This document shows positions 1-64,000 of a DNA stretch of 64,000 nt, in pieces; position 1 is the stretch's first letter; every line of letters starts with the position of its first letter. The stretch is from assembly GCA_947458275.1 (NCBI GenBank), contig CANGYR010000004.1, forward strand, positions 62,001 through 126,000, read 5' to 3'. This stretch comes from Chitinophagaceae bacterium (GTDB taxonomy: Bacteria > Bacteroidota > Bacteroidia > Chitinophagales > Chitinophagaceae). The position numbers were made by a program, and so were the translations under genes. Under the pieces are notes generated by a model that worked only from the letters and a program-made list of their open reading frames with translations, searched no databases and was not told the DNA's origin.

Positions 1-1
1 A

Positions 2-601
2 GACAACTATTCCTTTGAATTAAAGCATTATTACTTTACCCCGGTTACCGATTTTAATGACATTAAAAATATTACAGGAATCCCCCCTACTACTAAACAA
101 ATCAGGCTTGCAGGCCTGGTAATAGATGCGCAACACAGACTGACGAGAAATGGCAAGAAATTCGGCGTTATTCATCTGGAAGATTTCAGTGGAAATACGG
201 AAATAGCCTTCTGGAGCGATGACTATGTGAAATATGTAAATTACATCGAAAAGGGCAGAATTTTAATGCTGGAGGGTTCTTTTAAACAACGATACAATAG
301 CGAAAATTATGAATTTAAAATATCCAGGTTGCAATTGCTGGAGTCTGTGAAATCGTCTATGACCAAACAGCTCACCATCGAAGTTTCGCCCATATTTGTT
401 GATGAGGAACTAATCACCTTTTTTGATAAAAACGTCAAAGAAAATCCCGGGAAAACAGTGCTGAAGTTCAATATTATTGATACCTTAAGGGAAAGGAAAT
501 TAACCATGCAGCGTTATGAAAAAGGAATAACGATGAACGATGATCTGGCTGCTTATCTAAACACTAACAAAAATATAGAAGTCAGTATTCAATCGATTTA
601 A
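2..601 (+). CDS. dnaE: DNA polymerase III alpha subunit, C-terminal part (partial)
   Basis: The reading frame is open from the first bases of the window to a TAA stop at 599-601, so only the last 199 residues of a protein of normally more than 1,100 are visible. The visible part contains an OB-fold with the pattern seen near the C terminus of DnaE (IRLAGLVIDAQHR, a basic KKFG turn, then an acidic IHLEDFSGNTEIAFW strand), followed by a short C-terminal tail domain. In the family this OB-fold binds single-stranded template near the replicative polymerase active site. The palm and PHP domains lie upstream of the window. A single-domain OB protein is unlikely because there is no start codon in the visible upstream frame before residue 76. 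Confidence 0.88.
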   Translation, partial: DNYSFELKHYYFTPVTDFNDIKNITGIPPTTKQIRLAGLVIDAQHRLTRNGKKFGVIHLEDFSGNTEIAFWSDDYVKYVNYIEKGRILMLEGSFKQRYNSENYEFKISRLQLLESVKSSMTKQLTIEVSPIFVDEELITFFDKNVKENPGKTVLKFNIIDTLRERKLTMQRYEKGITMNDDLAAYLNTNKNIEVSIQSI

Positions 602-672
602 CTGACTTTTGTTAAATTGGCAGTGTTTTTAAATGTGGATATGTCATAACAGCACATTAACAAACTTGGACA

Positions 673-680
673 TAAATTTG
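673..680 (+). promoter_or_regulatory. Bacteroidetes-type -7 element upstream of trxA
   Basis: TAAATTTG matches TAnnTTTG, the -7 consensus of the Bacteroidetes primary sigma factor. It would give a leader of about 35 bases before the trxA ATG at 721. I see no TTTG at the expected -33 distance, so the call rests on the -7 element and its position in the dnaE-trxA gap. Confidence 0.5.
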
Positions 681-720
681 CAATACTCTTAAAACTTATA
701 ATCTCTTAAACTTTACAATT

Positions 721-1038
721 ATGGCATTAGAATTTACAGATGCAAACTTTAAATCTGAAGTGTTGGATTCAGATAAATTATCAGTAGTTGATTTTTGGGC
801 TGAGTGGTGCGGGCCCTGCCGTGCAATCGGTCCGGTTATTGAGGAGTTGTCAAAAGAATACGATGGCAAGGTTAAAATCGGCAAAGTAAACGTGGATCAC
901 AATCCTCAGATATCGATGAATTATGGAATCACCAGTATTCCTGCAATATTGTTTCTTAAAAATGGTGTTGTAGTAGATAAGCTGGTTGGCGCTCAACCTA
1001 AAGCTAACTTTGTAAAAAAGATTGAGGCTTTGAAATAA
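721..1038 (+). CDS. trxA: thioredoxin
   Basis: A complete 105-residue thioredoxin, the usual size for the family. The active site is W29-C30-G31-P32-C33 preceded by DFWAE, and the cis-proline is P74 in TSIPAILF; both are needed for dithiol-disulfide exchange with protein substrates. There is no signal peptide, so it is a cytoplasmic reductant recycled by thioredoxin reductase, which is not encoded here. It stands alone, with its own -7 element upstream and a strong hairpin terminator 28 bases after the stop. Confidence 0.97.
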
Positions 1039-1065
1039 TTTATCAATAATTATTTAAGCATGTAT

Positions 1066-1102
1066 AAAGGCTATCTTATAAAAGAGATAGCCTTTATTTT
1101 TT
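1066..1102 (+). terminator. intrinsic terminator after trxA
   Basis: An 11-bp perfect stem (AAAGGCTATCT at 1066-1076, AGATAGCCTTT at 1085-1095) with an 8-base loop is followed by ATTTTTTT. It ends trxA transcription and, because an A-run precedes the left arm, could also serve the convergent gene at 1102-1512. Confidence 0.85.
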
Positions 1103-1512
1103 TAATTATCAGATTTGATATCAATCTTAGGAAATACTGAACAGACCAATAATAAGAAAGATAAAGTCAGCACCAGGTACATCCCAGTTTTTGTTTCCAC
1201 CTCTCCTTCAAATAAAGAACCGGTAAAAATAATATAGGTGCGTATGCAATAGGCGAATAACAACCCTGACACAAAAAAATTAATCCTTTTGGCCCATATT
1301 TTGGGAATAATGAAAAAAATAAAAACAATCGAGGTCATAATAGTTATTACTATTCCCGCTCTGCCATAATAATTATTGGTTGAAAAACGAGAAACATGAT
1401 AGCCGGTGAAGGTTTCATTGATGGAATTATAATGTACCCATGGAAGAAAGCAAGCCAGTATCAAAGCAAAACAAATGACAATTCCGGAATAGTGACAGAT
1501 TTTTGAAAACAT
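1102..1512 (-). CDS. hypothetical four-helix membrane protein
   Basis: I do not recognise this 136-residue protein. Four hydrophobic segments are visible at about residues 8-26, 52-70, 78-97 and 110-128, separated by short polar loops; the first loop (28-51) is rich in Asn, Tyr and Ser. No enzymatic motif is seen. It lies between trxA (convergent) and tRNA-Cys, with no operon partner. The ATG at 1512 is the first in frame, and codon use is like that of the neighbours, so it is probably a real inner-membrane protein. Confidence 0.6.
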   Translation of the reverse strand: MFSKICHYSGIVICFALILACFLPWVHYNSINETFTGYHVSRFSTNNYYGRAGIVITIMTSIVFIFFIIPKIWAKRINFFVSGLLFAYCIRTYIIFTGSLFEGEVETKTGMYLVLTLSFLLLVCSVFPKIDIKSDN

Positions 1513-1566
1513 TTGTATGGGTTTATAAAAAATTTGCCCCGATTTTCACCGGGGCACTTGTTTGTG

Positions 1567-1638
1567 AGGTCCCTAGCGGATTCGAACCGCTGTAGAAGCT
1601 TTTGCAGAGCTTTGCCTGAGCCACTCGGCCAAAGGACC
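1567..1638 (-). tRNA. tRNA-Cys (anticodon GCA)
   Basis: On the minus strand a full cloverleaf of 72 bases can be drawn. The acceptor stem is GGTCCTT / AGGGACC with one G-T pair, the anticodon stem AAGCT/AGCTT closes the loop CTGCAAA, giving anticodon GCA, and the T arm is AGCGG-TTCGAAT-CCGCT. The discriminator base is U, as expected for cysteine tRNAs. CCA is not encoded. Confidence 0.96.
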
Positions 1639-1823
1639 ATATACTAAATTAAAAAATCATCAATTTAGTGTCACAAAATAAGGTATTTTTATTGATAATA
1701 TAAAATCCGGAAAGCATTAAATCAAATTTTAACTGTCTGTGAAATATTATTCGTTTTGGCAAATTGACTGATTATGAATATAAATTGCGGAATATTTCAA
1801 TAATTATCCAACCTTTTTACTGA

Positions 1824-2612
1824 ATGAAATTTAATTTTTATAAATACCAGGGTACAGGAAACGATTTTGTCATTTTGGACAATAGGGATCATTCTTACGA
1901 TTCAATAACCAATGAAATGGTAAACCTGATGTGTGACCGCAGATTTGGTATTGGTGCCGATGGACTTATGCTCATGAACAATAAAGACGGATTTGATTTC
2001 GAAATGATTTACTATAATTCTGACGGAAAACTGGGAACTATGTGTGGAAATGGCGGCAGATGCATGGTCCGGTTTGCTTATGATATGGGCATTCACAAAT
2101 ATACTTATCATTTCATGGCAACAGACGGAGCGCATCTGGCGGAGATAGATATGAATAACCAGATTCGGCTCAAAATGAAAGATGTAAATGAAGTGGATGA
2201 CCATGCAACTTTTGCTATTCTGAATACGGGCTCGCCGCATTTTGTAAAATTTGTAACAGATATATTAAATGTAGATGTAGCTATAACGGGAAGAGATATA
2301 CGCAACAGCAAACAATTCATTGATGATGGTATTAATGTTAACTTTGTTGAAACTACAGAAGATGATGCCATCTTTGTAAGAACTTATGAACGCGGTGTTG
2401 AAGATGAAACACTTAGTTGCGGAACCGGAGTTACGGCATGCGCTTTGATGTCGGCACACAACACAAGAGGCTTTAACAGAGTGAAAGTGAAAACACACGG
2501 AGGAAACCTTAGTGTCGAATTCAACAAGGACTCTGATACACAATTCAGCGATATTTGGCTCTGCGGACCAGCGAAATTTGTATTTAAAGGAGTATTTGAA
2601 ACTGAAGAATAA
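1824..2612 (+). CDS. dapF: diaminopimelate epimerase
   Basis: A 262-residue enzyme that interconverts LL- and meso-diaminopimelate, the last step before the peptidoglycan cross-linking residue and before lysine. The N-terminal signature KYQGTGNDFV is intact. Both catalytic cysteines are present, C74 in MCGNGGR and C199 in LSCGTGV, which act as the acid/base pair in this cofactor-independent racemase. The length is typical. corA follows 30 bases downstream on the same strand, so the two may share a transcript. Confidence 0.96.
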   Translation: MKFNFYKYQGTGNDFVILDNRDHSYDSITNEMVNLMCDRRFGIGADGLMLMNNKDGFDFEMIYYNSDGKLGTMCGNGGRCMVRFAYDMGIHKYTYHFMATDGAHLAEIDMNNQIRLKMKDVNEVDDHATFAILNTGSPHFVKFVTDILNVDVAITGRDIRNSKQFIDDGINVNFVETTEDDAIFVRTYERGVEDETLSCGTGVTACALMSAHNTRGFNRVKVKTHGGNLSVEFNKDSDTQFSDIWLCGPAKFVFKGVFETEE

Positions 2613-2642
2613 ACATTCAGTTTAATAAAAAATTATTACTCA

Positions 2643-3581
2643 ATGATTCAGTATTTTAAGATAGTTGAACAGAAAACAATCGCCATAGATAAACCCTCCA
2701 ACGGCACATGGGTAAATATTTTACCACCTCTAAAAAATGAGGAATTTAGTGAATTGAGCAACATACTTGACATCCCAATTGATTTTTTGAAAGACTCATT
2801 AGATATTGATGAGCGCAGCCGTTTTGAATCGGAAGACAATGTAAAACTGATTGTAATTAAAACGCCCACAGAAAACAATTCATTCAACGAAAGCGATGCG
2901 TTTTATATCACCATACCGATTTGTATCATCCTTACTAACGGTCAAATTGTAACGGTAAATTCTTTTGAAAACGAGGCAATCAAAAAATTCTTAAACAGCT
3001 TTCAAAATCGCCATCCAGATAAGAAAAACATGATGGTCTTGAAGATATTTGAGAAAATAACCACCAACTTTCAGGAATATCTTAAAGAAATCAATCAGCG
3101 CAGAAATGCACTGGAACAAAAGTTATATGATGCCAACAGAAATGAGGAATTGCTGCAACTGATGAGAATTCAGAAAAGTCTGGTTTATTTTGTTACTGCT
3201 TTACGCAGCAACGAATTGCTTATGATGAAACTCGCAAGGACAAATTTTTTGCATCTGGATGATGATGAAAAAGATTTTCTGGATGATTTGATCATAGAAA
3301 CCTCACAGGCGTTGGAAACTGCGAATACTTATACCAATATTTTAAGCAGCACACTGGATGCTTTTGCAAGCATTATCAGCAATAATCAAAATGAAGTGTT
3401 GAAAAGATTGACTACCCTAACTATCTTTCTAAGCATTCCGGTTCTTATAGCCAGTATATACGGCATGAATGTACCACTTCCCTTTCAGCACTCTCCTTTT
3501 GCATTTTGGATTCCGGTGATGATTTGCTTTTTGATTTTAGCTTTTGCATTGTATAACTACATAAGAAGAGTAAAAAAATAA
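2643..3581 (+). CDS. corA: CorA family magnesium/divalent cation transporter
   Basis: A 312-residue protein with a long acidic, helical cytoplasmic domain (to about residue 250) and two C-terminal membrane helices (about 254-273 and 286-305). The selectivity motif YGMN sits at 273-276, directly after the first helix, as in CorA pentamers that carry Mg2+ across the inner membrane. The exact substrate (Mg2+, Co2+ or another divalent ion) cannot be read from the sequence. The NUDIX gene starts 2 bases after the stop, which indicates co-transcription. Confidence 0.92.
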   Translation: MIQYFKIVEQKTIAIDKPSNGTWVNILPPLKNEEFSELSNILDIPIDFLKDSLDIDERSRFESEDNVKLIVIKTPTENNSFNESDAFYITIPICIILTNGQIVTVNSFENEAIKKFLNSFQNRHPDKKNMMVLKIFEKITTNFQEYLKEINQRRNALEQKLYDANRNEELLQLMRIQKSLVYFVTALRSNELLMMKLARTNFLHLDDDEKDFLDDLIIETSQALETANTYTNILSSTLDAFASIISNNQNEVLKRLTTLTIFLSIPVLIASIYGMNVPLPFQHSPFAFWIPVMICFLILAFALYNYIRRVKK

Positions 3582-3583
3582 TC

Positions 3584-4039
3584 ATGTTCAATGTAAGGGT
3601 TTACGGGATTTACATAAACGAGCATAAGCAGGTATTGGTGAGTGATGAAATAATCAAAGGAAAACATTACACAAAGTTTTGCGGTGGTGGATTGGAAATT
3701 GGAGAAGGCACAAGAGAATGTCTCAAAAGAGAATTTTTGGAAGAGATGAATATTGCTGTCGAAGTCGGAGCGCATATATACACAACAGATTTTTTTCAGC
3801 AAAGTGCATTCAACAAAGACCATCAGATTATTTCCATCTATTATTATGTGATCCCCTTAGAGCCGATAAATGCATCGGTGAGTAATTTGCCTGATTTCAA
3901 TATACTTTCAGGAAGAGAAAAACTTAACGGTGATGCTGAAACATTCAGAATGATAGAATGGCAAGAATTCTCTTCAGATGCTGTAACACTGCCGATTGAC
4001 AAAATAGTAGCAGACCTGATTAAAGAAACACACAAATAA
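3584..4039 (+). CDS. NUDIX hydrolase
   Basis: A 151-residue protein with a NUDIX box at residues 35-57: G35-x5-E41-x7-R49-E50-x2-E53-E54, ending MNI where the consensus has xGU, so the glycine is replaced by Asn56. The family hydrolyses nucleoside diphosphates linked to another moiety using the metal-binding REFLEE helix. The substrate cannot be named. It begins 2 bases after corA and probably ends that transcript, since the convergent RNase P RNA gene ends 6 bases beyond it. Confidence 0.88.
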   Translation: MFNVRVYGIYINEHKQVLVSDEIIKGKHYTKFCGGGLEIGEGTRECLKREFLEEMNIAVEVGAHIYTTDFFQQSAFNKDHQIISIYYYVIPLEPINASVSNLPDFNILSGREKLNGDAETFRMIEWQEFSSDAVTLPIDKIVADLIKETHK

Positions 4040-4044
4040 AAAAT

Positions 4045-4442
4045 CTATCAGTCATAAGCCGGATTCTGTAACCGAAATGTTCATTTCGGCGGCCATCATT
4101 TATCTGGCTGCGTCATTGCTGACACAATCTTGCTGCCTACCCTTCAACGCACCGGAAAACCGGATTCGGACGAGCCGCCCTCAAACGCTGATATACGTGG
4201 CATTACAGCACACAAGGTTTACCCGTATCAACTATTGCTAATCAATACCGTGAGCTCTTACCTCACATTTTCACCTTAACCGTTACCGTTATCACTAACG
4301 ATACTTAGGCAGTAATTTTCTGTGGCACTTTCTCTTTTATCAAAGAAATAAATCCATGATAAAGCCGGCCGTTAACCGGTGTGTTGCCCTTTGCTGTCCG
4401 GACTTTCCTTCCCGATTGAACGGAACGATAGCCGACTGATAG
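4045..4442 (-). ncRNA. rnpB: RNase P RNA (bacterial type A)
   Basis: On the minus strand the segment starts with CTATCAGTC and ends with the exact complement GACTGATAG, forming helix P1. Just inside lie the conserved core blocks GGAAAGTCCGGACA near the 5' end and CAGAATCCGGCTTA near the 3' end, both diagnostic of RNase P RNA. The length of about 398 nt fits the family. A run of T residues follows the 3' end on the minus strand and would terminate transcription. This is the catalytic RNA that matures tRNA 5' ends; it also fills the otherwise gene-free 4040-4557 gap. Confidence 0.95.
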
Positions 4443-4557
4443 ATAGTCAAAATTAATCTTATTTCCCGGATGTAAATACACTTCGTTGGCAGGATGACTA
4501 TAAATATTTAACTTACAGCAACTAAAAGATTATTTATTCATTAATAATCAACAGCAA

Positions 4558-5499
4558 ATGTTCAATATTTTTTTTTCATCTAAGAAACAGCAAATAGAAG
4601 AATCTAGCTTTTTAAAAGCCAGGAAGTTACTTGAACGAAAGCTTGAGTTAAAAGAATTAGCTATTGATATAATTTTGATAACTGCCGGAATTTTTTCAGC
4701 CGGTTTTGGATTGAAGGCATTTTTATTGCCTAATAATTTTATTGACGGCGGCGCCACCGGTATTTCACTGTTAATTTCTGAGTTATCCGGCATTAATTTA
4801 TCCCTGCTGCTGGTTTTAATCAACATCCCTTTTATAATTCTTGGCTATAATATCATTGGCAAACAATTCGCTATTAAGACAGGGCTTGCTATTATCGGGC
4901 TTTCCGTTTTCGTTGCATTCATTCCTTATCCTCAGGTAACCAGTGATAAACTACTCGTTGCTGTATTTGGTGGATTTTTCCTTGGATCCGGAATCGGCTT
5001 GGCAGTAAGAGGCGGCGCAGTGATTGATGGAACAGAAGTGCTTGCCATTGCCCTGAGTAAAAGAACCGGATTGACCATCGGAGATGTGATCCTCAGTATC
5101 AATGTAATTATCTTTTCTTTAGCAGCATGGCTTTTATCAATTGAAACAGCCATGTATGCTATGCTGACTTACCTGTCTGCATCTAAAACGGTAGATTTTA
5201 TAATTGAAGGTATAGAGGAATACATTGGCGTAACAATTATATCCACCAAGGCAGATAAAATCAGACAGATGATTACCTTGAAACTGGGTAGAGGTATTAC
5301 CGTTTATAAGGGAGAAAGGGGCTTTGGTAAAAGCGGCGAAAAAATGTATGACATGCAAATTATTTACACCATTATCACGCGTTTGGAAATCAGTAAAATT
5401 AAATTAGAAATAGAAAAAATCGACCCTAATGCCTTTGTTGTTATGAATAGCGTAAAGGATATGAAAGGTGGGATGATTAAAAAAAGAAGATTAAAATAA
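4558..5499 (+). CDS. YitT family membrane protein (DUF161 / DUF2179)
   Basis: A 313-residue protein. About residues 35-190 hold five or so hydrophobic segments with the YitT signature LLPNNFIDGGATGIS and the repeat-like GGAVIDGTEVLAI. The C-terminal 95 residues form a soluble DUF2179 domain (KLGRGITVYKGERGFG), which has a PII-like fold in relatives. The family is widespread, but its transported substrate is not established. nhaA starts 3 bases after the stop, so both membrane proteins are translated from one message. Confidence 0.87.
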   Translation: MFNIFFSSKKQQIEESSFLKARKLLERKLELKELAIDIILITAGIFSAGFGLKAFLLPNNFIDGGATGISLLISELSGINLSLLLVLINIPFIILGYNIIGKQFAIKTGLAIIGLSVFVAFIPYPQVTSDKLLVAVFGGFFLGSGIGLAVRGGAVIDGTEVLAIALSKRTGLTIGDVILSINVIIFSLAAWLLSIETAMYAMLTYLSASKTVDFIIEGIEEYIGVTIISTKADKIRQMITLKLGRGITVYKGERGFGKSGEKMYDMQIIYTIITRLEISKIKLEIEKIDPNAFVVMNSVKDMKGGMIKKRRLK

Positions 5500-5502
5500 T
5501 TA

Positions 5503-6666
5503 ATGAAGTTAAGTAGATTATTCAAGGATTTTTTCAACAGCGAAAAGACTGGAGGCATTATTCTTATTTGCTGCACTTGTTTGTCGATGATTCTGGCCAA
5601 TAGCCCTGCAGGTGAACATTATATTGCTTTCTGGGAAAATGAATCCATCAGTGGCCATTCATTAGGACACTGGGTGAATGATGGTCTGATGGCAATATTT
5701 TTTCTGCTGATTGGTCTTGAGTTAGAGAGAGAAGTATATGCAGGCGAACTATCCAATTTCAAAAATGCCCTGTTCCCTGTACTCTGCGCAATGGGAGGTG
5801 TAGTTGTTCCCGCCGGAATTTATTTTGCTTTTAATGCAGGAAGCCCAACGGTTGATGGTGCAGGAATACCGATGGCTACTGACATTGCTTTTGCAATAGG
5901 CATCCTGTCGATATTGGGAAATAAAGTACCGCCCTCATTGAAAGTATTTCTAACTGCTCTGGCGGTTATTGATGATCTGTGCGCTATCATTGTGATTGCC
6001 ATCTTCTATACCAACAGTATTTCATTTCTTTACCTTTCATTGTCATTAGGAATATTCATTGTTTTGCTGGTATTCAACAGAATGAAAATCCGTAATCTGA
6101 TACCGTATCTTATTGGCGGAGTTGGTATGTGGTATTTTATGTTGCATTCGGGCGTACATGCAACTTTATCCGGAGTACTGCTCGCTTTTGCTATACCTTT
6201 TGGTAATGGAGATGAAAAGTCTACTTCATACATACTGCAACATTTTTTACACAAACCGGTTGCATTTATCATCATTCCTTTATTTGCATTGGCAAATACG
6301 TGCATTGTCTTTAATCCCGGATGGCTTGAAGGGCTATATACAAATGAAAGCATCGGAATCATCGGAGGGCTTGCATTGGGCAAACCAATTGGCATTCTAT
6401 TATTTGGCGCAATAGCAGTATTTACAGGCATTTGCAGTCTACCTGCGGGATTAAAATGGAAACATATTGGAGGCGTTGGTTTTCTGGGAGGCATTGGCTT
6501 TACCATGAGCATTTTCATCACCTTGCTGGCATTTAATGATGAAGAGCACATCTCCATTGCAAAAATATCCATCATCTTTGCTTCACTGATTTCTGCTGTA
6601 TTGGGGTTGATTTTGTTGAATATGATTCTGAAAAAGCAAAATGCCGAATCAAATCAGATTGATTAG
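5503..6666 (+). CDS. nhaA: Na+/H+ antiporter NhaA
   Basis: A 387-residue, 12-helix secondary antiporter that exchanges cytoplasmic Na+ for external protons. The paired aspartates of the ion-binding site are D157-D158 in LAVIDDLCAI, and the unwound-helix segment ATDIAFAIG (T126, D127) is intact. The N-terminal WVNDGLMAIFFLLIGLE segment is also typical. The gene is coupled to the YitT gene upstream and converges on the Smr gene; a shared TTAG supplies both stop codons (TAG plus, TAA minus). Confidence 0.96.
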   Translation: MKLSRLFKDFFNSEKTGGIILICCTCLSMILANSPAGEHYIAFWENESISGHSLGHWVNDGLMAIFFLLIGLELEREVYAGELSNFKNALFPVLCAMGGVVVPAGIYFAFNAGSPTVDGAGIPMATDIAFAIGILSILGNKVPPSLKVFLTALAVIDDLCAIIVIAIFYTNSISFLYLSLSLGIFIVLLVFNRMKIRNLIPYLIGGVGMWYFMLHSGVHATLSGVLLAFAIPFGNGDEKSTSYILQHFLHKPVAFIIIPLFALANTCIVFNPGWLEGLYTNESIGIIGGLALGKPIGILLFGAIAVFTGICSLPAGLKWKHIGGVGFLGGIGFTMSIFITLLAFNDEEHISIAKISIIFASLISAVLGLILLNMILKKQNAESNQID

Positions 6667-7676
6667 TATTGAAAATAGATCTCCGTTGCACCGAATCCAT
6701 ACAATGGATGATATTCATTTGTAAATGATTTCACATTATTTTTTTGACGAAGTCTTTCATGTATAGCGTCTCGTAATTTTCCTTCTCCTAATCCGTGAAT
6801 GACAATCAGCTTGGGTTGACGGTGTAAAAGAGCGAGGTCAAAATATTTTTCAAAATGATTCAGCTGCAATGTAACTATCTCAAAATTAGACATACGACTC
6901 CAATTGTCAATCAGTTTTTCTATGTGAAGATCTATCACTGATTGCACTTCAGTTGTTTGTCGTCTTGGTTTAGAAGCATCATATATTTTATATCCGGCGT
7001 TGCTTAGTTTAGTTAATTCTACTTTGTGTTCCTCCTCCTTATCGGGATACTCAATGAACAGTTCATAAGAAAAAGATGGCAGATTGTTCATTCTTAACTC
7101 CTCCAACTTTTTAAACAGTTGTTTTCCTCTGAGCTTTACTGATCTCTCGTAAAATGGCGCTTTTTTCTTGTTTGGCTTGACCAATGAAAACTGAAAATCA
7201 AGCGAAGGAGAACTTCCGGCCTTGTCAAAAGGAATGTCATGCAAATAAAAATCAGTCAATGCTCTTATGGTGCCACTATGTTCAAAATCATTCTCCCCGG
7301 AAAAAGATAAAGTATAATTGAATTCATACTCCTCCTCATTTTGGTTAACAAGGTAAAGTTTCAGTTTCTCAATAATGTCATCATCAAAAACATCTTTTTG
7401 ATAAACAGGAAGAAGATTAATGTATACTCCTTCTCCGGATTTTAACTTTGTAAAGTTCTTTTCTGTTTTCAATTGATCAATGTAGGTCTTTTGTTGTACC
7501 TGTTGATTCTTTTTCGTAAACATTTTGAAATAAGGGAAGTCAATCTGATCCATATAGACAGGGTACTTCACACCTTTTACCTCAATCATTACCATTTTGT
7601 CATTGATGATTTCTACCACCACTCCGTCTTCTTCGGAATGCAACACAATGATTTTATCTCCAATTTCGTATTTCAC
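6663..7676 (-). CDS. DUF2027 / Smr domain protein
   Basis: A 337-residue protein. The N terminus is a small beta domain (YEIGDKIIVLHSEEDGVVVEI) and the middle a beta-rich region matching the Bacteroidetes-specific DUF2027 layout. The C-terminal 91 residues (247-337) are an Smr domain with the DLH motif (VIDLHIEKL) and the HGLGEGKLR motif starting at H294. Smr domains of the MutS2 type nick nucleic acids or cleave mRNA on stalled ribosomes, but no activity is known for this fusion. It sits 11 bases downstream of the amino-acid permease gene on the same strand. Confidence 0.84.
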   Translation of the reverse strand: MKYEIGDKIIVLHSEEDGVVVEIINDKMVMIEVKGVKYPVYMDQIDFPYFKMFTKKNQQVQQKTYIDQLKTEKNFTKLKSGEGVYINLLPVYQKDVFDDDIIEKLKLYLVNQNEEEYEFNYTLSFSGENDFEHSGTIRALTDFYLHDIPFDKAGSSPSLDFQFSLVKPNKKKAPFYERSVKLRGKQLFKKLEELRMNNLPSFSYELFIEYPDKEEEHKVELTKLSNAGYKIYDASKPRRQTTEVQSVIDLHIEKLIDNWSRMSNFEIVTLQLNHFEKYFDLALLHRQPKLIVIHGLGEGKLRDAIHERLRQKNNVKSFTNEYHPLYGFGATEIYFQY

Positions 7677-7687
7677 TTGGCAATTAA

Positions 7688-9403
7688 TTATTTTGTAGAA
7701 GTTGACAGTTTACTTTTTTTATAGCCGTAAAATAAATAAATAACAAGTCCAATTACAAGCCATGCAGCAAACCATATCCAGTTGGCAGCAGTCATTCCGG
7801 TGAGTAAATAAAGACATGTAACAAGCCCCATTACAGGAATCAAGGACCACTCTTTGATAAATGAACCGACTGACATCAAAATACATATAAACCAGAAAAT
7901 GATTGTTGAAATATTATAGGTGTAGTTTACATCACCGGCAGAAAAATTGAAAAGAGAAGAGAAATAATTATTGGAGAAGTATGTCAGCAATCCAATAGAA
8001 ACTATAATCATTAAAGGAAAAATGTACTTTGAAGATATAAACGGCAAATAAAAACCTCCTTGTCCTTTTGATTTTTTGGGGAGCAGTAATACCCCTCCGC
8101 AAACGAGTACAAATGCAAATAATGTAGCGATGCTGGTAAAATCAAGTACAAATGTTTTATCGGTAAAAAGAATGGGGATACCGACCACCAATCCGGTTAC
8201 GAGGGTAGAGAAAGAAGGCGTTTTATATTTCGGGTGGATTTCCTGAAACTTTTCGGGAAGCAAGCCATCTCTGCTCATGCTCATCCAGATTCTGGGTTGT
8301 CCCATTTGAAAAACGAGCAATACGCTGGTCATGGCTACCACAGCACAGATGGCTACAAGAAACTGCATCCAGCCAATATTCAAATTTTGTTTTTCAAAAA
8401 TAAAAGCCAAAGGGTCACCAATGCCGTCGAATTTTTTATAGTGTACCGCTCCCGTAAGAACAAGTGTTAGTAAAATATAAATGATAGTACATATAACCAG
8501 CGAAAATATCATTCCTCTGGGCAAATCTCTTTGCGGATTTTTACTCTCTTCCGCAAGAACGCTCACTGCATCAAAACCTATGTAAGCAAAGAAAACGCCT
8601 GCTACGGCAGCCATTACACCGCTGAAACCGTTAGGCATGAAAGATTTAACACCTTCATCATTTACAGGAGTCCAGTTTGAAAAAAGACCGTTTGATAAAA
8701 CAAAATATCCGCCGATGATGATAATGAGAAATACTACTCCCAATTTGAGATACACCATCAGGTTGCTGAAATTTCGGCTTTCTTTTACTCCCCTGTATAC
8801 CAGATAGGTAATGAGAAAATTAATGACCAATGCAGGTAAATCAAAAATAATTTTTAAATTACCTAATACCGGTGCGTTGTTCCATGCAGCAATCAACTCC
8901 TGATTAGTACCAGACGATTCAACAGCATGCTTGGCCTCCATATAACTCGTAATCAAATATTCAGGGAGATGAATATTCAGTTTGTCTAAAAATGAAGTAA
9001 AATAATCGCTCCAGCTGAAGGATACATAGATATTTCCGATTGAATACTCCATAATTAATGCCCAGCCAATTATCCAGGCAAGCAATTCACCAAAACTTGC
9101 ATAGGCATAGGTATAAGCACTACCGGCAACAGGTATCCGACTGGCAAAATCGGAATAACACAATGCAGTAAATCCGCATGCAATGCCTGTGATAATGAAT
9201 AAAACAATCACACCAGGACCTCCATTGAATATGGCGCCGCCTAAACTGCTGAAACTTCCTGCACCCAAAATAGCTGCTATCCCGAAAAATGTAAGGTCTT
9301 TCACCGTAAGCACTCTTTTCAATCCGCCGCCACCATGTGTATCGTCAGCTCCTTCCGCCACGATGGATGATATATTTTTTCTTCGAAAAAATGAATTACT
9401 CAT
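7688..9403 (-). CDS. APC superfamily amino-acid permease
   Basis: A 571-residue integral membrane protein with the LeuT-fold signature of the amino acid-polyamine-cation family: TFFGIAAILGAGSFSSLGG in the first helix and GVFFAYIGFDAVSVLAEE in the sixth. The layout with 12 core helices plus extra C-terminal helices resembles cationic amino-acid transporters (CAT/YfnA type). The insertion around residues 135-175 between helices is longer than usual. The substrate is not readable from the sequence. The polyprenyl synthase gene lies 67 bases downstream in the direction of transcription. Confidence 0.88.
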   Translation of the reverse strand: MSNSFFRRKNISSIVAEGADDTHGGGGLKRVLTVKDLTFFGIAAILGAGSFSSLGGAIFNGGPGVIVLFIITGIACGFTALCYSDFASRIPVAGSAYTYAYASFGELLAWIIGWALIMEYSIGNIYVSFSWSDYFTSFLDKLNIHLPEYLITSYMEAKHAVESSGTNQELIAAWNNAPVLGNLKIIFDLPALVINFLITYLVYRGVKESRNFSNLMVYLKLGVVFLIIIIGGYFVLSNGLFSNWTPVNDEGVKSFMPNGFSGVMAAVAGVFFAYIGFDAVSVLAEESKNPQRDLPRGMIFSLVICTIIYILLTLVLTGAVHYKKFDGIGDPLAFIFEKQNLNIGWMQFLVAICAVVAMTSVLLVFQMGQPRIWMSMSRDGLLPEKFQEIHPKYKTPSFSTLVTGLVVGIPILFTDKTFVLDFTSIATLFAFVLVCGGVLLLPKKSKGQGGFYLPFISSKYIFPLMIIVSIGLLTYFSNNYFSSLFNFSAGDVNYTYNISTIIFWFICILMSVGSFIKEWSLIPVMGLVTCLYLLTGMTAANWIWFAAWLVIGLVIYLFYGYKKSKLSTSTK

Positions 9404-9470
9404 GATTCGTTAAGTTGAGAACTGAAAATAAGGAATTAATGGCAATAAATGAATGGGTCATGCCTCAGGG

Positions 9471-10436
9471 TTAGGAATCCCTTTGCAGTAAATATTGTGC
9501 TAGTTCCTTTAAGGCCGTTTTTCTTGAGCTTACTACTGCAGTGTCCTCCAGATGTTGCATGGCTATTTTGTAATATTTTTCTTTAAGCTCCCCGGCCCAT
9601 ACTGCCACATCACAGGCATTGAAAATATCCAGAACTTTTTGCACTTTATCAGAGCCATTGTATTCAAATAAAGAAATCAGTTCATTTTTTTGCTCAGGAG
9701 TTGCCACTGAAAGCGCATGAATCATTAAAAAAGTCTTTTTATTGGCAATGATATCTCCCCCCACCTGCTTACCAAATTTTTCAGGATCACCATAAGCATC
9801 CAAATAATCATCCTGCACCTGAAAGGCTATTCCAAGATTTTTCCCAAATTCATAGATATGCTGCTGGTTTTGGGCTGAGGCACCACCTAATATCGCACCC
9901 ATTTGCAAACTTGCTGCAAGAAGAACAGAAGTTTTAAGCGTAATCATTTGCAGATATTCATCGTGGGTAACGGTTGACTTGGTTTCAAAATCCATATCCA
10001 GTTGCTGCCCTTCACAAACTTCTTTGGATGTTTTATTGAACAAGCGTAAAATAGGAGGAATAAAAGCAGCATTGACTTCACTGATGCGTCCATAGGCTTC
10101 TACCATCATGACATCTCCGGCTAAAATAGCCGTTGGTTCATTGTATTTGGTGTGAACGGTTTCCATACCCCTTCTCAAGGGAGCCTTATCCATGATATCG
10201 TCGTGAATGAGACTGAAATTATGGAAGAGCTCAATCGCCGAGGCAACGTTCAATGCGTCATTATTGAGCTCGCCAAAAAGTTCATTGGCCAATAAAACAC
10301 AAACCGGACGAACTCTTTTGCCACCGATAGAAAGTATATACTGAGCGGCATCATACAATGTTGCCGGAGCATCGGGAAATTGTCTTTTGTTAAAATGATT
10401 TTCAAAAATTGCGGATAGTTCTTTGAAAGAGCGCAT
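9471..10436 (-). CDS. polyprenyl diphosphate synthase (short-chain type)
   Basis: A 321-residue trans-prenyltransferase that condenses isopentenyl diphosphate onto allylic diphosphates. The first aspartate-rich motif DDIMD is at 79-83 and the second, DDYLD, at 209-213; the GGKRVRP substrate-binding segment is at 38-44. There is no two-residue insertion in the first motif, and a bulky Phe74 lies five residues before it, a feature linked with short C15-C20 products; this is an inference. Dxr, an earlier enzyme of the same isoprenoid supply, is encoded 10 kb away. rnr lies 31 bases upstream on the same strand. Confidence 0.92.
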   Translation of the reverse strand: MRSFKELSAIFENHFNKRQFPDAPATLYDAAQYILSIGGKRVRPVCVLLANELFGELNNDALNVASAIELFHNFSLIHDDIMDKAPLRRGMETVHTKYNEPTAILAGDVMMVEAYGRISEVNAAFIPPILRLFNKTSKEVCEGQQLDMDFETKSTVTHDEYLQMITLKTSVLLAASLQMGAILGGASAQNQQHIYEFGKNLGIAFQVQDDYLDAYGDPEKFGKQVGGDIIANKKTFLMIHALSVATPEQKNELISLFEYNGSDKVQKVLDIFNACDVAVWAGELKEKYYKIAMQHLEDTAVVSSRKTALKELAQYLLQRDS

Positions 10437-10467
10437 GGATCATTCAAGTTTAAGATATTTGATAAGA

Positions 10468-12501
10468 CTACTTGTGCTTTTTATTTTTAGTCTTTTTAGA
10501 TTTTTTTTCTATTGTTTTGACTTTATCCAATACTCTGGTTCCATCTTCCAGCACCCACTCATAATCAAGTTGTCTTTTGGTAAGATTGGCAGCTACCACT
10601 TTTATCTTGATCTTATCCCCCATTCTGAATTTTGTCTTGGTGCGCATACCTACCAGCGAATAATCGGTTTCATCATGTCTAAAGTCATCGAACTCATTCA
10701 GATCTCTGATGCTGACAAGACCTTCGCATTTATGTGCTACCGTCTCCACCCAAAAGCCAAAGGCGGACACACCACTGATGACTCCGTCAAACACTTCTCC
10801 TAAAAAATCCTTCATGTACTCCACCTGCTTGTATTTGTTGCCGGCCCTTTCTGCTTCCATTGCAGACCTTTCCCTGTCTGAAGAGTGCTTACATTTCTCC
10901 GCCATCTTTTTATCAGGTTGCACATTTTTATCCAGGCATTGCTGTAGCACGCGGTGAACCAGTACATCGGGATATCTTCTAATAGGCGAAGTGAAATGAC
11001 AGTAATGTTTAAAACCAAGACCATAATGGCCAATATTTTCAGAAGTATATACCGCTTTGGCCATGGTTCTTATTCCCAGTTGTTCCAACACATGTTGCTC
11101 AGGTTTACCTTGTACTTCCTTCAGCAAATTATTAAAAGACTCAGCCACTTGCTTCTCATCATGAATATTGAATTTATACCCAAACTTTTTCGCAAATGCG
11201 GAAAACGGAAGTAATTTTTCTTCGCTGGGTGTATCGTGTATTCTGTATGGAAAAGGAATGGGTTCTTTATTGATTTTTATTTTAGAGATAAATTCGGCGA
11301 CTGCTTTATTGGCAAGCAACATAAACTCTTCAATCAGTTTATGTGCTTCTTTACTTTCTTTCACCACAATACCCAGAGGCTTTCCGTTTTCATCTAATTT
11401 AAACCTTACCTCTGTGGATGAGAAATTAATGGCACCATTATCAAAACGTTTTTTTCTGAATTGCTGAGCCAGATTATTCAATAATAAAATAGGTTTATGA
11501 TGAAGCCCGTCTTTGGTTTCAATGGTCTGCTGGACATCTTCATAGGTGAAACGATGGTCACTGTGAATGACGGTTCTGCCAATCCATTGTTGCTTTATCT
11601 CAGCTCTGTTAGTGATTTGAAAGATAACGGAGAAAGTATATTTATCCTCATTGGGTCTCAGAGAACAAAGCTCGTTGGAGATTCTTTCTGGGAGCATGGG
11701 ATTTACTCTATCAGGAAGGTAAACGCTCGTGGCACGTGCATAGGCGGCTTTATCGAGCATACTTCCTTCGGTAACAAAATGACTTACATCTGCAATGTGA
11801 ACACCTATTTCATAATTGCCGTTGTCAAGATTCCGAATAGAAATAGCATCATCAAAATCTTTCGCATCCGCCGGATCGATAGTGAACGTAAGTATATCTC
11901 TGCAATCTTTTCTTTTACTTAATTCTTCTCTGGTAATGTTATCTGATAAACTTTCAGCAACGGCCAGTACTTCTTTTTCAAAACTCAAAGGAAAACCGCC
12001 GTCAATCAGAATATCTTTCATAGCCATATCGCCTTCATTTTTGGCGGTGACTACAGACATGATTTCTCCATTGGGCTTTTTATCTTCTTTGTCCCATTTA
12101 ATGAGATGGGCAACTACCTTATCGCCATCTTTAGCGCCGTTGATTTTATCCAGCGGAATGTAAAAATCAGGAATTGGCTTATCTGATGATGAAATGAAGA
12201 AGGCTACATTATTTTTCAGTTGTAGATGTCCGGAGAAAATGGTTTGTTTTCTTTCTACCACTTCCACCACCTTTCCTTCGGCTCTTTTAGTAGTATTACC
12301 GCCTTTAGCCACCTGAACCCTTACCACATCTCCGTGAAATGCTTTACCGAAATCATTGGGTCTGATAAGGATATCCTTTTCCATACCTTCAACGATTACA
12401 TAGCCCATTCCACTTTTGCTGACATCCAATTTGCCTTTGTATAATTGTACCTGTGAAGATTTCTTTTTGTCGGTTTTGACAGACTTACCCATAATGGTCA
12501 T
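10468..12501 (-). CDS. rnr: ribonuclease R
   Basis: A 677-residue 3'-5' exoribonuclease that degrades structured RNA and helps mature rRNA and tRNA. Order of domains: cold-shock-like OB folds (about 20-150), the RNB catalytic domain with DPADAKDFDD at 209-218 supplying the metal-binding aspartates, a C-terminal S1 domain (about 585-655) and a Lys-rich tail. Two in-frame ATGs lie close together at 12501 and 12492 (MTIMGKS); nothing visible decides between them. The length is slightly short for RNase R but too long for RNase II-type truncations. Confidence 0.94.
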   Translation of the reverse strand: MTIMGKSVKTDKKKSSQVQLYKGKLDVSKSGMGYVIVEGMEKDILIRPNDFGKAFHGDVVRVQVAKGGNTTKRAEGKVVEVVERKQTIFSGHLQLKNNVAFFISSSDKPIPDFYIPLDKINGAKDGDKVVAHLIKWDKEDKKPNGEIMSVVTAKNEGDMAMKDILIDGGFPLSFEKEVLAVAESLSDNITREELSKRKDCRDILTFTIDPADAKDFDDAISIRNLDNGNYEIGVHIADVSHFVTEGSMLDKAAYARATSVYLPDRVNPMLPERISNELCSLRPNEDKYTFSVIFQITNRAEIKQQWIGRTVIHSDHRFTYEDVQQTIETKDGLHHKPILLLNNLAQQFRKKRFDNGAINFSSTEVRFKLDENGKPLGIVVKESKEAHKLIEEFMLLANKAVAEFISKIKINKEPIPFPYRIHDTPSEEKLLPFSAFAKKFGYKFNIHDEKQVAESFNNLLKEVQGKPEQHVLEQLGIRTMAKAVYTSENIGHYGLGFKHYCHFTSPIRRYPDVLVHRVLQQCLDKNVQPDKKMAEKCKHSSDRERSAMEAERAGNKYKQVEYMKDFLGEVFDGVISGVSAFGFWVETVAHKCEGLVSIRDLNEFDDFRHDETDYSLVGMRTKTKFRMGDKIKIKVVAANLTKRQLDYEWVLEDGTRVLDKVKTIEKKSKKTKNKKHK

Positions 12502-12653
12502 TTTTCACTAAAAGCAATCATTGCTTATATTCTGCAATGTACATAATCTATTTGTGATATCTCCTCGATATAAAACAATAATGAGCATAATCCGGGCTTT
12601 TTTATTGGGTAAGATATGTCATATTCCACGGTTGAATTATAATGTTGATTACA

Positions 12654-12703
12654 TTTCAAATGATTATGGTCTATAATACTGAACATCCCATAATCATTTT
12701 GAA
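12654..12703. repeat. imperfect inverted repeat upstream of the 12755 gene
   Basis: The left arm TTTCAAATGATTATGG (12654-12669) is mirrored by CCATAATCATTTTGAA (12688-12703) across an 18-base spacer, with a single bulged T. The A+T-rich arms and lack of a following T-run argue against a terminator. It lies 50 bases before the start codon at 12755, so an operator or an RNA hairpin in the leader is possible. Confidence 0.55.
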
Positions 12704-12754
12704 GTCATAATTATTGCAACAACCCAGAAGGTAACTTTAGACAAACGCGATCAC

Positions 12755-13051
12755 ATGTACAATTATGATACCGTTGTTGACGCAATTAACGGATTGAAAA
12801 AAAGGGGCTTTATTATTGACTTCAATCTTGCTTTTAAACAATCGATTTGCGAGGAAAGCAGCGAATGCCTTACCCCATCAGATTATTTTATCATTGAAAC
12901 CTACCGTTTTGAAGGAGACAGCAATCCATCAGATGAAGACATCGTTTATGCTCTTGAATCAAAAGATGGCAAAATAAAAGGTATTTTTACAGGAGCATTT
13001 GGAATGTATAATGACAGTACAGACCTGAGTAAACTGCAAAACCATCACTGA
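12755..13051 (+). CDS. conserved small protein, function unknown
   Basis: A 98-residue acidic soluble protein beginning MYNYDTVVDAINGLKKRGF. Relatives in the Bacteroidetes often carry the database name 'phosphoribosylpyrophosphate synthetase', but no PRPP-binding loop or PRPP synthase motif is present and the protein is far too short, so I do not use that name. The sequence has an alpha-beta appearance with a conserved-looking FIIETYRFEG core. cutC starts 9 bases after the stop, indicating a two-gene transcript. Confidence 0.72.
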   Translation: MYNYDTVVDAINGLKKRGFIIDFNLAFKQSICEESSECLTPSDYFIIETYRFEGDSNPSDEDIVYALESKDGKIKGIFTGAFGMYNDSTDLSKLQNHH

Positions 13052-13060
13052 AAAATAAAT

Positions 13061-13801
13061 ATGACTATAAGCTACTCTCTCGAAGCAATTGCTTTTAATA
13101 TTGAAAGCTGTAAAATTGCTGAACATGCCGGCGTTCACCGAATTGAGCTTTGTGATAATCCGGGAGATGGCGGTACTACTCCCTCTATGGGATTTATCAA
13201 ACAGGCAAGAAAAAATGTCTCCATTGAATTATTTCCAATCATCAGACCGAGAGGTGGAGATTTTCTCTATTCTCCTGATGAATTTGAGATCATGCTGAAT
13301 GACATACAGCTTTGTAAAGAAATTGGCTGCGATGGAATAGTATCCGGCATATTGAATGCAGATGGAACCGTTGATACTGAAAAAACGGCAAAACTTGCAG
13401 CGCTCGCCTATCCCATGAGCGTTACTTTTCACCGGGCTTTCGACCGCACCCGTGATCCATTTGAAGCGTTAGAAAAAATCATTGAATCGGGTTGTGATAG
13501 AATTTTAACCAGTGGACAACAGCCAACAGCGATGGAAGGTGCCGGATTGATAAAATCCCTAATTGAGAAAGCCGATAACCGGATAATAATTATGCCTGGC
13601 AGTGGAATAAGATCAGGTAATATTAAAGAGCTCATTCAACTTACCGGCGCAAGAGAAATCCATACTTCAGCAAGAAAATCAGAAAAATCAAAAATGAATT
13701 ATATCAATGAATTGATGCATGAAAATTTGCAATCAACTACCTTGGATATAACCGAAGTGAAATCGATGATAAATACACTTTACTCTATATCAAGAGTTTA
13801 G
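13061..13801 (+). CDS. cutC: CutC family protein
   Basis: A 246-residue TIM-barrel protein with the CutC motifs HRIELCDNPGDGGTTPS near the N terminus, IIRPRGGDF in the second strand region, TFHRAFD and LTSGQ further on. The family was named for copper homeostasis in E. coli, but its biochemical role is still unsettled. It follows the small 12755 gene closely and converges on serA; the tetranucleotide TTAG at 13798-13801 holds both stop codons. Confidence 0.92.
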   Translation: MTISYSLEAIAFNIESCKIAEHAGVHRIELCDNPGDGGTTPSMGFIKQARKNVSIELFPIIRPRGGDFLYSPDEFEIMLNDIQLCKEIGCDGIVSGILNADGTVDTEKTAKLAALAYPMSVTFHRAFDRTRDPFEALEKIIESGCDRILTSGQQPTAMEGAGLIKSLIEKADNRIIIMPGSGIRSGNIKELIQLTGAREIHTSARKSEKSKMNYINELMHENLQSTTLDITEVKSMINTLYSISRV

Positions 13802-15036
13802 TACAATATTCTTACTTTAATAGTATTTTTTACCTTCTTCAATAATTCCACAGCATTTTTACTGAGATTTTTATCTATATCCAAAACCACATATCCTATA
13901 GCATCATTGGTTTTCAGATATTGACCCACAATATTGATTTTATTTTTACTCAGACAGGAGTTGATTTCACTTAACACGCCAGGAACATTTTTATGAATGT
14001 GTAAAATCCTATGAGCATCTTCATGAGGCGGCAGTGAAATAGCCGGGATAGTATGCGACCCATTGCTTATTCCTTTTTCGAGGTAATTAAACAATTTTGA
14101 ACTCACATCCATTCCTATATTATTTTGTGCTTCCAATGTACTTCCGCCAATGTGAGGAGTTAATAATACATTAGACAAACCTTGTAAAGGAGTTATAAAT
14201 TCATCACCATTTTTTTCGGGTTCTACAGGAAAAACATCTATGGCTGCACCGGAAAGATGTCCAGACTCCAGGGCTGTTTTTAACGCAGGAATATCAACTA
14301 CTTCTCCCCTTGCATAATTAATAAGTATTGCACCCTTTTTGAATTGTTTAAGGGTATTCTTGTTGATCATATTTTTAGTAGAAGGCAATTCCGGCACATG
14401 CAAGGTAACCACATCGCTGTGCTGAAGAAGTTCTTTCAGAGACTTGCTGTCGTTAGCATTTCCCAAAGGAAGTTTGGTTTCTACATCATAAAAAATCACT
14501 TTCATTCCTAAAGCTTCTGCGAGCACACTTACTTGTGTTCCAATATTTCCATATCCGATAATACCTAAAGTCTTTCCTCTCAACTCATAACTGCCTGTTG
14601 CATCTTTGTTCCATTTTCCTTCATGAGCAGCTTTATTTTTATCAATAATTTTTCGCATGAGCATTACAGAGGCGCCAATCACTAATTCAGCTACACTTCT
14701 TGTATTGCTGTAGGGAGCATTAAAAACAGCTATACCTGCATTGGTGGCAGCATCCAGATTAACCTGATTCACTCCTATACAAAAGCATCCAATAGCTTGC
14801 AGTTTCTCAGCAGCATCAATTACTTTTTGAGTAATCTGAGTCTTGCTTCTTATTCCCAGCAAATGCACATTTTTTATTTCTTTTATCAATTCCGCTTCAC
14901 TAATGGAGCCGGAAAGTTTACGCACATTGGTATACCCATGAGAAGAAAAATGTTTTACTGCAGCGTCACTGATGTTTTCTAAAAAAAGGATATTTATTTT
15001 CTCTTTGGGATAACTGGTAAGTTTCTTTTCAGGCAT
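13798..15036 (-). CDS. serA: D-3-phosphoglycerate dehydrogenase
   Basis: A 412-residue enzyme that oxidises 3-phosphoglycerate to phosphohydroxypyruvate, the first step of serine synthesis. The NAD-binding signature GIIGYGNIGTQVS lies in the middle; the catalytic Arg is in NYARGEV, the Glu in FPVEPEKN and the His in TPHIGGST. The last ~75 residues (HKNVPGVLSEINSCL onward) form a C-terminal ACT domain, which in relatives binds serine for feedback inhibition. The size matches the E. coli-type enzyme of about 410 residues. A -7 element with a -33 TTTG lies just upstream. Confidence 0.95.
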   Translation of the reverse strand: MPEKKLTSYPKEKINILFLENISDAAVKHFSSHGYTNVRKLSGSISEAELIKEIKNVHLLGIRSKTQITQKVIDAAEKLQAIGCFCIGVNQVNLDAATNAGIAVFNAPYSNTRSVAELVIGASVMLMRKIIDKNKAAHEGKWNKDATGSYELRGKTLGIIGYGNIGTQVSVLAEALGMKVIFYDVETKLPLGNANDSKSLKELLQHSDVVTLHVPELPSTKNMINKNTLKQFKKGAILINYARGEVVDIPALKTALESGHLSGAAIDVFPVEPEKNGDEFITPLQGLSNVLLTPHIGGSTLEAQNNIGMDVSSKLFNYLEKGISNGSHTIPAISLPPHEDAHRILHIHKNVPGVLSEINSCLSKNKINIVGQYLKTNDAIGYVVLDIDKNLSKNAVELLKKVKNTIKVRILY

Positions 15037-15053
15037 TTGAAGAAAATTTTTTA

Positions 15054-15087
15054 CAAAGATATTTTTTTTATAATTAACAGCACCAAA
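15054..15087 (-). promoter_or_regulatory. Bacteroidetes promoter of serA
   Basis: On the minus strand TATCTTTG (15061-15054) matches TAnnTTTG perfectly, and a TTTG lies 22 bases upstream of it (15087-15084), close to the -33 position. The -7 element ends 17 bases before the serA ATG, giving a leader of roughly 10 bases with no Shine-Dalgarno sequence. Confidence 0.72.
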
Positions 15088-15169
15088 TAATACAGATAAA
15101 TAGGCATTTTAAGCGCAAATTTCATAATTTTATCTCGTTACAATATTAGTTTAGAAACTAAATAAATTA

Positions 15170-16399
15170 TTGAATAATACATTTAAAATAAAAGCATTTA
15201 TTCATATTTTAATTAAATTCACCTTGTACAGCCAATATCGAATTTTTAGGATTTGTATTTTTTTATTTTTAGCCACTGCTATTTTTTCTTGTAACAATGA
15301 GGAAAATCAAAATGACGCCGATGTCAAAGTTGAACCTTATGTACTTCCGGAAATTGAAAAAATTAATACAAATGAAAGCTCCCAATATTTTAATCAATGT
15401 CGGCTATGGTATGACTCTACTTTATCTAATTCCGGATTTAATGGCGCAGTACTGGTATCAAAAAATGGGAATGTTGTGTTTGAAAAATATCAAGGCGTTT
15501 CGCATCTTGGCTCTAAAGACTCCATAACTGCCAATACTTCATTTCATATTGCGTCTGTAAGTAAAACATTTACGGCAATGATGGTATTAAAACTATGGCA
15601 GGACAAAAAGTTAGCGTTAGATGATGAGCTCTCGAAATATTTTTCTGATTTCAATTACCCAGGTGTAACTATAAGAACACTTTTGAATCACAGAAGTGGA
15701 CTTCCCAATTATGTTTATTTTATGGATGAACTCGGATGGGATAAAAAAAAATTAGTGAGCAACCAGGATGTTTACACTTATCTAACCTCTAGAAAAGCTG
15801 AACTAAAAAATATTTCATCACCCAATACTCATTTTACTTATTGCAACACCAATTATGCATTGCTGGCATTGCTGATAGAAAAACTTACCAATAAGTCTTA
15901 TGGCGCTTATCTAAAGCAGCAAATCTTTGATCCATTATCTATGACAAATTCGTTTGTAATGGACAAGACCGATAGCAGTAATAAATATCAAAGTTATGAC
16001 TGGCGTGGACAGCTGATTCCCAATAACCATCTAGACGGCGTTTATGGAGATAAAAATATTTATTCCACTGTGCAGGATTTATTTAGATGGGACAGATTCC
16101 TGAAATCGAATCTTCTTTTTACACCCGAAACACTGGAACAAGCTTATACACCATACAGCAATGAAAGACAAGGAATTAAAAATTACGGCCTGGGTTGGCG
16201 AATGAATATTTATCCTGATGGCAATAAAGTCGTTTATCACAACGGATGGTGGCATGGAAACAATGCATCTTTCATAAGATTGATTAAAGAAGATGCGGTT
16301 ATAATAATCTTAGGAAATCGTTATAACAGAGGGGTTTATAAAGGAAAAAATCTCATTAGTATTTTTGGTCATACTCATGATAACAGTGAAGAAGAATAA
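15170..16399 (+). CDS. lipoprotein serine hydrolase (class C beta-lactamase / DD-peptidase fold)
   Basis: A 409-residue protein of the beta-lactamase/transpeptidase-like superfamily. The nucleophile motif SxxK is S129-V-S-K132, the YxN motif is Y224-C-N226 and the third motif is H357-N-G359 in place of KTG. A lipobox (AIFSC, Cys41) follows a hydrophobic segment, so the protein should be lipid-anchored. There is no ATG before the signal peptide: the frame opens with TTG at 15170, and a second TTG at 15224 would give a more typical 22-residue signal. True substrate (peptidoglycan stem peptide, ester or peptide) is unknown. Confidence 0.85.
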   Translation: MNNTFKIKAFIHILIKFTLYSQYRIFRICIFLFLATAIFSCNNEENQNDADVKVEPYVLPEIEKINTNESSQYFNQCRLWYDSTLSNSGFNGAVLVSKNGNVVFEKYQGVSHLGSKDSITANTSFHIASVSKTFTAMMVLKLWQDKKLALDDELSKYFSDFNYPGVTIRTLLNHRSGLPNYVYFMDELGWDKKKLVSNQDVYTYLTSRKAELKNISSPNTHFTYCNTNYALLALLIEKLTNKSYGAYLKQQIFDPLSMTNSFVMDKTDSSNKYQSYDWRGQLIPNNHLDGVYGDKNIYSTVQDLFRWDRFLKSNLLFTPETLEQAYTPYSNERQGIKNYGLGWRMNIYPDGNKVVYHNGWWHGNNASFIRLIKEDAVIIILGNRYNRGVYKGKNLISIFGHTHDNSEEE

Positions 16400-16418
16400 A
16401 CTTCAATACTAAAGATTT

Positions 16419-17765
16419 TTACCCGAAAAATATATAGGTAAGTAAAATTGAAGTAAGAATGCCAACCAAATCTGCCAGCAACATAGCCGGAACTGCATAT
16501 CTTGTATTTTTTACTCCCACCGCTCCGAAATAAACCGCAATCACATAAAAAGTGGTATCTGAAGAACCCTGTAAAATACAAGACAATCTTCCGGCAAAAG
16601 AATCGGCTCCGAAAGTCTTCATCGTATCCACCATCATACCTCTGGCACCGCCTCCGCTGAATGGTTTTATCAAGGCCGTAGGCAGTCCATCTACAAATCT
16701 GGTATCCGCACCCAATGAAGAAAATAACCCTTTCATTCCATCAATTACGATATCAAACGTACCACTGGTTCTCAACAAACTTATAGCTACCAACATGCCC
16801 ACCAGATAAGGAATTATACGAACGGCAGTTTCAAAACCACCTTTAGCGCCTTCAATAAATGCATCGAAGACATCAATTTTTTTATACACTCCGCCTAATA
16901 TAATCAATGCGAAAATCAATAAAATAAGTCCACTGCTCAAAGAGCCGGAAAATACCTGAACCGCATCCGTATCCAATGATGTAATATATAAAATCAGCGA
17001 AGCAATAATAGCGGATAAACCAAAAATCCATGCCAGGATAACCGGCTGAAATATTTTTATCTTTTGTTTAAATCCTACAATCAACATAGCTGAAATAGTA
17101 GCTACAAATGTGGCAATCATACAGGGAATAAAAATATCCATAGGATTGGCTGCCTTGGCTGCAGAACGAAGTGCAATAATACTCACAGGAATGAGTGTTA
17201 ATCCTGAAGCGTGCAGACAAAGAAACATAATCTGCGGATTGGACGCTCTTGATTTGTCAGGATTAATACTTTGCAGACTTTCCATGGCTTTGATTCCAAA
17301 AGGAGTTGCTGCATTATCTAATCCAAGCAGATTGGCTGAAAAATTCATCATCATGTGTCCGGTTGCAGGATGCCCCTTGGGTATGTCAGGAAAAATTTTG
17401 GAAAAAAATGGGCTGATAATCCGGGATAAAAAATTGATACCGCCTGCCCTTTCAGCTATGGCAAGAAAGCCCATAAACAAGGCAAGAAAACCGATTAATC
17501 TTAAACACAGCGTAACGGCAGTTTGGCAAGTCTCGATAATACCATCGGCAGATTGAATACGATAATTGACTTGACCTGATACTGTAGACGAAGAAACCGC
17601 AGCGGTATCTAAAGCTACTTTATTATTAATTCTTATGGTATCTCCTGTTTTCCCGGTAACCATACTTGTGAGAATGGTTTTATGTTCGGGAAAGAAACAC
17701 AATTTTATTCCTGCAGTAAGAAGGGCGATGAGGATAAAAGCTGACCAGATTCTGCTTAGCGCCAT
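16419..17765 (-). CDS. SpmA-SpmB fusion (nucleoside recognition domain membrane protein)
   Basis: A 448-residue polytopic membrane protein in which an SpmA-like half (about 1-230, with FLAIAERAGGINFLSR and ATGHMMMNFSANLLGLDNAATPFG features) is joined to an SpmB-like half (about 250-448, with PFSGGGARGMM and the DTTFYVIAVYFGAVG segment). In Bacillus the two halves are separate genes needed for spore core dehydration, but this lineage does not sporulate, so the role here is unknown; the Gate/nucleoside-recognition fold suggests transport. It converges on the serine hydrolase with a 19-base gap. Confidence 0.85.
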   Translation of the reverse strand: MALSRIWSAFILIALLTAGIKLCFFPEHKTILTSMVTGKTGDTIRINNKVALDTAAVSSSTVSGQVNYRIQSADGIIETCQTAVTLCLRLIGFLALFMGFLAIAERAGGINFLSRIISPFFSKIFPDIPKGHPATGHMMMNFSANLLGLDNAATPFGIKAMESLQSINPDKSRASNPQIMFLCLHASGLTLIPVSIIALRSAAKAANPMDIFIPCMIATFVATISAMLIVGFKQKIKIFQPVILAWIFGLSAIIASLILYITSLDTDAVQVFSGSLSSGLILLIFALIILGGVYKKIDVFDAFIEGAKGGFETAVRIIPYLVGMLVAISLLRTSGTFDIVIDGMKGLFSSLGADTRFVDGLPTALIKPFSGGGARGMMVDTMKTFGADSFAGRLSCILQGSSDTTFYVIAVYFGAVGVKNTRYAVPAMLLADLVGILTSILLTYIFFG

Positions 17766-17869
17766 TGAATATTTGAATTGAGGTTAATGTTTGCTGTATG
17801 TTAATGAAAAAAATCCATTATCTACATCCATACAATATAAAATGAAGATACTATTTATCCTGCATACCT

Positions 17870-17877
17870 TACCTTTG
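17870..17877 (+). promoter_or_regulatory. -7 element upstream of ychF
   Basis: TACCTTTG matches TAnnTTTG and would start a transcript with a leader of about 30 bases before the ychF ATG at 17914. No matching -33 TTTG is visible. Confidence 0.5.
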
Positions 17878-17913
17878 CAACTTCTTTAAAATAAATAAAA
17901 ACACTTTTTTATA

Positions 17914-19014
17914 ATGGCACTTAAAGCAGGAATTGTAGGATTACCGAATGTGGGCAAGTCAACTCTTTTTAATGCGGTGAGCACCAGTGCGAAGGCGCAG
18001 GCGAGCAACTACCGATTTTGTACTATTGAGCCCAATACGGGGCTAGTAAACGTTCCGGATCCGAGATTGAATAAACTGGAGGAACTGGTAAAGCCTGCCC
18101 GTGTTGTTCCCACTCAGATTGAGATTGTTGATATTGCCGGACTGGTAAAAGGTGCCAGTAAAGGGGAAGGACTGGGAAATAAATTCCTCGCCAATATCAG
18201 AGAAGTAGATGCCATCATACAGGTGATCCGTTGTTTTGAAGACGAAAATATTTTGAGAGATGAAGGTCCTATCAATCCGGTGGGTGACAAAGAAATTATT
18301 GAAACAGAATTGCAGTTGAAAGATTTGGAGAGTGTAGATAAAAAAATACAACGCGTTGAAAAACTCATCAAACAAGGCGATGCTAAAATAAAAGCTGAAT
18401 ACGATGTTTTGAAACGTTGCAAGGAACATTTGGAAGCAGGAAAAAACATCATTTCTCTCGGACTCGCCAAAGAAGAAAAGGCGGCTATTGAGGATATTTT
18501 TCTTCTAACAGATAAGCCTATTCTATATGTAGCAAATGTGGATGAAGCGTCTATGCATACCGGTAATAAATATTCGGAGGCGTTAATTGAGGCGGTGAAA
18601 AATGAAGGGAACGAGGTAATTGTGATGACCAATGCCATTGAGGCTCAGATTGCGGAGTTTGACAATGCAGATGACAAGCAAATGTTTATGGAAGAATATA
18701 AAATGACTGAGCCTGCCCTGGATCGTTTGATACACTCAACATATAAACTACTAAACTTAACAACCTACTTCACCGCCGGAGTTCAGGAAGTACGTGCCTG
18801 GACTATACAAGAAGGCTGGAAAGCTCCTCAGGCTGCCGGTGTTATCCATACTGACTTTGAAAAAGGATTTATTAAAGCTGAAGTAATTGCCTACGATGAC
18901 TTTGTAAAATACGGATCAGAAGCTGCCTGCAGAGATACCGGTAAATTAAGAATTGAAGGAAAAGAGTATCTGGTTAAAGACGGGGATGTGATGCATTTTA
19001 GGTTTAACGTCTAA
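17914..19014 (+). CDS. ychF: redox-regulated ATPase YchF
   Basis: A 366-residue Obg-family P-loop protein. The P loop GLPNVGKST is at 8-16, the switch II region DIAGLVKGAS follows, and the position that gives guanine specificity in relatives reads ANVDE, consistent with ATP use in YchF. A coiled-coil insertion spans about 130-190 and the last ~85 residues form a TGS domain ending in the typical DGDVMHFRFNV. YchF associates with ribosomes and affects oxidative-stress responses in E. coli. It is monocistronic and is followed by a repeat-filled spacer. Confidence 0.96.
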   Translation: MALKAGIVGLPNVGKSTLFNAVSTSAKAQASNYRFCTIEPNTGLVNVPDPRLNKLEELVKPARVVPTQIEIVDIAGLVKGASKGEGLGNKFLANIREVDAIIQVIRCFEDENILRDEGPINPVGDKEIIETELQLKDLESVDKKIQRVEKLIKQGDAKIKAEYDVLKRCKEHLEAGKNIISLGLAKEEKAAIEDIFLLTDKPILYVANVDEASMHTGNKYSEALIEAVKNEGNEVIVMTNAIEAQIAEFDNADDKQMFMEEYKMTEPALDRLIHSTYKLLNLTTYFTAGVQEVRAWTIQEGWKAPQAAGVIHTDFEKGFIKAEVIAYDDFVKYGSEAACRDTGKLRIEGKEYLVKDGDVMHFRFNV

Positions 19015-19283
19015 CGTTTAAAGGTTTAATAGTTTAAGGGTTTAAATCGCTGCGCTGGATGTAGGAGTTTACATTCATTTAGCTTGCTCGCTGCCGCCTC
19101 GTGTTTTCACGAGCGTCAATTATGGTTTAGACGTTTAGCCGATTAGGTGGTTTAGATTTGTTTGTGGCGTGATTTAATATTCAATGAAAAATGTAAATTG
19201 AATTCAAAAGCAAAAAATCAAAATTTGAAGGGGTTAAGTTAAGTTGATATCTAAACTCCTAAACACCTCAACGTTCTAAACGC
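19001..19283. repeat. intergenic word-repeat region with GTTTAA-type units
   Basis: The ychF-rseP spacer is not unique sequence. Four near 8-bp units (GTTTAAAG, GTTTAATA, GTTTAAGG, GTTTAAAT) run over 19015-19047 and pass into CGCTGCGCTGG, the reverse complement of the CCAGCGAAGCG core found at 30.4 and 63.5 kb. Further TTTAG words lie at 19123-19158, and inverted CTAAAC words at 19247-19283. A small hairpin (CTCGTG-TTTT-CACGAG) occupies 19098-19113. No coding potential is seen. Confidence 0.7.
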
Positions 19284-19288
19284 ATTAC

Positions 19289-20668
19289 TCACTTTCCCCA
19301 ACCCAGCCAATCGTTAGCGTTGGCATAAATCATCAAAGAGAAGAGGATAATCATTCCCACAATCTGAGCATATTCCAGGAATTTTTCACTGGGCTTTCTG
19401 CCGGTTATCATCTCTACCAAAGTAAATACAACATGTCCTCCATCTAAAGCGGGTATAGGCAATAAATTCATAAACGCCAGTACAATGGAGAAGAATGCTG
19501 TTATCGTCCAGAAATGCTCCCAATCCCAGCCATAGCCCGAGAACACAGAGCCCATTGCTTTGAATCCGCCAACGCCTTTATAGGCACCTGTTTGCGGAGA
19601 GAGTATCTTTTTAAACTGGTCTAAATAAAAACCTAGCTCCTCACCCGCTCTTTTGATGCCAGCAGGAATAGCAGCAAAGAATCCATATTTCTTTACAGTA
19701 AATTTGTATACACCCAGACTGTCAAATTGCTCCGGCAAAACGGGTGCAGCAAATCCTACTTTACCGTCATAAGGCAAGATTGTTTTTATCAGAAGATTAC
19801 TGTCATTTCGGTTAACCGTAAGCGCTACTTCTGCTCCCTTTTTTTTATTCTCCATATTTTTCACAAACTCGTCGTAAAAAAATGTGGAGACTGAGTCAAT
19901 TTTGATAATACGATCGCTTTTTCTTAGCCCATTTTTATAAGCGATAGATGTATCATTAATATCCATTACAATAACGGGTACACGCGGGCTTACAAGTGGC
20001 GTTTCAGATTTTTTTCTTTTTTCCACTAATTTACCAATCAAATCAACTGGCATATTGAGTTCCATTTGTTTGCCTTCTCTTTCAATCGTGACATTTTTAT
20101 TGGCTACCAGTACTTTCTTTAGAACATCCGTATAATTAATCAATTCTTTTCCATCTACAGCCAGAATTTTATCCCCATTTTTAAATCCTAATTCATTGAA
20201 TATAGGATCATTGAATGCAATACCATATTTCAAGGAATCGTTCTTTATGTTTTTTTCGCCCCAGACCATCAGAATCATTGCATAAATAACAAATGCGAGC
20301 AGGACGTTTACGATGATACCTCCCAGCATAATGATGAGGCGTTGCCATGCTTTCTTACTTCTGAATTCCCACTCCTGCGGAGGTTGTTTCATCTGTTCTT
20401 TATCCATACTTTCATCCACCATACCGGATATTTTCACATAACCTCCCAAAGGAAGCCAGCCGATTCCATATTCTGTTTCACCTATTTTTTTCTTGACCAA
20501 TGAAAACCAGGGATCAAAAAACAGATAAAATTTCTCTACACGACATTTGAACCATCTGGCAGTGATGAAATGCCCGAATTCATGAAGGATAACTAAAATA
20601 GAGAGAGATAAAAGCAGTTGGGCCACTTTTAAACCTACACTTGACCATTCGATAGCTAATAATGTCAT
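19289..20668 (-). CDS. rseP: RIP site-2 metalloprotease RseP
   Basis: A 459-residue inner-membrane zinc protease that cuts transmembrane segments. The zinc motif HEFGH is at 29-33 in the first helix, and the third ligand region NLLPIPALDGGHV lies in the C-terminal helices. Between them are two PDZ-like domains (about 125-210 and 215-300), typical of RseP, which in E. coli cuts the anti-sigma factor RseA. Its substrates in Bacteroidetes are not known. It lies 62 bases downstream of dxr on the same strand, a common pairing, and probably shares its transcript. Confidence 0.94.
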   Translation of the reverse strand: MTLLAIEWSSVGLKVAQLLLSLSILVILHEFGHFITARWFKCRVEKFYLFFDPWFSLVKKKIGETEYGIGWLPLGGYVKISGMVDESMDKEQMKQPPQEWEFRSKKAWQRLIIMLGGIIVNVLLAFVIYAMILMVWGEKNIKNDSLKYGIAFNDPIFNELGFKNGDKILAVDGKELINYTDVLKKVLVANKNVTIEREGKQMELNMPVDLIGKLVEKRKKSETPLVSPRVPVIVMDINDTSIAYKNGLRKSDRIIKIDSVSTFFYDEFVKNMENKKKGAEVALTVNRNDSNLLIKTILPYDGKVGFAAPVLPEQFDSLGVYKFTVKKYGFFAAIPAGIKRAGEELGFYLDQFKKILSPQTGAYKGVGGFKAMGSVFSGYGWDWEHFWTITAFFSIVLAFMNLLPIPALDGGHVVFTLVEMITGRKPSEKFLEYAQIVGMIILFSLMIYANANDWLGWGK

Positions 20669-20730
20669 ATTGTAAATACTCGGTTGAGTTGATTTTTAAA
20701 GTGAATGAAATTGATGAAATAAGCAGGGTT

Positions 20731-21900
20731 TTACAACTTCATCAAAGTAGCTGCGAAGTTACGTGCCTCTCCGTCGCTGTCAAAATATTCCTGTAAGGTT
20801 GGTTTCTCAATGAAGTGAATGGCCTCCATGGTTTTTTCCACTACGGCAGTGATGTCCAAAAAGCCGATTCTGTTTTTCAAAAATGCCCAGACAGCTACTT
20901 CATTGGCAGCATTTAATACACATGGCTTGTTTCCTCCACTTTTTAAGGCTTCGATTGCAAGTCCAAGATTTCTGAATGTTTTATAGTCCGGCTCATCAAA
21001 ATTTAAGACAGGATATTTCTTAAAATTGAATCTGGGAAAATCGTTTTTTATTCTATTGGGGAAACCTAAAGCATATTGAATAGGCAATTTCATGTCGGGC
21101 AGTCCCATTTGGGCCTTAATGCTGCCGTCTTCAAACTGCACCATACTGTGAATGATACTTTGAGGATGAATGACCACCTCGATCTGATGCGGCTCAAGAT
21201 TAAACAACCATTTTGCCTCAATCATCTCCAGCCCTTTATTCATAAGGGTTGCCGAGTCAATAGTGATCTTGGCGCCCATACTCCAGTTGGGATGCTGCAA
21301 TGCGTGATCTCTTTTTACATTGACCAGGAAGTTGGGTTTTTTTCCGAAAAATGGGCCTCCACTTGCTGTAAGTATGATACGCTCAATTGGATTGCGCGAT
21401 TCACCCACCAGGCACTGAAAAATGGCGGAATGTTCACTGTCAACCGGAATGATGGGAGCTCTGTTTTCAATGGCTTTTTGCATTACTATATCTCCGGCAA
21501 CAACCAGCGTTTCTTTATTGGCCAGTGCGATTATCTTTCCTTTTTCAACGGCTCTTAGTGTGGGCTTCAAACCAGCAAATCCCACTATCGCCGCAATCAT
21601 CACTTCGTATGTATCAAATGATGCTACTTCTTCAAGCGACTCTTCTCCGGTAAAAACTTTTACATCTGTTGATGCCAAAGCATTTTTGACATTTTCGTAT
21701 TTTTTTTCATCACCAATTACAACCGCATTTGGCAGAAATTCAAGTGCCTGTTTGATAAGCAATTCGTCATTGCTTTGTGCAGTTAAAATTTCTACCTGAA
21801 GATCATTGGAATTGGCTCTGATGACATCCAATGCCTGCGTTCCGATGGAACCTGTTGATCCAAATATGGCAATCCTTTTTTTAGGCGTTTCTGAAGACAT
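20731..21900 (-). CDS. dxr: 1-deoxy-D-xylulose 5-phosphate reductoisomerase
   Basis: A 389-residue NADPH-dependent enzyme that makes 2-C-methylerythritol 4-phosphate, the committed step of the non-mevalonate isoprenoid pathway. The nucleotide-binding motif is GSTGSIGTQALDVI near residue 14; the metal and substrate motifs VDSEHSA and TIDSATLMNKGLE are intact. Length and domain order are standard. A near-consensus TATCTTG lies about 40 bases upstream and could be its -7 element. Confidence 0.97.
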   Translation of the reverse strand: MSSETPKKRIAIFGSTGSIGTQALDVIRANSNDLQVEILTAQSNDELLIKQALEFLPNAVVIGDEKKYENVKNALASTDVKVFTGEESLEEVASFDTYEVMIAAIVGFAGLKPTLRAVEKGKIIALANKETLVVAGDIVMQKAIENRAPIIPVDSEHSAIFQCLVGESRNPIERIILTASGGPFFGKKPNFLVNVKRDHALQHPNWSMGAKITIDSATLMNKGLEMIEAKWLFNLEPHQIEVVIHPQSIIHSMVQFEDGSIKAQMGLPDMKLPIQYALGFPNRIKNDFPRFNFKKYPVLNFDEPDYKTFRNLGLAIEALKSGGNKPCVLNAANEVAVWAFLKNRIGFLDITAVVEKTMEAIHFIEKPTLQEYFDSDGEARNFAATLMKL

Positions 21901-21982
21901 TTAGAAAGATTATTTATAATATATACGCTACCGTTTGCAAGATAGCATAATATAGTCAGTCAAGTTTAAAAACGAAAATTAA

Positions 21983-23482
21983 TTACTTCCCCACGATAAA
22001 TGACTCCAGTCCTATTGCAATATTTCTGTTGTTGGATAATCTGGGGACTTTATTTTGACCTCCCAGTTTTCCGATGCTTTTCATATAATCTACAAAACCA
22101 CTTTTTCTGATGGGAGTAATTTTGAGTCTTTGTAAAATATTACCAGCTATCAAATCATCATAATACACATTTTTTTCCCTGAGATTGTTGTCTAATTCAA
22201 GTGCAAACTGGTTCAAATCTTCCGGTTTATTTTCGAATTCAATGAACCATTCATGATAGCTTTTGCCTTTATCCGAACTTACATATGGGGCTACCGTAAA
22301 CTCCACCAATTTTATATTGGTTGAATTCACTGCTTTCATGATGGCCGATTCCACTTCTTCAGAGATAACATGTTCTCCAAAAGCAGATATATAATGTTTG
22401 ATTCTACCGCTTACGATTATTCTGTAAGGTTCGGTGGAGACAAACTTCACCGTATCGCCAATATTGTACGCCCATAAACCTGCATTGGATGAAATGATTA
22501 GTGCGTAGTTTTCTCCTACTTTCACATCTTTGAGCGTCAGTCTGACGGGATTTTCTTTTTCCAGTTCATTTACCGGAATAAACTCAAAAAATATCCCGCT
22601 GTTGGTGTTCAGCAAAAGTCCGGGTTGATCAATTTTATCCTGAAAAGCAAAAAAACCTTCGCTGGCAGGGAATAATTCGATGGTGTCAATATTCCTTCCG
22701 ATGCTTTCAATTAACTTGGCTTTATAAGGCTCATAGTTTACCCCACCTTGCACCATCACACTGAAATTAGGGAATAACTCCCCTATTTTCTTTCCGCTTT
22801 TTTCTATCAGTCTGTCAAAATACATTTGCATCCACGGCGGAATACCGCTTATTAAGGTCATATTCTGGTTAATTGTTTCCTCAACAATCTTATCCAGTTT
22901 GGTTTCCCAATCATCAATACAATTAGTTGCGTAGGAAGGCAATTGATTGGATCTGAGGTATTGGGGAACGTGGTGATTAACGATTCCGCTCAATCTTCCT
23001 GTGGCTATTCCTGCAATTCTTTCCAACTCCGGAGAGCCACTCAGAAAAATTAATTTTCCATCAGCAAATGCAGTATTGCCGGTTTCAGCCATATAGCATA
23101 ACAGCGCATTTCTGGCTGTATTGATATGATTGGGAATGGAATCTTTGGTAATAGGAATATATTTAACTCCGCTGGTTGTCCCGCTGGTCTTGGCAAAATA
23201 GATAGGCTGACCTTTCCATAAAACATTGTGTTTCCCTTGTTTTATTTTATCTATATAAGGTCTGAACAGCTCGTAATCTCTTATCGGCACATTTGCTGCG
23301 AAATCGTCATGAGAATGTATTTTATCAAAGGAATGATCTTTCCCAAATTCAGTTTTTTGCCCCGTTTTAATCAATTGCTCAAAAATCAGCTGCTGATCCT
23401 GCACAGCAGATAGCATTGATTTACGAATTTGCTTGTGTACATAACCCGCGAAAGGCTTTGCCAGAAAAGACTTTATTTTCAT
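21983..23482 (-). CDS. GH3 family acyl-acid-amido synthetase-like protein
   Basis: A 499-residue adenylate-forming enzyme of the GH3 family, which in plants conjugates auxin or jasmonate to amino acids. The ATP-binding motif TSGTTSGVKYIP is at about 110, followed by the family features LFPASEGFFAF and SAFGEHVISEEVE in the hinge and C-terminal domain. Bacterial GH3 proteins are common in Bacteroidetes, but their acids and amines are unknown. The gene stands alone, divergent from the large protease gene. Confidence 0.88.
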   Translation of the reverse strand: MKIKSFLAKPFAGYVHKQIRKSMLSAVQDQQLIFEQLIKTGQKTEFGKDHSFDKIHSHDDFAANVPIRDYELFRPYIDKIKQGKHNVLWKGQPIYFAKTSGTTSGVKYIPITKDSIPNHINTARNALLCYMAETGNTAFADGKLIFLSGSPELERIAGIATGRLSGIVNHHVPQYLRSNQLPSYATNCIDDWETKLDKIVEETINQNMTLISGIPPWMQMYFDRLIEKSGKKIGELFPNFSVMVQGGVNYEPYKAKLIESIGRNIDTIELFPASEGFFAFQDKIDQPGLLLNTNSGIFFEFIPVNELEKENPVRLTLKDVKVGENYALIISSNAGLWAYNIGDTVKFVSTEPYRIIVSGRIKHYISAFGEHVISEEVESAIMKAVNSTNIKLVEFTVAPYVSSDKGKSYHEWFIEFENKPEDLNQFALELDNNLREKNVYYDDLIAGNILQRLKITPIRKSGFVDYMKSIGKLGGQNKVPRLSNNRNIAIGLESFIVGK

Positions 23483-23810
23483 TCAACAAACAATTAAGTT
23501 ATAGCCAAAAAAGATAATTTTATATTATTCCGCAAATGTATAAAATTATTATTGGGAGAGAATTATTAATAATAAAGGAGTCATTGTTTATTCAAATTAT
23601 TCTAAGCACTGGCAATCAAATAAGTATGGGGTTTTGTAGTTTTTTAGGCGTATGAATAATTTAAAAATAAGCTTTAGACACTGAAAATTATATATTATAT
23701 TTGATGTCATTATTTTAAAAATTTCATTGAATTGTCCTGAATAAAAAAGCTTCAGTTTTTTCTTCAAAAATACAGGGCAACGCTATTGAATAACAAATAT
23801 CAAATTCATT
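23483..23810. other. 328-bp divergent intergenic region
   Basis: This very A+T-rich stretch separates GH3 and the 1219-residue protease. It holds two possible -7 elements: TACATTTG on the minus strand (23540-23533), 50 bases before GH3, and TATATTTG on the plus strand (23696-23703), 107 bases before the protease. Neither has a convincing -33 TTTG. I see no ORF, hairpin terminator or repeat array in it. Confidence 0.5.
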
Positions 23811-26800
23811 ATGATGAAAATCACCCAAAATTTATTCATTGTTTTATTATTTATACTCATTCAGACTCCGCTAAATGCTCAAAAGCATTTTTTCAGGTCG
23901 ATTAATGAAAATGACATTAATCAAAATGGTCTTCAGAGAGTCATTACTCCCCTAAAGTACAATACTACTGAATTCAATATAAGCAAACTAAATACTTTTC
24001 TTTCTTCGCTGCCTGAAGAGAAAAATGTTGCAAACAACAGGAATCAGGCACCTGTCCTCACGCTCCCTATGCCCGATGGCTCATCTGCATCATTCAGAGT
24101 ATGGAGAAGCAGTATTCAGGAACCGGGACTTGAAGTAAAATTTCCCGAAATAAAAACTTTTGCAGGTCAGGGAATTGATGATCCTTATGCCACTATTCGA
24201 TTTGACATTACTCCGTTTGGATTCCATGCACAGGTTTTAACTGTTAATGGCGATTATTATATTGACCCTTATGCAAGAGGAAACAACAGTTATTACATCA
24301 GTTATTACAGAAAAGACAATATGAGGCAAACAGGATTTAGTTGCGAGGTCAAAGAGAATGGATTTAACAGACGACCTTTGGGTGCCACGGCTGCTTCCTG
24401 CAGAGGCAATCAATTGTTTACCTATCGTCTGGCAATAGCCTGTACGGGAGAATATGCTGTTGCGGTTGGAGGCACTACTCCTGCGCTATTGCATGCGGCA
24501 ATTGTGACCACTGTAAACAGAGTTGTCGGGGTATATGAAAATGAGCTTTCCATCAGACTTGTATTGGTTGCCAACAATGACCAGATTGAATTTTTGAATA
24601 AAAATACAGATCCCTTCAAAGGAAACAATGATGCATCAGTATTGATTGATGAGAGCCAGACGGTGATTGACAACAAAATAGGACTTGCCAATTATGACAT
24701 CGGTCATACATTTAGTACCGGTGGCGGCGGATTGGCCGCATTAGGTGTTGTATGTTTTAACAGCCGAAAAGCAAGCGGCATCACCGGCAATCCTGACCCA
24801 AAGGGTGACAGTTATGATATTGATTATGTTGCTCATGAAATGGGGCATCAATTCGGCGCATCTCACACTTTCAATACTAACGCTTCAGGGTGCGGTTCTG
24901 AAAGAGAATCAACCAGTGCTTATGAGGTAGGTGGCGGAACATCAATCATGTCATATGCAGGACTTTGTGGAACGGATGACATTCAGCCTAACAGCAATCC
25001 CTATTTCCATGCTACAAGTTTTGATGAAATTATAGATTATGTCGAATCCAACGCCGGCAATTGCAAAGTGTCATCCTCTACTGGAAATACGTTGCCTCAA
25101 ATTACCTCGATGAGCAACAACAATGCGAACATACCGCTCAATACCCCGTTTACTTTAAATGCAACAGCAACAGACGCCGATGGAGATGCCATCACATACA
25201 GTTGGGAAGAATGGGATTTAGGTCCTGCGAGCACATGGAATGGCGGTGCAAATAGTACAACTTCTCCCATCTTCAAATCACGCATACCCAAAACCAACGG
25301 AAGCAGAACCTTCCCCACGATGCAGCGCATTATTGCCAATTATCTTCCAACAATTCCACCTGCAGATATAGAAGGACTTAAAGGCGAAACACTCCCCAGA
25401 ATTGGCAGAACAATGAAATTCAGACTAACGGTAAGGGATAACCGTGCAGCCGGAGGTGGTGTGGTATCCGGGGGTAGCGGATGTCAAACAGGTTTTACCG
25501 GAGTATATCAAATCAATGCCATAAGTAATACCGGGCCATTTCTGGTTTCAATACCCAACGGTGGAGAATCATGGGTTGGCGGAACTGCGAGAAATATTAC
25601 CTGGGATGTAGCAGGAACCAATGTGGCTCCGATTAACACTGCCAATGTAAAAATCTCATTATCTACAGATGGAGGCTTAACTTATCCTACTGTAATCATT
25701 GAATCTACTCCAAATGACGGTTCTGAAACTCTCAATATTCCCAATACACCCTCCACTACAGCAAGAATTAAAATTGAAGCTGTTGGGAATATTTATTTTG
25801 ATATCTCAAACAATAATTTCACCATTACCGCAGGAGCAGCCGGATTTAATTTTAGTGCCATCACGCCTGTAACTGTAGCTTGTGGAACTCCAACAACTAC
25901 GGCAACATTAACTTCCAATACACTTTTAAATTTTAGTTCACCGATTAGTTTATCTGCATCCGGCAACCCGGCAGGAACCACAGTTTCTTTTGGAACTAAT
26001 CAGTTGACTCCGGGAAATTCAACAACCATTTCAGTAGAAGGCATCAACTCCTTATCACCAGGCACATACAATATCACTATTACCGGAACGGCGACAGGTG
26101 CTACAACTCAAACTGCAACGGCTTCATTTACGGTGAATCCCGGTACATCGCCTATCATTACAACACAGCCTGCAGATGTATCGGTTTGTGCTGGTGGCAA
26201 TGCGACCTTTGTTGCTGCTGTTCAGGGAAGCGGATTTATCTATCAATGGCAAGTAAGCAATAACGGAGGAAGTACTTTTGTAAATATCCCGGGTGAGCAA
26301 TCAGCTAGTTATACCATCAATTCAGTTAATTCAGCTCTGAACAACAACCAATACAGAGTAAACATCAGCAATAATTGCAGCAATCTCAATTCAAATGCTG
26401 CCACACTCAAGATCAATACTGCACCGGCAATTACCACTCAGCCTGCTGATGTGACTGTATGTTCTGGAGACACCAAAACATTATCAGTCATAGCCACCGG
26501 AAGCAATCTTGATTATCAATGGCAAATCAGCACCAATAGCGGAGCTTCATTTACAAATATCTCTTCTGCCAAATCATCAACGATCTCTTTAAATAATATT
26601 TCAACATCACAAAATAACGAACAATACAAAGTAATCATAAACGGTTCTTGTCCGGGTACGGTGAATTCAAATACAGCAAATCTCACTGTAAATCCATCGC
26701 CGGTCATTACTGCCACTGCATCCAAATCTCTTGTTTGTACAGGAACTCCTGTAACACTGACTGCATCAGGTGCCGTAACATATTCCTGGTCGCCGGTATC

Positions 26801-27470
26801 GCTGACAGGAAGTTCGGCGAATGTAACACCCATTGTTAATCCTGCTGAGCCAACTAAGGCAGTGGAAATAACTTATACTGTAAGAGGAACTGATGCAAAA
26901 AACTGTTCCTCGACCAAAACAGTAAAAGTCACTGCTAAACCACTTCCTCAGGTATCATTACGTGCCGATCCGGCAAATGTCAGTCTCACACCAGGAAAGA
27001 CAATAAAGTTGACAGCAAGCGCCTCTCCTTCATCAGGATATAGTTTTATCTGGAAGAAAAACGGCAATGTTTTTTCGAATAATTCCAATATACTAACCGT
27101 GGGATTGAATGATCTGGGCAGTTATACAGTTGAAGCCATAGATGCTGCTGATAATTGCAACGGAACTTCGGCCGCAGTACAAATTAAAGATTCAGTTACA
27201 CAAAAATTATTTGTTTATCCAAACCCCAACTACGGACAGTTTAATATTGCCTATTACAACGGCAATAACAATACATCAGGCAAAAGTCAAAAAGTCACCA
27301 TTTTTGACAGCCATGGTGCCAGAGTATTTAATAAAACTTATACGGTTGCTTCAGGTTACAACATAGAAAACATCAATGTCCCAAATCTAGCTTCGGGCAT
27401 TTATCTGGTTGTTATCAACGACAATAATGGAGACAAAATATACTCCGAAAAAGTATTGATTAAGCATTAA
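23811..27470 (+). CDS. secreted reprolysin-like metalloprotease with Ig-like repeats and T9SS tail
   Basis: A 1219-residue precursor. Residues 1-24 form a signal peptide ending LNAQ. A propeptide-like region (to ~190) precedes a zinc metalloprotease domain of the M12B type with HEMGHQFGASH at 342-352 and the Met-turn SIMSYAG downstream. Then come beta-sandwich domains, including two tandem Ig-like repeats that both start ITTQPAD and share a YQW core. The last ~80 residues (VYPNPNYGQFNI onward) form a type IX secretion sorting domain. The protein should be exported through T9SS and act outside the cell. A paralogue is encoded at 48910-52260. Confidence 0.93.
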   Translation: MMKITQNLFIVLLFILIQTPLNAQKHFFRSINENDINQNGLQRVITPLKYNTTEFNISKLNTFLSSLPEEKNVANNRNQAPVLTLPMPDGSSASFRVWRSSIQEPGLEVKFPEIKTFAGQGIDDPYATIRFDITPFGFHAQVLTVNGDYYIDPYARGNNSYYISYYRKDNMRQTGFSCEVKENGFNRRPLGATAASCRGNQLFTYRLAIACTGEYAVAVGGTTPALLHAAIVTTVNRVVGVYENELSIRLVLVANNDQIEFLNKNTDPFKGNNDASVLIDESQTVIDNKIGLANYDIGHTFSTGGGGLAALGVVCFNSRKASGITGNPDPKGDSYDIDYVAHEMGHQFGASHTFNTNASGCGSERESTSAYEVGGGTSIMSYAGLCGTDDIQPNSNPYFHATSFDEIIDYVESNAGNCKVSSSTGNTLPQITSMSNNNANIPLNTPFTLNATATDADGDAITYSWEEWDLGPASTWNGGANSTTSPIFKSRIPKTNGSRTFPTMQRIIANYLPTIPPADIEGLKGETLPRIGRTMKFRLTVRDNRAAGGGVVSGGSGCQTGFTGVYQINAISNTGPFLVSIPNGGESWVGGTARNITWDVAGTNVAPINTANVKISLSTDGGLTYPTVIIESTPNDGSETLNIPNTPSTTARIKIEAVGNIYFDISNNNFTITAGAAGFNFSAITPVTVACGTPTTTATLTSNTLLNFSSPISLSASGNPAGTTVSFGTNQLTPGNSTTISVEGINSLSPGTYNITITGTATGATTQTATASFTVNPGTSPIITTQPADVSVCAGGNATFVAAVQGSGFIYQWQVSNNGGSTFVNIPGEQSASYTINSVNSALNNNQYRVNISNNCSNLNSNAATLKINTAPAITTQPADVTVCSGDTKTLSVIATGSNLDYQWQISTNSGASFTNISSAKSSTISLNNISTSQNNEQYKVIINGSCPGTVNSNTANLTVNPSPVITATASKSLVCTGTPVTLTASGAVTYSWSPVSLTGSSANVTPIVNPAEPTKAVEITYTVRGTDAKNCSSTKTVKVTAKPLPQVSLRADPANVSLTPGKTIKLTASASPSSGYSFIWKKNGNVFSNNSNILTVGLNDLGSYTVEAIDAADNCNGTSAAVQIKDSVTQKLFVYPNPNYGQFNIAYYNGNNNTSGKSQKVTIFDSHGARVFNKTYTVASGYNIENINVPNLASGIYLVVINDNNGDKIYSEKVLIKH

Positions 27471-27490
27471 GAAAATAGCGAACACTTTCA

Positions 27491-27519
27491 ATGCCCGTCA
27501 TATTAATGGCGGGCATTAT
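27491..27519 (+). terminator. terminator between protease and universal stress gene
   Basis: ATGCCCGTCAT (27491-27501) pairs with ATGGCGGGCAT (27506-27516) through one G-T wobble, with a four-base ATTA loop. The following TATTGT is T-rich but short. The structure overlaps the last bases of the convergent gene (stop at 27516-27518 on the minus strand side), so it probably stops plus-strand transcription only. Confidence 0.7.
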
Positions 27520-28349
27520 TGTAATTTCAATTTTGTTTCGGGAAGTATCATCAGCGGTATATGTGAATGAAATATCATCTGCTTAGTTGTGCTCATTAAA
27601 AAAAGGCGTTTCAACAAATTGTGTCGATGCGGTATAAGAGCGAGCAAATCAATTTTATAAGTTGTTATAAAATCTTCCAGGCCGTCGATGATTCTTTTGG
27701 ATTGTGGAAATTTATACTCGGGGTGAAGCTGAATGAGTTTTTGAACAAACCGTTCTGACCGAAATGACAACTCATTTACTTCGGAAGCTCTATTGGGCAT
27801 TATCCGAACAATATACACCTTCGCCATGTATCGCTCTCCTATTGACTGCAACATATCTATCGTGTGTAAATCAGTCTGGATATCGAAGTCATTCGCCAGG
27901 ACGATATTTTTAATTGGCGCATAAACAGCCCGCTCCGGAATAATCATTACCGGCATAGCAGACATTCCGGCCAAATAAACAGCAGTGTTGCCGATGATTT
28001 TTTTTAATAACCTCCCTTCCCCATTCATTCCGCAGACAATCAGACTTTGATTATATTTTTTTGCATATTCAATGATTTGATGATGAGGATTACCGGTTGC
28101 TGAAACTATTTCAATTGACTGAAATTCCGATATGCGAATGGCAACCACTTCATTCAGCAGTTTGGTTTCAATGATGCTTTTTATTTCAGTTTCGCTATCG
28201 TAAGGCGATTCCCCCGGCGCAGGCACGGGACTGTCTGAACAATGAAACAGCACAATGCCTGCGCCGAGATAAGCAGCCATATTCACTCCATAAATAGCGG
28301 CATTCCTGGAAGCAGGGGAAAAGTCTGTAGCGATGAAAACAGTTTTCAT
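27516..28349 (-). CDS. universal stress protein, two UspA domains
   Basis: A 277-residue protein made of two tandem UspA-like domains (about 1-140 and 145-277). The first begins KTVFIATDFSPASRNA and contains GMNGEGRLLKKIIGNTA, resembling the ATP-binding loop of Usp proteins. The second (KNIVLANDFDIQTD) keeps the fold but has lost the glycine-rich loop, so at most the first half is expected to bind nucleotide. The specific stress role is unknown. It is monocistronic. Confidence 0.87.
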   Translation of the reverse strand: MKTVFIATDFSPASRNAAIYGVNMAAYLGAGIVLFHCSDSPVPAPGESPYDSETEIKSIIETKLLNEVVAIRISEFQSIEIVSATGNPHHQIIEYAKKYNQSLIVCGMNGEGRLLKKIIGNTAVYLAGMSAMPVMIIPERAVYAPIKNIVLANDFDIQTDLHTIDMLQSIGERYMAKVYIVRIMPNRASEVNELSFRSERFVQKLIQLHPEYKFPQSKRIIDGLEDFITTYKIDLLALIPHRHNLLKRLFLMSTTKQMIFHSHIPLMILPETKLKLQ

Positions 28350-28493
28350 AAATAATTACGAAAATAAAAATGATTGAATTGCTGTAAAATGAGAATCATT
28401 TTATTTGTTCTGACCAATATCATCCGTTATGTAACATTCATCATCAGATTGAACGTACATGTATGATAGATTCGTTTTTTTAAACCAATTACA

Positions 28494-28940
28494 ATGACAG
28501 GAGATTTAACAAAAGATGAAATAACCAATGTACTGATGAGTCAGTCACTATGCCGCATTGCATGCAGCGATGAAGGTAAACCATACTTGGTTCCGGTAAC
28601 GTTTGCCTATGGTGGAGATTATGTTTACGGACAATCAATGCCCGGAACCAAATTAAATATTCTTAGAAAAAATCCTAACGTATGTGTGCAGGTGGATATT
28701 ATCAACAGCATGACCAACTGGAAAAGTGTGATGCTATTTGGCAAATTTGAAGAATTGCATGATAAAGAAGCAGAAAATGCGAGGGAGCAACTTTACAGCA
28801 AAATATTTTCTTTAATGACCGGAAGCGCTGTTCACAATTTTGGTCATGAACTCGAATCTGCCATTGATGAAAACAACCGGATTAAGTCGGTTATGTACAG
28901 AATAAAGGTTGAAAAAATCACCGGGAGATATCAAAAGTAA
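28494..28940 (+). CDS. pyridoxamine 5'-phosphate oxidase-like flavin-binding protein
   Basis: A 148-residue split-barrel protein of the PNPOx-like superfamily: LCRIACSDEGKPYLVPVTFAYGGDYVYGQS forms the first strands (residues about 18-47) and NVCVQVD the dimer-side strand. Such proteins bind FMN, F420 or heme; some Bacteroidetes relatives are annotated as nitroimidazole-resistance or general stress proteins. The cofactor cannot be decided from sequence. It lies divergent from the universal stress gene, so a shared stress role is possible but not shown. Confidence 0.8.
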   Translation: MTGDLTKDEITNVLMSQSLCRIACSDEGKPYLVPVTFAYGGDYVYGQSMPGTKLNILRKNPNVCVQVDIINSMTNWKSVMLFGKFEELHDKEAENAREQLYSKIFSLMTGSAVHNFGHELESAIDENNRIKSVMYRIKVEKITGRYQK

Positions 28941-29026
28941 TTGTAGCGCTATAATAATTGACATAAAACAACTAACTTTAAAGTATCGGGAAAATTACAC
29001 TTCAAAATATTTACCTGATAAAAAAG

Positions 29027-29440
29027 ATGATGAAAAGAGCTTTGTCAATTTTTGTTTTTTTTCTAATGAGCGGCTCAGCTGCATTTGCACAAAATAAAAA
29101 CGAATCCCTGGACTTTCCGGTAGTAATGAAATTTGAAAGTGTTTGTTGCGGTGTGCCCGATGACAAGCCCTTTAAAAAATATCTTACCCAATTCAAAAAG
29201 AAAAATAAAATAAAATCCATTCATGCCAGCTATATTGGTCCAATGGGAAGAGAGGGTGAATATTATATAGGATTCCCGCTTACTGAAATGAAATCCGGAC
29301 AAAAGTCAGCATTTATGAAGGGATTGAGATCTGTTGCCTCAAAAATGAGAGACAAAGGACAGGCTGTAACCGAAAGGAATTTTCACATAAACATATCAAC
29401 ATTATCCGAAAGAACCGTAATCAAGGAAGTTGAATTTTAA
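29027..29440 (+). CDS. small secreted protein of unknown function
   Basis: A 137-residue protein I do not recognise. A signal peptide is clear (MMKRALSIFVFFLMSGSAAFAQ, cut after Ala-Gln region), so it is periplasmic or exported. The mature part is basic, about 115 residues, with an adjacent cysteine pair (SVCCGVPDD) and an alternating alpha-beta pattern. Two ATGs are adjacent at the start, and either would preserve the signal peptide. The YhhQ gene follows 41 bases later. Confidence 0.65.
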   Translation: MMKRALSIFVFFLMSGSAAFAQNKNESLDFPVVMKFESVCCGVPDDKPFKKYLTQFKKKNKIKSIHASYIGPMGREGEYYIGFPLTEMKSGQKSAFMKGLRSVASKMRDKGQAVTERNFHINISTLSERTVIKEVEF

Positions 29441-29481
29441 ATCAACATTGCATATCCAAATACTAAAACACTCCATCTCTC

Positions 29482-30291
29482 ATGATTAAAAATATCCTTA
29501 GCGATAAACCCACTAAACTATTCATATTCATTGCTTCTTTTTTCGTGGCAAATGCATTAATTGCTGAATGTATCGGCGGTAAAATATTTTCTCTTGAAAG
29601 TGTTTTGGGAATCAGTCCTGCTAATTTCACTCTATTTGGAGAGAGCAATTTATCGTTTTCACTTACCTGCGGGGTTTTGCTGTGGCCAATTGAGTTCATC
29701 ATGACAGATATTGTCAATGAGTATTACGGACCAAAAGCTGTCAGAAGAATATCCTATACAGCGGTAGCGCTAATTTCATACGCTTTCGTGATGTTTTATT
29801 TGGCAATAAAAGCTACTCCTCCTGAATGGTGGTTGTCTTCCAATCAAGACAAAGGAATTGACAATATGCAAAATGCTTTTTCCGGTGTATTCGGACAAGG
29901 AATGTGGATTATTGTAGGTAGCTTAATGGCGTTTTTGGTAAGTCAGATAATTGATGTCACAGTTTTTCACCGTATTAAAAAAGTAACCGGAGAAAAATGG
30001 GTATGGCTCAGAGCAACAGGTTCTACACTTATCTCTCAACTGGTAGACAGTTTTATTGTATTGTTCATTGCATTTAAATTAGGTAACGACTGGAGCTGGC
30101 AGAAAGTACTGGCCATTTGCCTGATGAACTATATGTACAAATTTACCATGGCCATTGTACTCACTCCGCTGATTTATTTTATAGAAGGCAGAATTGAAAA
30201 ATATGTAGGTCGTGATACAGCCGCGAAAATGAAGCGCTCCGCTATGGGTAAAGATGAAGATCCTTTTATCAATATTCCTACTGCGGGATAG
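29482..30291 (+). CDS. queuosine precursor transporter YhhQ (VUT family)
   Basis: A 269-residue membrane protein with about six hydrophobic segments. The family landmarks are present: the conserved MTDIVNEYYGPKAVRRI loop and, later, WVWLRATGSTLISQLVDSF. In E. coli YhhQ imports preQ0/preQ1 for queuosine synthesis in tRNA. The length is longer than YhhQ (~220) because of an extra segment at about residues 100-125 and a C-terminal tail. Together with miaB, trmN6 and tsaD it is one of four tRNA-modification-related genes in the window. Confidence 0.88.
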   Translation: MIKNILSDKPTKLFIFIASFFVANALIAECIGGKIFSLESVLGISPANFTLFGESNLSFSLTCGVLLWPIEFIMTDIVNEYYGPKAVRRISYTAVALISYAFVMFYLAIKATPPEWWLSSNQDKGIDNMQNAFSGVFGQGMWIIVGSLMAFLVSQIIDVTVFHRIKKVTGEKWVWLRATGSTLISQLVDSFIVLFIAFKLGNDWSWQKVLAICLMNYMYKFTMAIVLTPLIYFIEGRIEKYVGRDTAAKMKRSAMGKDEDPFINIPTAG

Positions 30292-30312
30292 TAGCGCTTC
30301 GCGCGTTAATCC

Positions 30313-30383
30313 GCTGTTGGTGTTATCACCAACAGCTATTAACAGGAGCATTACAAAAACTTGTTGGTGATAACACCAACAAG
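30313..30383. repeat. pair of REP-like palindromes (GTTGGTG..CACCAAC)
   Basis: Two closely related hairpins lie 23 bases apart. The first (30313-30336) has a 10-bp stem GCTGTTGGTG / CACCAACAGC with loop TTAT. The second (30360-30383) has a 10-bp stem CTTGTTGGTG / CACCAACAAG with loop ATAA, which is the first loop read on the other strand. A third copy is at 58558-58579. Repeated, self-complementary, extragenic and scattered: this fits a REP-type element. No transposase of the RAYT type is encoded in the window. Confidence 0.75.
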
Positions 30384-30390
30384 GGGGAAT

Positions 30391-30475
30391 AGTTTGGAGT
30401 TTGAGGTTTGGAGTTAAAACAGCGAAGCGATTTAAACCCTTATATCAGCGAAGCGACTTAAACCTTTAAACTCAC
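30391..30475. repeat. 7-bp and 26-bp word arrays downstream of the REP pair
   Basis: AGTTTGG-type 7-mers occupy 30391-30413, followed in register by two 26-bp units (30414-30439 and 30440-30465), each with a CAGCGAAGCGA core and TTTAAACC, and a partial third. The 7-mer family recurs at 57659-57736 and the 26-mer family at 63477-63566. The array ends 4 bases before the stop codon of the minus-strand gene at 30479. Confidence 0.75.
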
Positions 30476-30478
30476 TTC

Positions 30479-30775
30479 TCAGAAAAAGAAATAAAAAATC
30501 TGCACCGGAAATAAAATCAGATTAAAAAACAGCATCCACCGCGGAGTAATGGGTTGTTTATTAAACACAATACTATAAATCCCTAAAAGAAAGAACAATG
30601 CATTTATGATGATGGCCCCATAACCTAAAATAATAAGCGTACTTTGAAAAGGCTGATATAATAAAGAATCACTTTTTATATCCGAAGTTTTTTGACGCAG
30701 TTCAACCAGTCGCATTACGACAGTAATCAAAAAGCAACAGTTGCAGAGGAATACTATTTTTGAAAAAAAACGCAT
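30479..30775 (-). CDS. hypothetical small membrane protein
   Basis: A 98-residue protein of unknown function with three hydrophobic segments at about residues 5-22, 46-66 and 80-97 and a short polar loop (RLVELRQKTSDIKSD) after the first. No recognisable motif. It is the last gene of a minus-strand group after pgcA and pcm (17 bases after the pcm stop), so it is probably expressed from their transcript. Confidence 0.6.
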   Translation of the reverse strand: MRFFSKIVFLCNCCFLITVVMRLVELRQKTSDIKSDSLLYQPFQSTLIILGYGAIIINALFFLLGIYSIVFNKQPITPRWMLFFNLILFPVQIFYFFF

Positions 30776-30792
30776 AATTAATCTTTATTAAT

Positions 30793-31449
30793 TTATCGCG
30801 ATTTTCCGCTGAGCATAGGCACAAAAGAAAATTTATCAAAATGCTCCTCCGAAATATCACCGTCCTGATTCTTTGTTATTCTTACCATTCGCTGGGCATC
30901 TTCCTCGTTGAGCGGTAAAACCATAATGCCTCCGGGTTTTAATTGTTCAATCAGTTTAGGCGGAACAACAGGAGCCGCGCAGGTAATAATCACTTTGTCA
31001 AAAGGAGCATAAGTGGGCAAGCCTTCAAAACCATCTCCGAAAAAAAATTTAACCGTAGGGTATTTTCCTTTCAGGATAAATTTTTCAGTATTCTTAAAAA
31101 GAACTTTTTGCCTTTCAATGGTATAAACTATTGCATCCATTGCAGCCAGTACAGATGCCTGGTATCCACTTCCGGTTCCTATTTCAAGGATTTTATCATT
31201 GGCTTTAACATTAAGCAACTGTGTTTGATAGGCCACGGTATATGGTTGCGAAATCGTTTGACCGCTTTCAATTTCAAAAGCCCTGTCTTCGTATGCAATA
31301 TTATCCAGTGCGGTATCAAGAAAAAAATGCCTGGGTATTGTATTGATAGCTGAAAGTACCGACTCATCTGTAATTCCTCTTTCTCTCAATCCGTCAACCA
31401 GTTTTTTTCTCAGTCCCTTATGTCGGTGTGTATCTTCTATCTTACTCAT
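30793..31449 (-). CDS. pcm: protein-L-isoaspartate O-methyltransferase
   Basis: A 218-residue SAM-dependent enzyme that methylates isoaspartyl residues in aged proteins so they can be repaired. Motif I is EIGTGSGYQASVLA; the upstream substrate loop GQTISQPYTVAYQ and the AFDKVIITCAAPVVP segment are typical. Length is standard for the bacterial enzyme. It begins 17 bases after pgcA ends, so both are likely in one operon. Confidence 0.94.
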   Translation of the reverse strand: MSKIEDTHRHKGLRKKLVDGLRERGITDESVLSAINTIPRHFFLDTALDNIAYEDRAFEIESGQTISQPYTVAYQTQLLNVKANDKILEIGTGSGYQASVLAAMDAIVYTIERQKVLFKNTEKFILKGKYPTVKFFFGDGFEGLPTYAPFDKVIITCAAPVVPPKLIEQLKPGGIMVLPLNEEDAQRMVRITKNQDGDISEEHFDKFSFVPMLSGKSR

Positions 31450-31466
31450 TAATCTTTATTGTTTAC

Positions 31467-33191
31467 TTATTCTACCTCCAACTCTTTGATGATTTGATTG
31501 ATTTTATTGTCCAGCATCAAATCTTTTTCATCAAATTCTTCTTTATTGTTCAGTTTGGTATTGACACTGAAATAAAATTTAATTTTTGGCTCCGTGCCGC
31601 TTGGTCTGGCTGAAATTTTACTTCCATCTTCCAGCAAAAACTGCAGCACATTGCTCTTAGGCAAATCAATTTTCCATGATTCACCGGTCTGAATGTTTTT
31701 GCCAATCTGTAATTCGTAATCCAATAGCTCTTTTACAGGAATGCCTACAATAGTTTTCGGAGGATTGCTTCTGTATTGTTCCATCATTGCCTTTATCTCA
31801 GCTGCTCCATTCATCCCTTTCTTGGTAATACTTACCAGACTTTCCTTATAAAAACCATATTGCAAATACATGTCTATCAGTTTGGCAAAAAGGCTTCTTC
31901 CTTTATTCTTCTCATAAGCAGCCATTTCACAGAGAATAGTTACCGCACTCACGGCGTCTTTGTCTCTGATGCTGTTGCCTATCATCAAACCGAAGCTCTC
32001 CTCTCCTCCAATGACATAGTTTTCATTTGCTTCTTTTTCTTTTATTAAAGAGGATATCCATTTAAAACCGGTAAGTACATTGTAACAGGAAATCTGATTT
32101 TCTTTTGCAATCACATCAATCATATCTGTTGTAACGATTGTCTTAATCACCATATCATTTGACTGTGCAATGCCTTTGGCCTTGCGGGCTTCAATCATAT
32201 AGTTGAAAGCAAGTAAAGCAGTTTGATTGCCATTCATCAATATCCATTGTCCTTTATGATTTTTAACGCCAACGCCTACACGATCGGCATCAGGATCTGT
32301 ACCCAGTAAAATATCAGCATCCAGCTCCTTTGATTTCTTCAAACCTATGCTCATGGTTTCTGTCTCCTCCGGATTTGGATAGTTCACCGTAGGGAAATTG
32401 CCATCAGGCGTGCTTTGTTCTTCTACGATATGAATATTGGAAAAACCATAACGCTTCAATGCCTGAGGCACCAGCATAATACCGGAACCGTGAATAGGCG
32501 TGTACACAATTTTCAGGTCATGTTGTTTTTCGCAAACATCCGGATAGATACTCAGGCCTTTAACCATATCAAGATAGGCCTCGTCCATTTCCTTGCCGAT
32601 AATTGTAATGAGCGATTCTCCCCCACTCCACAATACTTCATCCACGGAAGCAATTTTCTCCACTTCGGTAATTACATTTTTATCATGAGGTGGCACCAGT
32701 TGAGCACCATCATCCCAATATGCTTTATAACCGTTGTATTCTTTAGGATTGTGACTCGCTGTGCACACTACACCGCCCTGACATTTCAAATGCCGAATGG
32801 CGAAGCTTAATTCCGGTGTCGGACGCAGACTTTCAAACAAGTATACTTTTATACCATTGGCTGCAAAAACATTGGAAGTAATCTCTGCAAAAGTGCGGCT
32901 GTTATTTCTTGAATCATGACCAACCACCACACTGATTTCTCCAGCGAAAGATTTTTTCATATAATTGGCAAAGCCCTGCGTAGCCATACCAATAGTATAT
33001 TTATTCATTCTGTTTGTGCCAACACCCATGATGCCTCTTAATCCACCGGTTCCGAATTCAAGATTGCGGTAAAATGAATCTGCCAGTTCATCCGGAGAGG
33101 AATTTTGCATTTTTCTGATAGCATCTTTTGTAGCTTCATCATAATTGCCGTTCAGCCACACATTTACTTTAGATTGTATTTCATTGCTCAT
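31467..33191 (-). CDS. pgcA: phosphoglucomutase/phosphomannomutase family (phospho-sugar mutase)
   Basis: A 574-residue alpha-D-phosphohexomutase. The phosphoserine loop is TASHNPKEYNGYK, the metal-binding loop GTDPDADRVGVG and the phosphate-binding loop RPSGTEPKIKFY; the sugar-ring loop GGEESFGL is also present. This layout of four domains and the long C-terminal region match the PgcA/PGM2-type phosphoglucomutases that link glucose-6-phosphate and glucose-1-phosphate. It leads a minus-strand group with pcm and a small membrane protein. Confidence 0.93.
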   Translation of the reverse strand: MSNEIQSKVNVWLNGNYDEATKDAIRKMQNSSPDELADSFYRNLEFGTGGLRGIMGVGTNRMNKYTIGMATQGFANYMKKSFAGEISVVVGHDSRNNSRTFAEITSNVFAANGIKVYLFESLRPTPELSFAIRHLKCQGGVVCTASHNPKEYNGYKAYWDDGAQLVPPHDKNVITEVEKIASVDEVLWSGGESLITIIGKEMDEAYLDMVKGLSIYPDVCEKQHDLKIVYTPIHGSGIMLVPQALKRYGFSNIHIVEEQSTPDGNFPTVNYPNPEETETMSIGLKKSKELDADILLGTDPDADRVGVGVKNHKGQWILMNGNQTALLAFNYMIEARKAKGIAQSNDMVIKTIVTTDMIDVIAKENQISCYNVLTGFKWISSLIKEKEANENYVIGGEESFGLMIGNSIRDKDAVSAVTILCEMAAYEKNKGRSLFAKLIDMYLQYGFYKESLVSITKKGMNGAAEIKAMMEQYRSNPPKTIVGIPVKELLDYELQIGKNIQTGESWKIDLPKSNVLQFLLEDGSKISARPSGTEPKIKFYFSVNTKLNNKEEFDEKDLMLDNKINQIIKELEVE

Positions 33192-33210
33192 ATAAACAGG
33201 TATATTTTGT

Positions 33211-33218
33211 CAAATTTA
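33211..33218 (-). promoter_or_regulatory. -7 element upstream of pgcA
   Basis: TAAATTTG on the minus strand, 19 bases before the pgcA ATG, matches TAnnTTTG. No -33 TTTG is seen at the usual distance. Confidence 0.5.
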
Positions 33219-33251
33219 AATTATTCGTGGCTGAAATAAACACTTTAAAGT

Positions 33252-33259
33252 TATTTTTG
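33252..33259 (+). promoter_or_regulatory. -7 element exactly four bases before the DUF2279 gene start
   Basis: TATTTTTG matches TAnnTTTG; only TTTT separates it from the ATG at 33264. If it is functional, transcription begins at or next to the start codon and the mRNA is leaderless. The same N4 spacing occurs before hscB, the permease, the BtuF-like gene and pyrE. Confidence 0.6.
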
Positions 33260-33263
33260 TTTT

Positions 33264-34286
33264 ATGAATTTAAATTCCGGTCATATTAATAAATTCATTT
33301 CAATCAGTACAGAAAAGCGTTTCAACAAAATATGCTGTTTGATTCTTTGTTTCTTTTTTTTCATTCATTCTCTTTCATTTGCTCAAACAGACAGCATTCT
33401 ATATAATAATCATCCTGATACAAACCTACTCATCTCCTCCGGAAATAAAACTGCCATCAGAAATGTTGCCATAGCCAACGGCGTAATTTATGGTGGTAGT
33501 CTTACTGCATTGTATTTCGCATGGTATAAAAATTATCCTCAAAGTCATTTTCGCACTTTCAATGATTTTGACGAATGGAAGCAGATGGATAAAATCGGAC
33601 ATGTTTACAGTGCCTATACCATGAGCAGATACAGTACTGAGATATGGAAGAGCACAGGAATGGAAAGGGAAAAAAGCATCTGGATTGGCGGACTGAGTGG
33701 CATTGCTTATCAGACGATTATTGAAACGCTGGATGGATTCAGTGCCGAATGGGGATGGAGCTGGGCAGATGTGGGTGGGAATATTCTGGGAAGCGCCGCT
33801 TTTATGGCACAGGAACTGGCATGGAATGAGCAAAGAATACAATTGAAGACCTCCTTCCATCGGAAGACTTATGCTGATGCCTCGTTGAATCAAAGAAGCA
33901 ATGCCTTGTTTGGTAAAACTGCTGCCGAAAGATTTCTGAAAGATTATAATGGCCAAACTTATTGGGCCAGCGCCAATCTTCGGTCATTTTTTCCTCATTC
34001 TAACATTCCATCCTGGTTGCAGGTATCCGTTGGCGTAGGTGCCGAAGGTATGTTTGGCGGCAGAGAAAATATTGCGAAAGACAAAGATGGAAATATCACT
34101 TTTTCAAGACCGGATATTAAAAGATACCGGCAATGGTATCTAGCTCCGGATATAGACCTCACCAAAATAAAAACGAAAAATAAATACCTGAAGGGACTGC
34201 TATTCGTATTGAATTCATTGAAATTCCCAATGCCCTCGCTGGAATTGTCCAATGGTGGACTGAAATGGAATTGGTTGCATTTTTAA
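33264..34286 (+). CDS. DUF2279 family exported protein
   Basis: A 340-residue protein with an N-terminal hydrophobic segment (ICCLILCFFFFIHSLSFAQ, about 23-41) that reads as a signal peptide preceded by a basic stretch. The body holds the DUF2279 core: DEWKQMDKIGHVYSAYTMSR, then EWGWSWADVGGNILGS and a C-terminal beta-rich region. The family is found in Bacteroidetes as a predicted periplasmic protein with no known function. The start at 33264 is backed by a -7 element four bases upstream. Confidence 0.82.
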   Translation: MNLNSGHINKFISISTEKRFNKICCLILCFFFFIHSLSFAQTDSILYNNHPDTNLLISSGNKTAIRNVAIANGVIYGGSLTALYFAWYKNYPQSHFRTFNDFDEWKQMDKIGHVYSAYTMSRYSTEIWKSTGMEREKSIWIGGLSGIAYQTIIETLDGFSAEWGWSWADVGGNILGSAAFMAQELAWNEQRIQLKTSFHRKTYADASLNQRSNALFGKTAAERFLKDYNGQTYWASANLRSFFPHSNIPSWLQVSVGVGAEGMFGGRENIAKDKDGNITFSRPDIKRYRQWYLAPDIDLTKIKTKNKYLKGLLFVLNSLKFPMPSLELSNGGLKWNWLHF

Positions 34287-34778
34287 TTAAGATGCTGCGT
34301 CAATATAAGCTCCCATGATCTCACCCTGCTCTACTTTGACAATAATATTTTCCTGACGGGTGGTAGATACCGACATACCAACATAATCTACCGCAATGGG
34401 GAATCTTTTATGTGTACGCTCAACCAAAACGAGCGTTTCAATTTGCTGAGGAAATTCATCAAGCAGCGGTTTTAATGCATACAACATAGTTTTACCGCTA
34501 TTGGCAACATCATCAATCAACAAGACACATGCATCATTGAAATCAATCTTTTTATCCAGGATTATTTTTTCGGGTTTTCTTTTATCAAGCGAAAGTTCCA
34601 GCAGTTGAATTTTCCCGGTAAAAACATCCTTCAGATATTCTGCTATTTTTTTAGCGATATACGTTCCGTTCTCTTTAATACCAATGAGCACCAGTTCTTT
34701 CTTATCAAAATTTTTCTCAGCCACCTCCAGCGCCATTCTCTTGAGTTTCTTATCCGCAGTATCTTTATTAAGAATCAT
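34287..34778 (-). CDS. PyrR-like phosphoribosyltransferase domain protein
   Basis: A 163-residue type I phosphoribosyltransferase fold. The PRPP-binding loop is VLLIDDVANSGKTM (about residues 85-98) and the flexible-loop strand VLIGIKENGTYIAKKIAEYL precedes it. The ending VERTHKRFPIAVDYVGMSVSTT resembles PyrR and hypoxanthine PRTs. Whether it is an enzyme or an RNA-binding attenuator like PyrR cannot be decided; no pyr operon is adjacent, and pyrE lies 28 kb away. Its stop codon abuts that of the DUF2279 gene with no spacer. Confidence 0.84.
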   Translation of the reverse strand: MILNKDTADKKLKRMALEVAEKNFDKKELVLIGIKENGTYIAKKIAEYLKDVFTGKIQLLELSLDKRKPEKIILDKKIDFNDACVLLIDDVANSGKTMLYALKPLLDEFPQQIETLVLVERTHKRFPIAVDYVGMSVSTTRQENIIVKVEQGEIMGAYIDAAS

Positions 34779-34867
34779 ATTTTTTTAAAATTTAAAGCTG
34801 AAAGTTCGGAAATTATTCAATAGTAAAACCTAAATACTTTACCTTAGCAATATTATTTTGAACTATT

Positions 34868-36184
34868 ATGCAATATATCCAACAAGCGGCATTTCTAATA
34901 CTTGCGGCTTACTCCATTTGGTTGTTCAGATCGAATATTCTGCAAATTAAAAAGAACATTTTTCTAGGCAGAGAAGAAGATTTATCAGATCAGTCTTCTC
35001 TTCGCTGGAGAAATGTTGTATTGCTTGCACTGGGACAGAAAAAAATGTTCAGAAATCCTACTGTGGCCATCATGCACTTTATTATTTATGCGGGATTTAT
35101 TATTATCAATATTGAAGTGCTAGAGATCATCTTGGATGGCATTACGGGTTGGCACAGAATTTTCCTTACGCCGCTTGGTAGCTTATACTCATTACTAATC
35201 AACTTTTTTGAATTGCTGGCAGTTGGTGTTATCGGCGTATGTATTATTTTTTTCGCGAGAAGAAATATCCTCAAACTGAAGAGATTCATGAGTAAGGATC
35301 TGGATGGATGGCCGCGCAGTGATGCCAATTACATTCTCATTGCAGAGATTATATTGATGTCGCTTTTCCTGATCATGAATGCAAGCGACAGAGCATTGCA
35401 AATCCAGGGAAATGAACATTATCATGAAACAGGAAATTTTATCGTTTCCGGTATCATAGCGCCTTTGTTTAAAAATTTTTCTTCTGCACAACTCATTGCG
35501 ATTGAGCGCAGTTGCTGGTGGTTGCATATCGTAGGTATTTTTGCATTTCTGAATTACCTGCCATACAGCAAGCACCTGCATATCATGCTGGCTTTCCCCA
35601 ATGCATATTATTCCCGTCTGGAAGCATCAGGAAAAATGCACAATATGCAGAATGTGCAGAATGAGGTTAAATATATGATGCAGCCGGAACTGGCTCCCAC
35701 CGGAGATGCACAGCCAATGAAATTTGGTGCCAAAGATGTGATGGATCTGAGCTGGAAAAGTCTGCTCGATGCCTACAGCTGTACCGAATGCGGCAGATGT
35801 TCTACTGCCTGCCCTGCAAACCAGACAGGTAAATTGCTCAGTCCCAGAAAGATTATGATGGACACGAGAGATCGTTTACAGGAAGTGGGTGAAAACATAA
35901 AAAAGAACGGAGAATTTAAAGACGACGGCAAAACATTATTGAATGATTATATCAGCGTGGAAGAATTGCGCGCCTGTACTACCTGTAACGCATGTGTGCA
36001 GGAATGTCCGGTAAGCATCAATCCGCTGGATATTATTCTGGAACTGCGGAGAAGTCTGATAATGGAAGACAGCAATGCTCCGCAGGAATGGAATGCCATG
36101 TTTGGCAATATTGAAAACAATTTCGCTCCCTGGAAATTAAGTCCGGATGACAGAGACAAATGGACAGAAGACTTGAAAAACTAA
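34868..36184 (+). CDS. membrane-bound (4Fe-4S) electron-transfer protein
   Basis: A 438-residue protein. Five or so hydrophobic segments in the first ~240 residues, several carrying histidines, resemble the cytochrome b-like gamma subunit of nitrate reductase / HdrE. The C-terminal part holds two 4Fe-4S motifs, CTECGRCSTACP and CTTCNACVQECP, as in HdrC/GlpC-type proteins. The next gene encodes a CCG-domain protein, so the pair resembles a quinone-linked heterodisulfide-reductase-like module. Its donor and acceptor are unknown. Confidence 0.87.
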   Translation: MQYIQQAAFLILAAYSIWLFRSNILQIKKNIFLGREEDLSDQSSLRWRNVVLLALGQKKMFRNPTVAIMHFIIYAGFIIINIEVLEIILDGITGWHRIFLTPLGSLYSLLINFFELLAVGVIGVCIIFFARRNILKLKRFMSKDLDGWPRSDANYILIAEIILMSLFLIMNASDRALQIQGNEHYHETGNFIVSGIIAPLFKNFSSAQLIAIERSCWWLHIVGIFAFLNYLPYSKHLHIMLAFPNAYYSRLEASGKMHNMQNVQNEVKYMMQPELAPTGDAQPMKFGAKDVMDLSWKSLLDAYSCTECGRCSTACPANQTGKLLSPRKIMMDTRDRLQEVGENIKKNGEFKDDGKTLLNDYISVEELRACTTCNACVQECPVSINPLDIILELRRSLIMEDSNAPQEWNAMFGNIENNFAPWKLSPDDRDKWTEDLKN

Positions 36185-36208
36185 AACGATCAGTAAAAAC
36201 TTTAAGAT

Positions 36209-36991
36209 ATGCATGTACCAACGATGGCTGAATTTCTTGCAAGTGGAGAGCAACCGGATATTTTGTTTTGGGTAGGTTGCGCGGGCAGTTTTGATCAGAG
36301 AGCACAAAAAATAACCAAGGCATTTGTTACAATACTCAATAAAGTGGGCATTAAATATGCCATCTTGGGCAAGGAAGAAATGTGCACGGGAGATCCTGCC
36401 AGACGCTCCGGAAATGAGTTTATGTTTCAGATGATGGCCTATCAGAACATTCAGATTTTAAATGGGTACAACATCAAAAAAATCGTGACGGCTTGTCCGC
36501 ATTGTTTCAATGTTTTGAAAAATGAATATCCAGAGCTGGGCGGCAATTACGAAGTGATTCACCATGCTACTTTTCTGCAGCAACTAATTGATGAAGGCAA
36601 GGTAAGAATGACGGACACAGGCGGATTTAAAGGTAAAAAAATAACTTACCACGACAGTTGTTATCTGGGTCGTGCCAATGATATATATGAAGCACCCAGA
36701 AAAGTGCTGGAGGCCATGGATGTGGCTTTGGTAGAAATGAAACGCTGCCGGAGCAATGGTCTTTGTTGCGGAGCGGGGGGTGCACAAATGTTTAAAGAAG
36801 AAGAAAAAGGCGACACGCGCATTAATATTGAAAGAAGTGATGAGGCATTGAGTACCGGCGCTAAAGTCATTGCTGCCGCCTGCCCTTTCTGTAATACGAT
36901 GCTGACCGACGGAGTGAAAAACAGAGAAAAAGAAAACGAAGTGGAAGTGCTCGACATCGCCGAGCTGGTAGCACTCTCTCTTGGAAATTAA
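36209..36991 (+). CDS. CCG-domain Fe-S protein (HdrB / LutA / GlcF-like)
   Basis: A 260-residue cysteine-rich soluble protein with two CCG-type regions: VTACPHCFN and YHDSCYLGR in the first half, GLCCGAGGA and AACPFCNTML in the second. In relatives these cysteines bind a noncanonical Fe-S cluster and take part in lactate, glycolate or heterodisulfide redox chemistry. It lies 24 bases after the membrane Fe-S gene and 12 bases before the next gene, so all three are one operon. The start at 36209 or the second ATG five codons later would both work. Confidence 0.87.
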   Translation: MHVPTMAEFLASGEQPDILFWVGCAGSFDQRAQKITKAFVTILNKVGIKYAILGKEEMCTGDPARRSGNEFMFQMMAYQNIQILNGYNIKKIVTACPHCFNVLKNEYPELGGNYEVIHHATFLQQLIDEGKVRMTDTGGFKGKKITYHDSCYLGRANDIYEAPRKVLEAMDVALVEMKRCRSNGLCCGAGGAQMFKEEEKGDTRINIERSDEALSTGAKVIAAACPFCNTMLTDGVKNREKENEVEVLDIAELVALSLGN

Positions 36992-37003
36992 AGTTGAATT
37001 AAG

Positions 37004-37513
37004 ATGAGCATTGACCTAACCTATCAACTACCGGAAGATTTCGCGCCCGATTCAAGGGTATGGATCTATCAGAGCAACAGACCTTTCTCCGCTCAGGAGA
37101 TTGATGAAATAAATCAAATATTGAAAGATTTCGTTGCATCCTGGACAACTCACGGTGCCAAAGTAAAAGGCCATGCGATGGTGCTTTTTAACCACTTTAT
37201 CATTTTTATGGCAGATGAAACTGCTTCGGGCGTGAGTGGATGCAGTACAGATAGTTCTGTCAGAATCGTAAAAGATATTGTAAGCAGATACAAAGTTGAC
37301 CTGTTCAACAGGCAATTGCTGGCCTTTATAATACAAGACAAATTGGAACTGATTCCGCTTTCTAAACTGAATGATTTATTTGAAAATGGAATCATCACCC
37401 CTGAAAATCTCTACTTCAACAATACCATTTTATCTAAAATTGAATTAAAGGAAAAATGGATAATACCATTGAAAAACAGTTGGTTATCAAATAAATTACT
37501 TTCTTTAAAGTAA
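37004..37513 (+). CDS. conserved protein of unknown function in the Fe-S operon
   Basis: A 169-residue soluble protein. Bacteroidetes homologues are sometimes named 'ABC transporter ATPase', but there is no Walker A or signature motif here, so that name has no support. The recognisable core is [31 protein letters not shown] and [18 protein letters not shown], suggesting an alpha-beta fold with one conserved cysteine. It follows the CCG gene by 12 bases and is likely co-expressed, but a link with the electron-transfer pair is inference only. Confidence 0.75.
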
Positions 37514-37591
37514 CCCTTTATTTCATTCTTCTTTAGATTCTTATAAATCAATATCATTCATAAATAGCGCTGACATTGTGTCACTATTTCT

Positions 37592-37599
37592 TATCTTTG
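37592..37599 (+). promoter_or_regulatory. -7 element upstream of miaB
   Basis: TATCTTTG is a perfect TAnnTTTG and ends 17 bases before the ATG at 37617. It lies inside the longer GTG-initiated frame that opens at 37578, which argues that the upstream GTG is not used. Confidence 0.68.
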
Positions 37600-37616
37600 C
37601 AAAAAAATTTGTTGCA

Positions 37617-39032
37617 ATGGAGGAGTTAGTTGCAGGTAAAATACATGATGAAAAAAGACAGGGCGAAGCCTTTTTACCCGACATTGAATCAACCGGGATA
37701 CATAACAAGCATTTCTACATTGAAAGTTATGGGTGTGCCATGAACTTTGCCGACAGCGAAGTAATTGCCTCCATTTTACAGCAGAATAATTTTGGTGCTA
37801 CTGCAAACTTTGAAGAAGCAGATCTTATTCTAATCAACACCTGTTCCATTCGTGAAAAAGCGGAAGAAAGAATCAGAAAGAGACTGACTGAATTTAAAAC
37901 TGCCAAAAAACAAAATCCCTCTCTCATTATAGGCATCCTTGGCTGTATGGCAGAAAGACTCAAGGGCAATCTGCTGGAGGAAGAAAAATTAGTGGATATA
38001 GTTGTAGGTCCGGATGCTTACAGAACATTACCTCAACTGATTCAGGAAGCTGAGACCGGACAGAAAGCGGTAAATGTTTTGCTGAGCAGAGATGAAACTT
38101 ACGCCGATATTTCTCCTATTCGCCTGAACAGCAACGGCGTGAATGCTTTTGTGAGCATCATGCGTGGCTGTAACAATATGTGCTCATTTTGCGTGGTGCC
38201 TTTTACCAGAGGAAGAGAAAGAAGCCGAAGTGCACTCAGCATTATTGCCGAATGTGAAGCATTGTTTAATGACGGATACCGAGAAGTGACTTTATTGGGA
38301 CAGAATGTAGACAGTTACTACTGGAGGGATGAAGAAAACAACACCAATGTCAGTTTTGCGCAACTCCTGGAAAAAGCTGCATTGATATCTCCCCTGCTAC
38401 GGGTCAGATTTTCCACTTCACATCCGAAAGACATCACAGATGAAGTGCTTTTTACCATCAACAAATACGAGAACATCTGTAATTATATCCATCTTCCCGT
38501 TCAAAGCGGCAGCACACGCCTGCTTCAGTTGATGAACCGCACCTACAGCAGAGAATGGTATCTGGCAAAAGTGGATCGCATCAAAGAAATAATTCCAGAT
38601 TGCGGATTATCAACCGATATGATTACCGGTTTCTGTACCGAAACAGAAGAAGATCATCAGGACTCAATGAGTCTCATGGAATATTGCGAATTCGATCTTG
38701 CCTACATGTACTTTTATTCAGAAAGACCCGGAACCCTCGCTGCCAGAAGATTTGAAGATGATATTCCACTGGAAGTAAAAAAACGTCGTTTGCAGGAAAT
38801 GGTAAACTTGCATCGCGTGCACTCCTTAAAAAGCATGCAAAGAGATGTGGGCAAAACATTCAAAGTGTTGATTGAAGGGACATCCAAAAAGAATCAAGAC
38901 GAGTTGTTTGGAAGAAATGATCAGAATAAAGTAGTCGTTTTTCCAAAAATGAATTTTAAGAAAGGCGATTACGTAATAGTGAAGGTACACGACTGTACCG
39001 CCGGAACCCTAATTGGAAAAGCAATATCATAA
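37617..39032 (+). CDS. miaB: tRNA-2-methylthio-N6-dimethylallyladenosine synthase
   Basis: A 471-residue radical-SAM methylthiotransferase that adds the ms2 group to i6A37 in tRNAs. The N-terminal UPF0004 domain binds the auxiliary cluster through cysteines in [19 protein letters not shown] and GCMAERL; the radical-SAM triad is CNNMCSFC within [17 protein letters not shown]-terminal TRAM domain recognises tRNA. A GTG 13 codons upstream (37578) keeps the frame open, but a -7 promoter element lies within that extension, so I start at the ATG. It leads the string miaB / sigma-54 activator / lptE / TPR protein / secG. Confidence 0.96.
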
Positions 39033-39035
39033 CAT

Positions 39036-40283
39036 ATGGATTTACAATCTATAAAAAACAGATTTGGCATCATCGGCAATTCGCCCGCTTTGAACCATGC
39101 GCTGAATGTTGCCGTACAGGTTGCCAATACAGATTTAAGTGTACTCATCAACGGAGAAAGCGGTGTGGGTAAAGAGGTTTTTTCCCAAATCATACATTCG
39201 CTATCATCCAGAAAACACAATTCATTCATTGCGGTAAACTGTGGTGCCATTCCGGAAGGAACAATAGATTCTGAATTATTTGGCCATGAGAAAGGCTCCT
39301 TTACCGGTGCGGTGGATAGCAGAAAAGGCTATTTTGAAACGGTCAACGGCGGCACCATTTTCCTTGATGAAATTGGTGAAATGCCGTTGGGAACTCAAGC
39401 CAGACTGTTACGTGTACTCGAAGCCGGAGAATACATCCGCGTAGGCAGCAGCAAGGTTCAAAAAACAGATGTCCGCGTTATCGCTGCCAGTAATAAAGAT
39501 TTACTGGATCTTACCAACAGAGGAAAATTCAGAGAAGACTTGTATTACAGATTGAATACTGTTCCTATCAGAGTCCCATCATTGCGCGACAGAAAAGAAG
39601 ACATCTTGCTGCTGTTCAGAAAATTCGCCTCCGACTTTGCAGAAAGATACAAAACCTCCTCCGTACAATTGCAGGAAGATGCCAAGCAGGTATTGCTCAA
39701 TTACATTTTCCCGGGTAATGTCAGAGAACTTAAAAACATCGCTGAACAGGTTTCTGTTTTAAGTAAAGAAAAAAATATCACGGCAGAACAATTACTCAGT
39801 TTTCTACCGGAGCAAAGTCAGAACCGCCTACCCGCTTTAAGTGGCGGTCCGGGAGCCGTTAGCCAGGCTGAATTTGCCAACGAAAGAGAGATTCTCTACA
39901 AACTCTTCTTCGATATGAAAAAAGATGTGAATGAACTGAAGAAAATGTTCTTTGATCTGGTTCAGAATCCTTCTGTAGCCACTCACGTTCCTGTATATAC
40001 GCAGGATTCGGGGAATATCGGCACCATGAAGGAAATAAGCTCCAATATGGGCAATGCCTACCCCGTCAATCCTTCTGTCATCTACAAAACTGAAAATGGC
40101 AACGGGATACAGCAGCATGAAGAAGTGGAAGAGTCACTGAGCATACTGGATAAAGAAAAAGAACTGATTATAAAAGCATTAAAAAAACACAGAGGCAAAA
40201 GAAAAGATGCCTCTATTGATTTGGGCATAAGCGAACGTACCTTGTACAGAAAACTAAAAGAATACGACATCGATCATTTGTAA
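39036..40283 (+). CDS. sigma-54 interacting transcriptional activator without receiver domain
   Basis: A 415-residue bacterial enhancer-binding protein. The AAA+ domain starts almost at the N terminus: Walker A GESGVGKE at 41-47 region, the sigma-54 contact loop GSFTGA at 87-92 (GAFTGA with Ala to Ser) and Walker B GGTIFLDEIGEM at 105-116. A linker of about 110 residues leads to a Fis-type helix-turn-helix at the C terminus (KDASIDLGISERTLYRKL). There is no receiver, GAF or PAS domain, so control must come from partners, expression level or the linker. It begins 4 bases after miaB. Confidence 0.92.
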   Translation: MDLQSIKNRFGIIGNSPALNHALNVAVQVANTDLSVLINGESGVGKEVFSQIIHSLSSRKHNSFIAVNCGAIPEGTIDSELFGHEKGSFTGAVDSRKGYFETVNGGTIFLDEIGEMPLGTQARLLRVLEAGEYIRVGSSKVQKTDVRVIAASNKDLLDLTNRGKFREDLYYRLNTVPIRVPSLRDRKEDILLLFRKFASDFAERYKTSSVQLQEDAKQVLLNYIFPGNVRELKNIAEQVSVLSKEKNITAEQLLSFLPEQSQNRLPALSGGPGAVSQAEFANEREILYKLFFDMKKDVNELKKMFFDLVQNPSVATHVPVYTQDSGNIGTMKEISSNMGNAYPVNPSVIYKTENGNGIQQHEEVEESLSILDKEKELIIKALKKHRGKRKDASIDLGISERTLYRKLKEYDIDHL

Positions 40284-40313
40284 AACAAGCCAATAAAAAT
40301 TTAAAGCATACGC

Positions 40314-40847
40314 ATGAACAAATGGAAATTATATAGTAGTCGACCTGCAATGTTTGTCCTGGCATTTTTCATATTGACAATTTTTAATTTTTCTACCTGC
40401 AAATACTCCTTCAAAGATACTTCTCCTATTCCACCTGATGTAACGACGTTCAGAGTGAATTATCTGGAGAACAAAGCAGCTTATGTAAACACACAATTAA
40501 GTCCACAACTGACAGAAAGACTCAAACAGAAAATCATCAACACCACCCGTCTGAGACAAACAAACAATGATGACGCACACTACGATATCAGCGGGTACGT
40601 TTCTCAGTACTTTACAAGCACGATAAGCATATCGGGCAATAATTCCAGCGGTAACAGACTTACTGTTGGTTTTCACCTTTCATTCAAAAACAATCTTGAT
40701 GAAAAAAAGAATATCGAGACAGATTTAATCAGGACGTTTGATTTTGGTGCCAACCTAAGTCTCTCGCAGGCAGAATCTTCACTGAATGATGAGATTGTAA
40801 AAAATCTCGTGGATGAGATATTCAATAAAATATTTTCCAACTGGTAA
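40314..40847 (+). CDS. lptE: LptE-like outer-membrane lipoprotein
   Basis: A 177-residue lipoprotein: the signal segment ends in the lipobox NFSTC with Cys29. The mature part has the LptE features PDVTTFRVNYLENKA, a long helix with QLTERLKQKIINTTRL, and YDISGYVSQY. LptE plugs the LptD barrel and helps insert lipopolysaccharide in the outer membrane. Its place between the sigma-54 activator and a TPR protein upstream of secG is a recurrent Bacteroidetes order. Identification rests on motif layout and context rather than on strong similarity. Confidence 0.82.
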   Translation: MNKWKLYSSRPAMFVLAFFILTIFNFSTCKYSFKDTSPIPPDVTTFRVNYLENKAAYVNTQLSPQLTERLKQKIINTTRLRQTNNDDAHYDISGYVSQYFTSTISISGNNSSGNRLTVGFHLSFKNNLDEKKNIETDLIRTFDFGANLSLSQAESSLNDEIVKNLVDEIFNKIFSNW

Positions 40848-40883
40848 TTTGAGTAATTGCCGATATTGTAATAGATTTGAAAA

Positions 40884-41537
40884 ATGCAACAACAGGAACT
40901 ATTCAAAAAAATATACCGAACTGATATTACCGGAGCGGACCGCATTAAATTGTTGCATCAGTCTGTCGAAGCATACCCCTTCTTCGGTTTGTCTTATTTT
41001 TTTCTGTTGAAAGAACTCGAAAAAGGAAGTGATCATTTCAATGAAATTGTCCCAAAAACTGCGCTTCATTTTAAAAACAACTACTGGCTAAATCTTCAAC
41101 TCAATCAGGATGATGCTAAAAGGATTTTAAATGATGAGCAACCAGTTGAGAAAAAAGAAAAAGCGCCCAAAGAAGATTTTCTTTTTGAGCCATTATATAC
41201 CACCGATTATTTTGCCTCCCAGGGTATAAAGTTTTCTGAAGAGCAACAACCTACAGATAAATTGGGAAACCAGGTGAAAAGTTTTACCCAGTGGCTCAAA
41301 ACCATGAAGAAAGTTCATGGAAATACACTGCCTGAAACCAATGCCCCTATAGACAATGCCGTAGAAAAGCTCGCTGAAAAGAGCAATACGGAGACCGCTG
41401 TTATTACGGAAACAATGGCCGAAGTCTTTGTTCAACAGGGAAAAATTGACAAAGCCATTGACGTATATAAAAAATTAAGTTTGCAAAATCCTGCCAAAAG
41501 TGCTTACTTTGCAGACAAAATTGAATATTTAAAGTAA
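40884..41537 (+). CDS. hypothetical protein with C-terminal TPR-like segment
   Basis: A 217-residue soluble protein of unknown function. Residues 1-60 look helical; the middle (about 80-170) is charged and low in hydrophobics, and the C terminus carries one TPR-like pair of helices (MAEVFVQQGKIDKAIDVYKKLSLQNPAKSAYFADKIEYL). No signal peptide. It lies 36 bases after lptE and 6 bases before secG, so it belongs to the same operon. Confidence 0.75.
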   Translation: MQQQELFKKIYRTDITGADRIKLLHQSVEAYPFFGLSYFFLLKELEKGSDHFNEIVPKTALHFKNNYWLNLQLNQDDAKRILNDEQPVEKKEKAPKEDFLFEPLYTTDYFASQGIKFSEEQQPTDKLGNQVKSFTQWLKTMKKVHGNTLPETNAPIDNAVEKLAEKSNTETAVITETMAEVFVQQGKIDKAIDVYKKLSLQNPAKSAYFADKIEYLK

Positions 41538-41543
41538 AAAGAT

Positions 41544-41888
41544 ATGTTAGCATTATTCGGAGTTTTAATAATCATTGCATCTCTCATACTGGGATTGATC
41601 GTTCTCATTCAAAATCCCAAAGGTGGTGGATTGTCCGGTACTTTCGGAGGCGTAGGCAACCAACTAATGGGTGTGAAACAAACCACTGATGTTTTGGAAA
41701 AAGGAACATGGATTTTCGCAGCTGTTGTGGGTATCCTTTGCCTTGTTTCACCTGCATTCATCCCAAAAGAAGGGGTTTCAACAGGTAAAGACATCCTGAA
41801 AAATATGCCTACTACTCCCCAGCAAAAAACAACGACTCCGGCAAATACTACTCCATTACCGGGAACAAACAAACCTGGCGGAAATTAA
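41544..41888 (+). CDS. secG: protein translocase subunit SecG
   Basis: A 114-residue protein with two membrane helices (about 2-22 and 52-72) joined by the SecG loop IQNPKGGGLSGTFGG. SecG stabilises the SecYEG channel during preprotein export. The C-terminal 40 residues are a Thr/Pro/Asn-rich extension beyond the usual ~75-residue core, a common feature in Bacteroidetes. It ends the miaB string and is followed by a strong terminator. Confidence 0.94.
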   Translation: MLALFGVLIIIASLILGLIVLIQNPKGGGLSGTFGGVGNQLMGVKQTTDVLEKGTWIFAAVVGILCLVSPAFIPKEGVSTGKDILKNMPTTPQQKTTTPANTTPLPGTNKPGGN

Positions 41889-41910
41889 CTGAGTTATATC
41901 AAATAATTAC

Positions 41911-41938
41911 AAACCCGCTATCTTATAGCGGGTTTTTT
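41911..41938 (+). terminator. intrinsic terminator after secG
   Basis: AAACCCGCTAT (41911-41921) and ATAGCGGGTTT (41925-41935) form an 11-bp perfect stem with a three-base CTT loop, followed by a run of T. It closes the miaB-secG transcript 22 bases after the secG stop. Confidence 0.92.
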
Positions 41939-41942
41939 ATTT

Positions 41943-41950
41943 TAAATTTG
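41943..41950 (+). promoter_or_regulatory. -7 element upstream of mltG
   Basis: TAAATTTG directly follows the secG terminator and ends 17 bases before the mltG ATG, the same spacing as in serA and miaB. No -33 TTTG. Confidence 0.6.
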
Positions 41951-41967
41951 TCTTATTTGAATCTGAA

Positions 41968-43008
41968 ATGAAGAAAACAATCATCATAATTTCCATCATA
42001 GCAGGCATCGCAGCTATTTATACAGCATGGAATCTTTTCGGTCCCACTCTTTCAATTCCTGAAAAAAAATTCTTTTATGTTTATTCGGGCAGCGACTATG
42101 AAAAAGTCAGACAGTCGCTGTTGGATAAAAACATCATAAAAAGTAAAGGTTGGTTTGATTTTGTTTCAAAAAGATTGAAATACCCGAATAATATCAAGCC
42201 CGGAAAATATGAAATCAAAGAAGGCATGAGTCTGTTCGGACTTATCCGTACACTTAAATCGGGCAATCAGACTCCTGTCAGACTTGTCATCAATAAAATT
42301 CGTACAAAAGAAGACCTGGCCGGAAAAATCGGAAAGAACTTTGAAACAGATTCGGCCACTGCCATTCGGTTTCTGACCAGCAATGATTCATTGTCGTCAT
42401 TCGGACTTGATACCAATACCGTGATGACTATTGTAATACCTAATTCCTATATGCTTTGGTGGAATGGTTCTTTTCGTAAAATCATAACAAGACTGAAAGA
42501 TCAGCACGATAAATTCTGGGAAGGCAAAAGAACAGAACAGGCAAAAAAAATGGGATTCATTCCTTCTCAAGTGTATACTATTGCAAGCATTGTAGAAGAA
42601 GAAACATTGAAAGAAGAAGACAAAGGGAAAATTGCCAGTGTGTATATGAATCGCATATCTAAAGACATGAAATTGGAAGCGGATCCTACCGTTAAATATG
42701 CCATGCGTGATTTCGGGCTCAAAAGAATTTTACACGGACACCTGAAACATTCATCGCCTTATAACACCTATCAAAACAAGGGATTGCCGCCGGGTCCTAT
42801 ATGCACTCCATCCATGAATACTATTGATGCGGTACTGAACGCTCCAAAAACAGACTACATATTTTTTGTTGCCAAGCCGGATTTTAAAGGATATTCTAAC
42901 TTTGCTGCCACCTATCCTGAACATCAAAAATATGCAAAGGCATATCAGCAGGCACTTGACAGTCTTTTTGCAAAAAGAAAAAATTTAAATCAAACGAATA
43001 AACCTTGA
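41968..43008 (+). CDS. mltG: endolytic murein transglycosylase MltG
   Basis: A 346-residue membrane-anchored enzyme: one N-terminal helix (about 4-24), a LysM-like region and the YceG catalytic domain with YTIASIVEEETLKEEDKG, whose first conserved Glu in VEEET is the likely catalytic acid, and NTYQNKGLPPGPICTPS. MltG cleaves nascent glycan strands at the membrane and sets their length. Its stop overlaps the start of the next gene (TTGA), which indicates translational coupling. Confidence 0.94.
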   Translation: MKKTIIIISIIAGIAAIYTAWNLFGPTLSIPEKKFFYVYSGSDYEKVRQSLLDKNIIKSKGWFDFVSKRLKYPNNIKPGKYEIKEGMSLFGLIRTLKSGNQTPVRLVINKIRTKEDLAGKIGKNFETDSATAIRFLTSNDSLSSFGLDTNTVMTIVIPNSYMLWWNGSFRKIITRLKDQHDKFWEGKRTEQAKKMGFIPSQVYTIASIVEEETLKEEDKGKIASVYMNRISKDMKLEADPTVKYAMRDFGLKRILHGHLKHSSPYNTYQNKGLPPGPICTPSMNTIDAVLNAPKTDYIFFVAKPDFKGYSNFAATYPEHQKYAKAYQQALDSLFAKRKNLNQTNKP

Positions 43009-43952
43009 CGAAACTTGAGAGAATATTAATTACCAAAACACCTTTGGCTTTCATTTTAAGAAAGTCTAAAAGCATTCGTCTGCCTGGTTTTCAGGGTGTT
43101 CCTCTTTATGATGTCATTCGTTTTTTTTATAACCAAATCAAGCAGCACGGATTAACAGAAAGAGCTTCGGCCATATCTTACAATTTCATTATGGCCATAC
43201 CGCCTTCTTTGCTGTTCATTTTTACACTGATTCCTCATTTACCATTTATATCAAGAAGAACCATACGGATTCAGTTACATAAATTCATTTACGATATTAT
43301 TCCATCCAGAGTATATAACCGTGAACTGATTCGCTTCGTAGATTCATTTATCTACGATACAAAAATCGGTTTACTCTCATTCGGTTTATTGTTTTCTTTA
43401 TTTTTCGCTTCCAATGCCATCATGGGACTGGAGCGTTCATTTAATAGAAAACAATATATAGGATTTGAAAAAAGAATGGGATTTGAAAAAAGATGGATGG
43501 CTATCAGAATTACCATGCTCATTTTCGCACTTTTTCTGGCCTATTTCGTTTTACTGATTTCACAGGGTGAATTGCTGAAATTCCTGATAGCAGATAAAGG
43601 GTGGAGAGATTTCTTTTCCAACATCAGATGGATCCTGATTATTTTCCTGATTTTTTATACGATTGGATTTATTTTTAAATATGTCCCATCGGTGGAGAAG
43701 CAATGGAAATTAAATTCTCCCGGAACCATCACCACCACATTTTTGAGTATTGTCTCCACCTTTGGCTTCTCTTATTTTGTCTCCAATTTCGGCAAATACA
43801 ATGTTTTATATGGGTCGATAGGTACCATTATGATGATTATGGCATTGATTTACATCAACGCCCTGGCTATACTGATAGGATTTGAGTTGAATGTGAGCAT
43901 CAATTCCCTACAAATAATCACCGGGAAGAAAAAAGAGAACAAAACTGCCTAA
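43005..43952 (+). CDS. YihY/BrkB family membrane protein
   Basis: A 315-residue protein with about six membrane helices and the family signatures LTERASAISYNFIMAIPPSLLFIFTLIP and the late YGSIGTIMMIMALIYINALAILIGFELN. The family was once called RNase BN; it is now regarded as membrane proteins of uncertain transport or signalling function. The start codon is TTG overlapping the mltG stop, so expression depends on mltG translation. The N-terminal ~45 residues are basic and lie before the first helix. Confidence 0.86.
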   Translation: MTKLERILITKTPLAFILRKSKSIRLPGFQGVPLYDVIRFFYNQIKQHGLTERASAISYNFIMAIPPSLLFIFTLIPHLPFISRRTIRIQLHKFIYDIIPSRVYNRELIRFVDSFIYDTKIGLLSFGLLFSLFFASNAIMGLERSFNRKQYIGFEKRMGFEKRWMAIRITMLIFALFLAYFVLLISQGELLKFLIADKGWRDFFSNIRWILIIFLIFYTIGFIFKYVPSVEKQWKLNSPGTITTTFLSIVSTFGFSYFVSNFGKYNVLYGSIGTIMMIMALIYINALAILIGFELNVSINSLQIITGKKKENKTA

Positions 43953-43991
43953 TTGAATACTTTTTTTGAATTAGCATCTTCTCTAATAAGG

Positions 43992-44024
43992 TTTTGGCTA
44001 ATCACCTATTTCAAAGTAATTTTG
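43992..44024 (+). promoter_or_regulatory. Bacteroidetes promoter of lpd
   Basis: TTTTG at 43992-43996 is separated by 20 bases from TAATTTTG at 44017-44024, matching both the -33 (TTTG) and the -7 (TAnnTTTG) elements at the expected distance. This is the most complete promoter in the window. The leader to the lpd ATG is about 50 bases. Confidence 0.8.
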
Positions 44025-44080
44025 CGAGTCGCTTAAAAGTATATAGAAATTTATAACTATAAAATTTAAAAATTAAGAAT

Positions 44081-45469
44081 ATGGCGTATGATGTAATTGT
44101 ATTAGGAAGCGGGCCCGGTGGTTATCCGGCTGCAATCAGAGCTAGTCAGCTTGGCAAAAAAGTTGCCATTGTTGAAAGAGAAAGTCTGGGTGGTATTTGC
44201 CTCAACTGGGGATGTATACCAACCAAAGCGCTCTTAAAAAGTGCTCAGGTGTACGAATACACTAAACATGCTGCAGACTATGGCATTAAAATAGACAGTG
44301 CTACTGCCGACTTCGTAGGAGTGATCAAACGTAGTCGCGGTGTTGCTGATAAAATGAGTAAAGGCATTCAATATTTGATGAAGAAAAACAAGATTGATGT
44401 CATAATGGGTAATGGTAAGCTTCTTGCTGCCAACAAATTGGAAGTTACCGCTGCCGACAACAGCAAACAAGTGCTGGAAGCGAAAAATATAATTCTCGCT
44501 ACAGGAGGTCGTGCAAGACAACTGCCTACAATGCCTATAGACGGAAAAAAAATAATTGGTTACAGAGAAGCGATGTCACTTCCTTCTCAGCCAAAAAGCA
44601 TCATCATTTGCGGTAGCGGCGCTATCGGCAGTGAATTTGCTTATTTCTACAATAGCATGGGAACAAATGTGACCATCGTAGAATTTCTTCCAAGAATTGT
44701 TCCTGTTGAAGATGAAGACATCAGTAAAGAAATGGAGAAGCAATTCAAAAAACAAGGCATGACCATCATGACCAACAGCGAGGTAACTAAAGTAGATACT
44801 TCAGGTGCGGGTGTAAAAGCTACAGTAAAAACTGCTACAGGAGAAGTTGTCCTCGAAGCAGATATTTTACTTAGTGCGGTGGGCGTTGTAGCGAATATTG
44901 AAAATATTGGTCTTGAATCTTTGGGTGTTAAAACCGATAAAGGCAAAATTATTGTTGATGCCAATCAGCAGACATCTGTTGCAGGTTTATACGCTATCGG
45001 CGATTGCACACCCGGTCAGGCCCTGGCTCACGTTGCCGCCAAAGAAGGTATCAACGCAGCTGAACACCTCAGTGGTCACAAGCCTGAAGCCATTGACTAT
45101 AATAATATTCCAGGTTGTACTTACACCACTCCCGAAATTGCGTCTGTAGGATATACCGAAAAAGCAGCAAAAGATGCAGGCTATGAAATTAAAGTGGGTA
45201 AATTCCCATTCGTTGCAAGTGGCAAAGCCGTTGCCGGCGGTGCGACAGATGGTTTTGTAAAAGTAATCTATGATGCCAAATACGGAGAGTTCTTGGGTTG
45301 TCATATGATTGGCAATAATGTTACGGAAATGATTGCAGAAGCTGTTGTAGCCAGAAAATTGGAAACAACTGCACATGAAATCCTTAACGCCGTTCACCCT
45401 CACCCGACTATGAGTGAAGGGCTGAAAGAAGCAACTGCAGCGGCTTACGGAGAGGCAATTGATATTTAA
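44081..45469 (+). CDS. lpdA: dihydrolipoyl dehydrogenase
   Basis: A 462-residue flavoprotein disulfide reductase, the E3 component of 2-oxoacid dehydrogenase complexes. The FAD-binding GSGPGGYPAAIRA is at 9-22; the redox disulfide is C40-C45 in GGICLNWGCIPTK; a second nucleotide-binding site is ICGSGAIGSEF; and the C-terminal catalytic His441-Glu446 pair lies in HPHPTMSE. The standard motif in most E3 enzymes has CLNxGCIP, here with Trp. No E1 or E2 genes are nearby; it is monocistronic with its own promoter and terminator. Confidence 0.96.
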   Translation: MAYDVIVLGSGPGGYPAAIRASQLGKKVAIVERESLGGICLNWGCIPTKALLKSAQVYEYTKHAADYGIKIDSATADFVGVIKRSRGVADKMSKGIQYLMKKNKIDVIMGNGKLLAANKLEVTAADNSKQVLEAKNIILATGGRARQLPTMPIDGKKIIGYREAMSLPSQPKSIIICGSGAIGSEFAYFYNSMGTNVTIVEFLPRIVPVEDEDISKEMEKQFKKQGMTIMTNSEVTKVDTSGAGVKATVKTATGEVVLEADILLSAVGVVANIENIGLESLGVKTDKGKIIVDANQQTSVAGLYAIGDCTPGQALAHVAAKEGINAAEHLSGHKPEAIDYNNIPGCTYTTPEIASVGYTEKAAKDAGYEIKVGKFPFVASGKAVAGGATDGFVKVIYDAKYGEFLGCHMIGNNVTEMIAEAVVARKLETTAHEILNAVHPHPTMSEGLKEATAAAYGEAIDI

Positions 45470-45489
45470 TTCAGTAGATTTTACATACA

Positions 45490-45520
45490 AAAGTCCGGTT
45501 GAAAAATCGGACTTTGTTAT
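45490..45520 (+). terminator. terminator after lpdA
   Basis: AAAGTCCG (45490-45497) pairs with CGGACTTT (45508-45515) in an 8-bp stem with a 10-base loop, followed by GTTATTTT. It ends lpdA transcription 20 bases past the stop. Confidence 0.8.
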
Positions 45521-45539
45521 TTTAATATATTGTAGAGTG

Positions 45540-45652
45540 TGATTACACCAAGGTGAAAAAGCGAAAAATTCACCGCTGAGAAAGAAGAACGCTGAGCAAA
45601 CGCAGAGATAATGCCCTCCGCGAAAACTCTGCGAGCTCTGCGGCTCCGCGGT
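45540..45652. repeat. CGCTGAG/CGCAGAG intergenic repeat with inverted CTCTGCG arm
   Basis: The left part (ACCGCTGAG, then AACGCTGAG, then CGCAGAG, 45572-45607) is mirrored by CTCTGCGAGCTCTGCGG and CTCCGCGGT (45627-45652), so the region is an imperfect large inverted repeat of short words. It is much richer in G+C than its surroundings. It runs into the N-terminal part of the longer frame that begins at 45611, producing the Arg/Leu-rich false start MPSAKTLRALRLRG. Confidence 0.75.
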
Positions 45653-45745
45653 AAAAGTATAGAAGATTTGAATATAATTCTTGAAGAAACCAAACCAACT
45701 ATTAAATCCTTTAATCATTATCTTCTGCCTGAAATAAATATCATA

Positions 45746-46141
45746 ATGAATATTTTGGAAAGCCTGATGACTGCAAGGCCTGACAATGCTTTTATCAAAA
45801 GCCTTCACCATCAGTATTGTAATCGTGGTGGACTCAGCAAAAAACAACTGGAAGGCTTATACGCAAAAGCTAAACAATCAGGCGTTATCACTTCACCCAA
45901 ATTAGCCACACTGGAAGCTATCATCAAAAAGAAACCCACCAGATTCAAATCAGAGGCAGTTAAAATTGCTCCTGAGTTGAAAAAAAATAATGAATCCGAA
46001 ATTCTCTTGCAACAAATTCTGGAGAAATATCCTCAACATAAAATGGCATTATTTCTTCAGGCAAAAAATAAAAACAACAACTCCCTTTCTGAAGCTGAAA
46101 TAAAGGAAGTGGAAAGACTGGCTAAAGTTTTAATAAAATAA
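45746..46141 (+). CDS. hypothetical helical protein upstream of the S46 peptidase
   Basis: A 131-residue basic protein without signal peptide or known motif, opening MNILESLMTARPDNAF and containing NRGGLSKKQLEGLYAKAK and a C-terminal TPR-like helix pair. The frame stays open back to 45611, but those 45 residues are partly encoded by a G+C-rich intergenic repeat, so I place the start at the ATG at 45746. The S46 peptidase gene starts 4 bases after its stop. A role together with the peptidase is possible but not shown. Confidence 0.6.
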   Translation: MNILESLMTARPDNAFIKSLHHQYCNRGGLSKKQLEGLYAKAKQSGVITSPKLATLEAIIKKKPTRFKSEAVKIAPELKKNNESEILLQQILEKYPQHKMALFLQAKNKNNNSLSEAEIKEVERLAKVLIK

Positions 46142-46144
46142 ATT

Positions 46145-48292
46145 ATGAAAAATATCATTCTGCTTTTTTTAATTACAACTATTTCTTTCAAATGCTTTGC
46201 CGATGAAGGTATGTGGCTGCCTCAGTTGCTGGCAACACTGAATGAAAAAGAAATGAAGAAAATGGGAATGAAAATAAACGCCCGAGATATTTACAATATC
46301 AATAAAAGCAGTCTTAAAGATGCCATCGTAAGCTTAGGCGGCTTTTGTACTGCTGAAGTAATTTCCGATCAAGGCCTTATTCTCACCAATCATCATTGCG
46401 GTTTTGATGCCATACAGAATCATTCCTCTCTTGAAAACAATTATATCAAAAATGGCTTCTGGGCTTATGAAAAAAAACAAGAATTAACGAATCCTAATCT
46501 TTTTGTTTCATTCATTATCAATATTGAGGAAGTAACTTCTGCTACACTTAAAGGTGTTACAACAATGATGAATGATAAAGAGCGACAAGCTTTGATTGAA
46601 AAAAATATACAGCAGTTAAAAAATTTGTACAAAAAAGAAAACTGGCAGGATATCATTGTCCGTCCGTTTTTTGAAGGAAATAAATATTATTTATTCGTGA
46701 CAGAGACATATAAAGATGTGCGACTGGTGGGTGCGCCCCCATCTGCTGTGGGGAATTTCGGAAAGGATACCGACAACTGGACCTGGCCGAGACATACAGG
46801 TGATTTCTCTATGTTCAGAATCTATGCAGATAAAAACAATAAACCTGCAGCTTACTCTCCCGACAATGTGCCTTACACGCCCAAACGCTCTTTAAAGATT
46901 TCTCTTAAAGGAGTTAAAGAAGGCGATTTTACTATGGTGTTTGGTTTTCCGGGAAGAACCAATGAATATCTTTCTTCCCGTGCCGTAAAACAAATCATGG
47001 AGGTAAATGACCCTGCAAAAATAAACATCAGACATCATGCACTGGCAATCATGAAAGACTTCATGATTAAAGATGAATCTATAAAAATTCAGTATGCAGC
47101 TAAATACGCCACCATTGAAAACGGACATAAAAAATGGAAAGGTGAAGTGCTGGGATTAAAGAAGTCTGAAGCGGTAGATAAAAAAAACAATTATGAAAAA
47201 ATATTCACTGAAAGAATACAGAAAAATGAAGAATGGAAAACAAAATATCAAAATGTTTTGCCTGAGCTTCGCAACGCTTATGATTCAATAGAATCCTACT
47301 CCAGAGCCAGAGATTATTTTAATGAAATTGTTCCGAAAATTGAAATATTCAGCATTTCAGGTGAGTTATCTGGTCTGACAACTGCTTATGAAAAAGGAAA
47401 CAGTGAATATGAAAAGAAAAAAGCAGAGTTGATTCAAAAACTTGAAGAAACATTTAAAGAATACAATAAAGCTGTAGATATAAAACTATTTGAATCTTTG
47501 ATTGAGCTGTATATCAATGACCAGAAAAAAGAATTCATATCAAAATATCTTTCGGATAAATTATCTTTTTACCAGGGAGACATCAGTAAACTAAGTGAAG
47601 AAATTTACAGTACAACCGGATTTACTTCATTTGAAAAAATTAAAACAATATTAACCGAATCACCTGAAACTGCCATTGGTTTACTTAAGTCTGATATTGC
47701 TTTCATGATGTATGAGGATATGGTCAAAACATATAAATCTGCCGTTTCACCTAAAATAAATGAATTTCAGCCTTTAATAACCAGATTACAGCGCAATTAT
47801 ATGCAGGCGCTGCTGGAAGTATTTAAAGAAAAAAGATTTTACCCGGATGCCAATGGAACCATGCGTGTTACTTATGGAAATGTAAAAGGCTATGAGCCCC
47901 GGGATGCTGTAAAATATGATTTCTATACTTACAGCGATGGTATTCTGGAAAAATACAAACCAGGTGATTATGAATTTGATCTTCCGCAGGATTTGCTTAA
48001 GTTGTATAAATCCAAAGACTATGGAATGTATGGCGTAAATGGCAAACTCCCCGTTTGTTTTATCGCATCCAATCATACTACGGGTGGTAATTCCGGAAGT
48101 CCGGCACTTGATGCCTACGGAAATCTGATTGGACTGAACTTTGACCGTGTATGGGAAGGAACCATGAGCGATATCAACTATGATCCAAAAATTTGTAGAA
48201 ACATAATGGTGGATATCAGATACATTCTTTTTATAGTTGATAAATATGCCGGCGCAAAAAATCTCATCAAGGAAATGAATATATTACATTAA
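46145..48292 (+). CDS. S46 family dipeptidyl-peptidase, DPP11-like
   Basis: A 715-residue exopeptidase with a signal peptide (residues 1-19, ending CFAD) that releases dipeptides from oligopeptides in the periplasm. The chymotrypsin-like catalytic His lies in LTNHHCGFDAIQ (H84) and the nucleophile in TGGNSGSP (S650). The S1-pocket segment reads LNFDRVWEGTMSD with Arg668 where DPP7 enzymes carry Gly; this Arg is what makes P. gingivalis DPP11 specific for Asp/Glu at P1, so an acidic preference is inferred. It fits a saccharolytic or proteolytic lifestyle with the two secreted proteases nearby. Confidence 0.92.
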   Translation: MKNIILLFLITTISFKCFADEGMWLPQLLATLNEKEMKKMGMKINARDIYNINKSSLKDAIVSLGGFCTAEVISDQGLILTNHHCGFDAIQNHSSLENNYIKNGFWAYEKKQELTNPNLFVSFIINIEEVTSATLKGVTTMMNDKERQALIEKNIQQLKNLYKKENWQDIIVRPFFEGNKYYLFVTETYKDVRLVGAPPSAVGNFGKDTDNWTWPRHTGDFSMFRIYADKNNKPAAYSPDNVPYTPKRSLKISLKGVKEGDFTMVFGFPGRTNEYLSSRAVKQIMEVNDPAKINIRHHALAIMKDFMIKDESIKIQYAAKYATIENGHKKWKGEVLGLKKSEAVDKKNNYEKIFTERIQKNEEWKTKYQNVLPELRNAYDSIESYSRARDYFNEIVPKIEIFSISGELSGLTTAYEKGNSEYEKKKAELIQKLEETFKEYNKAVDIKLFESLIELYINDQKKEFISKYLSDKLSFYQGDISKLSEEIYSTTGFTSFEKIKTILTESPETAIGLLKSDIAFMMYEDMVKTYKSAVSPKINEFQPLITRLQRNYMQALLEVFKEKRFYPDANGTMRVTYGNVKGYEPRDAVKYDFYTYSDGILEKYKPGDYEFDLPQDLLKLYKSKDYGMYGVNGKLPVCFIASNHTTGGNSGSPALDAYGNLIGLNFDRVWEGTMSDINYDPKICRNIMVDIRYILFIVDKYAGAKNLIKEMNILH

Positions 48293-48470
48293 ATATCTAA
48301 TTTATAGATTCATACATTATACTGGTATAACAATTAAACAAGATCGATTTTTTTCTTCATTCTTTTTTAAATAAAGTCGCATTTACTTTTACTTATAAAA
48401 TAAGTTGTGTACTTTCACCCTTTAAATTTTTCTTTTGAATTTTTAATTTTGAATTTTTAATTTACATCTC

Positions 48471-48830
48471 ATGAAAATTTTTGTTGCCGGTTTACCCTAC
48501 GATTTAGATGATGCTGAATTAGAGGAAATTTTTGAAAAGTTTGGCAAAATCATCTCTGCTAAAGTTGCTATAGACCGTGAAACCGGAAAGAGCAAAGGCT
48601 TCGGCTTCGTTGAAATGGAAAATCGCGAAGAAGCGCTCGAAGCTATTGACAGTCTCAATGATATCTCCCTTGGTAAAAAACCTCTTGTAGTTAAAGAAGC
48701 AGAAGAAAGAAGCAGTGGACCCGGCGGAGCACCGAGAAGACCTCAGGGCAACAGCGGCGGCGGATTCAACCGCGACAGAAATAATTTCAACGATCGTAAC
48801 AGAAAATATAACGATCGTCCAAAATACTAA
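48471..48830 (+). CDS. RRM domain RNA-binding protein
   Basis: A 119-residue protein: one RNA recognition motif (residues 1-80) with RNP2 IFVAGLPYDL and RNP1 KGFGFVEM, then a Gly/Asn/Arg-rich tail (GGAPRRPQGNSGGGFNRDR). This compact plan resembles the cold-induced Rbp proteins of cyanobacteria and Bacteroidetes, proposed RNA chaperones or post-transcriptional regulators. The long A+T-rich leader (48293-48470) has a near-consensus TACTTTCA about 45 bases upstream. A 21-bp terminator hairpin follows 13 bases after the stop. Confidence 0.9.
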   Translation: MKIFVAGLPYDLDDAELEEIFEKFGKIISAKVAIDRETGKSKGFGFVEMENREEALEAIDSLNDISLGKKPLVVKEAEERSSGPGGAPRRPQGNSGGGFNRDRNNFNDRNRKYNDRPKY

Positions 48831-48843
48831 GCTTACCGTTTTT

Positions 48844-48889
48844 CAGTCATAAAAAAACTGCAGCATTCGCTGCAGTTTTTTTATGACTG
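48844..48889. terminator. bidirectional terminator with perfect 21-bp stem
   Basis: Positions 48844-48864 are the exact reverse complement of 48869-48889, separated by a four-base ATTC loop. The A-run in the left arm and the T-run in the right arm give a poly-U tail on both strands, so it should end both the RRM gene and the convergent metalloprotease gene. Confidence 0.93.
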
Positions 48890-48909
48890 TATTTGTAAGT
48901 TATGTAAAT

Positions 48910-51900
48910 CTAGTTCTTCACAAACTTAACGTTTGATATCTCTCCTTCCGGTGTGGTGTACCTCAACATATAAACCCCCGCACTTAATCTTTCAATATTG
49001 ATTCTGTTGACAGAATTACCACTTACTACATTCAAACGACGGGAATCTACCGCAGCTCCTTTGTTATCTATTATCTGAATATTCAAAGTGCCTGATATAC
49101 TACCATTGTACGATAAATTAATGAAATCTTTTGCAGGATTAGGATAGATAGAGAATCTACGATTATCATCTTCAAATCTAACCGCTACAATAATACTGTA
49201 ACTCACGTCGCCATTGATATCAACCTGCTCCAGTCTGTAATAGTTCCAATTACTGAAAGGTTTGTTATCTGCAAAAGAATATGTACGAATCGTATTACTG
49301 TTTCCGGCAGCTTTCACTTTACCCAGCACATCCGTAAAATTAATCCCATCAGCAGAACGCTGTATGTTGAAGTGAGCGCTGTTTTGTTCAGTAGCTGTAC
49401 TCCAATCGAGCTGCGTTTTATTGCCATTCTTTTTTGCCGTAAGCGATAAAAAAGATACCGGCAATGATCCTGAAGTGATATTTACAGCTACGGAGTTTTT
49501 ACTCAAATTGGCACAGAATGTTGATGGATTAGAGAAAATGTTGCTGATGAGAGTATTGAAACTTCCTCCGACAAATGTATTCAGGTTGTTGATTGAATTG
49601 GCATTAGATAAACCATAAACAGTGTAGCTGCCGGCAGGATAGTTGGTTGTATTGGTCAGATTGGAATTACTTCCGATACTCTTAATATTTCCATTGGCGT
49701 TGTTTACTACGACATAATTATACCCAAAACCGCTACCAGGATTGGCGTATACATTTGATCCATCAAAAAGCTTACCTCCGCTGGGTGTGGTAAATAAAGA
49801 AATGGAATAGTTTGCCGGCAAAGCAGGGGCTGTTGCACTGAAAGTAGTTATAATCAACGAGTAAACCTGACCTACGGTCAATGCCTGCGTCAAGCTGGGC
49901 CCACTTGAGAAAGAGGAAACGAACCTGCTGTTGGATTTCAGGAAGTTGGCGCATGGTGTTGCAGGGTTAAAGCTATTGGAATAAATATTCATAATGGTAT
50001 TAGCCGGAGCAGTCAGATTGAATGTATACGTTCCCGTTATATTAGGTGTAAAAGTAAATACATCATACCTTACCTCATTGGCAAATGTTCCGCAGGATGT
50101 AGCGATTGATGTAGAGTTATTGACAGTTAAATTCATTTTCGGATCACTGGTAGTCAAAGTACCTGAAATATTCAATTCAGTACTATACTGTGGCGCCAAT
50201 CCCAGATTAAGCGTGGAAGATCCGGCAGGCGCTGTAACAGATGCAGCAGGGCTAACGGCGGCACCTTCAGCGGCACAGGTAGAAGTAATCGTGATATTTG
50301 CAGTATTGACATTGAAGAAGATATTCCCCCTTGATTTAACCATCACCCTTCCGCGTGTGGTAGTGGCAGAAGGAATCACTATGCTTTGAGACCCGTCATT
50401 GGGAGTATTGCTCAACAAAGTGTACAGAAAAGTCAAACCTCCATCTACTGAAAAAAGAATATCAACGGCTGAAACATTGAAAGGGGAAGCATTTGTACCA
50501 ACCACATCCCATGTGATAGTAGCGGTATTGGTCCCGTTGGCAGTCCAAGTAGTTGCTGTAGTCTGGGAAGTAACGATAAAAGGGGCTGAACCGGATGTGG
50601 TGACAATCATATCATCATAACAAACCCCACCGCCGCCGGAACGGTTATCCCTTGCTGTGAGCCTGAAATTGATTGGTCTTGCAATAGCAGGCAATATCTC
50701 TCCTATTGTTCTGGTATTGTTTACTACATCTGTGATTCTGGGAAATGTCCTTATAGGAGATGTACTTGGTGTGAATGAACGAAACAGAGGAGCTTTTGTT
50801 CCTGATGGTGCATCCCAGTTAGAGAAAGCACCTCCAAAATCAGTCTGTTCCCAGCTATAAGTCAATGCATCTGCATTCGCATCAGTGGCACTTCCAGTAA
50901 GTGTAAAAGGGGTAGAAATTGGAATTGTATAGTCAAGTCCCGCAGATACTACGGGAGCAGTATTCCCTGTTGAAATACCAACTGAACAAGATCCGGCTCC
51001 TGAAGTTTTAGTCACAAATGCACTTATCTGATCATAATTTAATGCATGGAAATGAGGTATTGAATTCAGTTGCAAATTATTGGTAGCAGTACATTGACCG
51101 GCATATGCCATAATCGTACAACCACTGCCCGGCTCTGCATTGGTTGCAGTAGTTCCATTACCGCTGCAGGTACCGGTTGTTGCATTAAAAGTATGTGATG
51201 CATTCAATTGATGACCAATTTCATGCGCAACAAAATCAACATCAAAAGCATCTCCTACAGGATTGGGTAATCCGCTCACCCCTCTGGCTTTGACTCCGTC
51301 TATACAAGCAGAAGCTCTTTGTGCCAAGCCTCCTCCTCCTGTACAAAATGCATGCCCAATGTCATAATTGGCTGCGCCTATTTTTCTGTCAATTTGAGTT
51401 TGACATTCATTAATCAACGTACTGGTTGTAGTATTGGCTCCGGATGTGAACGGATCGGCAGTTGAAGTAAGAAACTCAATTAAATTATTATTTGCAATAA
51501 GAATGAATCTTACAGACACCTCCGATTCAAAAACAGCATTCACGCGATTGACAGTGGTAACGATGGCTGAACGTAATTGAGCAGCAGTAGTAGCACCTAC
51601 CGCCTGAGCATATTCAAACGTATTGGTAACAGCCAAACGATAGGTTCTTAATGTTCCGCCCAAACAAGGTCCGCCCTGAATGCCCTGCGTAGAGATAGGT
51701 CTGGCTTCTTTATCAGTCTCTAGGACTCCTGTCTCAATGTGGTATTTAGGATTTAGGTCTTGTTTGTGATAAGCTATATAATTCCTTTTATCACCTCTCG
51801 CATAGGGATCAATCCAAACTGAACCGGTTATGTCCGACAAAATCATAGCATGAAAACCAAATTCAGTCCAGTCAATTTTAATTCTGGCAGTCCTGTCTTC

Positions 51901-52260
51901 AATACCCTGCCCACTATAAGTTTTTATCGAGGAGAATTCTTCAGACATACCTGGCTCCATCATGCTGTACTCCACAATGTTGAAGTTGCGAATAGTACCA
52001 TCGGGGTATGGAATCGCCAATACGAGAGGATTACTTGCAGCTTCTTTGGAAAACTCCAATGGCGCTTTTTTGAGCTCATTGAGTAAACCATCCGCATCCA
52101 AAGCTACGGTTCTGTATTTGTTTGGAACAATCACTCTTTGATAAGAGGAATTTCTAGCCCTTGCTTCATTGATGTCTTTCCAGAAATTCTTTTGAGCATT
52201 CGTTGAATTAGAGAATAACACAAAAAAAAGCAGCGATGCAACCGGTAAAAGTTTTTTCAT
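48910..52260 (-). CDS. secreted reprolysin-like metalloprotease with T9SS tail
   Basis: A 1116-residue precursor paralogous to the one at 23811-27470. Signal peptide at 1-22 (ending NAQ), propeptide-like region, then the zinc site HEIGHQLNASH at 346-356 with the Met-turn TIMAYAG. Downstream are beta domains, an FTFTPNITGTYTFNL jelly-roll-like segment, a fibronectin-like PVSFLSLTAKKN stretch and the T9SS sorting tail beginning FSIYPNPAKDF. The first ~600 residues align closely with the paralogue (ITTVNRV, NYDIGH, GGGGLA); the tandem Ig repeats of the other protein are absent. Expected to be exported and active outside the cell. Confidence 0.93.
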   Translation of the reverse strand: MKKLLPVASLLFFVLFSNSTNAQKNFWKDINEARARNSSYQRVIVPNKYRTVALDADGLLNELKKAPLEFSKEAASNPLVLAIPYPDGTIRNFNIVEYSMMEPGMSEEFSSIKTYSGQGIEDRTARIKIDWTEFGFHAMILSDITGSVWIDPYARGDKRNYIAYHKQDLNPKYHIETGVLETDKEARPISTQGIQGGPCLGGTLRTYRLAVTNTFEYAQAVGATTAAQLRSAIVTTVNRVNAVFESEVSVRFILIANNNLIEFLTSTADPFTSGANTTTSTLINECQTQIDRKIGAANYDIGHAFCTGGGGLAQRASACIDGVKARGVSGLPNPVGDAFDVDFVAHEIGHQLNASHTFNATTGTCSGNGTTATNAEPGSGCTIMAYAGQCTATNNLQLNSIPHFHALNYDQISAFVTKTSGAGSCSVGISTGNTAPVVSAGLDYTIPISTPFTLTGSATDANADALTYSWEQTDFGGAFSNWDAPSGTKAPLFRSFTPSTSPIRTFPRITDVVNNTRTIGEILPAIARPINFRLTARDNRSGGGGVCYDDMIVTTSGSAPFIVTSQTTATTWTANGTNTATITWDVVGTNASPFNVSAVDILFSVDGGLTFLYTLLSNTPNDGSQSIVIPSATTTRGRVMVKSRGNIFFNVNTANITITSTCAAEGAAVSPAASVTAPAGSSTLNLGLAPQYSTELNISGTLTTSDPKMNLTVNNSTSIATSCGTFANEVRYDVFTFTPNITGTYTFNLTAPANTIMNIYSNSFNPATPCANFLKSNSRFVSSFSSGPSLTQALTVGQVYSLIITTFSATAPALPANYSISLFTTPSGGKLFDGSNVYANPGSGFGYNYVVVNNANGNIKSIGSNSNLTNTTNYPAGSYTVYGLSNANSINNLNTFVGGSFNTLISNIFSNPSTFCANLSKNSVAVNITSGSLPVSFLSLTAKKNGNKTQLDWSTATEQNSAHFNIQRSADGINFTDVLGKVKAAGNSNTIRTYSFADNKPFSNWNYYRLEQVDINGDVSYSIIVAVRFEDDNRRFSIYPNPAKDFINLSYNGSISGTLNIQIIDNKGAAVDSRRLNVVSGNSVNRINIERLSAGVYMLRYTTPEGEISNVKFVKN

Positions 52261-52422
52261 AAAATGATTTGTAATTCAGGTGATTATTTATAGGAGTTAC
52301 TATTAATTAACAATCAGTTAAGTAATTAAGTTGCCAAATTTCAAGAAAAAACAAACACAAAAAAAATTATGAAAAAATAAAAATGTTAAAATTCAAATAT
52401 GCTATTTTAATAATAAGCTACG

Positions 52423-53508
52423 TTAATTGTCCTTATTGTAGATATCTTTTCTGAAGTTAATACGGCCTGTTTCATCGACCCATGCGGTAAAATAAGCAAT
52501 GTAAACGGGGACCGGCTTTTTTAGTGCTACATATTGCTCCACTCTACGGCTGATAGCTGCATCAATGGTAGCCGAATTCCATTGCGAATCATTTCTCAAT
52601 AAATACCCCGCCAGCCACCTGGCATTCTCGAGCCTTATGCATCCGTGACTAAATGTCCTTTGATTTTGGCTGAACAATGATTTTGTCGGCGTATCATGCA
52701 TATAAATATTGTGCGAATTGGGAAATATAAACTTTATCAACCCAAGGGAGTTATCCGGTCCTGGTTTTTGACGCAATAATCCGCCTTCCCATTCCATATT
52801 TTTTGATGAAAGATAGCCGGGATGACGTCTGATGATTGGCAATATCTCATTATTTAAAATACTTTTAGGTACATTCCAATAGGGACAAAATACTACATAC
52901 CTAATTTTCCCGTTAAAAACTACCGTCTTGTGATTAGGCTGCCCTATGATGACTTTCATGTTGTGAACAGGAACGGATTTCTCATATATGTGTAATCTGA
53001 ATTCTGGGATATTAACCAGCAGAAAATCATCACCCGATTCAGAATACATCCGCTTGATTCTTTCCAAATTAACCTTGATTTTTTGAATACGTTTTTCAAT
53101 AGGAATATTCATTTCAGCAATAAGAGTTGCATCAATCTTTCCGTCGGTTTTCAACCCGGTTCTGTTGCGATATGTAATGATGGAAGTGTATAACAAACTG
53201 TCGAAAACCGGACTTTTGTTGTCTTTAATCAAATCTCCGGTGACAAATAAATGACGCCTTACTTCAGAAACAACCGCTGAGGTATCTCCGGGTTTGTAGA
53301 CTTTTTTTCCGGAAATGATTTTTCCCCAACCTCCGTCAGACTGGATATCGCGATATTTTTTCAGAAATATTTCTAACCGATTGTATTGAAAAGGAAGTAA
53401 TAAAGAAGTATCTCTGTTTTGATTAAAGTAATTACCTGCGAATGAAAAGAAATGAAAAAATAAAAAAAATATAAGCAGTACTGTTTTAAACCCTAAATAC
53501 TTTAACAT
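52423..53508 (-). CDS. L,D-transpeptidase (YkuD/YcbB type)
   Basis: A 361-residue exported enzyme. A hydrophobic signal segment (VLLIFFLFFHFFSFAG) follows the ATG at 53508; a TTG at 53535 adds nine residues but gives no better signal. After a peptidoglycan-binding-like region comes the YkuD domain with the catalytic SHGCIRLEN motif (Cys), which forms 3-3 cross-links or attaches proteins to peptidoglycan. The YcbB-like length and central LVNIPEFRLHIYE strand are typical. Together with dapF and mltG it belongs to wall synthesis. Confidence 0.88.
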   Translation of the reverse strand: MLKYLGFKTVLLIFFLFFHFFSFAGNYFNQNRDTSLLLPFQYNRLEIFLKKYRDIQSDGGWGKIISGKKVYKPGDTSAVVSEVRRHLFVTGDLIKDNKSPVFDSLLYTSIITYRNRTGLKTDGKIDATLIAEMNIPIEKRIQKIKVNLERIKRMYSESGDDFLLVNIPEFRLHIYEKSVPVHNMKVIIGQPNHKTVVFNGKIRYVVFCPYWNVPKSILNNEILPIIRRHPGYLSSKNMEWEGGLLRQKPGPDNSLGLIKFIFPNSHNIYMHDTPTKSLFSQNQRTFSHGCIRLENARWLAGYLLRNDSQWNSATIDAAISRRVEQYVALKKPVPVYIAYFTAWVDETGRINFRKDIYNKDN

Positions 53509-53592
53509 ATGCAGCTGTGGAGTAGTTTGAACCAATTTAAACTAGAAAAGAAATTTAAAAAATGATATTGGTTGGTCTATGCAAAAAACACA

Positions 53593-53618
53593 AAGCCCGG
53601 ATAATTATATCCGGGCTT
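53593..53618 (-). terminator. terminator after the 53660 lipoprotein gene
   Basis: AAGCCCGGATA (53593-53603) and TATCCGGGCTT (53608-53618) form an 11-bp perfect stem with loop ATTA, extended by ACAC/GTGT outside. It lies 42 bases beyond the stop of the minus-strand lipoprotein gene. Confidence 0.88.
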
Positions 53619-53659
53619 CTGTGTAAAAAATAATAAAACACACTCAATACAAACTATAA

Positions 53660-54268
53660 CTAATTTTTAGTCACCAGCATGCTATTGTTATAAACATCTG
53701 CTGTTGCCTGAAGTTTCTTGGTCATATCTTCAATATTGTTTTCAAAAATTGCCAAGGCTTCATAATTATCTCTAATAATAGATTTCATCAGCTGGGGTGT
53801 GTAAGCATAAATTTTCCCTTCATTACCTGCCTGAAGAAAATATTCATCCACTCCAACTTGACCATTATAAAATTTCTTGCAATAAACATTCAACTGACCT
53901 TTTGCAATTCTCACTGCAAAACCTGGCAGCGCTTCTTTTGCCACATAACTTTTTTTGCCGTTTACAAAAAGAGACTGAGATATGGCATATTGATCCTGGT
54001 TTTGATATGAAATGATTTCTTTTGGATAAATTTCGATGCTATTGTCTGCAAGTAAATGAGGGGTTTTAAAAGCACCTTTAATCAATTTCAATGACTTATA
54101 ATAAGTTACCGTACCGTCATTGTACTTTACAAAACAAACATTTACATTTTCTTTGGAATTTTTTATTTCAACCTGACGAAGTGATGCTACTTCTTTGTTG
54201 GCAACACAGGAACTGAAGAGTACTGCTATAGCCAAAATGAATGGCAGAGTGGATAATGTATTTTTCAT
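53660..54268 (-). CDS. lipoprotein of unknown function, copy A of tandem pair
   Basis: A 202-residue predicted lipoprotein; the signal ends in the lipobox LFSSC. The mature part is beta-rich with the landmarks VKYNDGTVTYYKSLKLI, TPHLLADN, YPKEIISYQN, PGFAVRIAKG and VYCKKFYNGQVGVDEYF, ending NNSMLVTKN. I do not recognise the family. It shares this architecture and most of these words with the gene directly upstream (54517-55131), so the two arose by tandem duplication, yet each has its own terminator and a word-repeat array lies between them. Confidence 0.72.
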   Translation of the reverse strand: MKNTLSTLPFILAIAVLFSSCVANKEVASLRQVEIKNSKENVNVCFVKYNDGTVTYYKSLKLIKGAFKTPHLLADNSIEIYPKEIISYQNQDQYAISQSLFVNGKKSYVAKEALPGFAVRIAKGQLNVYCKKFYNGQVGVDEYFLQAGNEGKIYAYTPQLMKSIIRDNYEALAIFENNIEDMTKKLQATADVYNNSMLVTKN

Positions 54269-54336
54269 AAAATAGGATTTTCACAAGTATAACGCCGAAT
54301 ATGTACCTGATATTGTGTGGAGTAATAAGTTTAGGA

Positions 54337-54460
54337 GGTTGAAGAGGTTGAAGAGGTTCAATGAGTTCAAGAGGTTCAAAAGGTTCAAAAGGTTCAATAC
54401 GTTCAATAATTGGGACATCTCCACATCTCCAAATCTCCAAATCTCCAATTTCCCACATCT
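54337..54460. repeat. 9-bp array followed by 8-bp array
   Basis: Eight 9-bp units run without slippage over 54337-54408, starting GGTTGAAGA, GGTTGAAGA and drifting to GGTTCAAAA and CGTTCAATA. After six unrelated bases, 8-bp units ACATCTCC, ACATCTCC, AAATCTCC, AAATCTCC, AATTTCCC fill 54415-54454. The 9-bp family recurs at 62670-62723 and the 8-bp family at 59783-59810 and, inverted, at 61076-61123. They lie between the two paralogous lipoprotein genes. Confidence 0.85.
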
Positions 54461-54471
54461 TCTAATAAAAA

Positions 54472-54493
54472 AACCCCGAACAAAGCCGGGGTT
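54472..54493 (-). terminator. terminator after lipoprotein copy B
   Basis: AACCCCG (54472-54478) pairs with CGGGGTT (54487-54493) around an 8-base loop; on the minus strand a run of seven T follows. It lies 24 bases past the stop of the 54517-55131 gene. Confidence 0.85.
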
Positions 54494-54516
54494 AATTAAT
54501 TAATATTATTAATGTA

Positions 54517-55131
54517 TTAGTTTTTGGTTACCAGAGAACTATTGTTGTAAACATCAGCAATGTTTTGCAGTTTCTTCATCATATCAGACTTGTCGTCATC
54601 ATGATTGAAAATCGCCATAGCTTCGTAATTGTCTTTAATGATTGATTTCATCAAATCGGGCGTGTATGCATAAATTTTACCGTCATTTCCTGCCTGGATA
54701 AAGTATTCGTCAATTCCTGCATTTCCATTGTAGAATTTTTTGCTGTAAACATTTACTTTTCCTTTAGAAATTCTTACTGCAAAACCCGGTAAAGTTTCTT
54801 TGGCAACGAAGGTTTGCCTGCCACCTACTATCTGTGTCTGAGAGATAGCATAATGCTGATCATTTTGATAAGCAATAATCTCCTTAGGAGAAATTTTTGT
54901 AACTCCATCACCTAATAAGTGTGGCGTTGTAAACGCACCGATAACCAGCTTAAGAGATTTGAAGTATTTTACGCTGCCGTCGGCATATTTCACAAAAGCA
55001 GTTGCGGAAACTTCTTTTGAGTTATTGATTTCATACTGACGGACTGCTACAGTTTCTTTGTTGATAGCGCAAGAACTCATCATTACTGCAACTAAAAAGG
55101 ATACGGATAAAATTGATATTGAAGTTTTCAT
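54517..55131 (-). CDS. lipoprotein of unknown function, copy B of tandem pair
   Basis: A 204-residue predicted lipoprotein starting at the ATG at 55131 (MKTSISILSVSF); the frame stays open to 55194, but that extension would bury the signal peptide. The lipobox is MMSSC. The mature sequence repeats the copy A landmarks: VKYADGSVKYFKSLKL, TPHLLGDG, PGFAVRISKG, VYSKKFYNGNAGIDEYF, NNSSLVTKN. A near-consensus TACTTTTA lies about 30 bases upstream. The function is unknown; retention of both copies with similar length suggests both are used. Confidence 0.75.
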   Translation of the reverse strand: MKTSISILSVSFLVAVMMSSCAINKETVAVRQYEINNSKEVSATAFVKYADGSVKYFKSLKLVIGAFTTPHLLGDGVTKISPKEIIAYQNDQHYAISQTQIVGGRQTFVAKETLPGFAVRISKGKVNVYSKKFYNGNAGIDEYFIQAGNDGKIYAYTPDLMKSIIKDNYEAMAIFNHDDDKSDMMKKLQNIADVYNNSSLVTKN

Positions 55132-55653
55132 AATAGTGGATTTAAAGTTTGATTGTTTCTGATGTAAAAGTATCAAGCAGGATATGCTAATCAAAGGTTT
55201 TATTTTAATTAGTTGTAAAATCCCGATGATATACTTGTTTTACATAAGTAATACTACTTAAAAACATAAAACCCATAGCTTTCGCCAGGGGTTTTAAAAT
55301 ATAAGTTAAATTAAAATCAATACCCTTACACAATCGCAGATCTTATACGGTTATTGAAAACGCCGGACAAACAAACATTGTCTTTAGTAAGAATATATGA
55401 ATGGCCGGTATAATTAACTCCGGTATAAAGAATAATGCGGCGACCATTAGGCACTTTAGCTGAAGAAATGTTAATAATTAATAATAATGCTAAAAAAGGT
55501 TTTTTAAACGGATGTTTATATTATGAGGCAAACTGGGATAGTTAGTTGTCTGGTGAGGATTAGTGGGCTAATAATACGTGGTTCGAACTCCGAGAGTCAA
55601 CTGCCTGTTCGGCGCAATCCCTTTACTGACAAGCATTTCGGAAGAAAAAGAAA
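55132..55653. other. 522-bp intergenic region before tRNA-Leu
   Basis: This is the largest gene-free stretch. It is A+T-rich and holds one weak hairpin (AAAACCC at 55268-55274 with GGGTTTT at 55289-55295, 14-base loop), no clear -7 element and no tandem array. No ORF longer than about 75 codons is present except one that runs into the tRNA, which I reject. A degraded gene or an unrecognised small RNA cannot be excluded. Confidence 0.45.
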
Positions 55654-55679
55654 AAGGCGACTCATCTAAGAATCGCCTT
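55654..55679 (-). terminator. terminator of tRNA-Leu
   Basis: AAGGCGA (55654-55660) pairs with TCGCCTT (55673-55679). Read on the minus strand the stem is followed by TTTTCTTTTTC, and the hairpin starts 13 bases after the tRNA 3' end. Confidence 0.75.
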
Positions 55680-55692
55680 CAATCTAATCAAG

Positions 55693-55776
55693 TGCCCAGG
55701 ACTGGAATCGAACCAGCACATCCTTGCGAACGGCAGATTTTGAGTCTGCTGCGTCTACCAATTCCGCCACCTGGGC
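55693..55776 (-). tRNA. tRNA-Leu (anticodon CAA)
   Basis: An 84-base class II tRNA on the minus strand. The acceptor stem is GCCCAGG / CCTGGGC with discriminator A. The D arm GGCGGAATTGGTAGACGC is typical of leucine tRNAs. The anticodon stem GCAGA/TCTGC encloses CTCAAAA (anticodon CAA), the long variable arm is present, and the T arm is CTGG-TTCGATT-CCAG. It reads the UUG leucine codon. Confidence 0.96.
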
Positions 55777-55783
55777 GAGCTAC

Positions 55784-55880
55784 GCGGTTTAAAAGTTTGA
55801 TGGTTTAGGAGTTTAGGGTTGAGATAATCAACAACCGTTAAACCTTTAAACCCTTAAACGATTAAACGTCCCAAAGGGAC
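55784..55880. repeat. inverted GTTTA / TAAAC word arrays and small GTCCC hairpin
   Basis: GGTTTAAAAGTTTGAT-type words (55786-55818) are followed, after a 17-base centre, by TTAAACCTTTAAACC-type words (55837-55868), giving an inverted arrangement. GTCCC-AAA-GGGAC (55868-55880) then forms a 5-bp hairpin 13 bases before the hscB stop. The words belong to the GTTTAA family of 19.0 kb. Confidence 0.7.
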
Positions 55881-55892
55881 TGCAAAACTACA

Positions 55893-56381
55893 TTAATCCA
55901 TCATTCTATCCAAAATACGTTGCAGGTATTTTTTCTTGAAATAATACTCCTTAATTTTCAATAAATCATCCTGAGTTGTTTGCTCATTGTAATTGTCCAG
56001 TACAGGTTTAATTTCAGTCAGCAACCTAGTTTCATATTCTCCTACCCTTCGCTCCGCATCAGCTCTGTCCATTTCCAAAAGATCCTCGTTCCAATCCATC
56101 ATCTCCATTAAAAAACTATCGGGCAATTTATATTTCTCCTCCTCCTGAAGCAAGCCCTTCTCCTTTAAAAAATAGGCAATGGTCAACTGATCATCTTTAA
56201 GCGTATTAAATGCCTTATTAATCAACGCCGATTGTTCCAATGCTTCCTCCTTCTCTGCATCCGTTGCCTGTGAAAAAAAATCTGGGTGATTCCGCTTCTG
56301 CAATTCAAAATATTTCCTGGATAAATCACGTTTATCTATGCGCGGAGCCATATCCAGTCCAAATAATTCAAAATAGTTCAT
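55893..56381 (-). CDS. hscB: Fe-S cluster co-chaperone HscB (J-domain protein)
   Basis: A 162-residue J-domain protein: the HPD motif lies in KRNHPDFF (about residue 33), with NYFELFGLDM at the N terminus as in HscB, followed by the C-terminal three-helix HscB domain that binds IscU. HscB delivers the scaffold to the HscA chaperone during iron-sulfur cluster assembly. No isc genes are adjacent. The ATG at 56381 is preferred over a GTG one codon earlier, and a perfect -7 element lies exactly four bases before it. Confidence 0.88.
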   Translation of the reverse strand: MNYFELFGLDMAPRIDKRDLSRKYFELQKRNHPDFFSQATDAEKEEALEQSALINKAFNTLKDDQLTIAYFLKEKGLLQEEEKYKLPDSFLMEMMDWNEDLLEMDRADAERRVGEYETRLLTEIKPVLDNYNEQTTQDDLLKIKEYYFKKKYLQRILDRMMD

Positions 56382-56385
56382 CACA

Positions 56386-56393
56386 CAAATTTA
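56386..56393 (-). promoter_or_regulatory. -7 element exactly four bases before hscB
   Basis: On the minus strand TAAATTTG is followed by TGTG and the ATG. The N4 spacing matches four other genes in the window and implies a leaderless transcript. Confidence 0.62.
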
Positions 56394-56441
56394 CCATTAC
56401 CTCCGATATAAAATGTAAATTGCCATGTAAATTAAGAATCG

Positions 56442-57653
56442 ATGCTTACTATAGGACTAATCAAAGAAGGAAAAATACCTTCAGATAACCGCGTAGCCCT
56501 CACTCCCGCCCATTGCAAATGGATTAACAAAACACAAACAGACTTAAAAGTAGTAGCCGAACGAAGTGCCAATAGATGCTACAGCGACAGAGAATACTCT
56601 ATGGCAGGCGTGGAGCTTAGAGACGATGTGAGTGACTGCGATATTTTACTGGGAATAAAAGAAGTGCCGGTAGATATTTTGATTGAAAATAAAACATACC
56701 TCTTCTTTTCACATACCAAAAAACTGCAGCCATATAATCAGCATTTACTCCAAACCATTATTAAAAAAAATATCACACTTATAGATTATGAGTGCCTGGA
56801 ACATGAAGATGGCAAACGCATTATCGGTTTCGGTTTTTTTGCAGGTGTGGTGGGTGCACATAATGGCATGATGGCCTATGGAAATAAAACCGGCCTGTAC
56901 AAAATGGATCGTGTAAATTCAACAAAAAATTTACAGGACCTGATACATACCTATTTCGGATTAAAACTTCCTGCTATTAAAATAGCGGTAACGGGCAGCG
57001 GCAGAGTTGCTCATGGCATCCTGGAAATAATGAATCTGCTTGGCATTCACGAAGTGGAACCGGAAGATTTTCTGGAAAAAGAATTTACTTATCCCGTATA
57101 TGTGCATTTGAAAGGCGCAGATTTGTATGAGCATAAAATTACCCATACCTATAACCGACATGATTTTCATGCACATCCGGAGAACTATGTCTGCACGTTT
57201 AAAAAATACTGCTCGCATACAGACATTCTCATGAATGGGATTTACTGGGATAAAAACATTCCCCGATTATTTGAGTCGGAGGAAATTCGCAAAACTGATT
57301 TCCGTATCAAGACTATAGCTGATATAACAGATGATATGAATGGATCTATCCCCTGCAACCTGGGAGATTCAACCATAGACAATCCTGTTTATGGAGTGGA
57401 TAGATTCACCGGACAAAAAACAGCTCCTTATCTTCCTGAAACTATCGACGTAATGGCCGTAGGCAATCTTCCCAATGAACTTCCAAGAGATGCCAGCAGG
57501 TACTTTGGTGAACAACTTATTAAATATGTTTTAAAAGATTTAGTGGAAGGAAACAGTGAAATTATTGACAAGGCTACTATCGTAAAAAACGGCAAACTGA
57601 CAGAACATTACAACTATATGAAAGAATACGCGAGCACGGAGCGCGGTTTATAG
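56442..57653 (+). CDS. saccharopine dehydrogenase (lysine-forming) / LOR-domain protein
   Basis: A 403-residue enzyme of the alanine-dehydrogenase / PNT superfamily with the lysine-2-oxoglutarate reductase pattern: KEGKIPSDNRVALTP at the N terminus, the FFSHTKKLQPYN motif at about 85-96, YECLEHEDGKRIIGFG and a second Rossmann part with AVTGSGRVAHGILE. The family joins lysine and 2-oxoglutarate into saccharopine or reverses it. The partner saccharopine dehydrogenase domain found in bifunctional plant enzymes is missing. The direction and actual substrate are unknown; other 2-oxo/amine pairs are possible. Confidence 0.78.
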   Translation: MLTIGLIKEGKIPSDNRVALTPAHCKWINKTQTDLKVVAERSANRCYSDREYSMAGVELRDDVSDCDILLGIKEVPVDILIENKTYLFFSHTKKLQPYNQHLLQTIIKKNITLIDYECLEHEDGKRIIGFGFFAGVVGAHNGMMAYGNKTGLYKMDRVNSTKNLQDLIHTYFGLKLPAIKIAVTGSGRVAHGILEIMNLLGIHEVEPEDFLEKEFTYPVYVHLKGADLYEHKITHTYNRHDFHAHPENYVCTFKKYCSHTDILMNGIYWDKNIPRLFESEEIRKTDFRIKTIADITDDMNGSIPCNLGDSTIDNPVYGVDRFTGQKTAPYLPETIDVMAVGNLPNELPRDASRYFGEQLIKYVLKDLVEGNSEIIDKATIVKNGKLTEHYNYMKEYASTERGL

Positions 57654-57658
57654 TTTTT

Positions 57659-57797
57659 GGTTTAGGGTTTGGAGTTTGGGGTTTGGGGTTTGGAGTTTGG
57701 GTTGCGCTGCGCGCGTTTGGAGTTTGGGGTTGGAGTTACTTTATTGAATTTTCACTTTTCACTTTTAACTTTTCACTTTTTACTTTCTACTTTTTAA
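57659..57797. repeat. two 7-bp word arrays between the LOR gene and trmN6
   Basis: The first array (57659-57736) consists of GTTTGGA / GTTTGGG 7-mers broken by a G+C-rich GCGCTGCGCGC centre. The second (57749-57797) has seven 7-bp units in perfect register (TTTTCAC, TTTTCAC, TTTTAAC, TTTTCAC, TTTTTAC, TTTCTAC, TTTTTAA) that run into the A of the trmN6 ATG. The same TTTNTAC units recur at 63567-63601 and the GTTTGGA units at 30391-30413. Confidence 0.85.
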
Positions 57798-58513
57798 TGC
57801 CTAACACCTATTTCCAATTCAAACAGTTTATCATACACCAGGACAAGTGTGCCATGAAAGTATGTACCGACAGCTGTTTGTTTGGAGCATGGATTAATAA
57901 GATTTTAAAAGGAAACAAGTTTGCTCAAGCATTAGACATCGGTACCGGAACAGGATTATTGAGTCTGATCGCTTCTCAGGGATATGATCTAAATATTGAT
58001 GCCATTGAAATTGAAGAAAATGCAGCAATACAGGCAAAAGAAAATGTGTCTGCCTCAAAATGGAAAGGACGCATTTCTGTATATCATCAATCACTTCAAA
58101 CTTTTACTCCGCCAAATAAATATGATGTTATTTTCTCCAATCCTCCGTTTTATGAAAATGATTTAATGAGTGATGAAGAAGGGAAAAATGCGGCGAAACA
58201 CAATACCACATTAACACTGGGAGAGATTATCAGTTTCATAAGCAAAAATCTTTCAGAAGAAGGCTTGGCGATGATACTACTCCCCTTCCATCGGCTGGAT
58301 TATTTTGAACAAATTCTTTCGAAAGAAAAATTGTACCTAAAAGAAAAAGTATTGGTCAGGCAAACACCCAAGCATGACTACTTCAGAGCGATGATTTGCT
58401 TTGCTAAAATTAAACCCGAACAATCAATCACAAGAGAAATTATCATTCGTGATAAGGAAAATGAATACTCGGAGGAGTTTAGGGAGCTTTTGGAGGAATA
58501 TTATTTGTGTTGA
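57797..58513 (+). CDS. trmN6: tRNA1(Val) (adenine(37)-N6)-methyltransferase
   Basis: A 238-residue class I SAM methyltransferase with motif I LDIGTGTGLLSLIA and the amino-methyltransferase motif NPPFYEND, which contacts the target adenine. The N-terminal FKQFIIHQDKCAMKVCTDSCLFGAW matches the TrmN6/YfiC family, which methylates A37 of tRNA1Val. The frame is open to 57683, but the extra 38 residues (Phe/Leu-rich, NFSLFTFYF) are translated from 7-bp repeats, so I start at the ATG at 57797. Repeats abut both the start codon and the stop codon. Confidence 0.9.
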   Translation: MPNTYFQFKQFIIHQDKCAMKVCTDSCLFGAWINKILKGNKFAQALDIGTGTGLLSLIASQGYDLNIDAIEIEENAAIQAKENVSASKWKGRISVYHQSLQTFTPPNKYDVIFSNPPFYENDLMSDEEGKNAAKHNTTLTLGEIISFISKNLSEEGLAMILLPFHRLDYFEQILSKEKLYLKEKVLVRQTPKHDYFRAMICFAKIKPEQSITREIIIRDKENEYSEEFRELLEEYYLC

Positions 58514-58590
58514 AGATGGTTGAAGGTGTTGAAGATGGTTGAAGATTTCCCCTCCACCTTTGGTGTTATCACCAACAAGTGAAGGAGGAA
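58509..58590. repeat. GTTGAAGATG array from the trmN6 stop, then a REP-like palindrome
   Basis: Four 9-10-bp units (GTTGAAGATG, GTTGAAGGT, GTTGAAGATG, GTTGAAGATT) occupy 58509-58547; the first contains the trmN6 stop TGA. Next, 58551-58590 holds the third copy of the GGTG-TTAT-CACC palindrome (core stem TTGGTG/CACCAA at 58560-58575), here with an outer CCTCC...GGAGG clamp. The spacer to tsaD (58591-58634) is again made of T/A words. Confidence 0.78.
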
Positions 58591-58634
58591 ACTTCCTTAT
58601 TTCTTATTTTACATTCCTTATTCTACATTTCACC

Positions 58635-59675
58635 TCACCACTCGCCCCTTGCCGATGGAGCAACATCAATTTCAGAAAACTCCCCCGCCAGATATTTATA
58701 GTAAGCCATCATCGCTATCATCCCCGCGTTATCAGTACAATATTGAAACGAAGGAATATATACATTCCAACCTTGCTGATCACCAAGTCCTTTTAAAGCT
58801 TTACGCAATCCGCTGTTGGCACTAACTCCACCGGCAATGCATATTTCTTTAATGCCGTTTAGCTCAGCGGCTTTTTTTAATTTATTCAAAAGAATACTGA
58901 TAATACGGTGCTGTATAGACGCACATATATCCGGCAGATTTTGTTCAATAAAGATTTTCTTTTCCTCTTCTGTAGCCGTAAACTCCTCTTTATACACATT
59001 ACTCTTACCCGCATTCTGCAGAAAATACAGAATAGATGTCTTCAAACCTGAAAAACTAAAATTTAATCCGGCCACATTTGGTTCAGGAAATTTAAAGCGA
59101 TTCGGGTTGCCTGTCTGCGCATACTTATCTACCAAAGGTCCTCCGGGATAAGGCAATCCCAGCATCTTGGCTGTCTTGTCAAACGCCTCCCCCGCCGCAT
59201 CATCAATCGTCTCGCCAATCACCCTCATTCGCAAAGGGGATTCACATAGTACAATCTGTGTATGGCCACCACTTACAGTCAGACATAAAAAAGGAAACAA
59301 AGGTGAAGGTTTGTCTATCAAATTGGCCACCACATGAGCCTGCATGTGATGTACGGAAATTAAAGGCTTCTTTAAAGAGAGTGCCAGTGATTTTGCAAAC
59401 TGAGCACCTACGAGCAAAGATCCTATCAACCCCGGAGCCTGGGTGAAAGCTATAGCATCTAATTCAGCTAATGTACAACCGGCATTTTTCAATGCCACAT
59501 CCACCACAGGCACAATGTTTTGCAAGTGAGCTCTGCTCGCCAACTCAGGCACCACTCCGCCAAACTGCTCATGCACTTTCTGCGTAACAATCTCATTGGA
59601 AAGGATTACTCCATCTCTGCACACCGCAGCAGATGTTTCATCACAAGAAGATTCTATGGCGAGAACGATACACAA
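58635..59675 (-). CDS. tsaD: tRNA N6-adenosine threonylcarbamoyltransferase TsaD
   Basis: A 346-residue Kae1-family enzyme that transfers threonylcarbamoyl to A37 of ANN-decoding tRNAs. The metal-binding HHMQAH motif and the ASKH fold signature SGGHTQIV are intact, and the N terminus CIVLAIESSCDETSAA is the family hallmark. The start is a TTG at 59675, since no ATG/GTG lies in frame upstream; the next codon upstream already belongs to an 8-bp repeat array. It lies downstream of the permease gene on the same strand with 137 bases of repeats between. Confidence 0.95.
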   Translation of the reverse strand: MCIVLAIESSCDETSAAVCRDGVILSNEIVTQKVHEQFGGVVPELASRAHLQNIVPVVDVALKNAGCTLAELDAIAFTQAPGLIGSLLVGAQFAKSLALSLKKPLISVHHMQAHVVANLIDKPSPLFPFLCLTVSGGHTQIVLCESPLRMRVIGETIDDAAGEAFDKTAKMLGLPYPGGPLVDKYAQTGNPNRFKFPEPNVAGLNFSFSGLKTSILYFLQNAGKSNVYKEEFTATEEEKKIFIEQNLPDICASIQHRIISILLNKLKKAAELNGIKEICIAGGVSANSGLRKALKGLGDQQGWNVYIPSFQYCTDNAGMIAMMAYYKYLAGEFSEIDVAPSARGEW

Positions 59676-59676
59676 T

Positions 59677-59756
59677 GATTAGAAAATTAGAAAATTAGAA
59701 AATTAAAAGATTTGAAGATTAAAATATTTGATGATTTGAAGATTTGAAGATTAAAT
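59677..59756. repeat. ten 8-bp units in perfect register (GATTxGAA family)
   Basis: Exactly 80 bases divide into ten 8-mers without slippage: GATTAGAA, AATTAGAA twice, AATTAAAA, GATTTGAA, GATTAAAA, TATTTGAT, GATTTGAA twice and GATTAAAT. The array begins one base upstream of the TTG start codon of tsaD (minus strand), so it forms the whole 5' untranslated region of that gene if transcription comes from the permease gene. Confidence 0.88.
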
Positions 59757-59782
59757 GATGTTTAGCGCTCATTCAATTTCCT

Positions 59783-59810
59783 CATCTCCACATCTCCAAA
59801 TTTCCAAATT
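59783..59810. repeat. 8-bp CATCTCCA array at the 3' end of the permease gene
   Basis: CATCTCCA, CATCTCCA, AATTTCCA and a partial unit end two bases before the stop codon complement of the minus-strand permease gene. The inverted counterpart of this word family (GATGTGGA) lies at 61076-61123, on the other side of the same gene. Confidence 0.8.
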
Positions 59811-59812
59811 AT

Positions 59813-61054
59813 TCAACTCCGAATCGCTTTCACCGGATCCATCTTAGCTGCACGCGACGCAGGAATGATTCCGGCTAAAATGCCTACAACAATACAAATG
59901 ATCATTGTAGTGAAAATCATCGGCAAAGATAAGTAAACCGGAAATTCAAGCGGACCGGATAATATCAACGTAAGAATGTAGACAAAAATCAGTCCGATTA
60001 TACCTCCGAGTATGCATAAAATAGCCGCTTCCAGTAAAAATTCAAAGAGTATGGTCATCTTCTTTGCACCTATGGCTTTTTTCAATCCAATCACCGGCGT
60101 CCTTTCTTTCACAGTTACAAACATAATATTGGCAATGCCAAACATGCCGACAATCAGGCTGATACCGCCAATGATAGAACCTACAATATTAATCGTAACA
60201 AACGAATCTGAAATCGCTTTACTGAATGCTTCTACGCTATTCAATGAAAAATTATCCTCCTGCGTTGGACTCAACCTTCTGATTTGCCGCATGATTCCTC
60301 TCAATTCCTGCATGTATGCGTCGGTGGTAGTTGAGGGAATTCCTTTGGCTATCACAATGGGATTGGATTTTTCCGGATCAAAAATCTGACGGGCAAATTT
60401 ATTGGTAAGCATGATACATTTGTCATAATCCCAACCAATGAAACTCTTACCCTCTTTCTTTATCACTCCGATGATTCTTACTTTTTTTCCTTTTACCTCA
60501 AGATACTGCCCCATCGCCCTTTCGGCAGATCCATATAAATCTTCAGCGTTTACATATCCTATAATACAGTTATTGGATCCGGCGTTAAACTCTGCTGTTG
60601 AAAAATACCTGCCAAGCTCAAATTGAATTGGCTGTATGGATATCTGAGGTTCGCTGATCGCATATACTCTTGCCTCTTCAATCACATCATCCTTATGGGA
60701 TATGTTTGTAATGTTTTGTAAAAGATACGTAACCTCATCGGTAAGAAGTGATCGCTGTTTAATCAACTCAGGCTCTTCGATTTTCATAATAGGCCTTGCA
60801 CGAAGTTTCCACATAGGTTTATTCGGCCCACCGCTGTAATCCCATTTGTCGATATAAATGGTATTGCTACCCAGACTCTTCACTTCATTCTGAATATTTT
60901 TTTCCAGACTGCCCACTGTAGTAAGTACACCAATAATACAGAATATACCAAATGCCACACCAGTCAGACTGAGTGCTGTGCGCAATTTATTCACCCTCAA
61001 TTCCTGAAGAGTCAATCGCATGGAATTCAGTAAAATACTGATGGTATGACGCAT
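59813..61054 (-). CDS. ABC transporter permease, MacB/FtsX type
   Basis: A 413-residue permease: one N-terminal helix (ALSLTGVAFGIFCIIGVLTTV), a ~230-residue periplasmic MacB_PCD domain, and three C-terminal helices in the FtsX domain (IVGSIIGGISLIVGMFGIANIMFVTVKERTPVIGLKKAIGA onward, the coupling segment REIGxxKAxGA-like). No ATPase or membrane-fusion gene is adjacent, so partners must be encoded elsewhere. The substrate (lipoproteins, macrolides or other) is unknown. A -7 element lies four bases before the ATG and 8-bp arrays flank the gene on both sides. Confidence 0.88.
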   Translation of the reverse strand: MRHTISILLNSMRLTLQELRVNKLRTALSLTGVAFGIFCIIGVLTTVGSLEKNIQNEVKSLGSNTIYIDKWDYSGGPNKPMWKLRARPIMKIEEPELIKQRSLLTDEVTYLLQNITNISHKDDVIEEARVYAISEPQISIQPIQFELGRYFSTAEFNAGSNNCIIGYVNAEDLYGSAERAMGQYLEVKGKKVRIIGVIKKEGKSFIGWDYDKCIMLTNKFARQIFDPEKSNPIVIAKGIPSTTTDAYMQELRGIMRQIRRLSPTQEDNFSLNSVEAFSKAISDSFVTINIVGSIIGGISLIVGMFGIANIMFVTVKERTPVIGLKKAIGAKKMTILFEFLLEAAILCILGGIIGLIFVYILTLILSGPLEFPVYLSLPMIFTTMIICIVVGILAGIIPASRAAKMDPVKAIRS

Positions 61055-61058
61055 GGTA

Positions 61059-61066
61059 CAAAGGTA
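61059..61066 (-). promoter_or_regulatory. -7 element exactly four bases before the permease gene
   Basis: TACCTTTG-TACC-ATG on the minus strand. The same TACCTTTG with N4 spacing occurs before pyrE. The -33 region falls in or beside the 8-bp array that starts at 61076. Confidence 0.65.
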
Positions 61067-61075
61067 GATAATTAG

Positions 61076-61123
61076 GAGATGTGGAAATGTGAAGATGTGG
61101 AAATGTGTAGATGTGAAAATTAG
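61076..61123. repeat. six 8-bp units (GAAATGTG / GAGATGTG family)
   Basis: GAGATGTG, GAAATGTG, AAGATGTG, GAAATGTG, TAGATGTG and AAAATTAG divide 48 bases without slippage. It is the inverted counterpart of the CATCTCCA array at the other end of the permease gene, and occupies positions -17 to -64 relative to the presumed permease -7 element. Confidence 0.85.
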
Positions 61124-61138
61124 CAGACTGCATCAACT

Positions 61139-61170
61139 CCCCTCCTTTGGAGGGGTTAGGGGGAGGTCAA
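61139..61170. repeat. CCCCTCC-TTT-GGAGGGG hairpin followed by G-rich tail
   Basis: A 7-bp G+C-only-type stem with three-base loop (61139-61155) is followed by TTAGGGGGAGG. There is no T-run, so it is not an intrinsic terminator in either direction. It resembles a G+C-rich dispersed palindrome set in A+T-rich DNA, between the divergent permease and BtuF-like promoters. Confidence 0.65.
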
Positions 61171-61204
61171 CTTAATCTGCTGATGCAGAGATGTGATTTG
61201 TCCT

Positions 61205-61212
61205 TAAATTTG
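61205..61212 (+). promoter_or_regulatory. -7 element exactly four bases before the BtuF-like gene
   Basis: TAAATTTG-GAAT-ATG. With the permease element it forms a divergent pair of N4 promoters around the 61.07-61.20 kb repeats. I see no cobalamin riboswitch in this 162-base spacer. Confidence 0.64.
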
Positions 61213-61216
61213 GAAT

Positions 61217-61996
61217 ATGTTTATCGAATCATCCTCTTCCCTGACAATTGCCCCAAAAAGAATCATCTCTTTAGTGCCGTCGCAGACTGCCTTGTTGCAT
61301 AGTCTTGGATTAGATGAAGAAGTGATAGGCATCACTAAATTTTGCATACATCCCAGGGAATGGTTTGACAACAAGACGAGAATTGGCGGGACCAAAGCGC
61401 TGAATATTGATAAGATAATTGAGCTGCAACCGGATTTAATCATTGCCAATAAAGAAGAAAATGTAAAAGATCAGGTGGAAATGCTGGCTGAAAAATTTCC
61501 GGTATGGATGACGGATGTCAACAATCTGGATGATGCCATTCAAATGATAACTGATATCGGCTCACTCACTCATAAAAACAATGAAGCTGATAAAATCAAT
61601 TCCCGCATATTTGAATCATTCAGCTCAATTAAAAATACTGAAAAGCAAATACCGGCCGCCTACCTCATCTGGAAAAATCCTTACATGACTATTGGCGGCG
61701 ATACTTTTATACATGATATGATGGATAAAGCAGGATTCAGCAATGTATTCGGACAGAAGAAGCGATATCCCGAAATATCAATTGAGCAGTTGAGGGAATC
61801 CGGTTGTAAAATGATATTACTTTCCAGCGAGCCCTACCCTTTTAAAGAAAAACATATTGAAGAATTAGAAGCGGAATTGCCAGATGTAAAAGCTGTTATT
61901 GCAGATGGCGAAATGTTTAGCTGGTATGGCAGTCACCTGTTGTCATCTCCCGGGTATTTCAGCGAATTATACCAAAAATGCGTCCAGGCGTTATAG
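61217..61996 (+). CDS. BtuF-like helical-backbone metal receptor protein
   Basis: A 259-residue cluster A-3 substrate-binding fold: RIISLVPSQTALLHSLGLDEEVIGITKFC at the start, the ELQPDLIIAN segment and the long backbone helix around 85-110 are as in BtuF-type cobalamin and heme binders. Unusually, there is no signal peptide or lipobox; the ATG is fixed by the -7 element four bases upstream. A cytoplasmic or atypically exported protein is therefore likely. No BtuC/BtuD-type partner is adjacent. Confidence 0.83.
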   Translation: MFIESSSSLTIAPKRIISLVPSQTALLHSLGLDEEVIGITKFCIHPREWFDNKTRIGGTKALNIDKIIELQPDLIIANKEENVKDQVEMLAEKFPVWMTDVNNLDDAIQMITDIGSLTHKNNEADKINSRIFESFSSIKNTEKQIPAAYLIWKNPYMTIGGDTFIHDMMDKAGFSNVFGQKKRYPEISIEQLRESGCKMILLSSEPYPFKEKHIEELEAELPDVKAVIADGEMFSWYGSHLLSSPGYFSELYQKCVQAL

Positions 61997-62013
61997 TGAG
62001 TATATAAAATAAA

Positions 62014-62646
62014 TCAAATCCCTTTCCACTCTGAAGGATTTTCTCTCCAGCTTAATAAGATATCCAATTCATCCGCACCTACTGTTTTATTTTCGACAGC
62101 AAGCTCAATCAAAACTCCATAATTAGTCAGTGAAATCAGCGGAATTCCTGCTTTTTCAAAAGCTTCTTTCGCCTGAGGAAATCCGTAATTAAAAATTGAC
62201 ACCATACCAATAACCTCAGCGCCCGTTTGTTTCAATACCTCACAAACCTGCAAGCTGCTCTTTCCGGTGGAGATAAGATCTTCGATGACCAATATTTTTT
62301 GTCCGGCACTAACCACTCCTTCAATCTGATTACCCATGCCATGTTCTTTGGGCTTCGGCCTTACATAACTAAAAGGCAATTTCAATTGATCAGCAGCCAT
62401 GGCACCCCAGGAGATTCCTGCCGTAGCCACACCTGCCAATGCCTCCGCATCAGGAAATTTTTCGAAGATGACACTGCACAATTCACTTTTAATAAAGTCT
62501 CTGTCGTAAGGAAAAGACAGTACTTTTCTGTTGTCGCAATAAATCGGACTTTTCCAGCCGCTGGCCCAGGTATATGGTTGCTGAAGATTCAATTTTACCG
62601 CCTGCACCTGTAATAATCTGGAGGCTACCGCTTTTTCGTTTGTCAT
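62014..62646 (-). CDS. pyrE: orotate phosphoribosyltransferase
   Basis: A 210-residue enzyme that makes orotidine 5'-phosphate from orotate and PRPP in de novo pyrimidine synthesis. The PRPP loop is VLVIEDLISTGKSS; the N-terminal LNLQQPYTWASGWKSPIYCDNR and the flexible-loop AKPKEHGMG-like segment (VRPKPKEHGMGNQ) are typical. The frame is open to 62790, but those 48 residues are a translation of the 9-bp repeat (NLFNLFNFF), so the start is the ATG at 62646, preceded by TACCTTTG and four bases. Confidence 0.95.
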   Translation of the reverse strand: MTNEKAVASRLLQVQAVKLNLQQPYTWASGWKSPIYCDNRKVLSFPYDRDFIKSELCSVIFEKFPDAEALAGVATAGISWGAMAADQLKLPFSYVRPKPKEHGMGNQIEGVVSAGQKILVIEDLISTGKSSLQVCEVLKQTGAEVIGMVSIFNYGFPQAKEAFEKAGIPLISLTNYGVLIELAVENKTVGADELDILLSWRENPSEWKGI

Positions 62647-62650
62647 GGTG

Positions 62651-62658
62651 CAAAGGTA
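62651..62658 (-). promoter_or_regulatory. -7 element exactly four bases before pyrE
   Basis: TACCTTTG-CACC-ATG on the minus strand. The 9-bp array begins 11 bases upstream of the element and replaces any -33 sequence. Confidence 0.66.
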
Positions 62659-62669
62659 AGGAAATGGAG

Positions 62670-62723
62670 GGTTGAAGAGGTTGAAGAGGTTGAAGAAGTT
62701 GAAGAGGTTGAAGAGGTTGAAAA
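62670..62723. repeat. six 9-bp units (GGTTGAAGA)
   Basis: GGTTGAAGA three times, AGTTGAAGA, GGTTGAAGA and GGTTGAAAA make 54 bases in perfect register. Because 9 is a multiple of three, the array translates as a three-residue repeat on both strands, which lengthens the pyrE frame falsely. The same unit occurs at 54337-54408. Confidence 0.9.
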
Positions 62724-62738
62724 ATTTTATGTAATTTG

Positions 62739-62778
62739 CTAATCGCCGAATTGTCGAATTGTCGAATAGCCAAATTGA
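62739..62778. repeat. five 8-bp units (CGAATTGT) ending four bases before the NUDIX start
   Basis: CTAATCGC, CGAATTGT twice, CGAATAGC and CAAATTGA fill 40 bases; four bases later is the ATG at 62783. The reverse-complement family (CAATTCGG) lies at the other end of the same gene, 63375-63422. Confidence 0.85.
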
Positions 62779-62782
62779 AATC

Positions 62783-63382
62783 ATGTCCATAAAAATTCAT
62801 TTCCCCGATTTCAACCTGTTGCTCTGCACTGATGTGGAATTTAATCAACTGGATAAAGCCTTGAATTTATCAGTGATACGCAACGATTTTGAAAATGCTA
62901 TTGCTAAAATGATGGCAGATAAAAACAATCAAAATACAGTTTTTATCCACGACGATATTGATTACTTACAATCAATCATCCAAAAACAATTTATAGTCAT
63001 AGAAGCTGCTGGCGGTTTGGTGGAAAATAATTTCAACGAAATTCTTTTCATTTTCAGAAGAGGAAAATGGGACTTACCAAAAGGGAAAAAAGAAGAAGAT
63101 GAAGATATTGCTGTCTGCGCCGAAAGAGAAATTGAAGAAGAAACGGGCGTTTCACATCTTACTTTGATAAAAAAATTAACCGAGACTTACCATATATACG
63201 AAGAAAGAGGAAATAACATACTCAAAATAAGCCACTGGTTTCACTTCAAATGCCCGGACCGACAACATCCAATTCCTCAGACTGAAGAAGATATCACTGA
63301 GATAAAATGGATAAATAAAAACAACCTGAACGAACCATTATTGAATACTTATGAAACAATTAGAGAGGTTTTGGCAATTTGA
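62783..63382 (+). CDS. NUDIX hydrolase
   Basis: A 199-residue protein with an N-terminal ~65-residue extension and a NUDIX domain: the box spans KGKKEEDEDIAVCAEREIEEETGV, with the conserved R-E-x2-E-E glutamates intact and LPKG just before, as in diphosphoinositol/diadenosine polyphosphate hydrolases. The substrate is unknown. I use the ATG at 62783 rather than a TTG at 62759 inside the upstream array. The stop codon itself lies in the first unit of the downstream array, so the gene is enclosed by inverted 8-bp repeats. Confidence 0.88.
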   Translation: MSIKIHFPDFNLLLCTDVEFNQLDKALNLSVIRNDFENAIAKMMADKNNQNTVFIHDDIDYLQSIIQKQFIVIEAAGGLVENNFNEILFIFRRGKWDLPKGKKEEDEDIAVCAEREIEEETGVSHLTLIKKLTETYHIYEERGNNILKISHWFHFKCPDRQHPIPQTEEDITEIKWINKNNLNEPLLNTYETIREVLAI

Positions 63383-63422
63383 CAATTCGACGATTTGACA
63401 ATTCGGCAATTCGGCGATTGGG
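63375..63422. repeat. six 8-bp units (CAATTCGG) starting inside the NUDIX stop
   Basis: CAATTTGA (containing the stop TGA), CAATTCGA, CGATTTGA, CAATTCGG twice and CGATTGGG occupy 48 bases in perfect register. Inverted relative to the array at 62739-62778. Confidence 0.88.
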
Positions 63423-63476
63423 ACGAGAGTGTAAATTTGGAAATGTGATCCTACTTTGAACTTTGGAAGTTTTACG

Positions 63477-63601
63477 TTAAACCAGCGAAGCGGTTTAAAC
63501 CTTTAAACCAGCCGCAGGCGACTTAAACCCTTAAACCAGCAAAGCAATTTAAACCCTTAAACCAGCTTTTTACTTTCTACTTTGTACTTTTGACTTTCTA
63601 C
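63477..63601. repeat. 26-bp units followed by 7-bp units running into coaD
   Basis: Three units of 26, 28 and 26 bp and a partial fourth (63477-63566) share TTAAACCAGC, a G+C-rich AAGCG-type core and TTTAAACC. They are followed by five 7-bp units (TTTTTAC, TTTCTAC, TTTGTAC, TTTTGAC, TTTCTAC; 63567-63601) whose last CTA is the complement of the coaD stop TAG. The 26-bp family is shared with 30414-30465, the 7-bp family with 57749-57797. Confidence 0.88.
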
Positions 63602-64000
63602 TGTATAGTATTCCTCACCTCTTCAGGTAAAAACTTAGATACATCGCCTCCATTTTTCAATACATCACGTACAAGTGTAGACGCAACAGAAGTGTATTGA
63701 GGAAGACAAGTGAGAAAAATAGTTTCAATATTCTCGGCAATACTGCGGTTCATATCTGCAATGGCTTTTTCATACTCGAAATCATTCACGTATCTGATAC
63801 CACGGAGAATAAAGTTTGCTCCTACATTTTTACAACATTCCACAGTAAGACCATCATAAGCAAGTACTTCTACTTTGTCGTTGTCTGCATAAATCTCGTT
63901 CAGCCAATTTAGTCGCTGCTCTTCACTAAACATCGGCTGCTTGTTTACGTTACGACCAATGCCAATATAAAGCTTATCAAAAAGTGGCAGTGCCCTATTG
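63598..64000 (-). CDS. coaD: phosphopantetheine adenylyltransferase (partial, start beyond window)
   Basis: The C-terminal 133 residues of CoaD, which makes dephospho-CoA from phosphopantetheine and ATP. Visible motifs: YIGIGRNVNKQPMFSEEQR, LRGIRYVNDFEYEKAIADMNR (the conserved RG-x-R and DFEYE motifs) and ISS-equivalent TSVASTLVRDVLKNGGDVSKFLPEEV at the end. The frame is open to the window edge, so the nucleotide-binding N terminus with the HxGH-type motif lies outside. An internal ATG at 63933 is not the start. Confidence 0.93.
   Translation of the reverse strand, partial: NRALPLFDKLYIGIGRNVNKQPMFSEEQRLNWLNEIYADNDKVEVLAYDGLTVECCKNVGANFILRGIRYVNDFEYEKAIADMNRSIAENIETIFLTCLPQYTSVASTLVRDVLKNGGDVSKFLPEEVRNTIQ

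Follow-up and report, generated by a model that had tools for sequence, protein, structure and literature searches.

Promoter boxes four bases before the start codon suggest leaderless mRNAs at a minority of genes in a Chitinophagaceae genome

A few percent of the genes in this genome carry the box TAnnTTTG in a fixed register with the start codon, most often with exactly four bases between box and ATG (N4 below, other distances being written likewise). The pattern is real and conserved, and the leaderless type to which it points is already known in the phylum. Its computed features are the box itself, the exact register, an excess over chance, two-peaked distances (N4-5 and about N14-24) and conservation within the genus. 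Very probably the N4 genes have ordinary Bacteroidota housekeeping-sigma promoters, with transcription starting at or near the A of the ATG and AUG-first mRNAs that are translated leaderless. The earlier note on this DNA had expected mRNAs beginning at or next to the start codon, and this expectation is supported, by inference, by the N4 peak of the distance histogram, the samples of four relatives, 41 of 54 orthologues and the mapped transcript starts of Flavobacterium johnsoniae (PMC6847099, as far as its accessible text goes).

Boxes and genes in the window

The window, i.e. the whole stretch of DNA that was analysed, is 64,000 nt long (G000:C4:62001-126000) and belongs to a genome of 2.885 Mb in 87 contigs. 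Direct reading of its sequence gave, on the permease side (minus strand), TACCTTTG-TACC-ATG with the box at 61059-61066 and the ATG at 61054-61052, and on the BtuF-like side (plus strand) TAAATTTG-GAAT-ATG with the box at 61205-61212 and the ATG at 61217. Both motifs of this divergent pair thus lie where the earlier note had placed them, with N4 spacing. A pattern search found TANNTTTGNNNNATG six times in the window, with the ATG at 33264 (+), 40884 (+), 56381 (-), 61054 (-), 61217 (+) and 62646 (-); the shared spacing claimed earlier holds, and the genes that have it number six instead of five. The boxes and the genes behind them are as follows.

61059..61066, minus strand: -7 box TACCTTTG of the permease gene, N4 before ATG
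59813..61054, minus strand: MacB/FtsX-type permease gene, putatively leaderless (Pfam MacB_PCD and FtsX; start kept in same-genus orthologues)
61205..61212, plus strand: -7 box TAAATTTG of the BtuF-like gene, N4 before ATG
61217..61996, plus strand: BtuF-like gene, putatively leaderless (Pfam Peripla_BP_2; same-genus orthologues have ATG at or beside residue 1)
62651..62658, minus strand: -7 box TACCTTTG of the PyrE-like gene, N4 before ATG
62014..62646, minus strand: PyrE-like phosphoribosyltransferase gene, putatively leaderless (Pfam Pribosyltran; start 62646)
56386..56393, minus strand: -7 box TAAATTTG of the HscB-like gene, N4 before ATG
55893..56381, minus strand: HscB-like co-chaperone gene, putatively leaderless (Pfam scan and orthologues)
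40872..40879, plus strand: -7 box TAGATTTG of gene 40884, N4 before ATG
40884..41537, plus strand: gene with no Pfam match, putatively leaderless (Pfam scan and orthologues)
33252..33259, plus strand: -7 box TATTTTTG of the DUF2279 gene, N4 before ATG, the weakest of the six
33264..34286, plus strand: DUF2279 gene, possibly leaderless (N-terminus poorly conserved; the gene caller picked a different start)

The name PyrE for the product of 62014..62646 is our reading of the Pfam Pribosyltran match. The longest ORF of this gene (62014-62790) begins at 62790; orthologues and the promoter box favour 62646. Among the best 80 BtuF-like relatives in named genomes, many carry the label of Chitinophagaceae or of a genus within it, so this genome is probably a member of that family or close to it. 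Counted by called start, the window has five N4 genes and the genome rate predicts 1.3. This local excess is weak, having been spotted after the fact, and it may be a matter of selection since the window was chosen for its N4 genes. Between the two divergent promoters lies a G+C-rich hairpin (61136-61168) that resembles Rfam whalefall-1 and scores 19 bits against a cut-off of 37. The idea that it is a dispersed repeat was dropped, as just three loose matches occurred in the sample, the window's own copy included.

Distance from box to start codon

The earlier note had proposed a genome-wide histogram of distances from TAnnTTTG to annotated starts as a check, with a sharp N4 peak as support. 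The histogram was run on 44% of the genome, namely 60 fetched stretches plus the window (1.258 Mb of 2.885 Mb), in which 1005 genes were called by a simple hexamer caller written for this analysis that made no use of the motif; the totals of 1005 and 1009 in different runs reflect a different training threshold of the caller. The sharp N4 peak was found. The counts from N0 to N6 were 0, 0, 0, 3, 24, 11 and 5, followed by one to five genes per position at N7-13 and a broad second peak at N14-24. The N4 count was robust to the choice of start, being 22 by longest ORF and 24 by first ATG. In all, 43 of the 1005 genes had the box at N3-6, and 35 had it at N4-5. The relaxed box TAnnTTTA was also in excess at N4, with 10 genes against 2.08 per position farther upstream.

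In F. johnsoniae the -7 box lies at -12..-5 and many mapped starts follow 4-5 nt after the box, as described in the accessible text of PMC6847099. The same distance may apply here, by analogy with such mapped relatives. The housekeeping sigma factor would then recognise the -7 box TAnnTTTG set N4-5 before the ATG, transcription would begin on the A of the ATG or about one base away from it, and the mRNA would open with AUG and be translated as a leaderless message. With the box at N4 and a start 4-5 nt after it, +1 would be the A of the AUG. It is from sequence that we infer both the transcript starts in this genome and the translation from a 5'-terminal AUG.

A different explanation is that the box is no promoter at all: the mRNA would come from a promoter farther upstream, and the box would sit in its leader as a signal for translation initiation. 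Among the 35 genes with the box at N4-5, six do lie less than 50 bp behind a gene on the same strand, and for some of them read-through from upstream is possible. The second peak at N14-24, however, fits a promoter and not a ribosome signal at a fixed distance. Moreover, F. johnsoniae is known to use A-rich signals for initiation (PMC6847099, accessible text), whereas A is rare at -13 here, and Shine-Dalgarno (SD)-like motifs seldom precede the starts of this genome (4 of 1007 genes; a control stretch of equal length has 17). We regard a pure translation signal as quite unlikely.

Start codon and translation signals

The signals just mentioned were compared in five genomes. The start codon was ATG in 73 of 74 genes with the box at N3-6 and GTG in one; among all called genes it was ATG in 1666 of 1881. 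In F. johnsoniae, the accessible text of PMC6847099 describes A-rich initiation signals at -3, -6, -12 and -13, with an A-rich translation enhancer at -14..-11. In the five genomes, A stood at -13 in 5 of 43 N4 genes and in 605 of 1451 others; at -3 it was not reduced (18 of 43 N4 genes, 600 of 1466 others). Scarcity of A at -13 is expected if the DNA there is promoter and not leader, and the promoter context alone could explain it. A hidden anti-SD in F. johnsoniae is discussed in a 2024 survey (PMC10783764, accessible text). In the present genome bS21 is present, and a search for the anti-SD of 16S rRNA with a 3'-end pattern gave no match.

Promoter type and the -33 element

The -7 box TAnnTTTG of sigma-ABfr promoters is present in the window and in the genome sample. 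The base directly after the box was C in 51% and T in 31% of the 35 N4-5 genes, and G made up 3-6% at the two middle positions, a scarcity shared with F. johnsoniae (PMC6847099, accessible text). The earlier note had reported that neither promoter of the permease/BtuF-like pair has a -33 TTTG; the sequence bears this out, TTTG near -33 being absent from both. It had also taken this absence as the mark of a distinct class, which did not hold: the counts of promoters with TTTG starting at about -38 to -30 are 4 of 35 for the leaderless type, 12 of 83 for the leadered and 8 of 89 for the far ones, so that leadered promoters lack it about as often. The leadered count of 12 is slightly above those of other stretches of equal length (5, 6 and 7 of 83). 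The sigma-ABfr promoter is described as -33 TTTG / -7 TAnnTTTG, and in F. johnsoniae the -33 signal is hardly visible (PMC6847099, accessible text); here the -7 box is likewise present and the -33 element appears weak. The promoters of the N4-5 genes appear to differ from sigma-ABfr promoters only in their placement before the ATG.

Conservation of the register among orthologues

Within the genus, orthologues of the six window genes had TAnnTTT[GA] at N3-6 in 41 of 54 cases and the exact TAnnTTTG in 33 of 54; 7, 30, 1 and 3 of the boxes stood at N3, N4, N5 and N6. For orthologues at N3 the start would fall inside the AUG, unless the distance from box to start is shorter there. For the permease the relaxed box at N3-6 was found in 8 of 9 orthologues from the genus and 1 of 5 from other families; for the BtuF-like gene the counts were 10 of 11 and 0 of 5, the exact TAnnTTTG accounting for 3 of the 11. 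The PyrE-like gene has a box at N3-6 in 7 of 8 orthologues from the genus and 4 of 7 from other families, and the HscB-like gene in 6 of 9 and 0 of 1. For gene 40884 it was 6 of 9 usable same-genus orthologues, and for DUF2279 4 of 8 usable ones (four more were unusable) and 0 of 1 from another family. Outside the genus the register was thus kept in only 5 of 19 orthologues, four of these PyrE-like. Over -50..-14 (37 bases, ungapped) the mean identity of same-genus orthologues to the window copy was 0.30, and at the fixed bases of the box it was T 0.74, A 0.67, T 0.83, T 0.85, T 0.91 and G 0.54.

These counts leave out nine loci that lie at a contig edge or lack a usable ATG close to residue 1 (L108, L244, L272, L273, L280, L282, L283, L284 and L286) and also L288, ten in all, of which five are from the same genus (L244, L272, L273, L280 and L284). 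L287 (G007, same genus), which has no box, is counted among the 54. Fragments, paralogues or weak matches had been excluded beforehand for the permease (L198, L199, L205-L208, L210-L213), the PyrE-like gene (L229, L230, L232-L234), gene 40884 (L246-L258, some of which repeat loci already counted) and the HscB-like gene (L270).

The same alignments bear on whether the start codons were misassigned, with true starts farther downstream and the boxes belonging to normal promoters with short leaders. The DUF2279 start at 33264 would fit this idea, being poorly conserved: in many orthologues the match begins only at residue 17-65, and the caller chose another start. For the permease, PyrE-like, HscB-like and BtuF-like genes, on the other hand, most orthologues from the genus align from residue 1 onwards, with ATG at that position, and a peak as sharp as that at N4 is not the product of random misassignment. 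General misassignment is therefore improbable, to about the same degree as a pure translation signal.

Comparison with chance

The earlier note had put the chance rate at very roughly one gene in two thousand and had held that more genes have the spacing than chance allows. In 200 dinucleotide shuffles of the upstream 60 bases the mean at N4 was 0.85 genes and the maximum 4, against 24 observed among 1003 usable starts. The shuffles give about one gene in 1200, so the estimate was of the right order, and the excess is clear. Nine control motifs had 0-4 genes at N4. A promoter box thus stands in fixed register with the start codon more often than by chance, as expected of leaderless mRNAs. Raw matches to TAnnTTTG-N4-ATG in the whole genome number 85, against 38 with the reversed pattern, so nearly half are expected by chance. 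They include a cluster of five on one contig (G000:C7:112078-114723, 2.7 kb), three of them in 237-bp steps (two such spacings); these look like repeats and are probably intragenic ones instead of starts. That the N4 genes are mere chance matches in A+T-rich sequence is nevertheless very improbable, given 24 at called starts against 0.85 in shuffles and a register that is kept across diverged flanks; the shuffles refute chance for the set as a whole, and a single gene, e.g. that at 33264, could be a chance match.

Relatives and the phylum

Samples of four relatives had 4 of 267 (G008), 2 of 124 (G014), 2 of 171 (G019) and 12 of 312 (G134) genes at N4; pooled (874 genes), 2, 20, 4 and 5 genes had the box at N3, N4, N5 and N6. 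When genes were paired with those of the four samples by reciprocal best hits, a leaderless-type orthologue was found for 6 of 21 leaderless-type genes, against 17 of 349 others (P = 0.0009), with some genes counted in more than one genome and several pairs having called starts that do not correspond. The leaderless-type state was common to both members in 0 of 4 pairs for G008, 4 of 7 for G134, 2 of 6 for G014 and 0 of 4 for G019. The non-leaderless orthologues in 4 of 4 pairs each for G008 and G019 mean that the state is gained and lost, or that starts were miscalled. In G134 the RsmA gene (L330:4826-5578) has a called GTG start with the box at N4 and is a possible leaderless GTG gene.

Raw pattern tallies were taken from 45 of 148 genomes, 37 of the same class and eight of family f29, which lies outside it; as most ATGs are not starts, such tallies are noisy and give hints only. 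N4 exceeded the reversed control in 33 of the 37 same-class genomes and exceeded N9 in 23, whereas in 14 it was not above N9. The family with most genomes (f12, 14 genomes) had 1513 matches at N4 and 1696 at N9. Family f29 had 329 at N4 against 111 at N9 in its eight genomes, and G134 had 80 against 20, both picked after the numbers had been seen; they are possibly lineages with more leaderless genes. Among the remaining 103 genomes many (e.g. in f28) show more matches at N9 than at N4.

Divergent arrangement and gene content

Any meaning in the divergent arrangement of the permease and BtuF-like genes, on which the earlier note had dwelt, finds no support in the relatives examined, where the two are not neighbours. 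The permease turned up in 0 of 97 other fetched BtuF-like loci (1 of 98 with the window's own), the flanks being a few kb, with some contigs ending sooner and some genomes present twice. Nine same-genus genomes have both a permease match (at least 65% identity) and a BtuF-like match, and in all 9 the two were on separate contigs, which alone is weak as the assemblies are fragmented. The pairing is incidental.

Translation-related functions (tRNA, rRNA, aminoacyl-tRNA synthetases) were found in 10 of 33 Pfam-scanned leaderless-type genes; the other two of the 35 N4-5 genes each span two fetched stretches and stayed outside the scan. A leaderless functional class was rejected, as a random leadered control had 12 of 40 and G134 had 3 of 19. 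Functions were sorted by hand from family names with an E-value cut of 0.001 in the first set and of 0.00001 in the rest, and 3 of 66 leadered genes were without a usable reference. Two of the 12 leadered hits, an ABC_tran_Xtn protein and a small GTPase, were counted because we take them to be translation-related. Neither promoter nor gene content was clearly unlike that of leadered genes, as it would be in a separate leaderless class.

Relation to known leaderless systems

According to the accessible texts, 5.5% of the mRNAs with mapped starts in F. psychrophilum are leaderless (PMC9723704), about 3.7% of leaders in Bacteroides thetaiotaomicron are shorter than 10 nt (PMC7366714), and 87% of leaders in F. 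johnsoniae are longer than 10 nt (PMC6847099). The putative leaderless genes here (43 of 1005 called genes, by N3-6) are a similarly small minority, although the F. psychrophilum and B. thetaiotaomicron figures are RNA-mapped, ours is sequence-inferred and the denominators differ. Zheng et al. (2011) read a promoter box lying about 10-12 bp upstream of the start codon as indicating a leaderless gene. In the accessible text they counted Bacteroidetes with the clades where 'atypical' genes are numerous; such genes may be leaderless, with promoter signals then unknown (PMC3160421). Our genes resemble their TA-led leaderless genes in that a box near the start is the sign; the reference box of Zheng et al. 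was the E. coli Pribnow box, whereas the box here is TAnnTTTG, which their survey presumably missed. A literature search, with most subscription journals outside it, found no paper on the N4 register in Chitinophagaceae.

The fixed register suggests that leaderless genes of Bacteroidota may be called from sequence alone, and it aids the choice of start codons, e.g. 62646 over 62790 for the PyrE-like gene. The conserved genes also offer material for tests of how ribosomes whose anti-SD is hidden, as described for F. johnsoniae (PMC10783764, accessible text), would start on a 5'-terminal AUG. A more speculative proposal, which we hold to be rather doubtful, is that within the genus the exact promoter-AUG register is selected at particular genes (for the PyrE-like gene also in some other families), as a leaderless channel whose tuning is separate from that of leadered mRNAs, the phylum being one with a hidden anti-SD. 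If this were true, the trough at N7-N13 would mean selection against very short leaders.

At four loci from other Chitinophagaceae (L124, L134, L144 and L173), TAnnTTGC-like boxes stand a few bases upstream of the BtuF-like start; they resemble motif SM5 (TAnnTTGY) of F. psychrophilum as given in the accessible text of PMC9723704.
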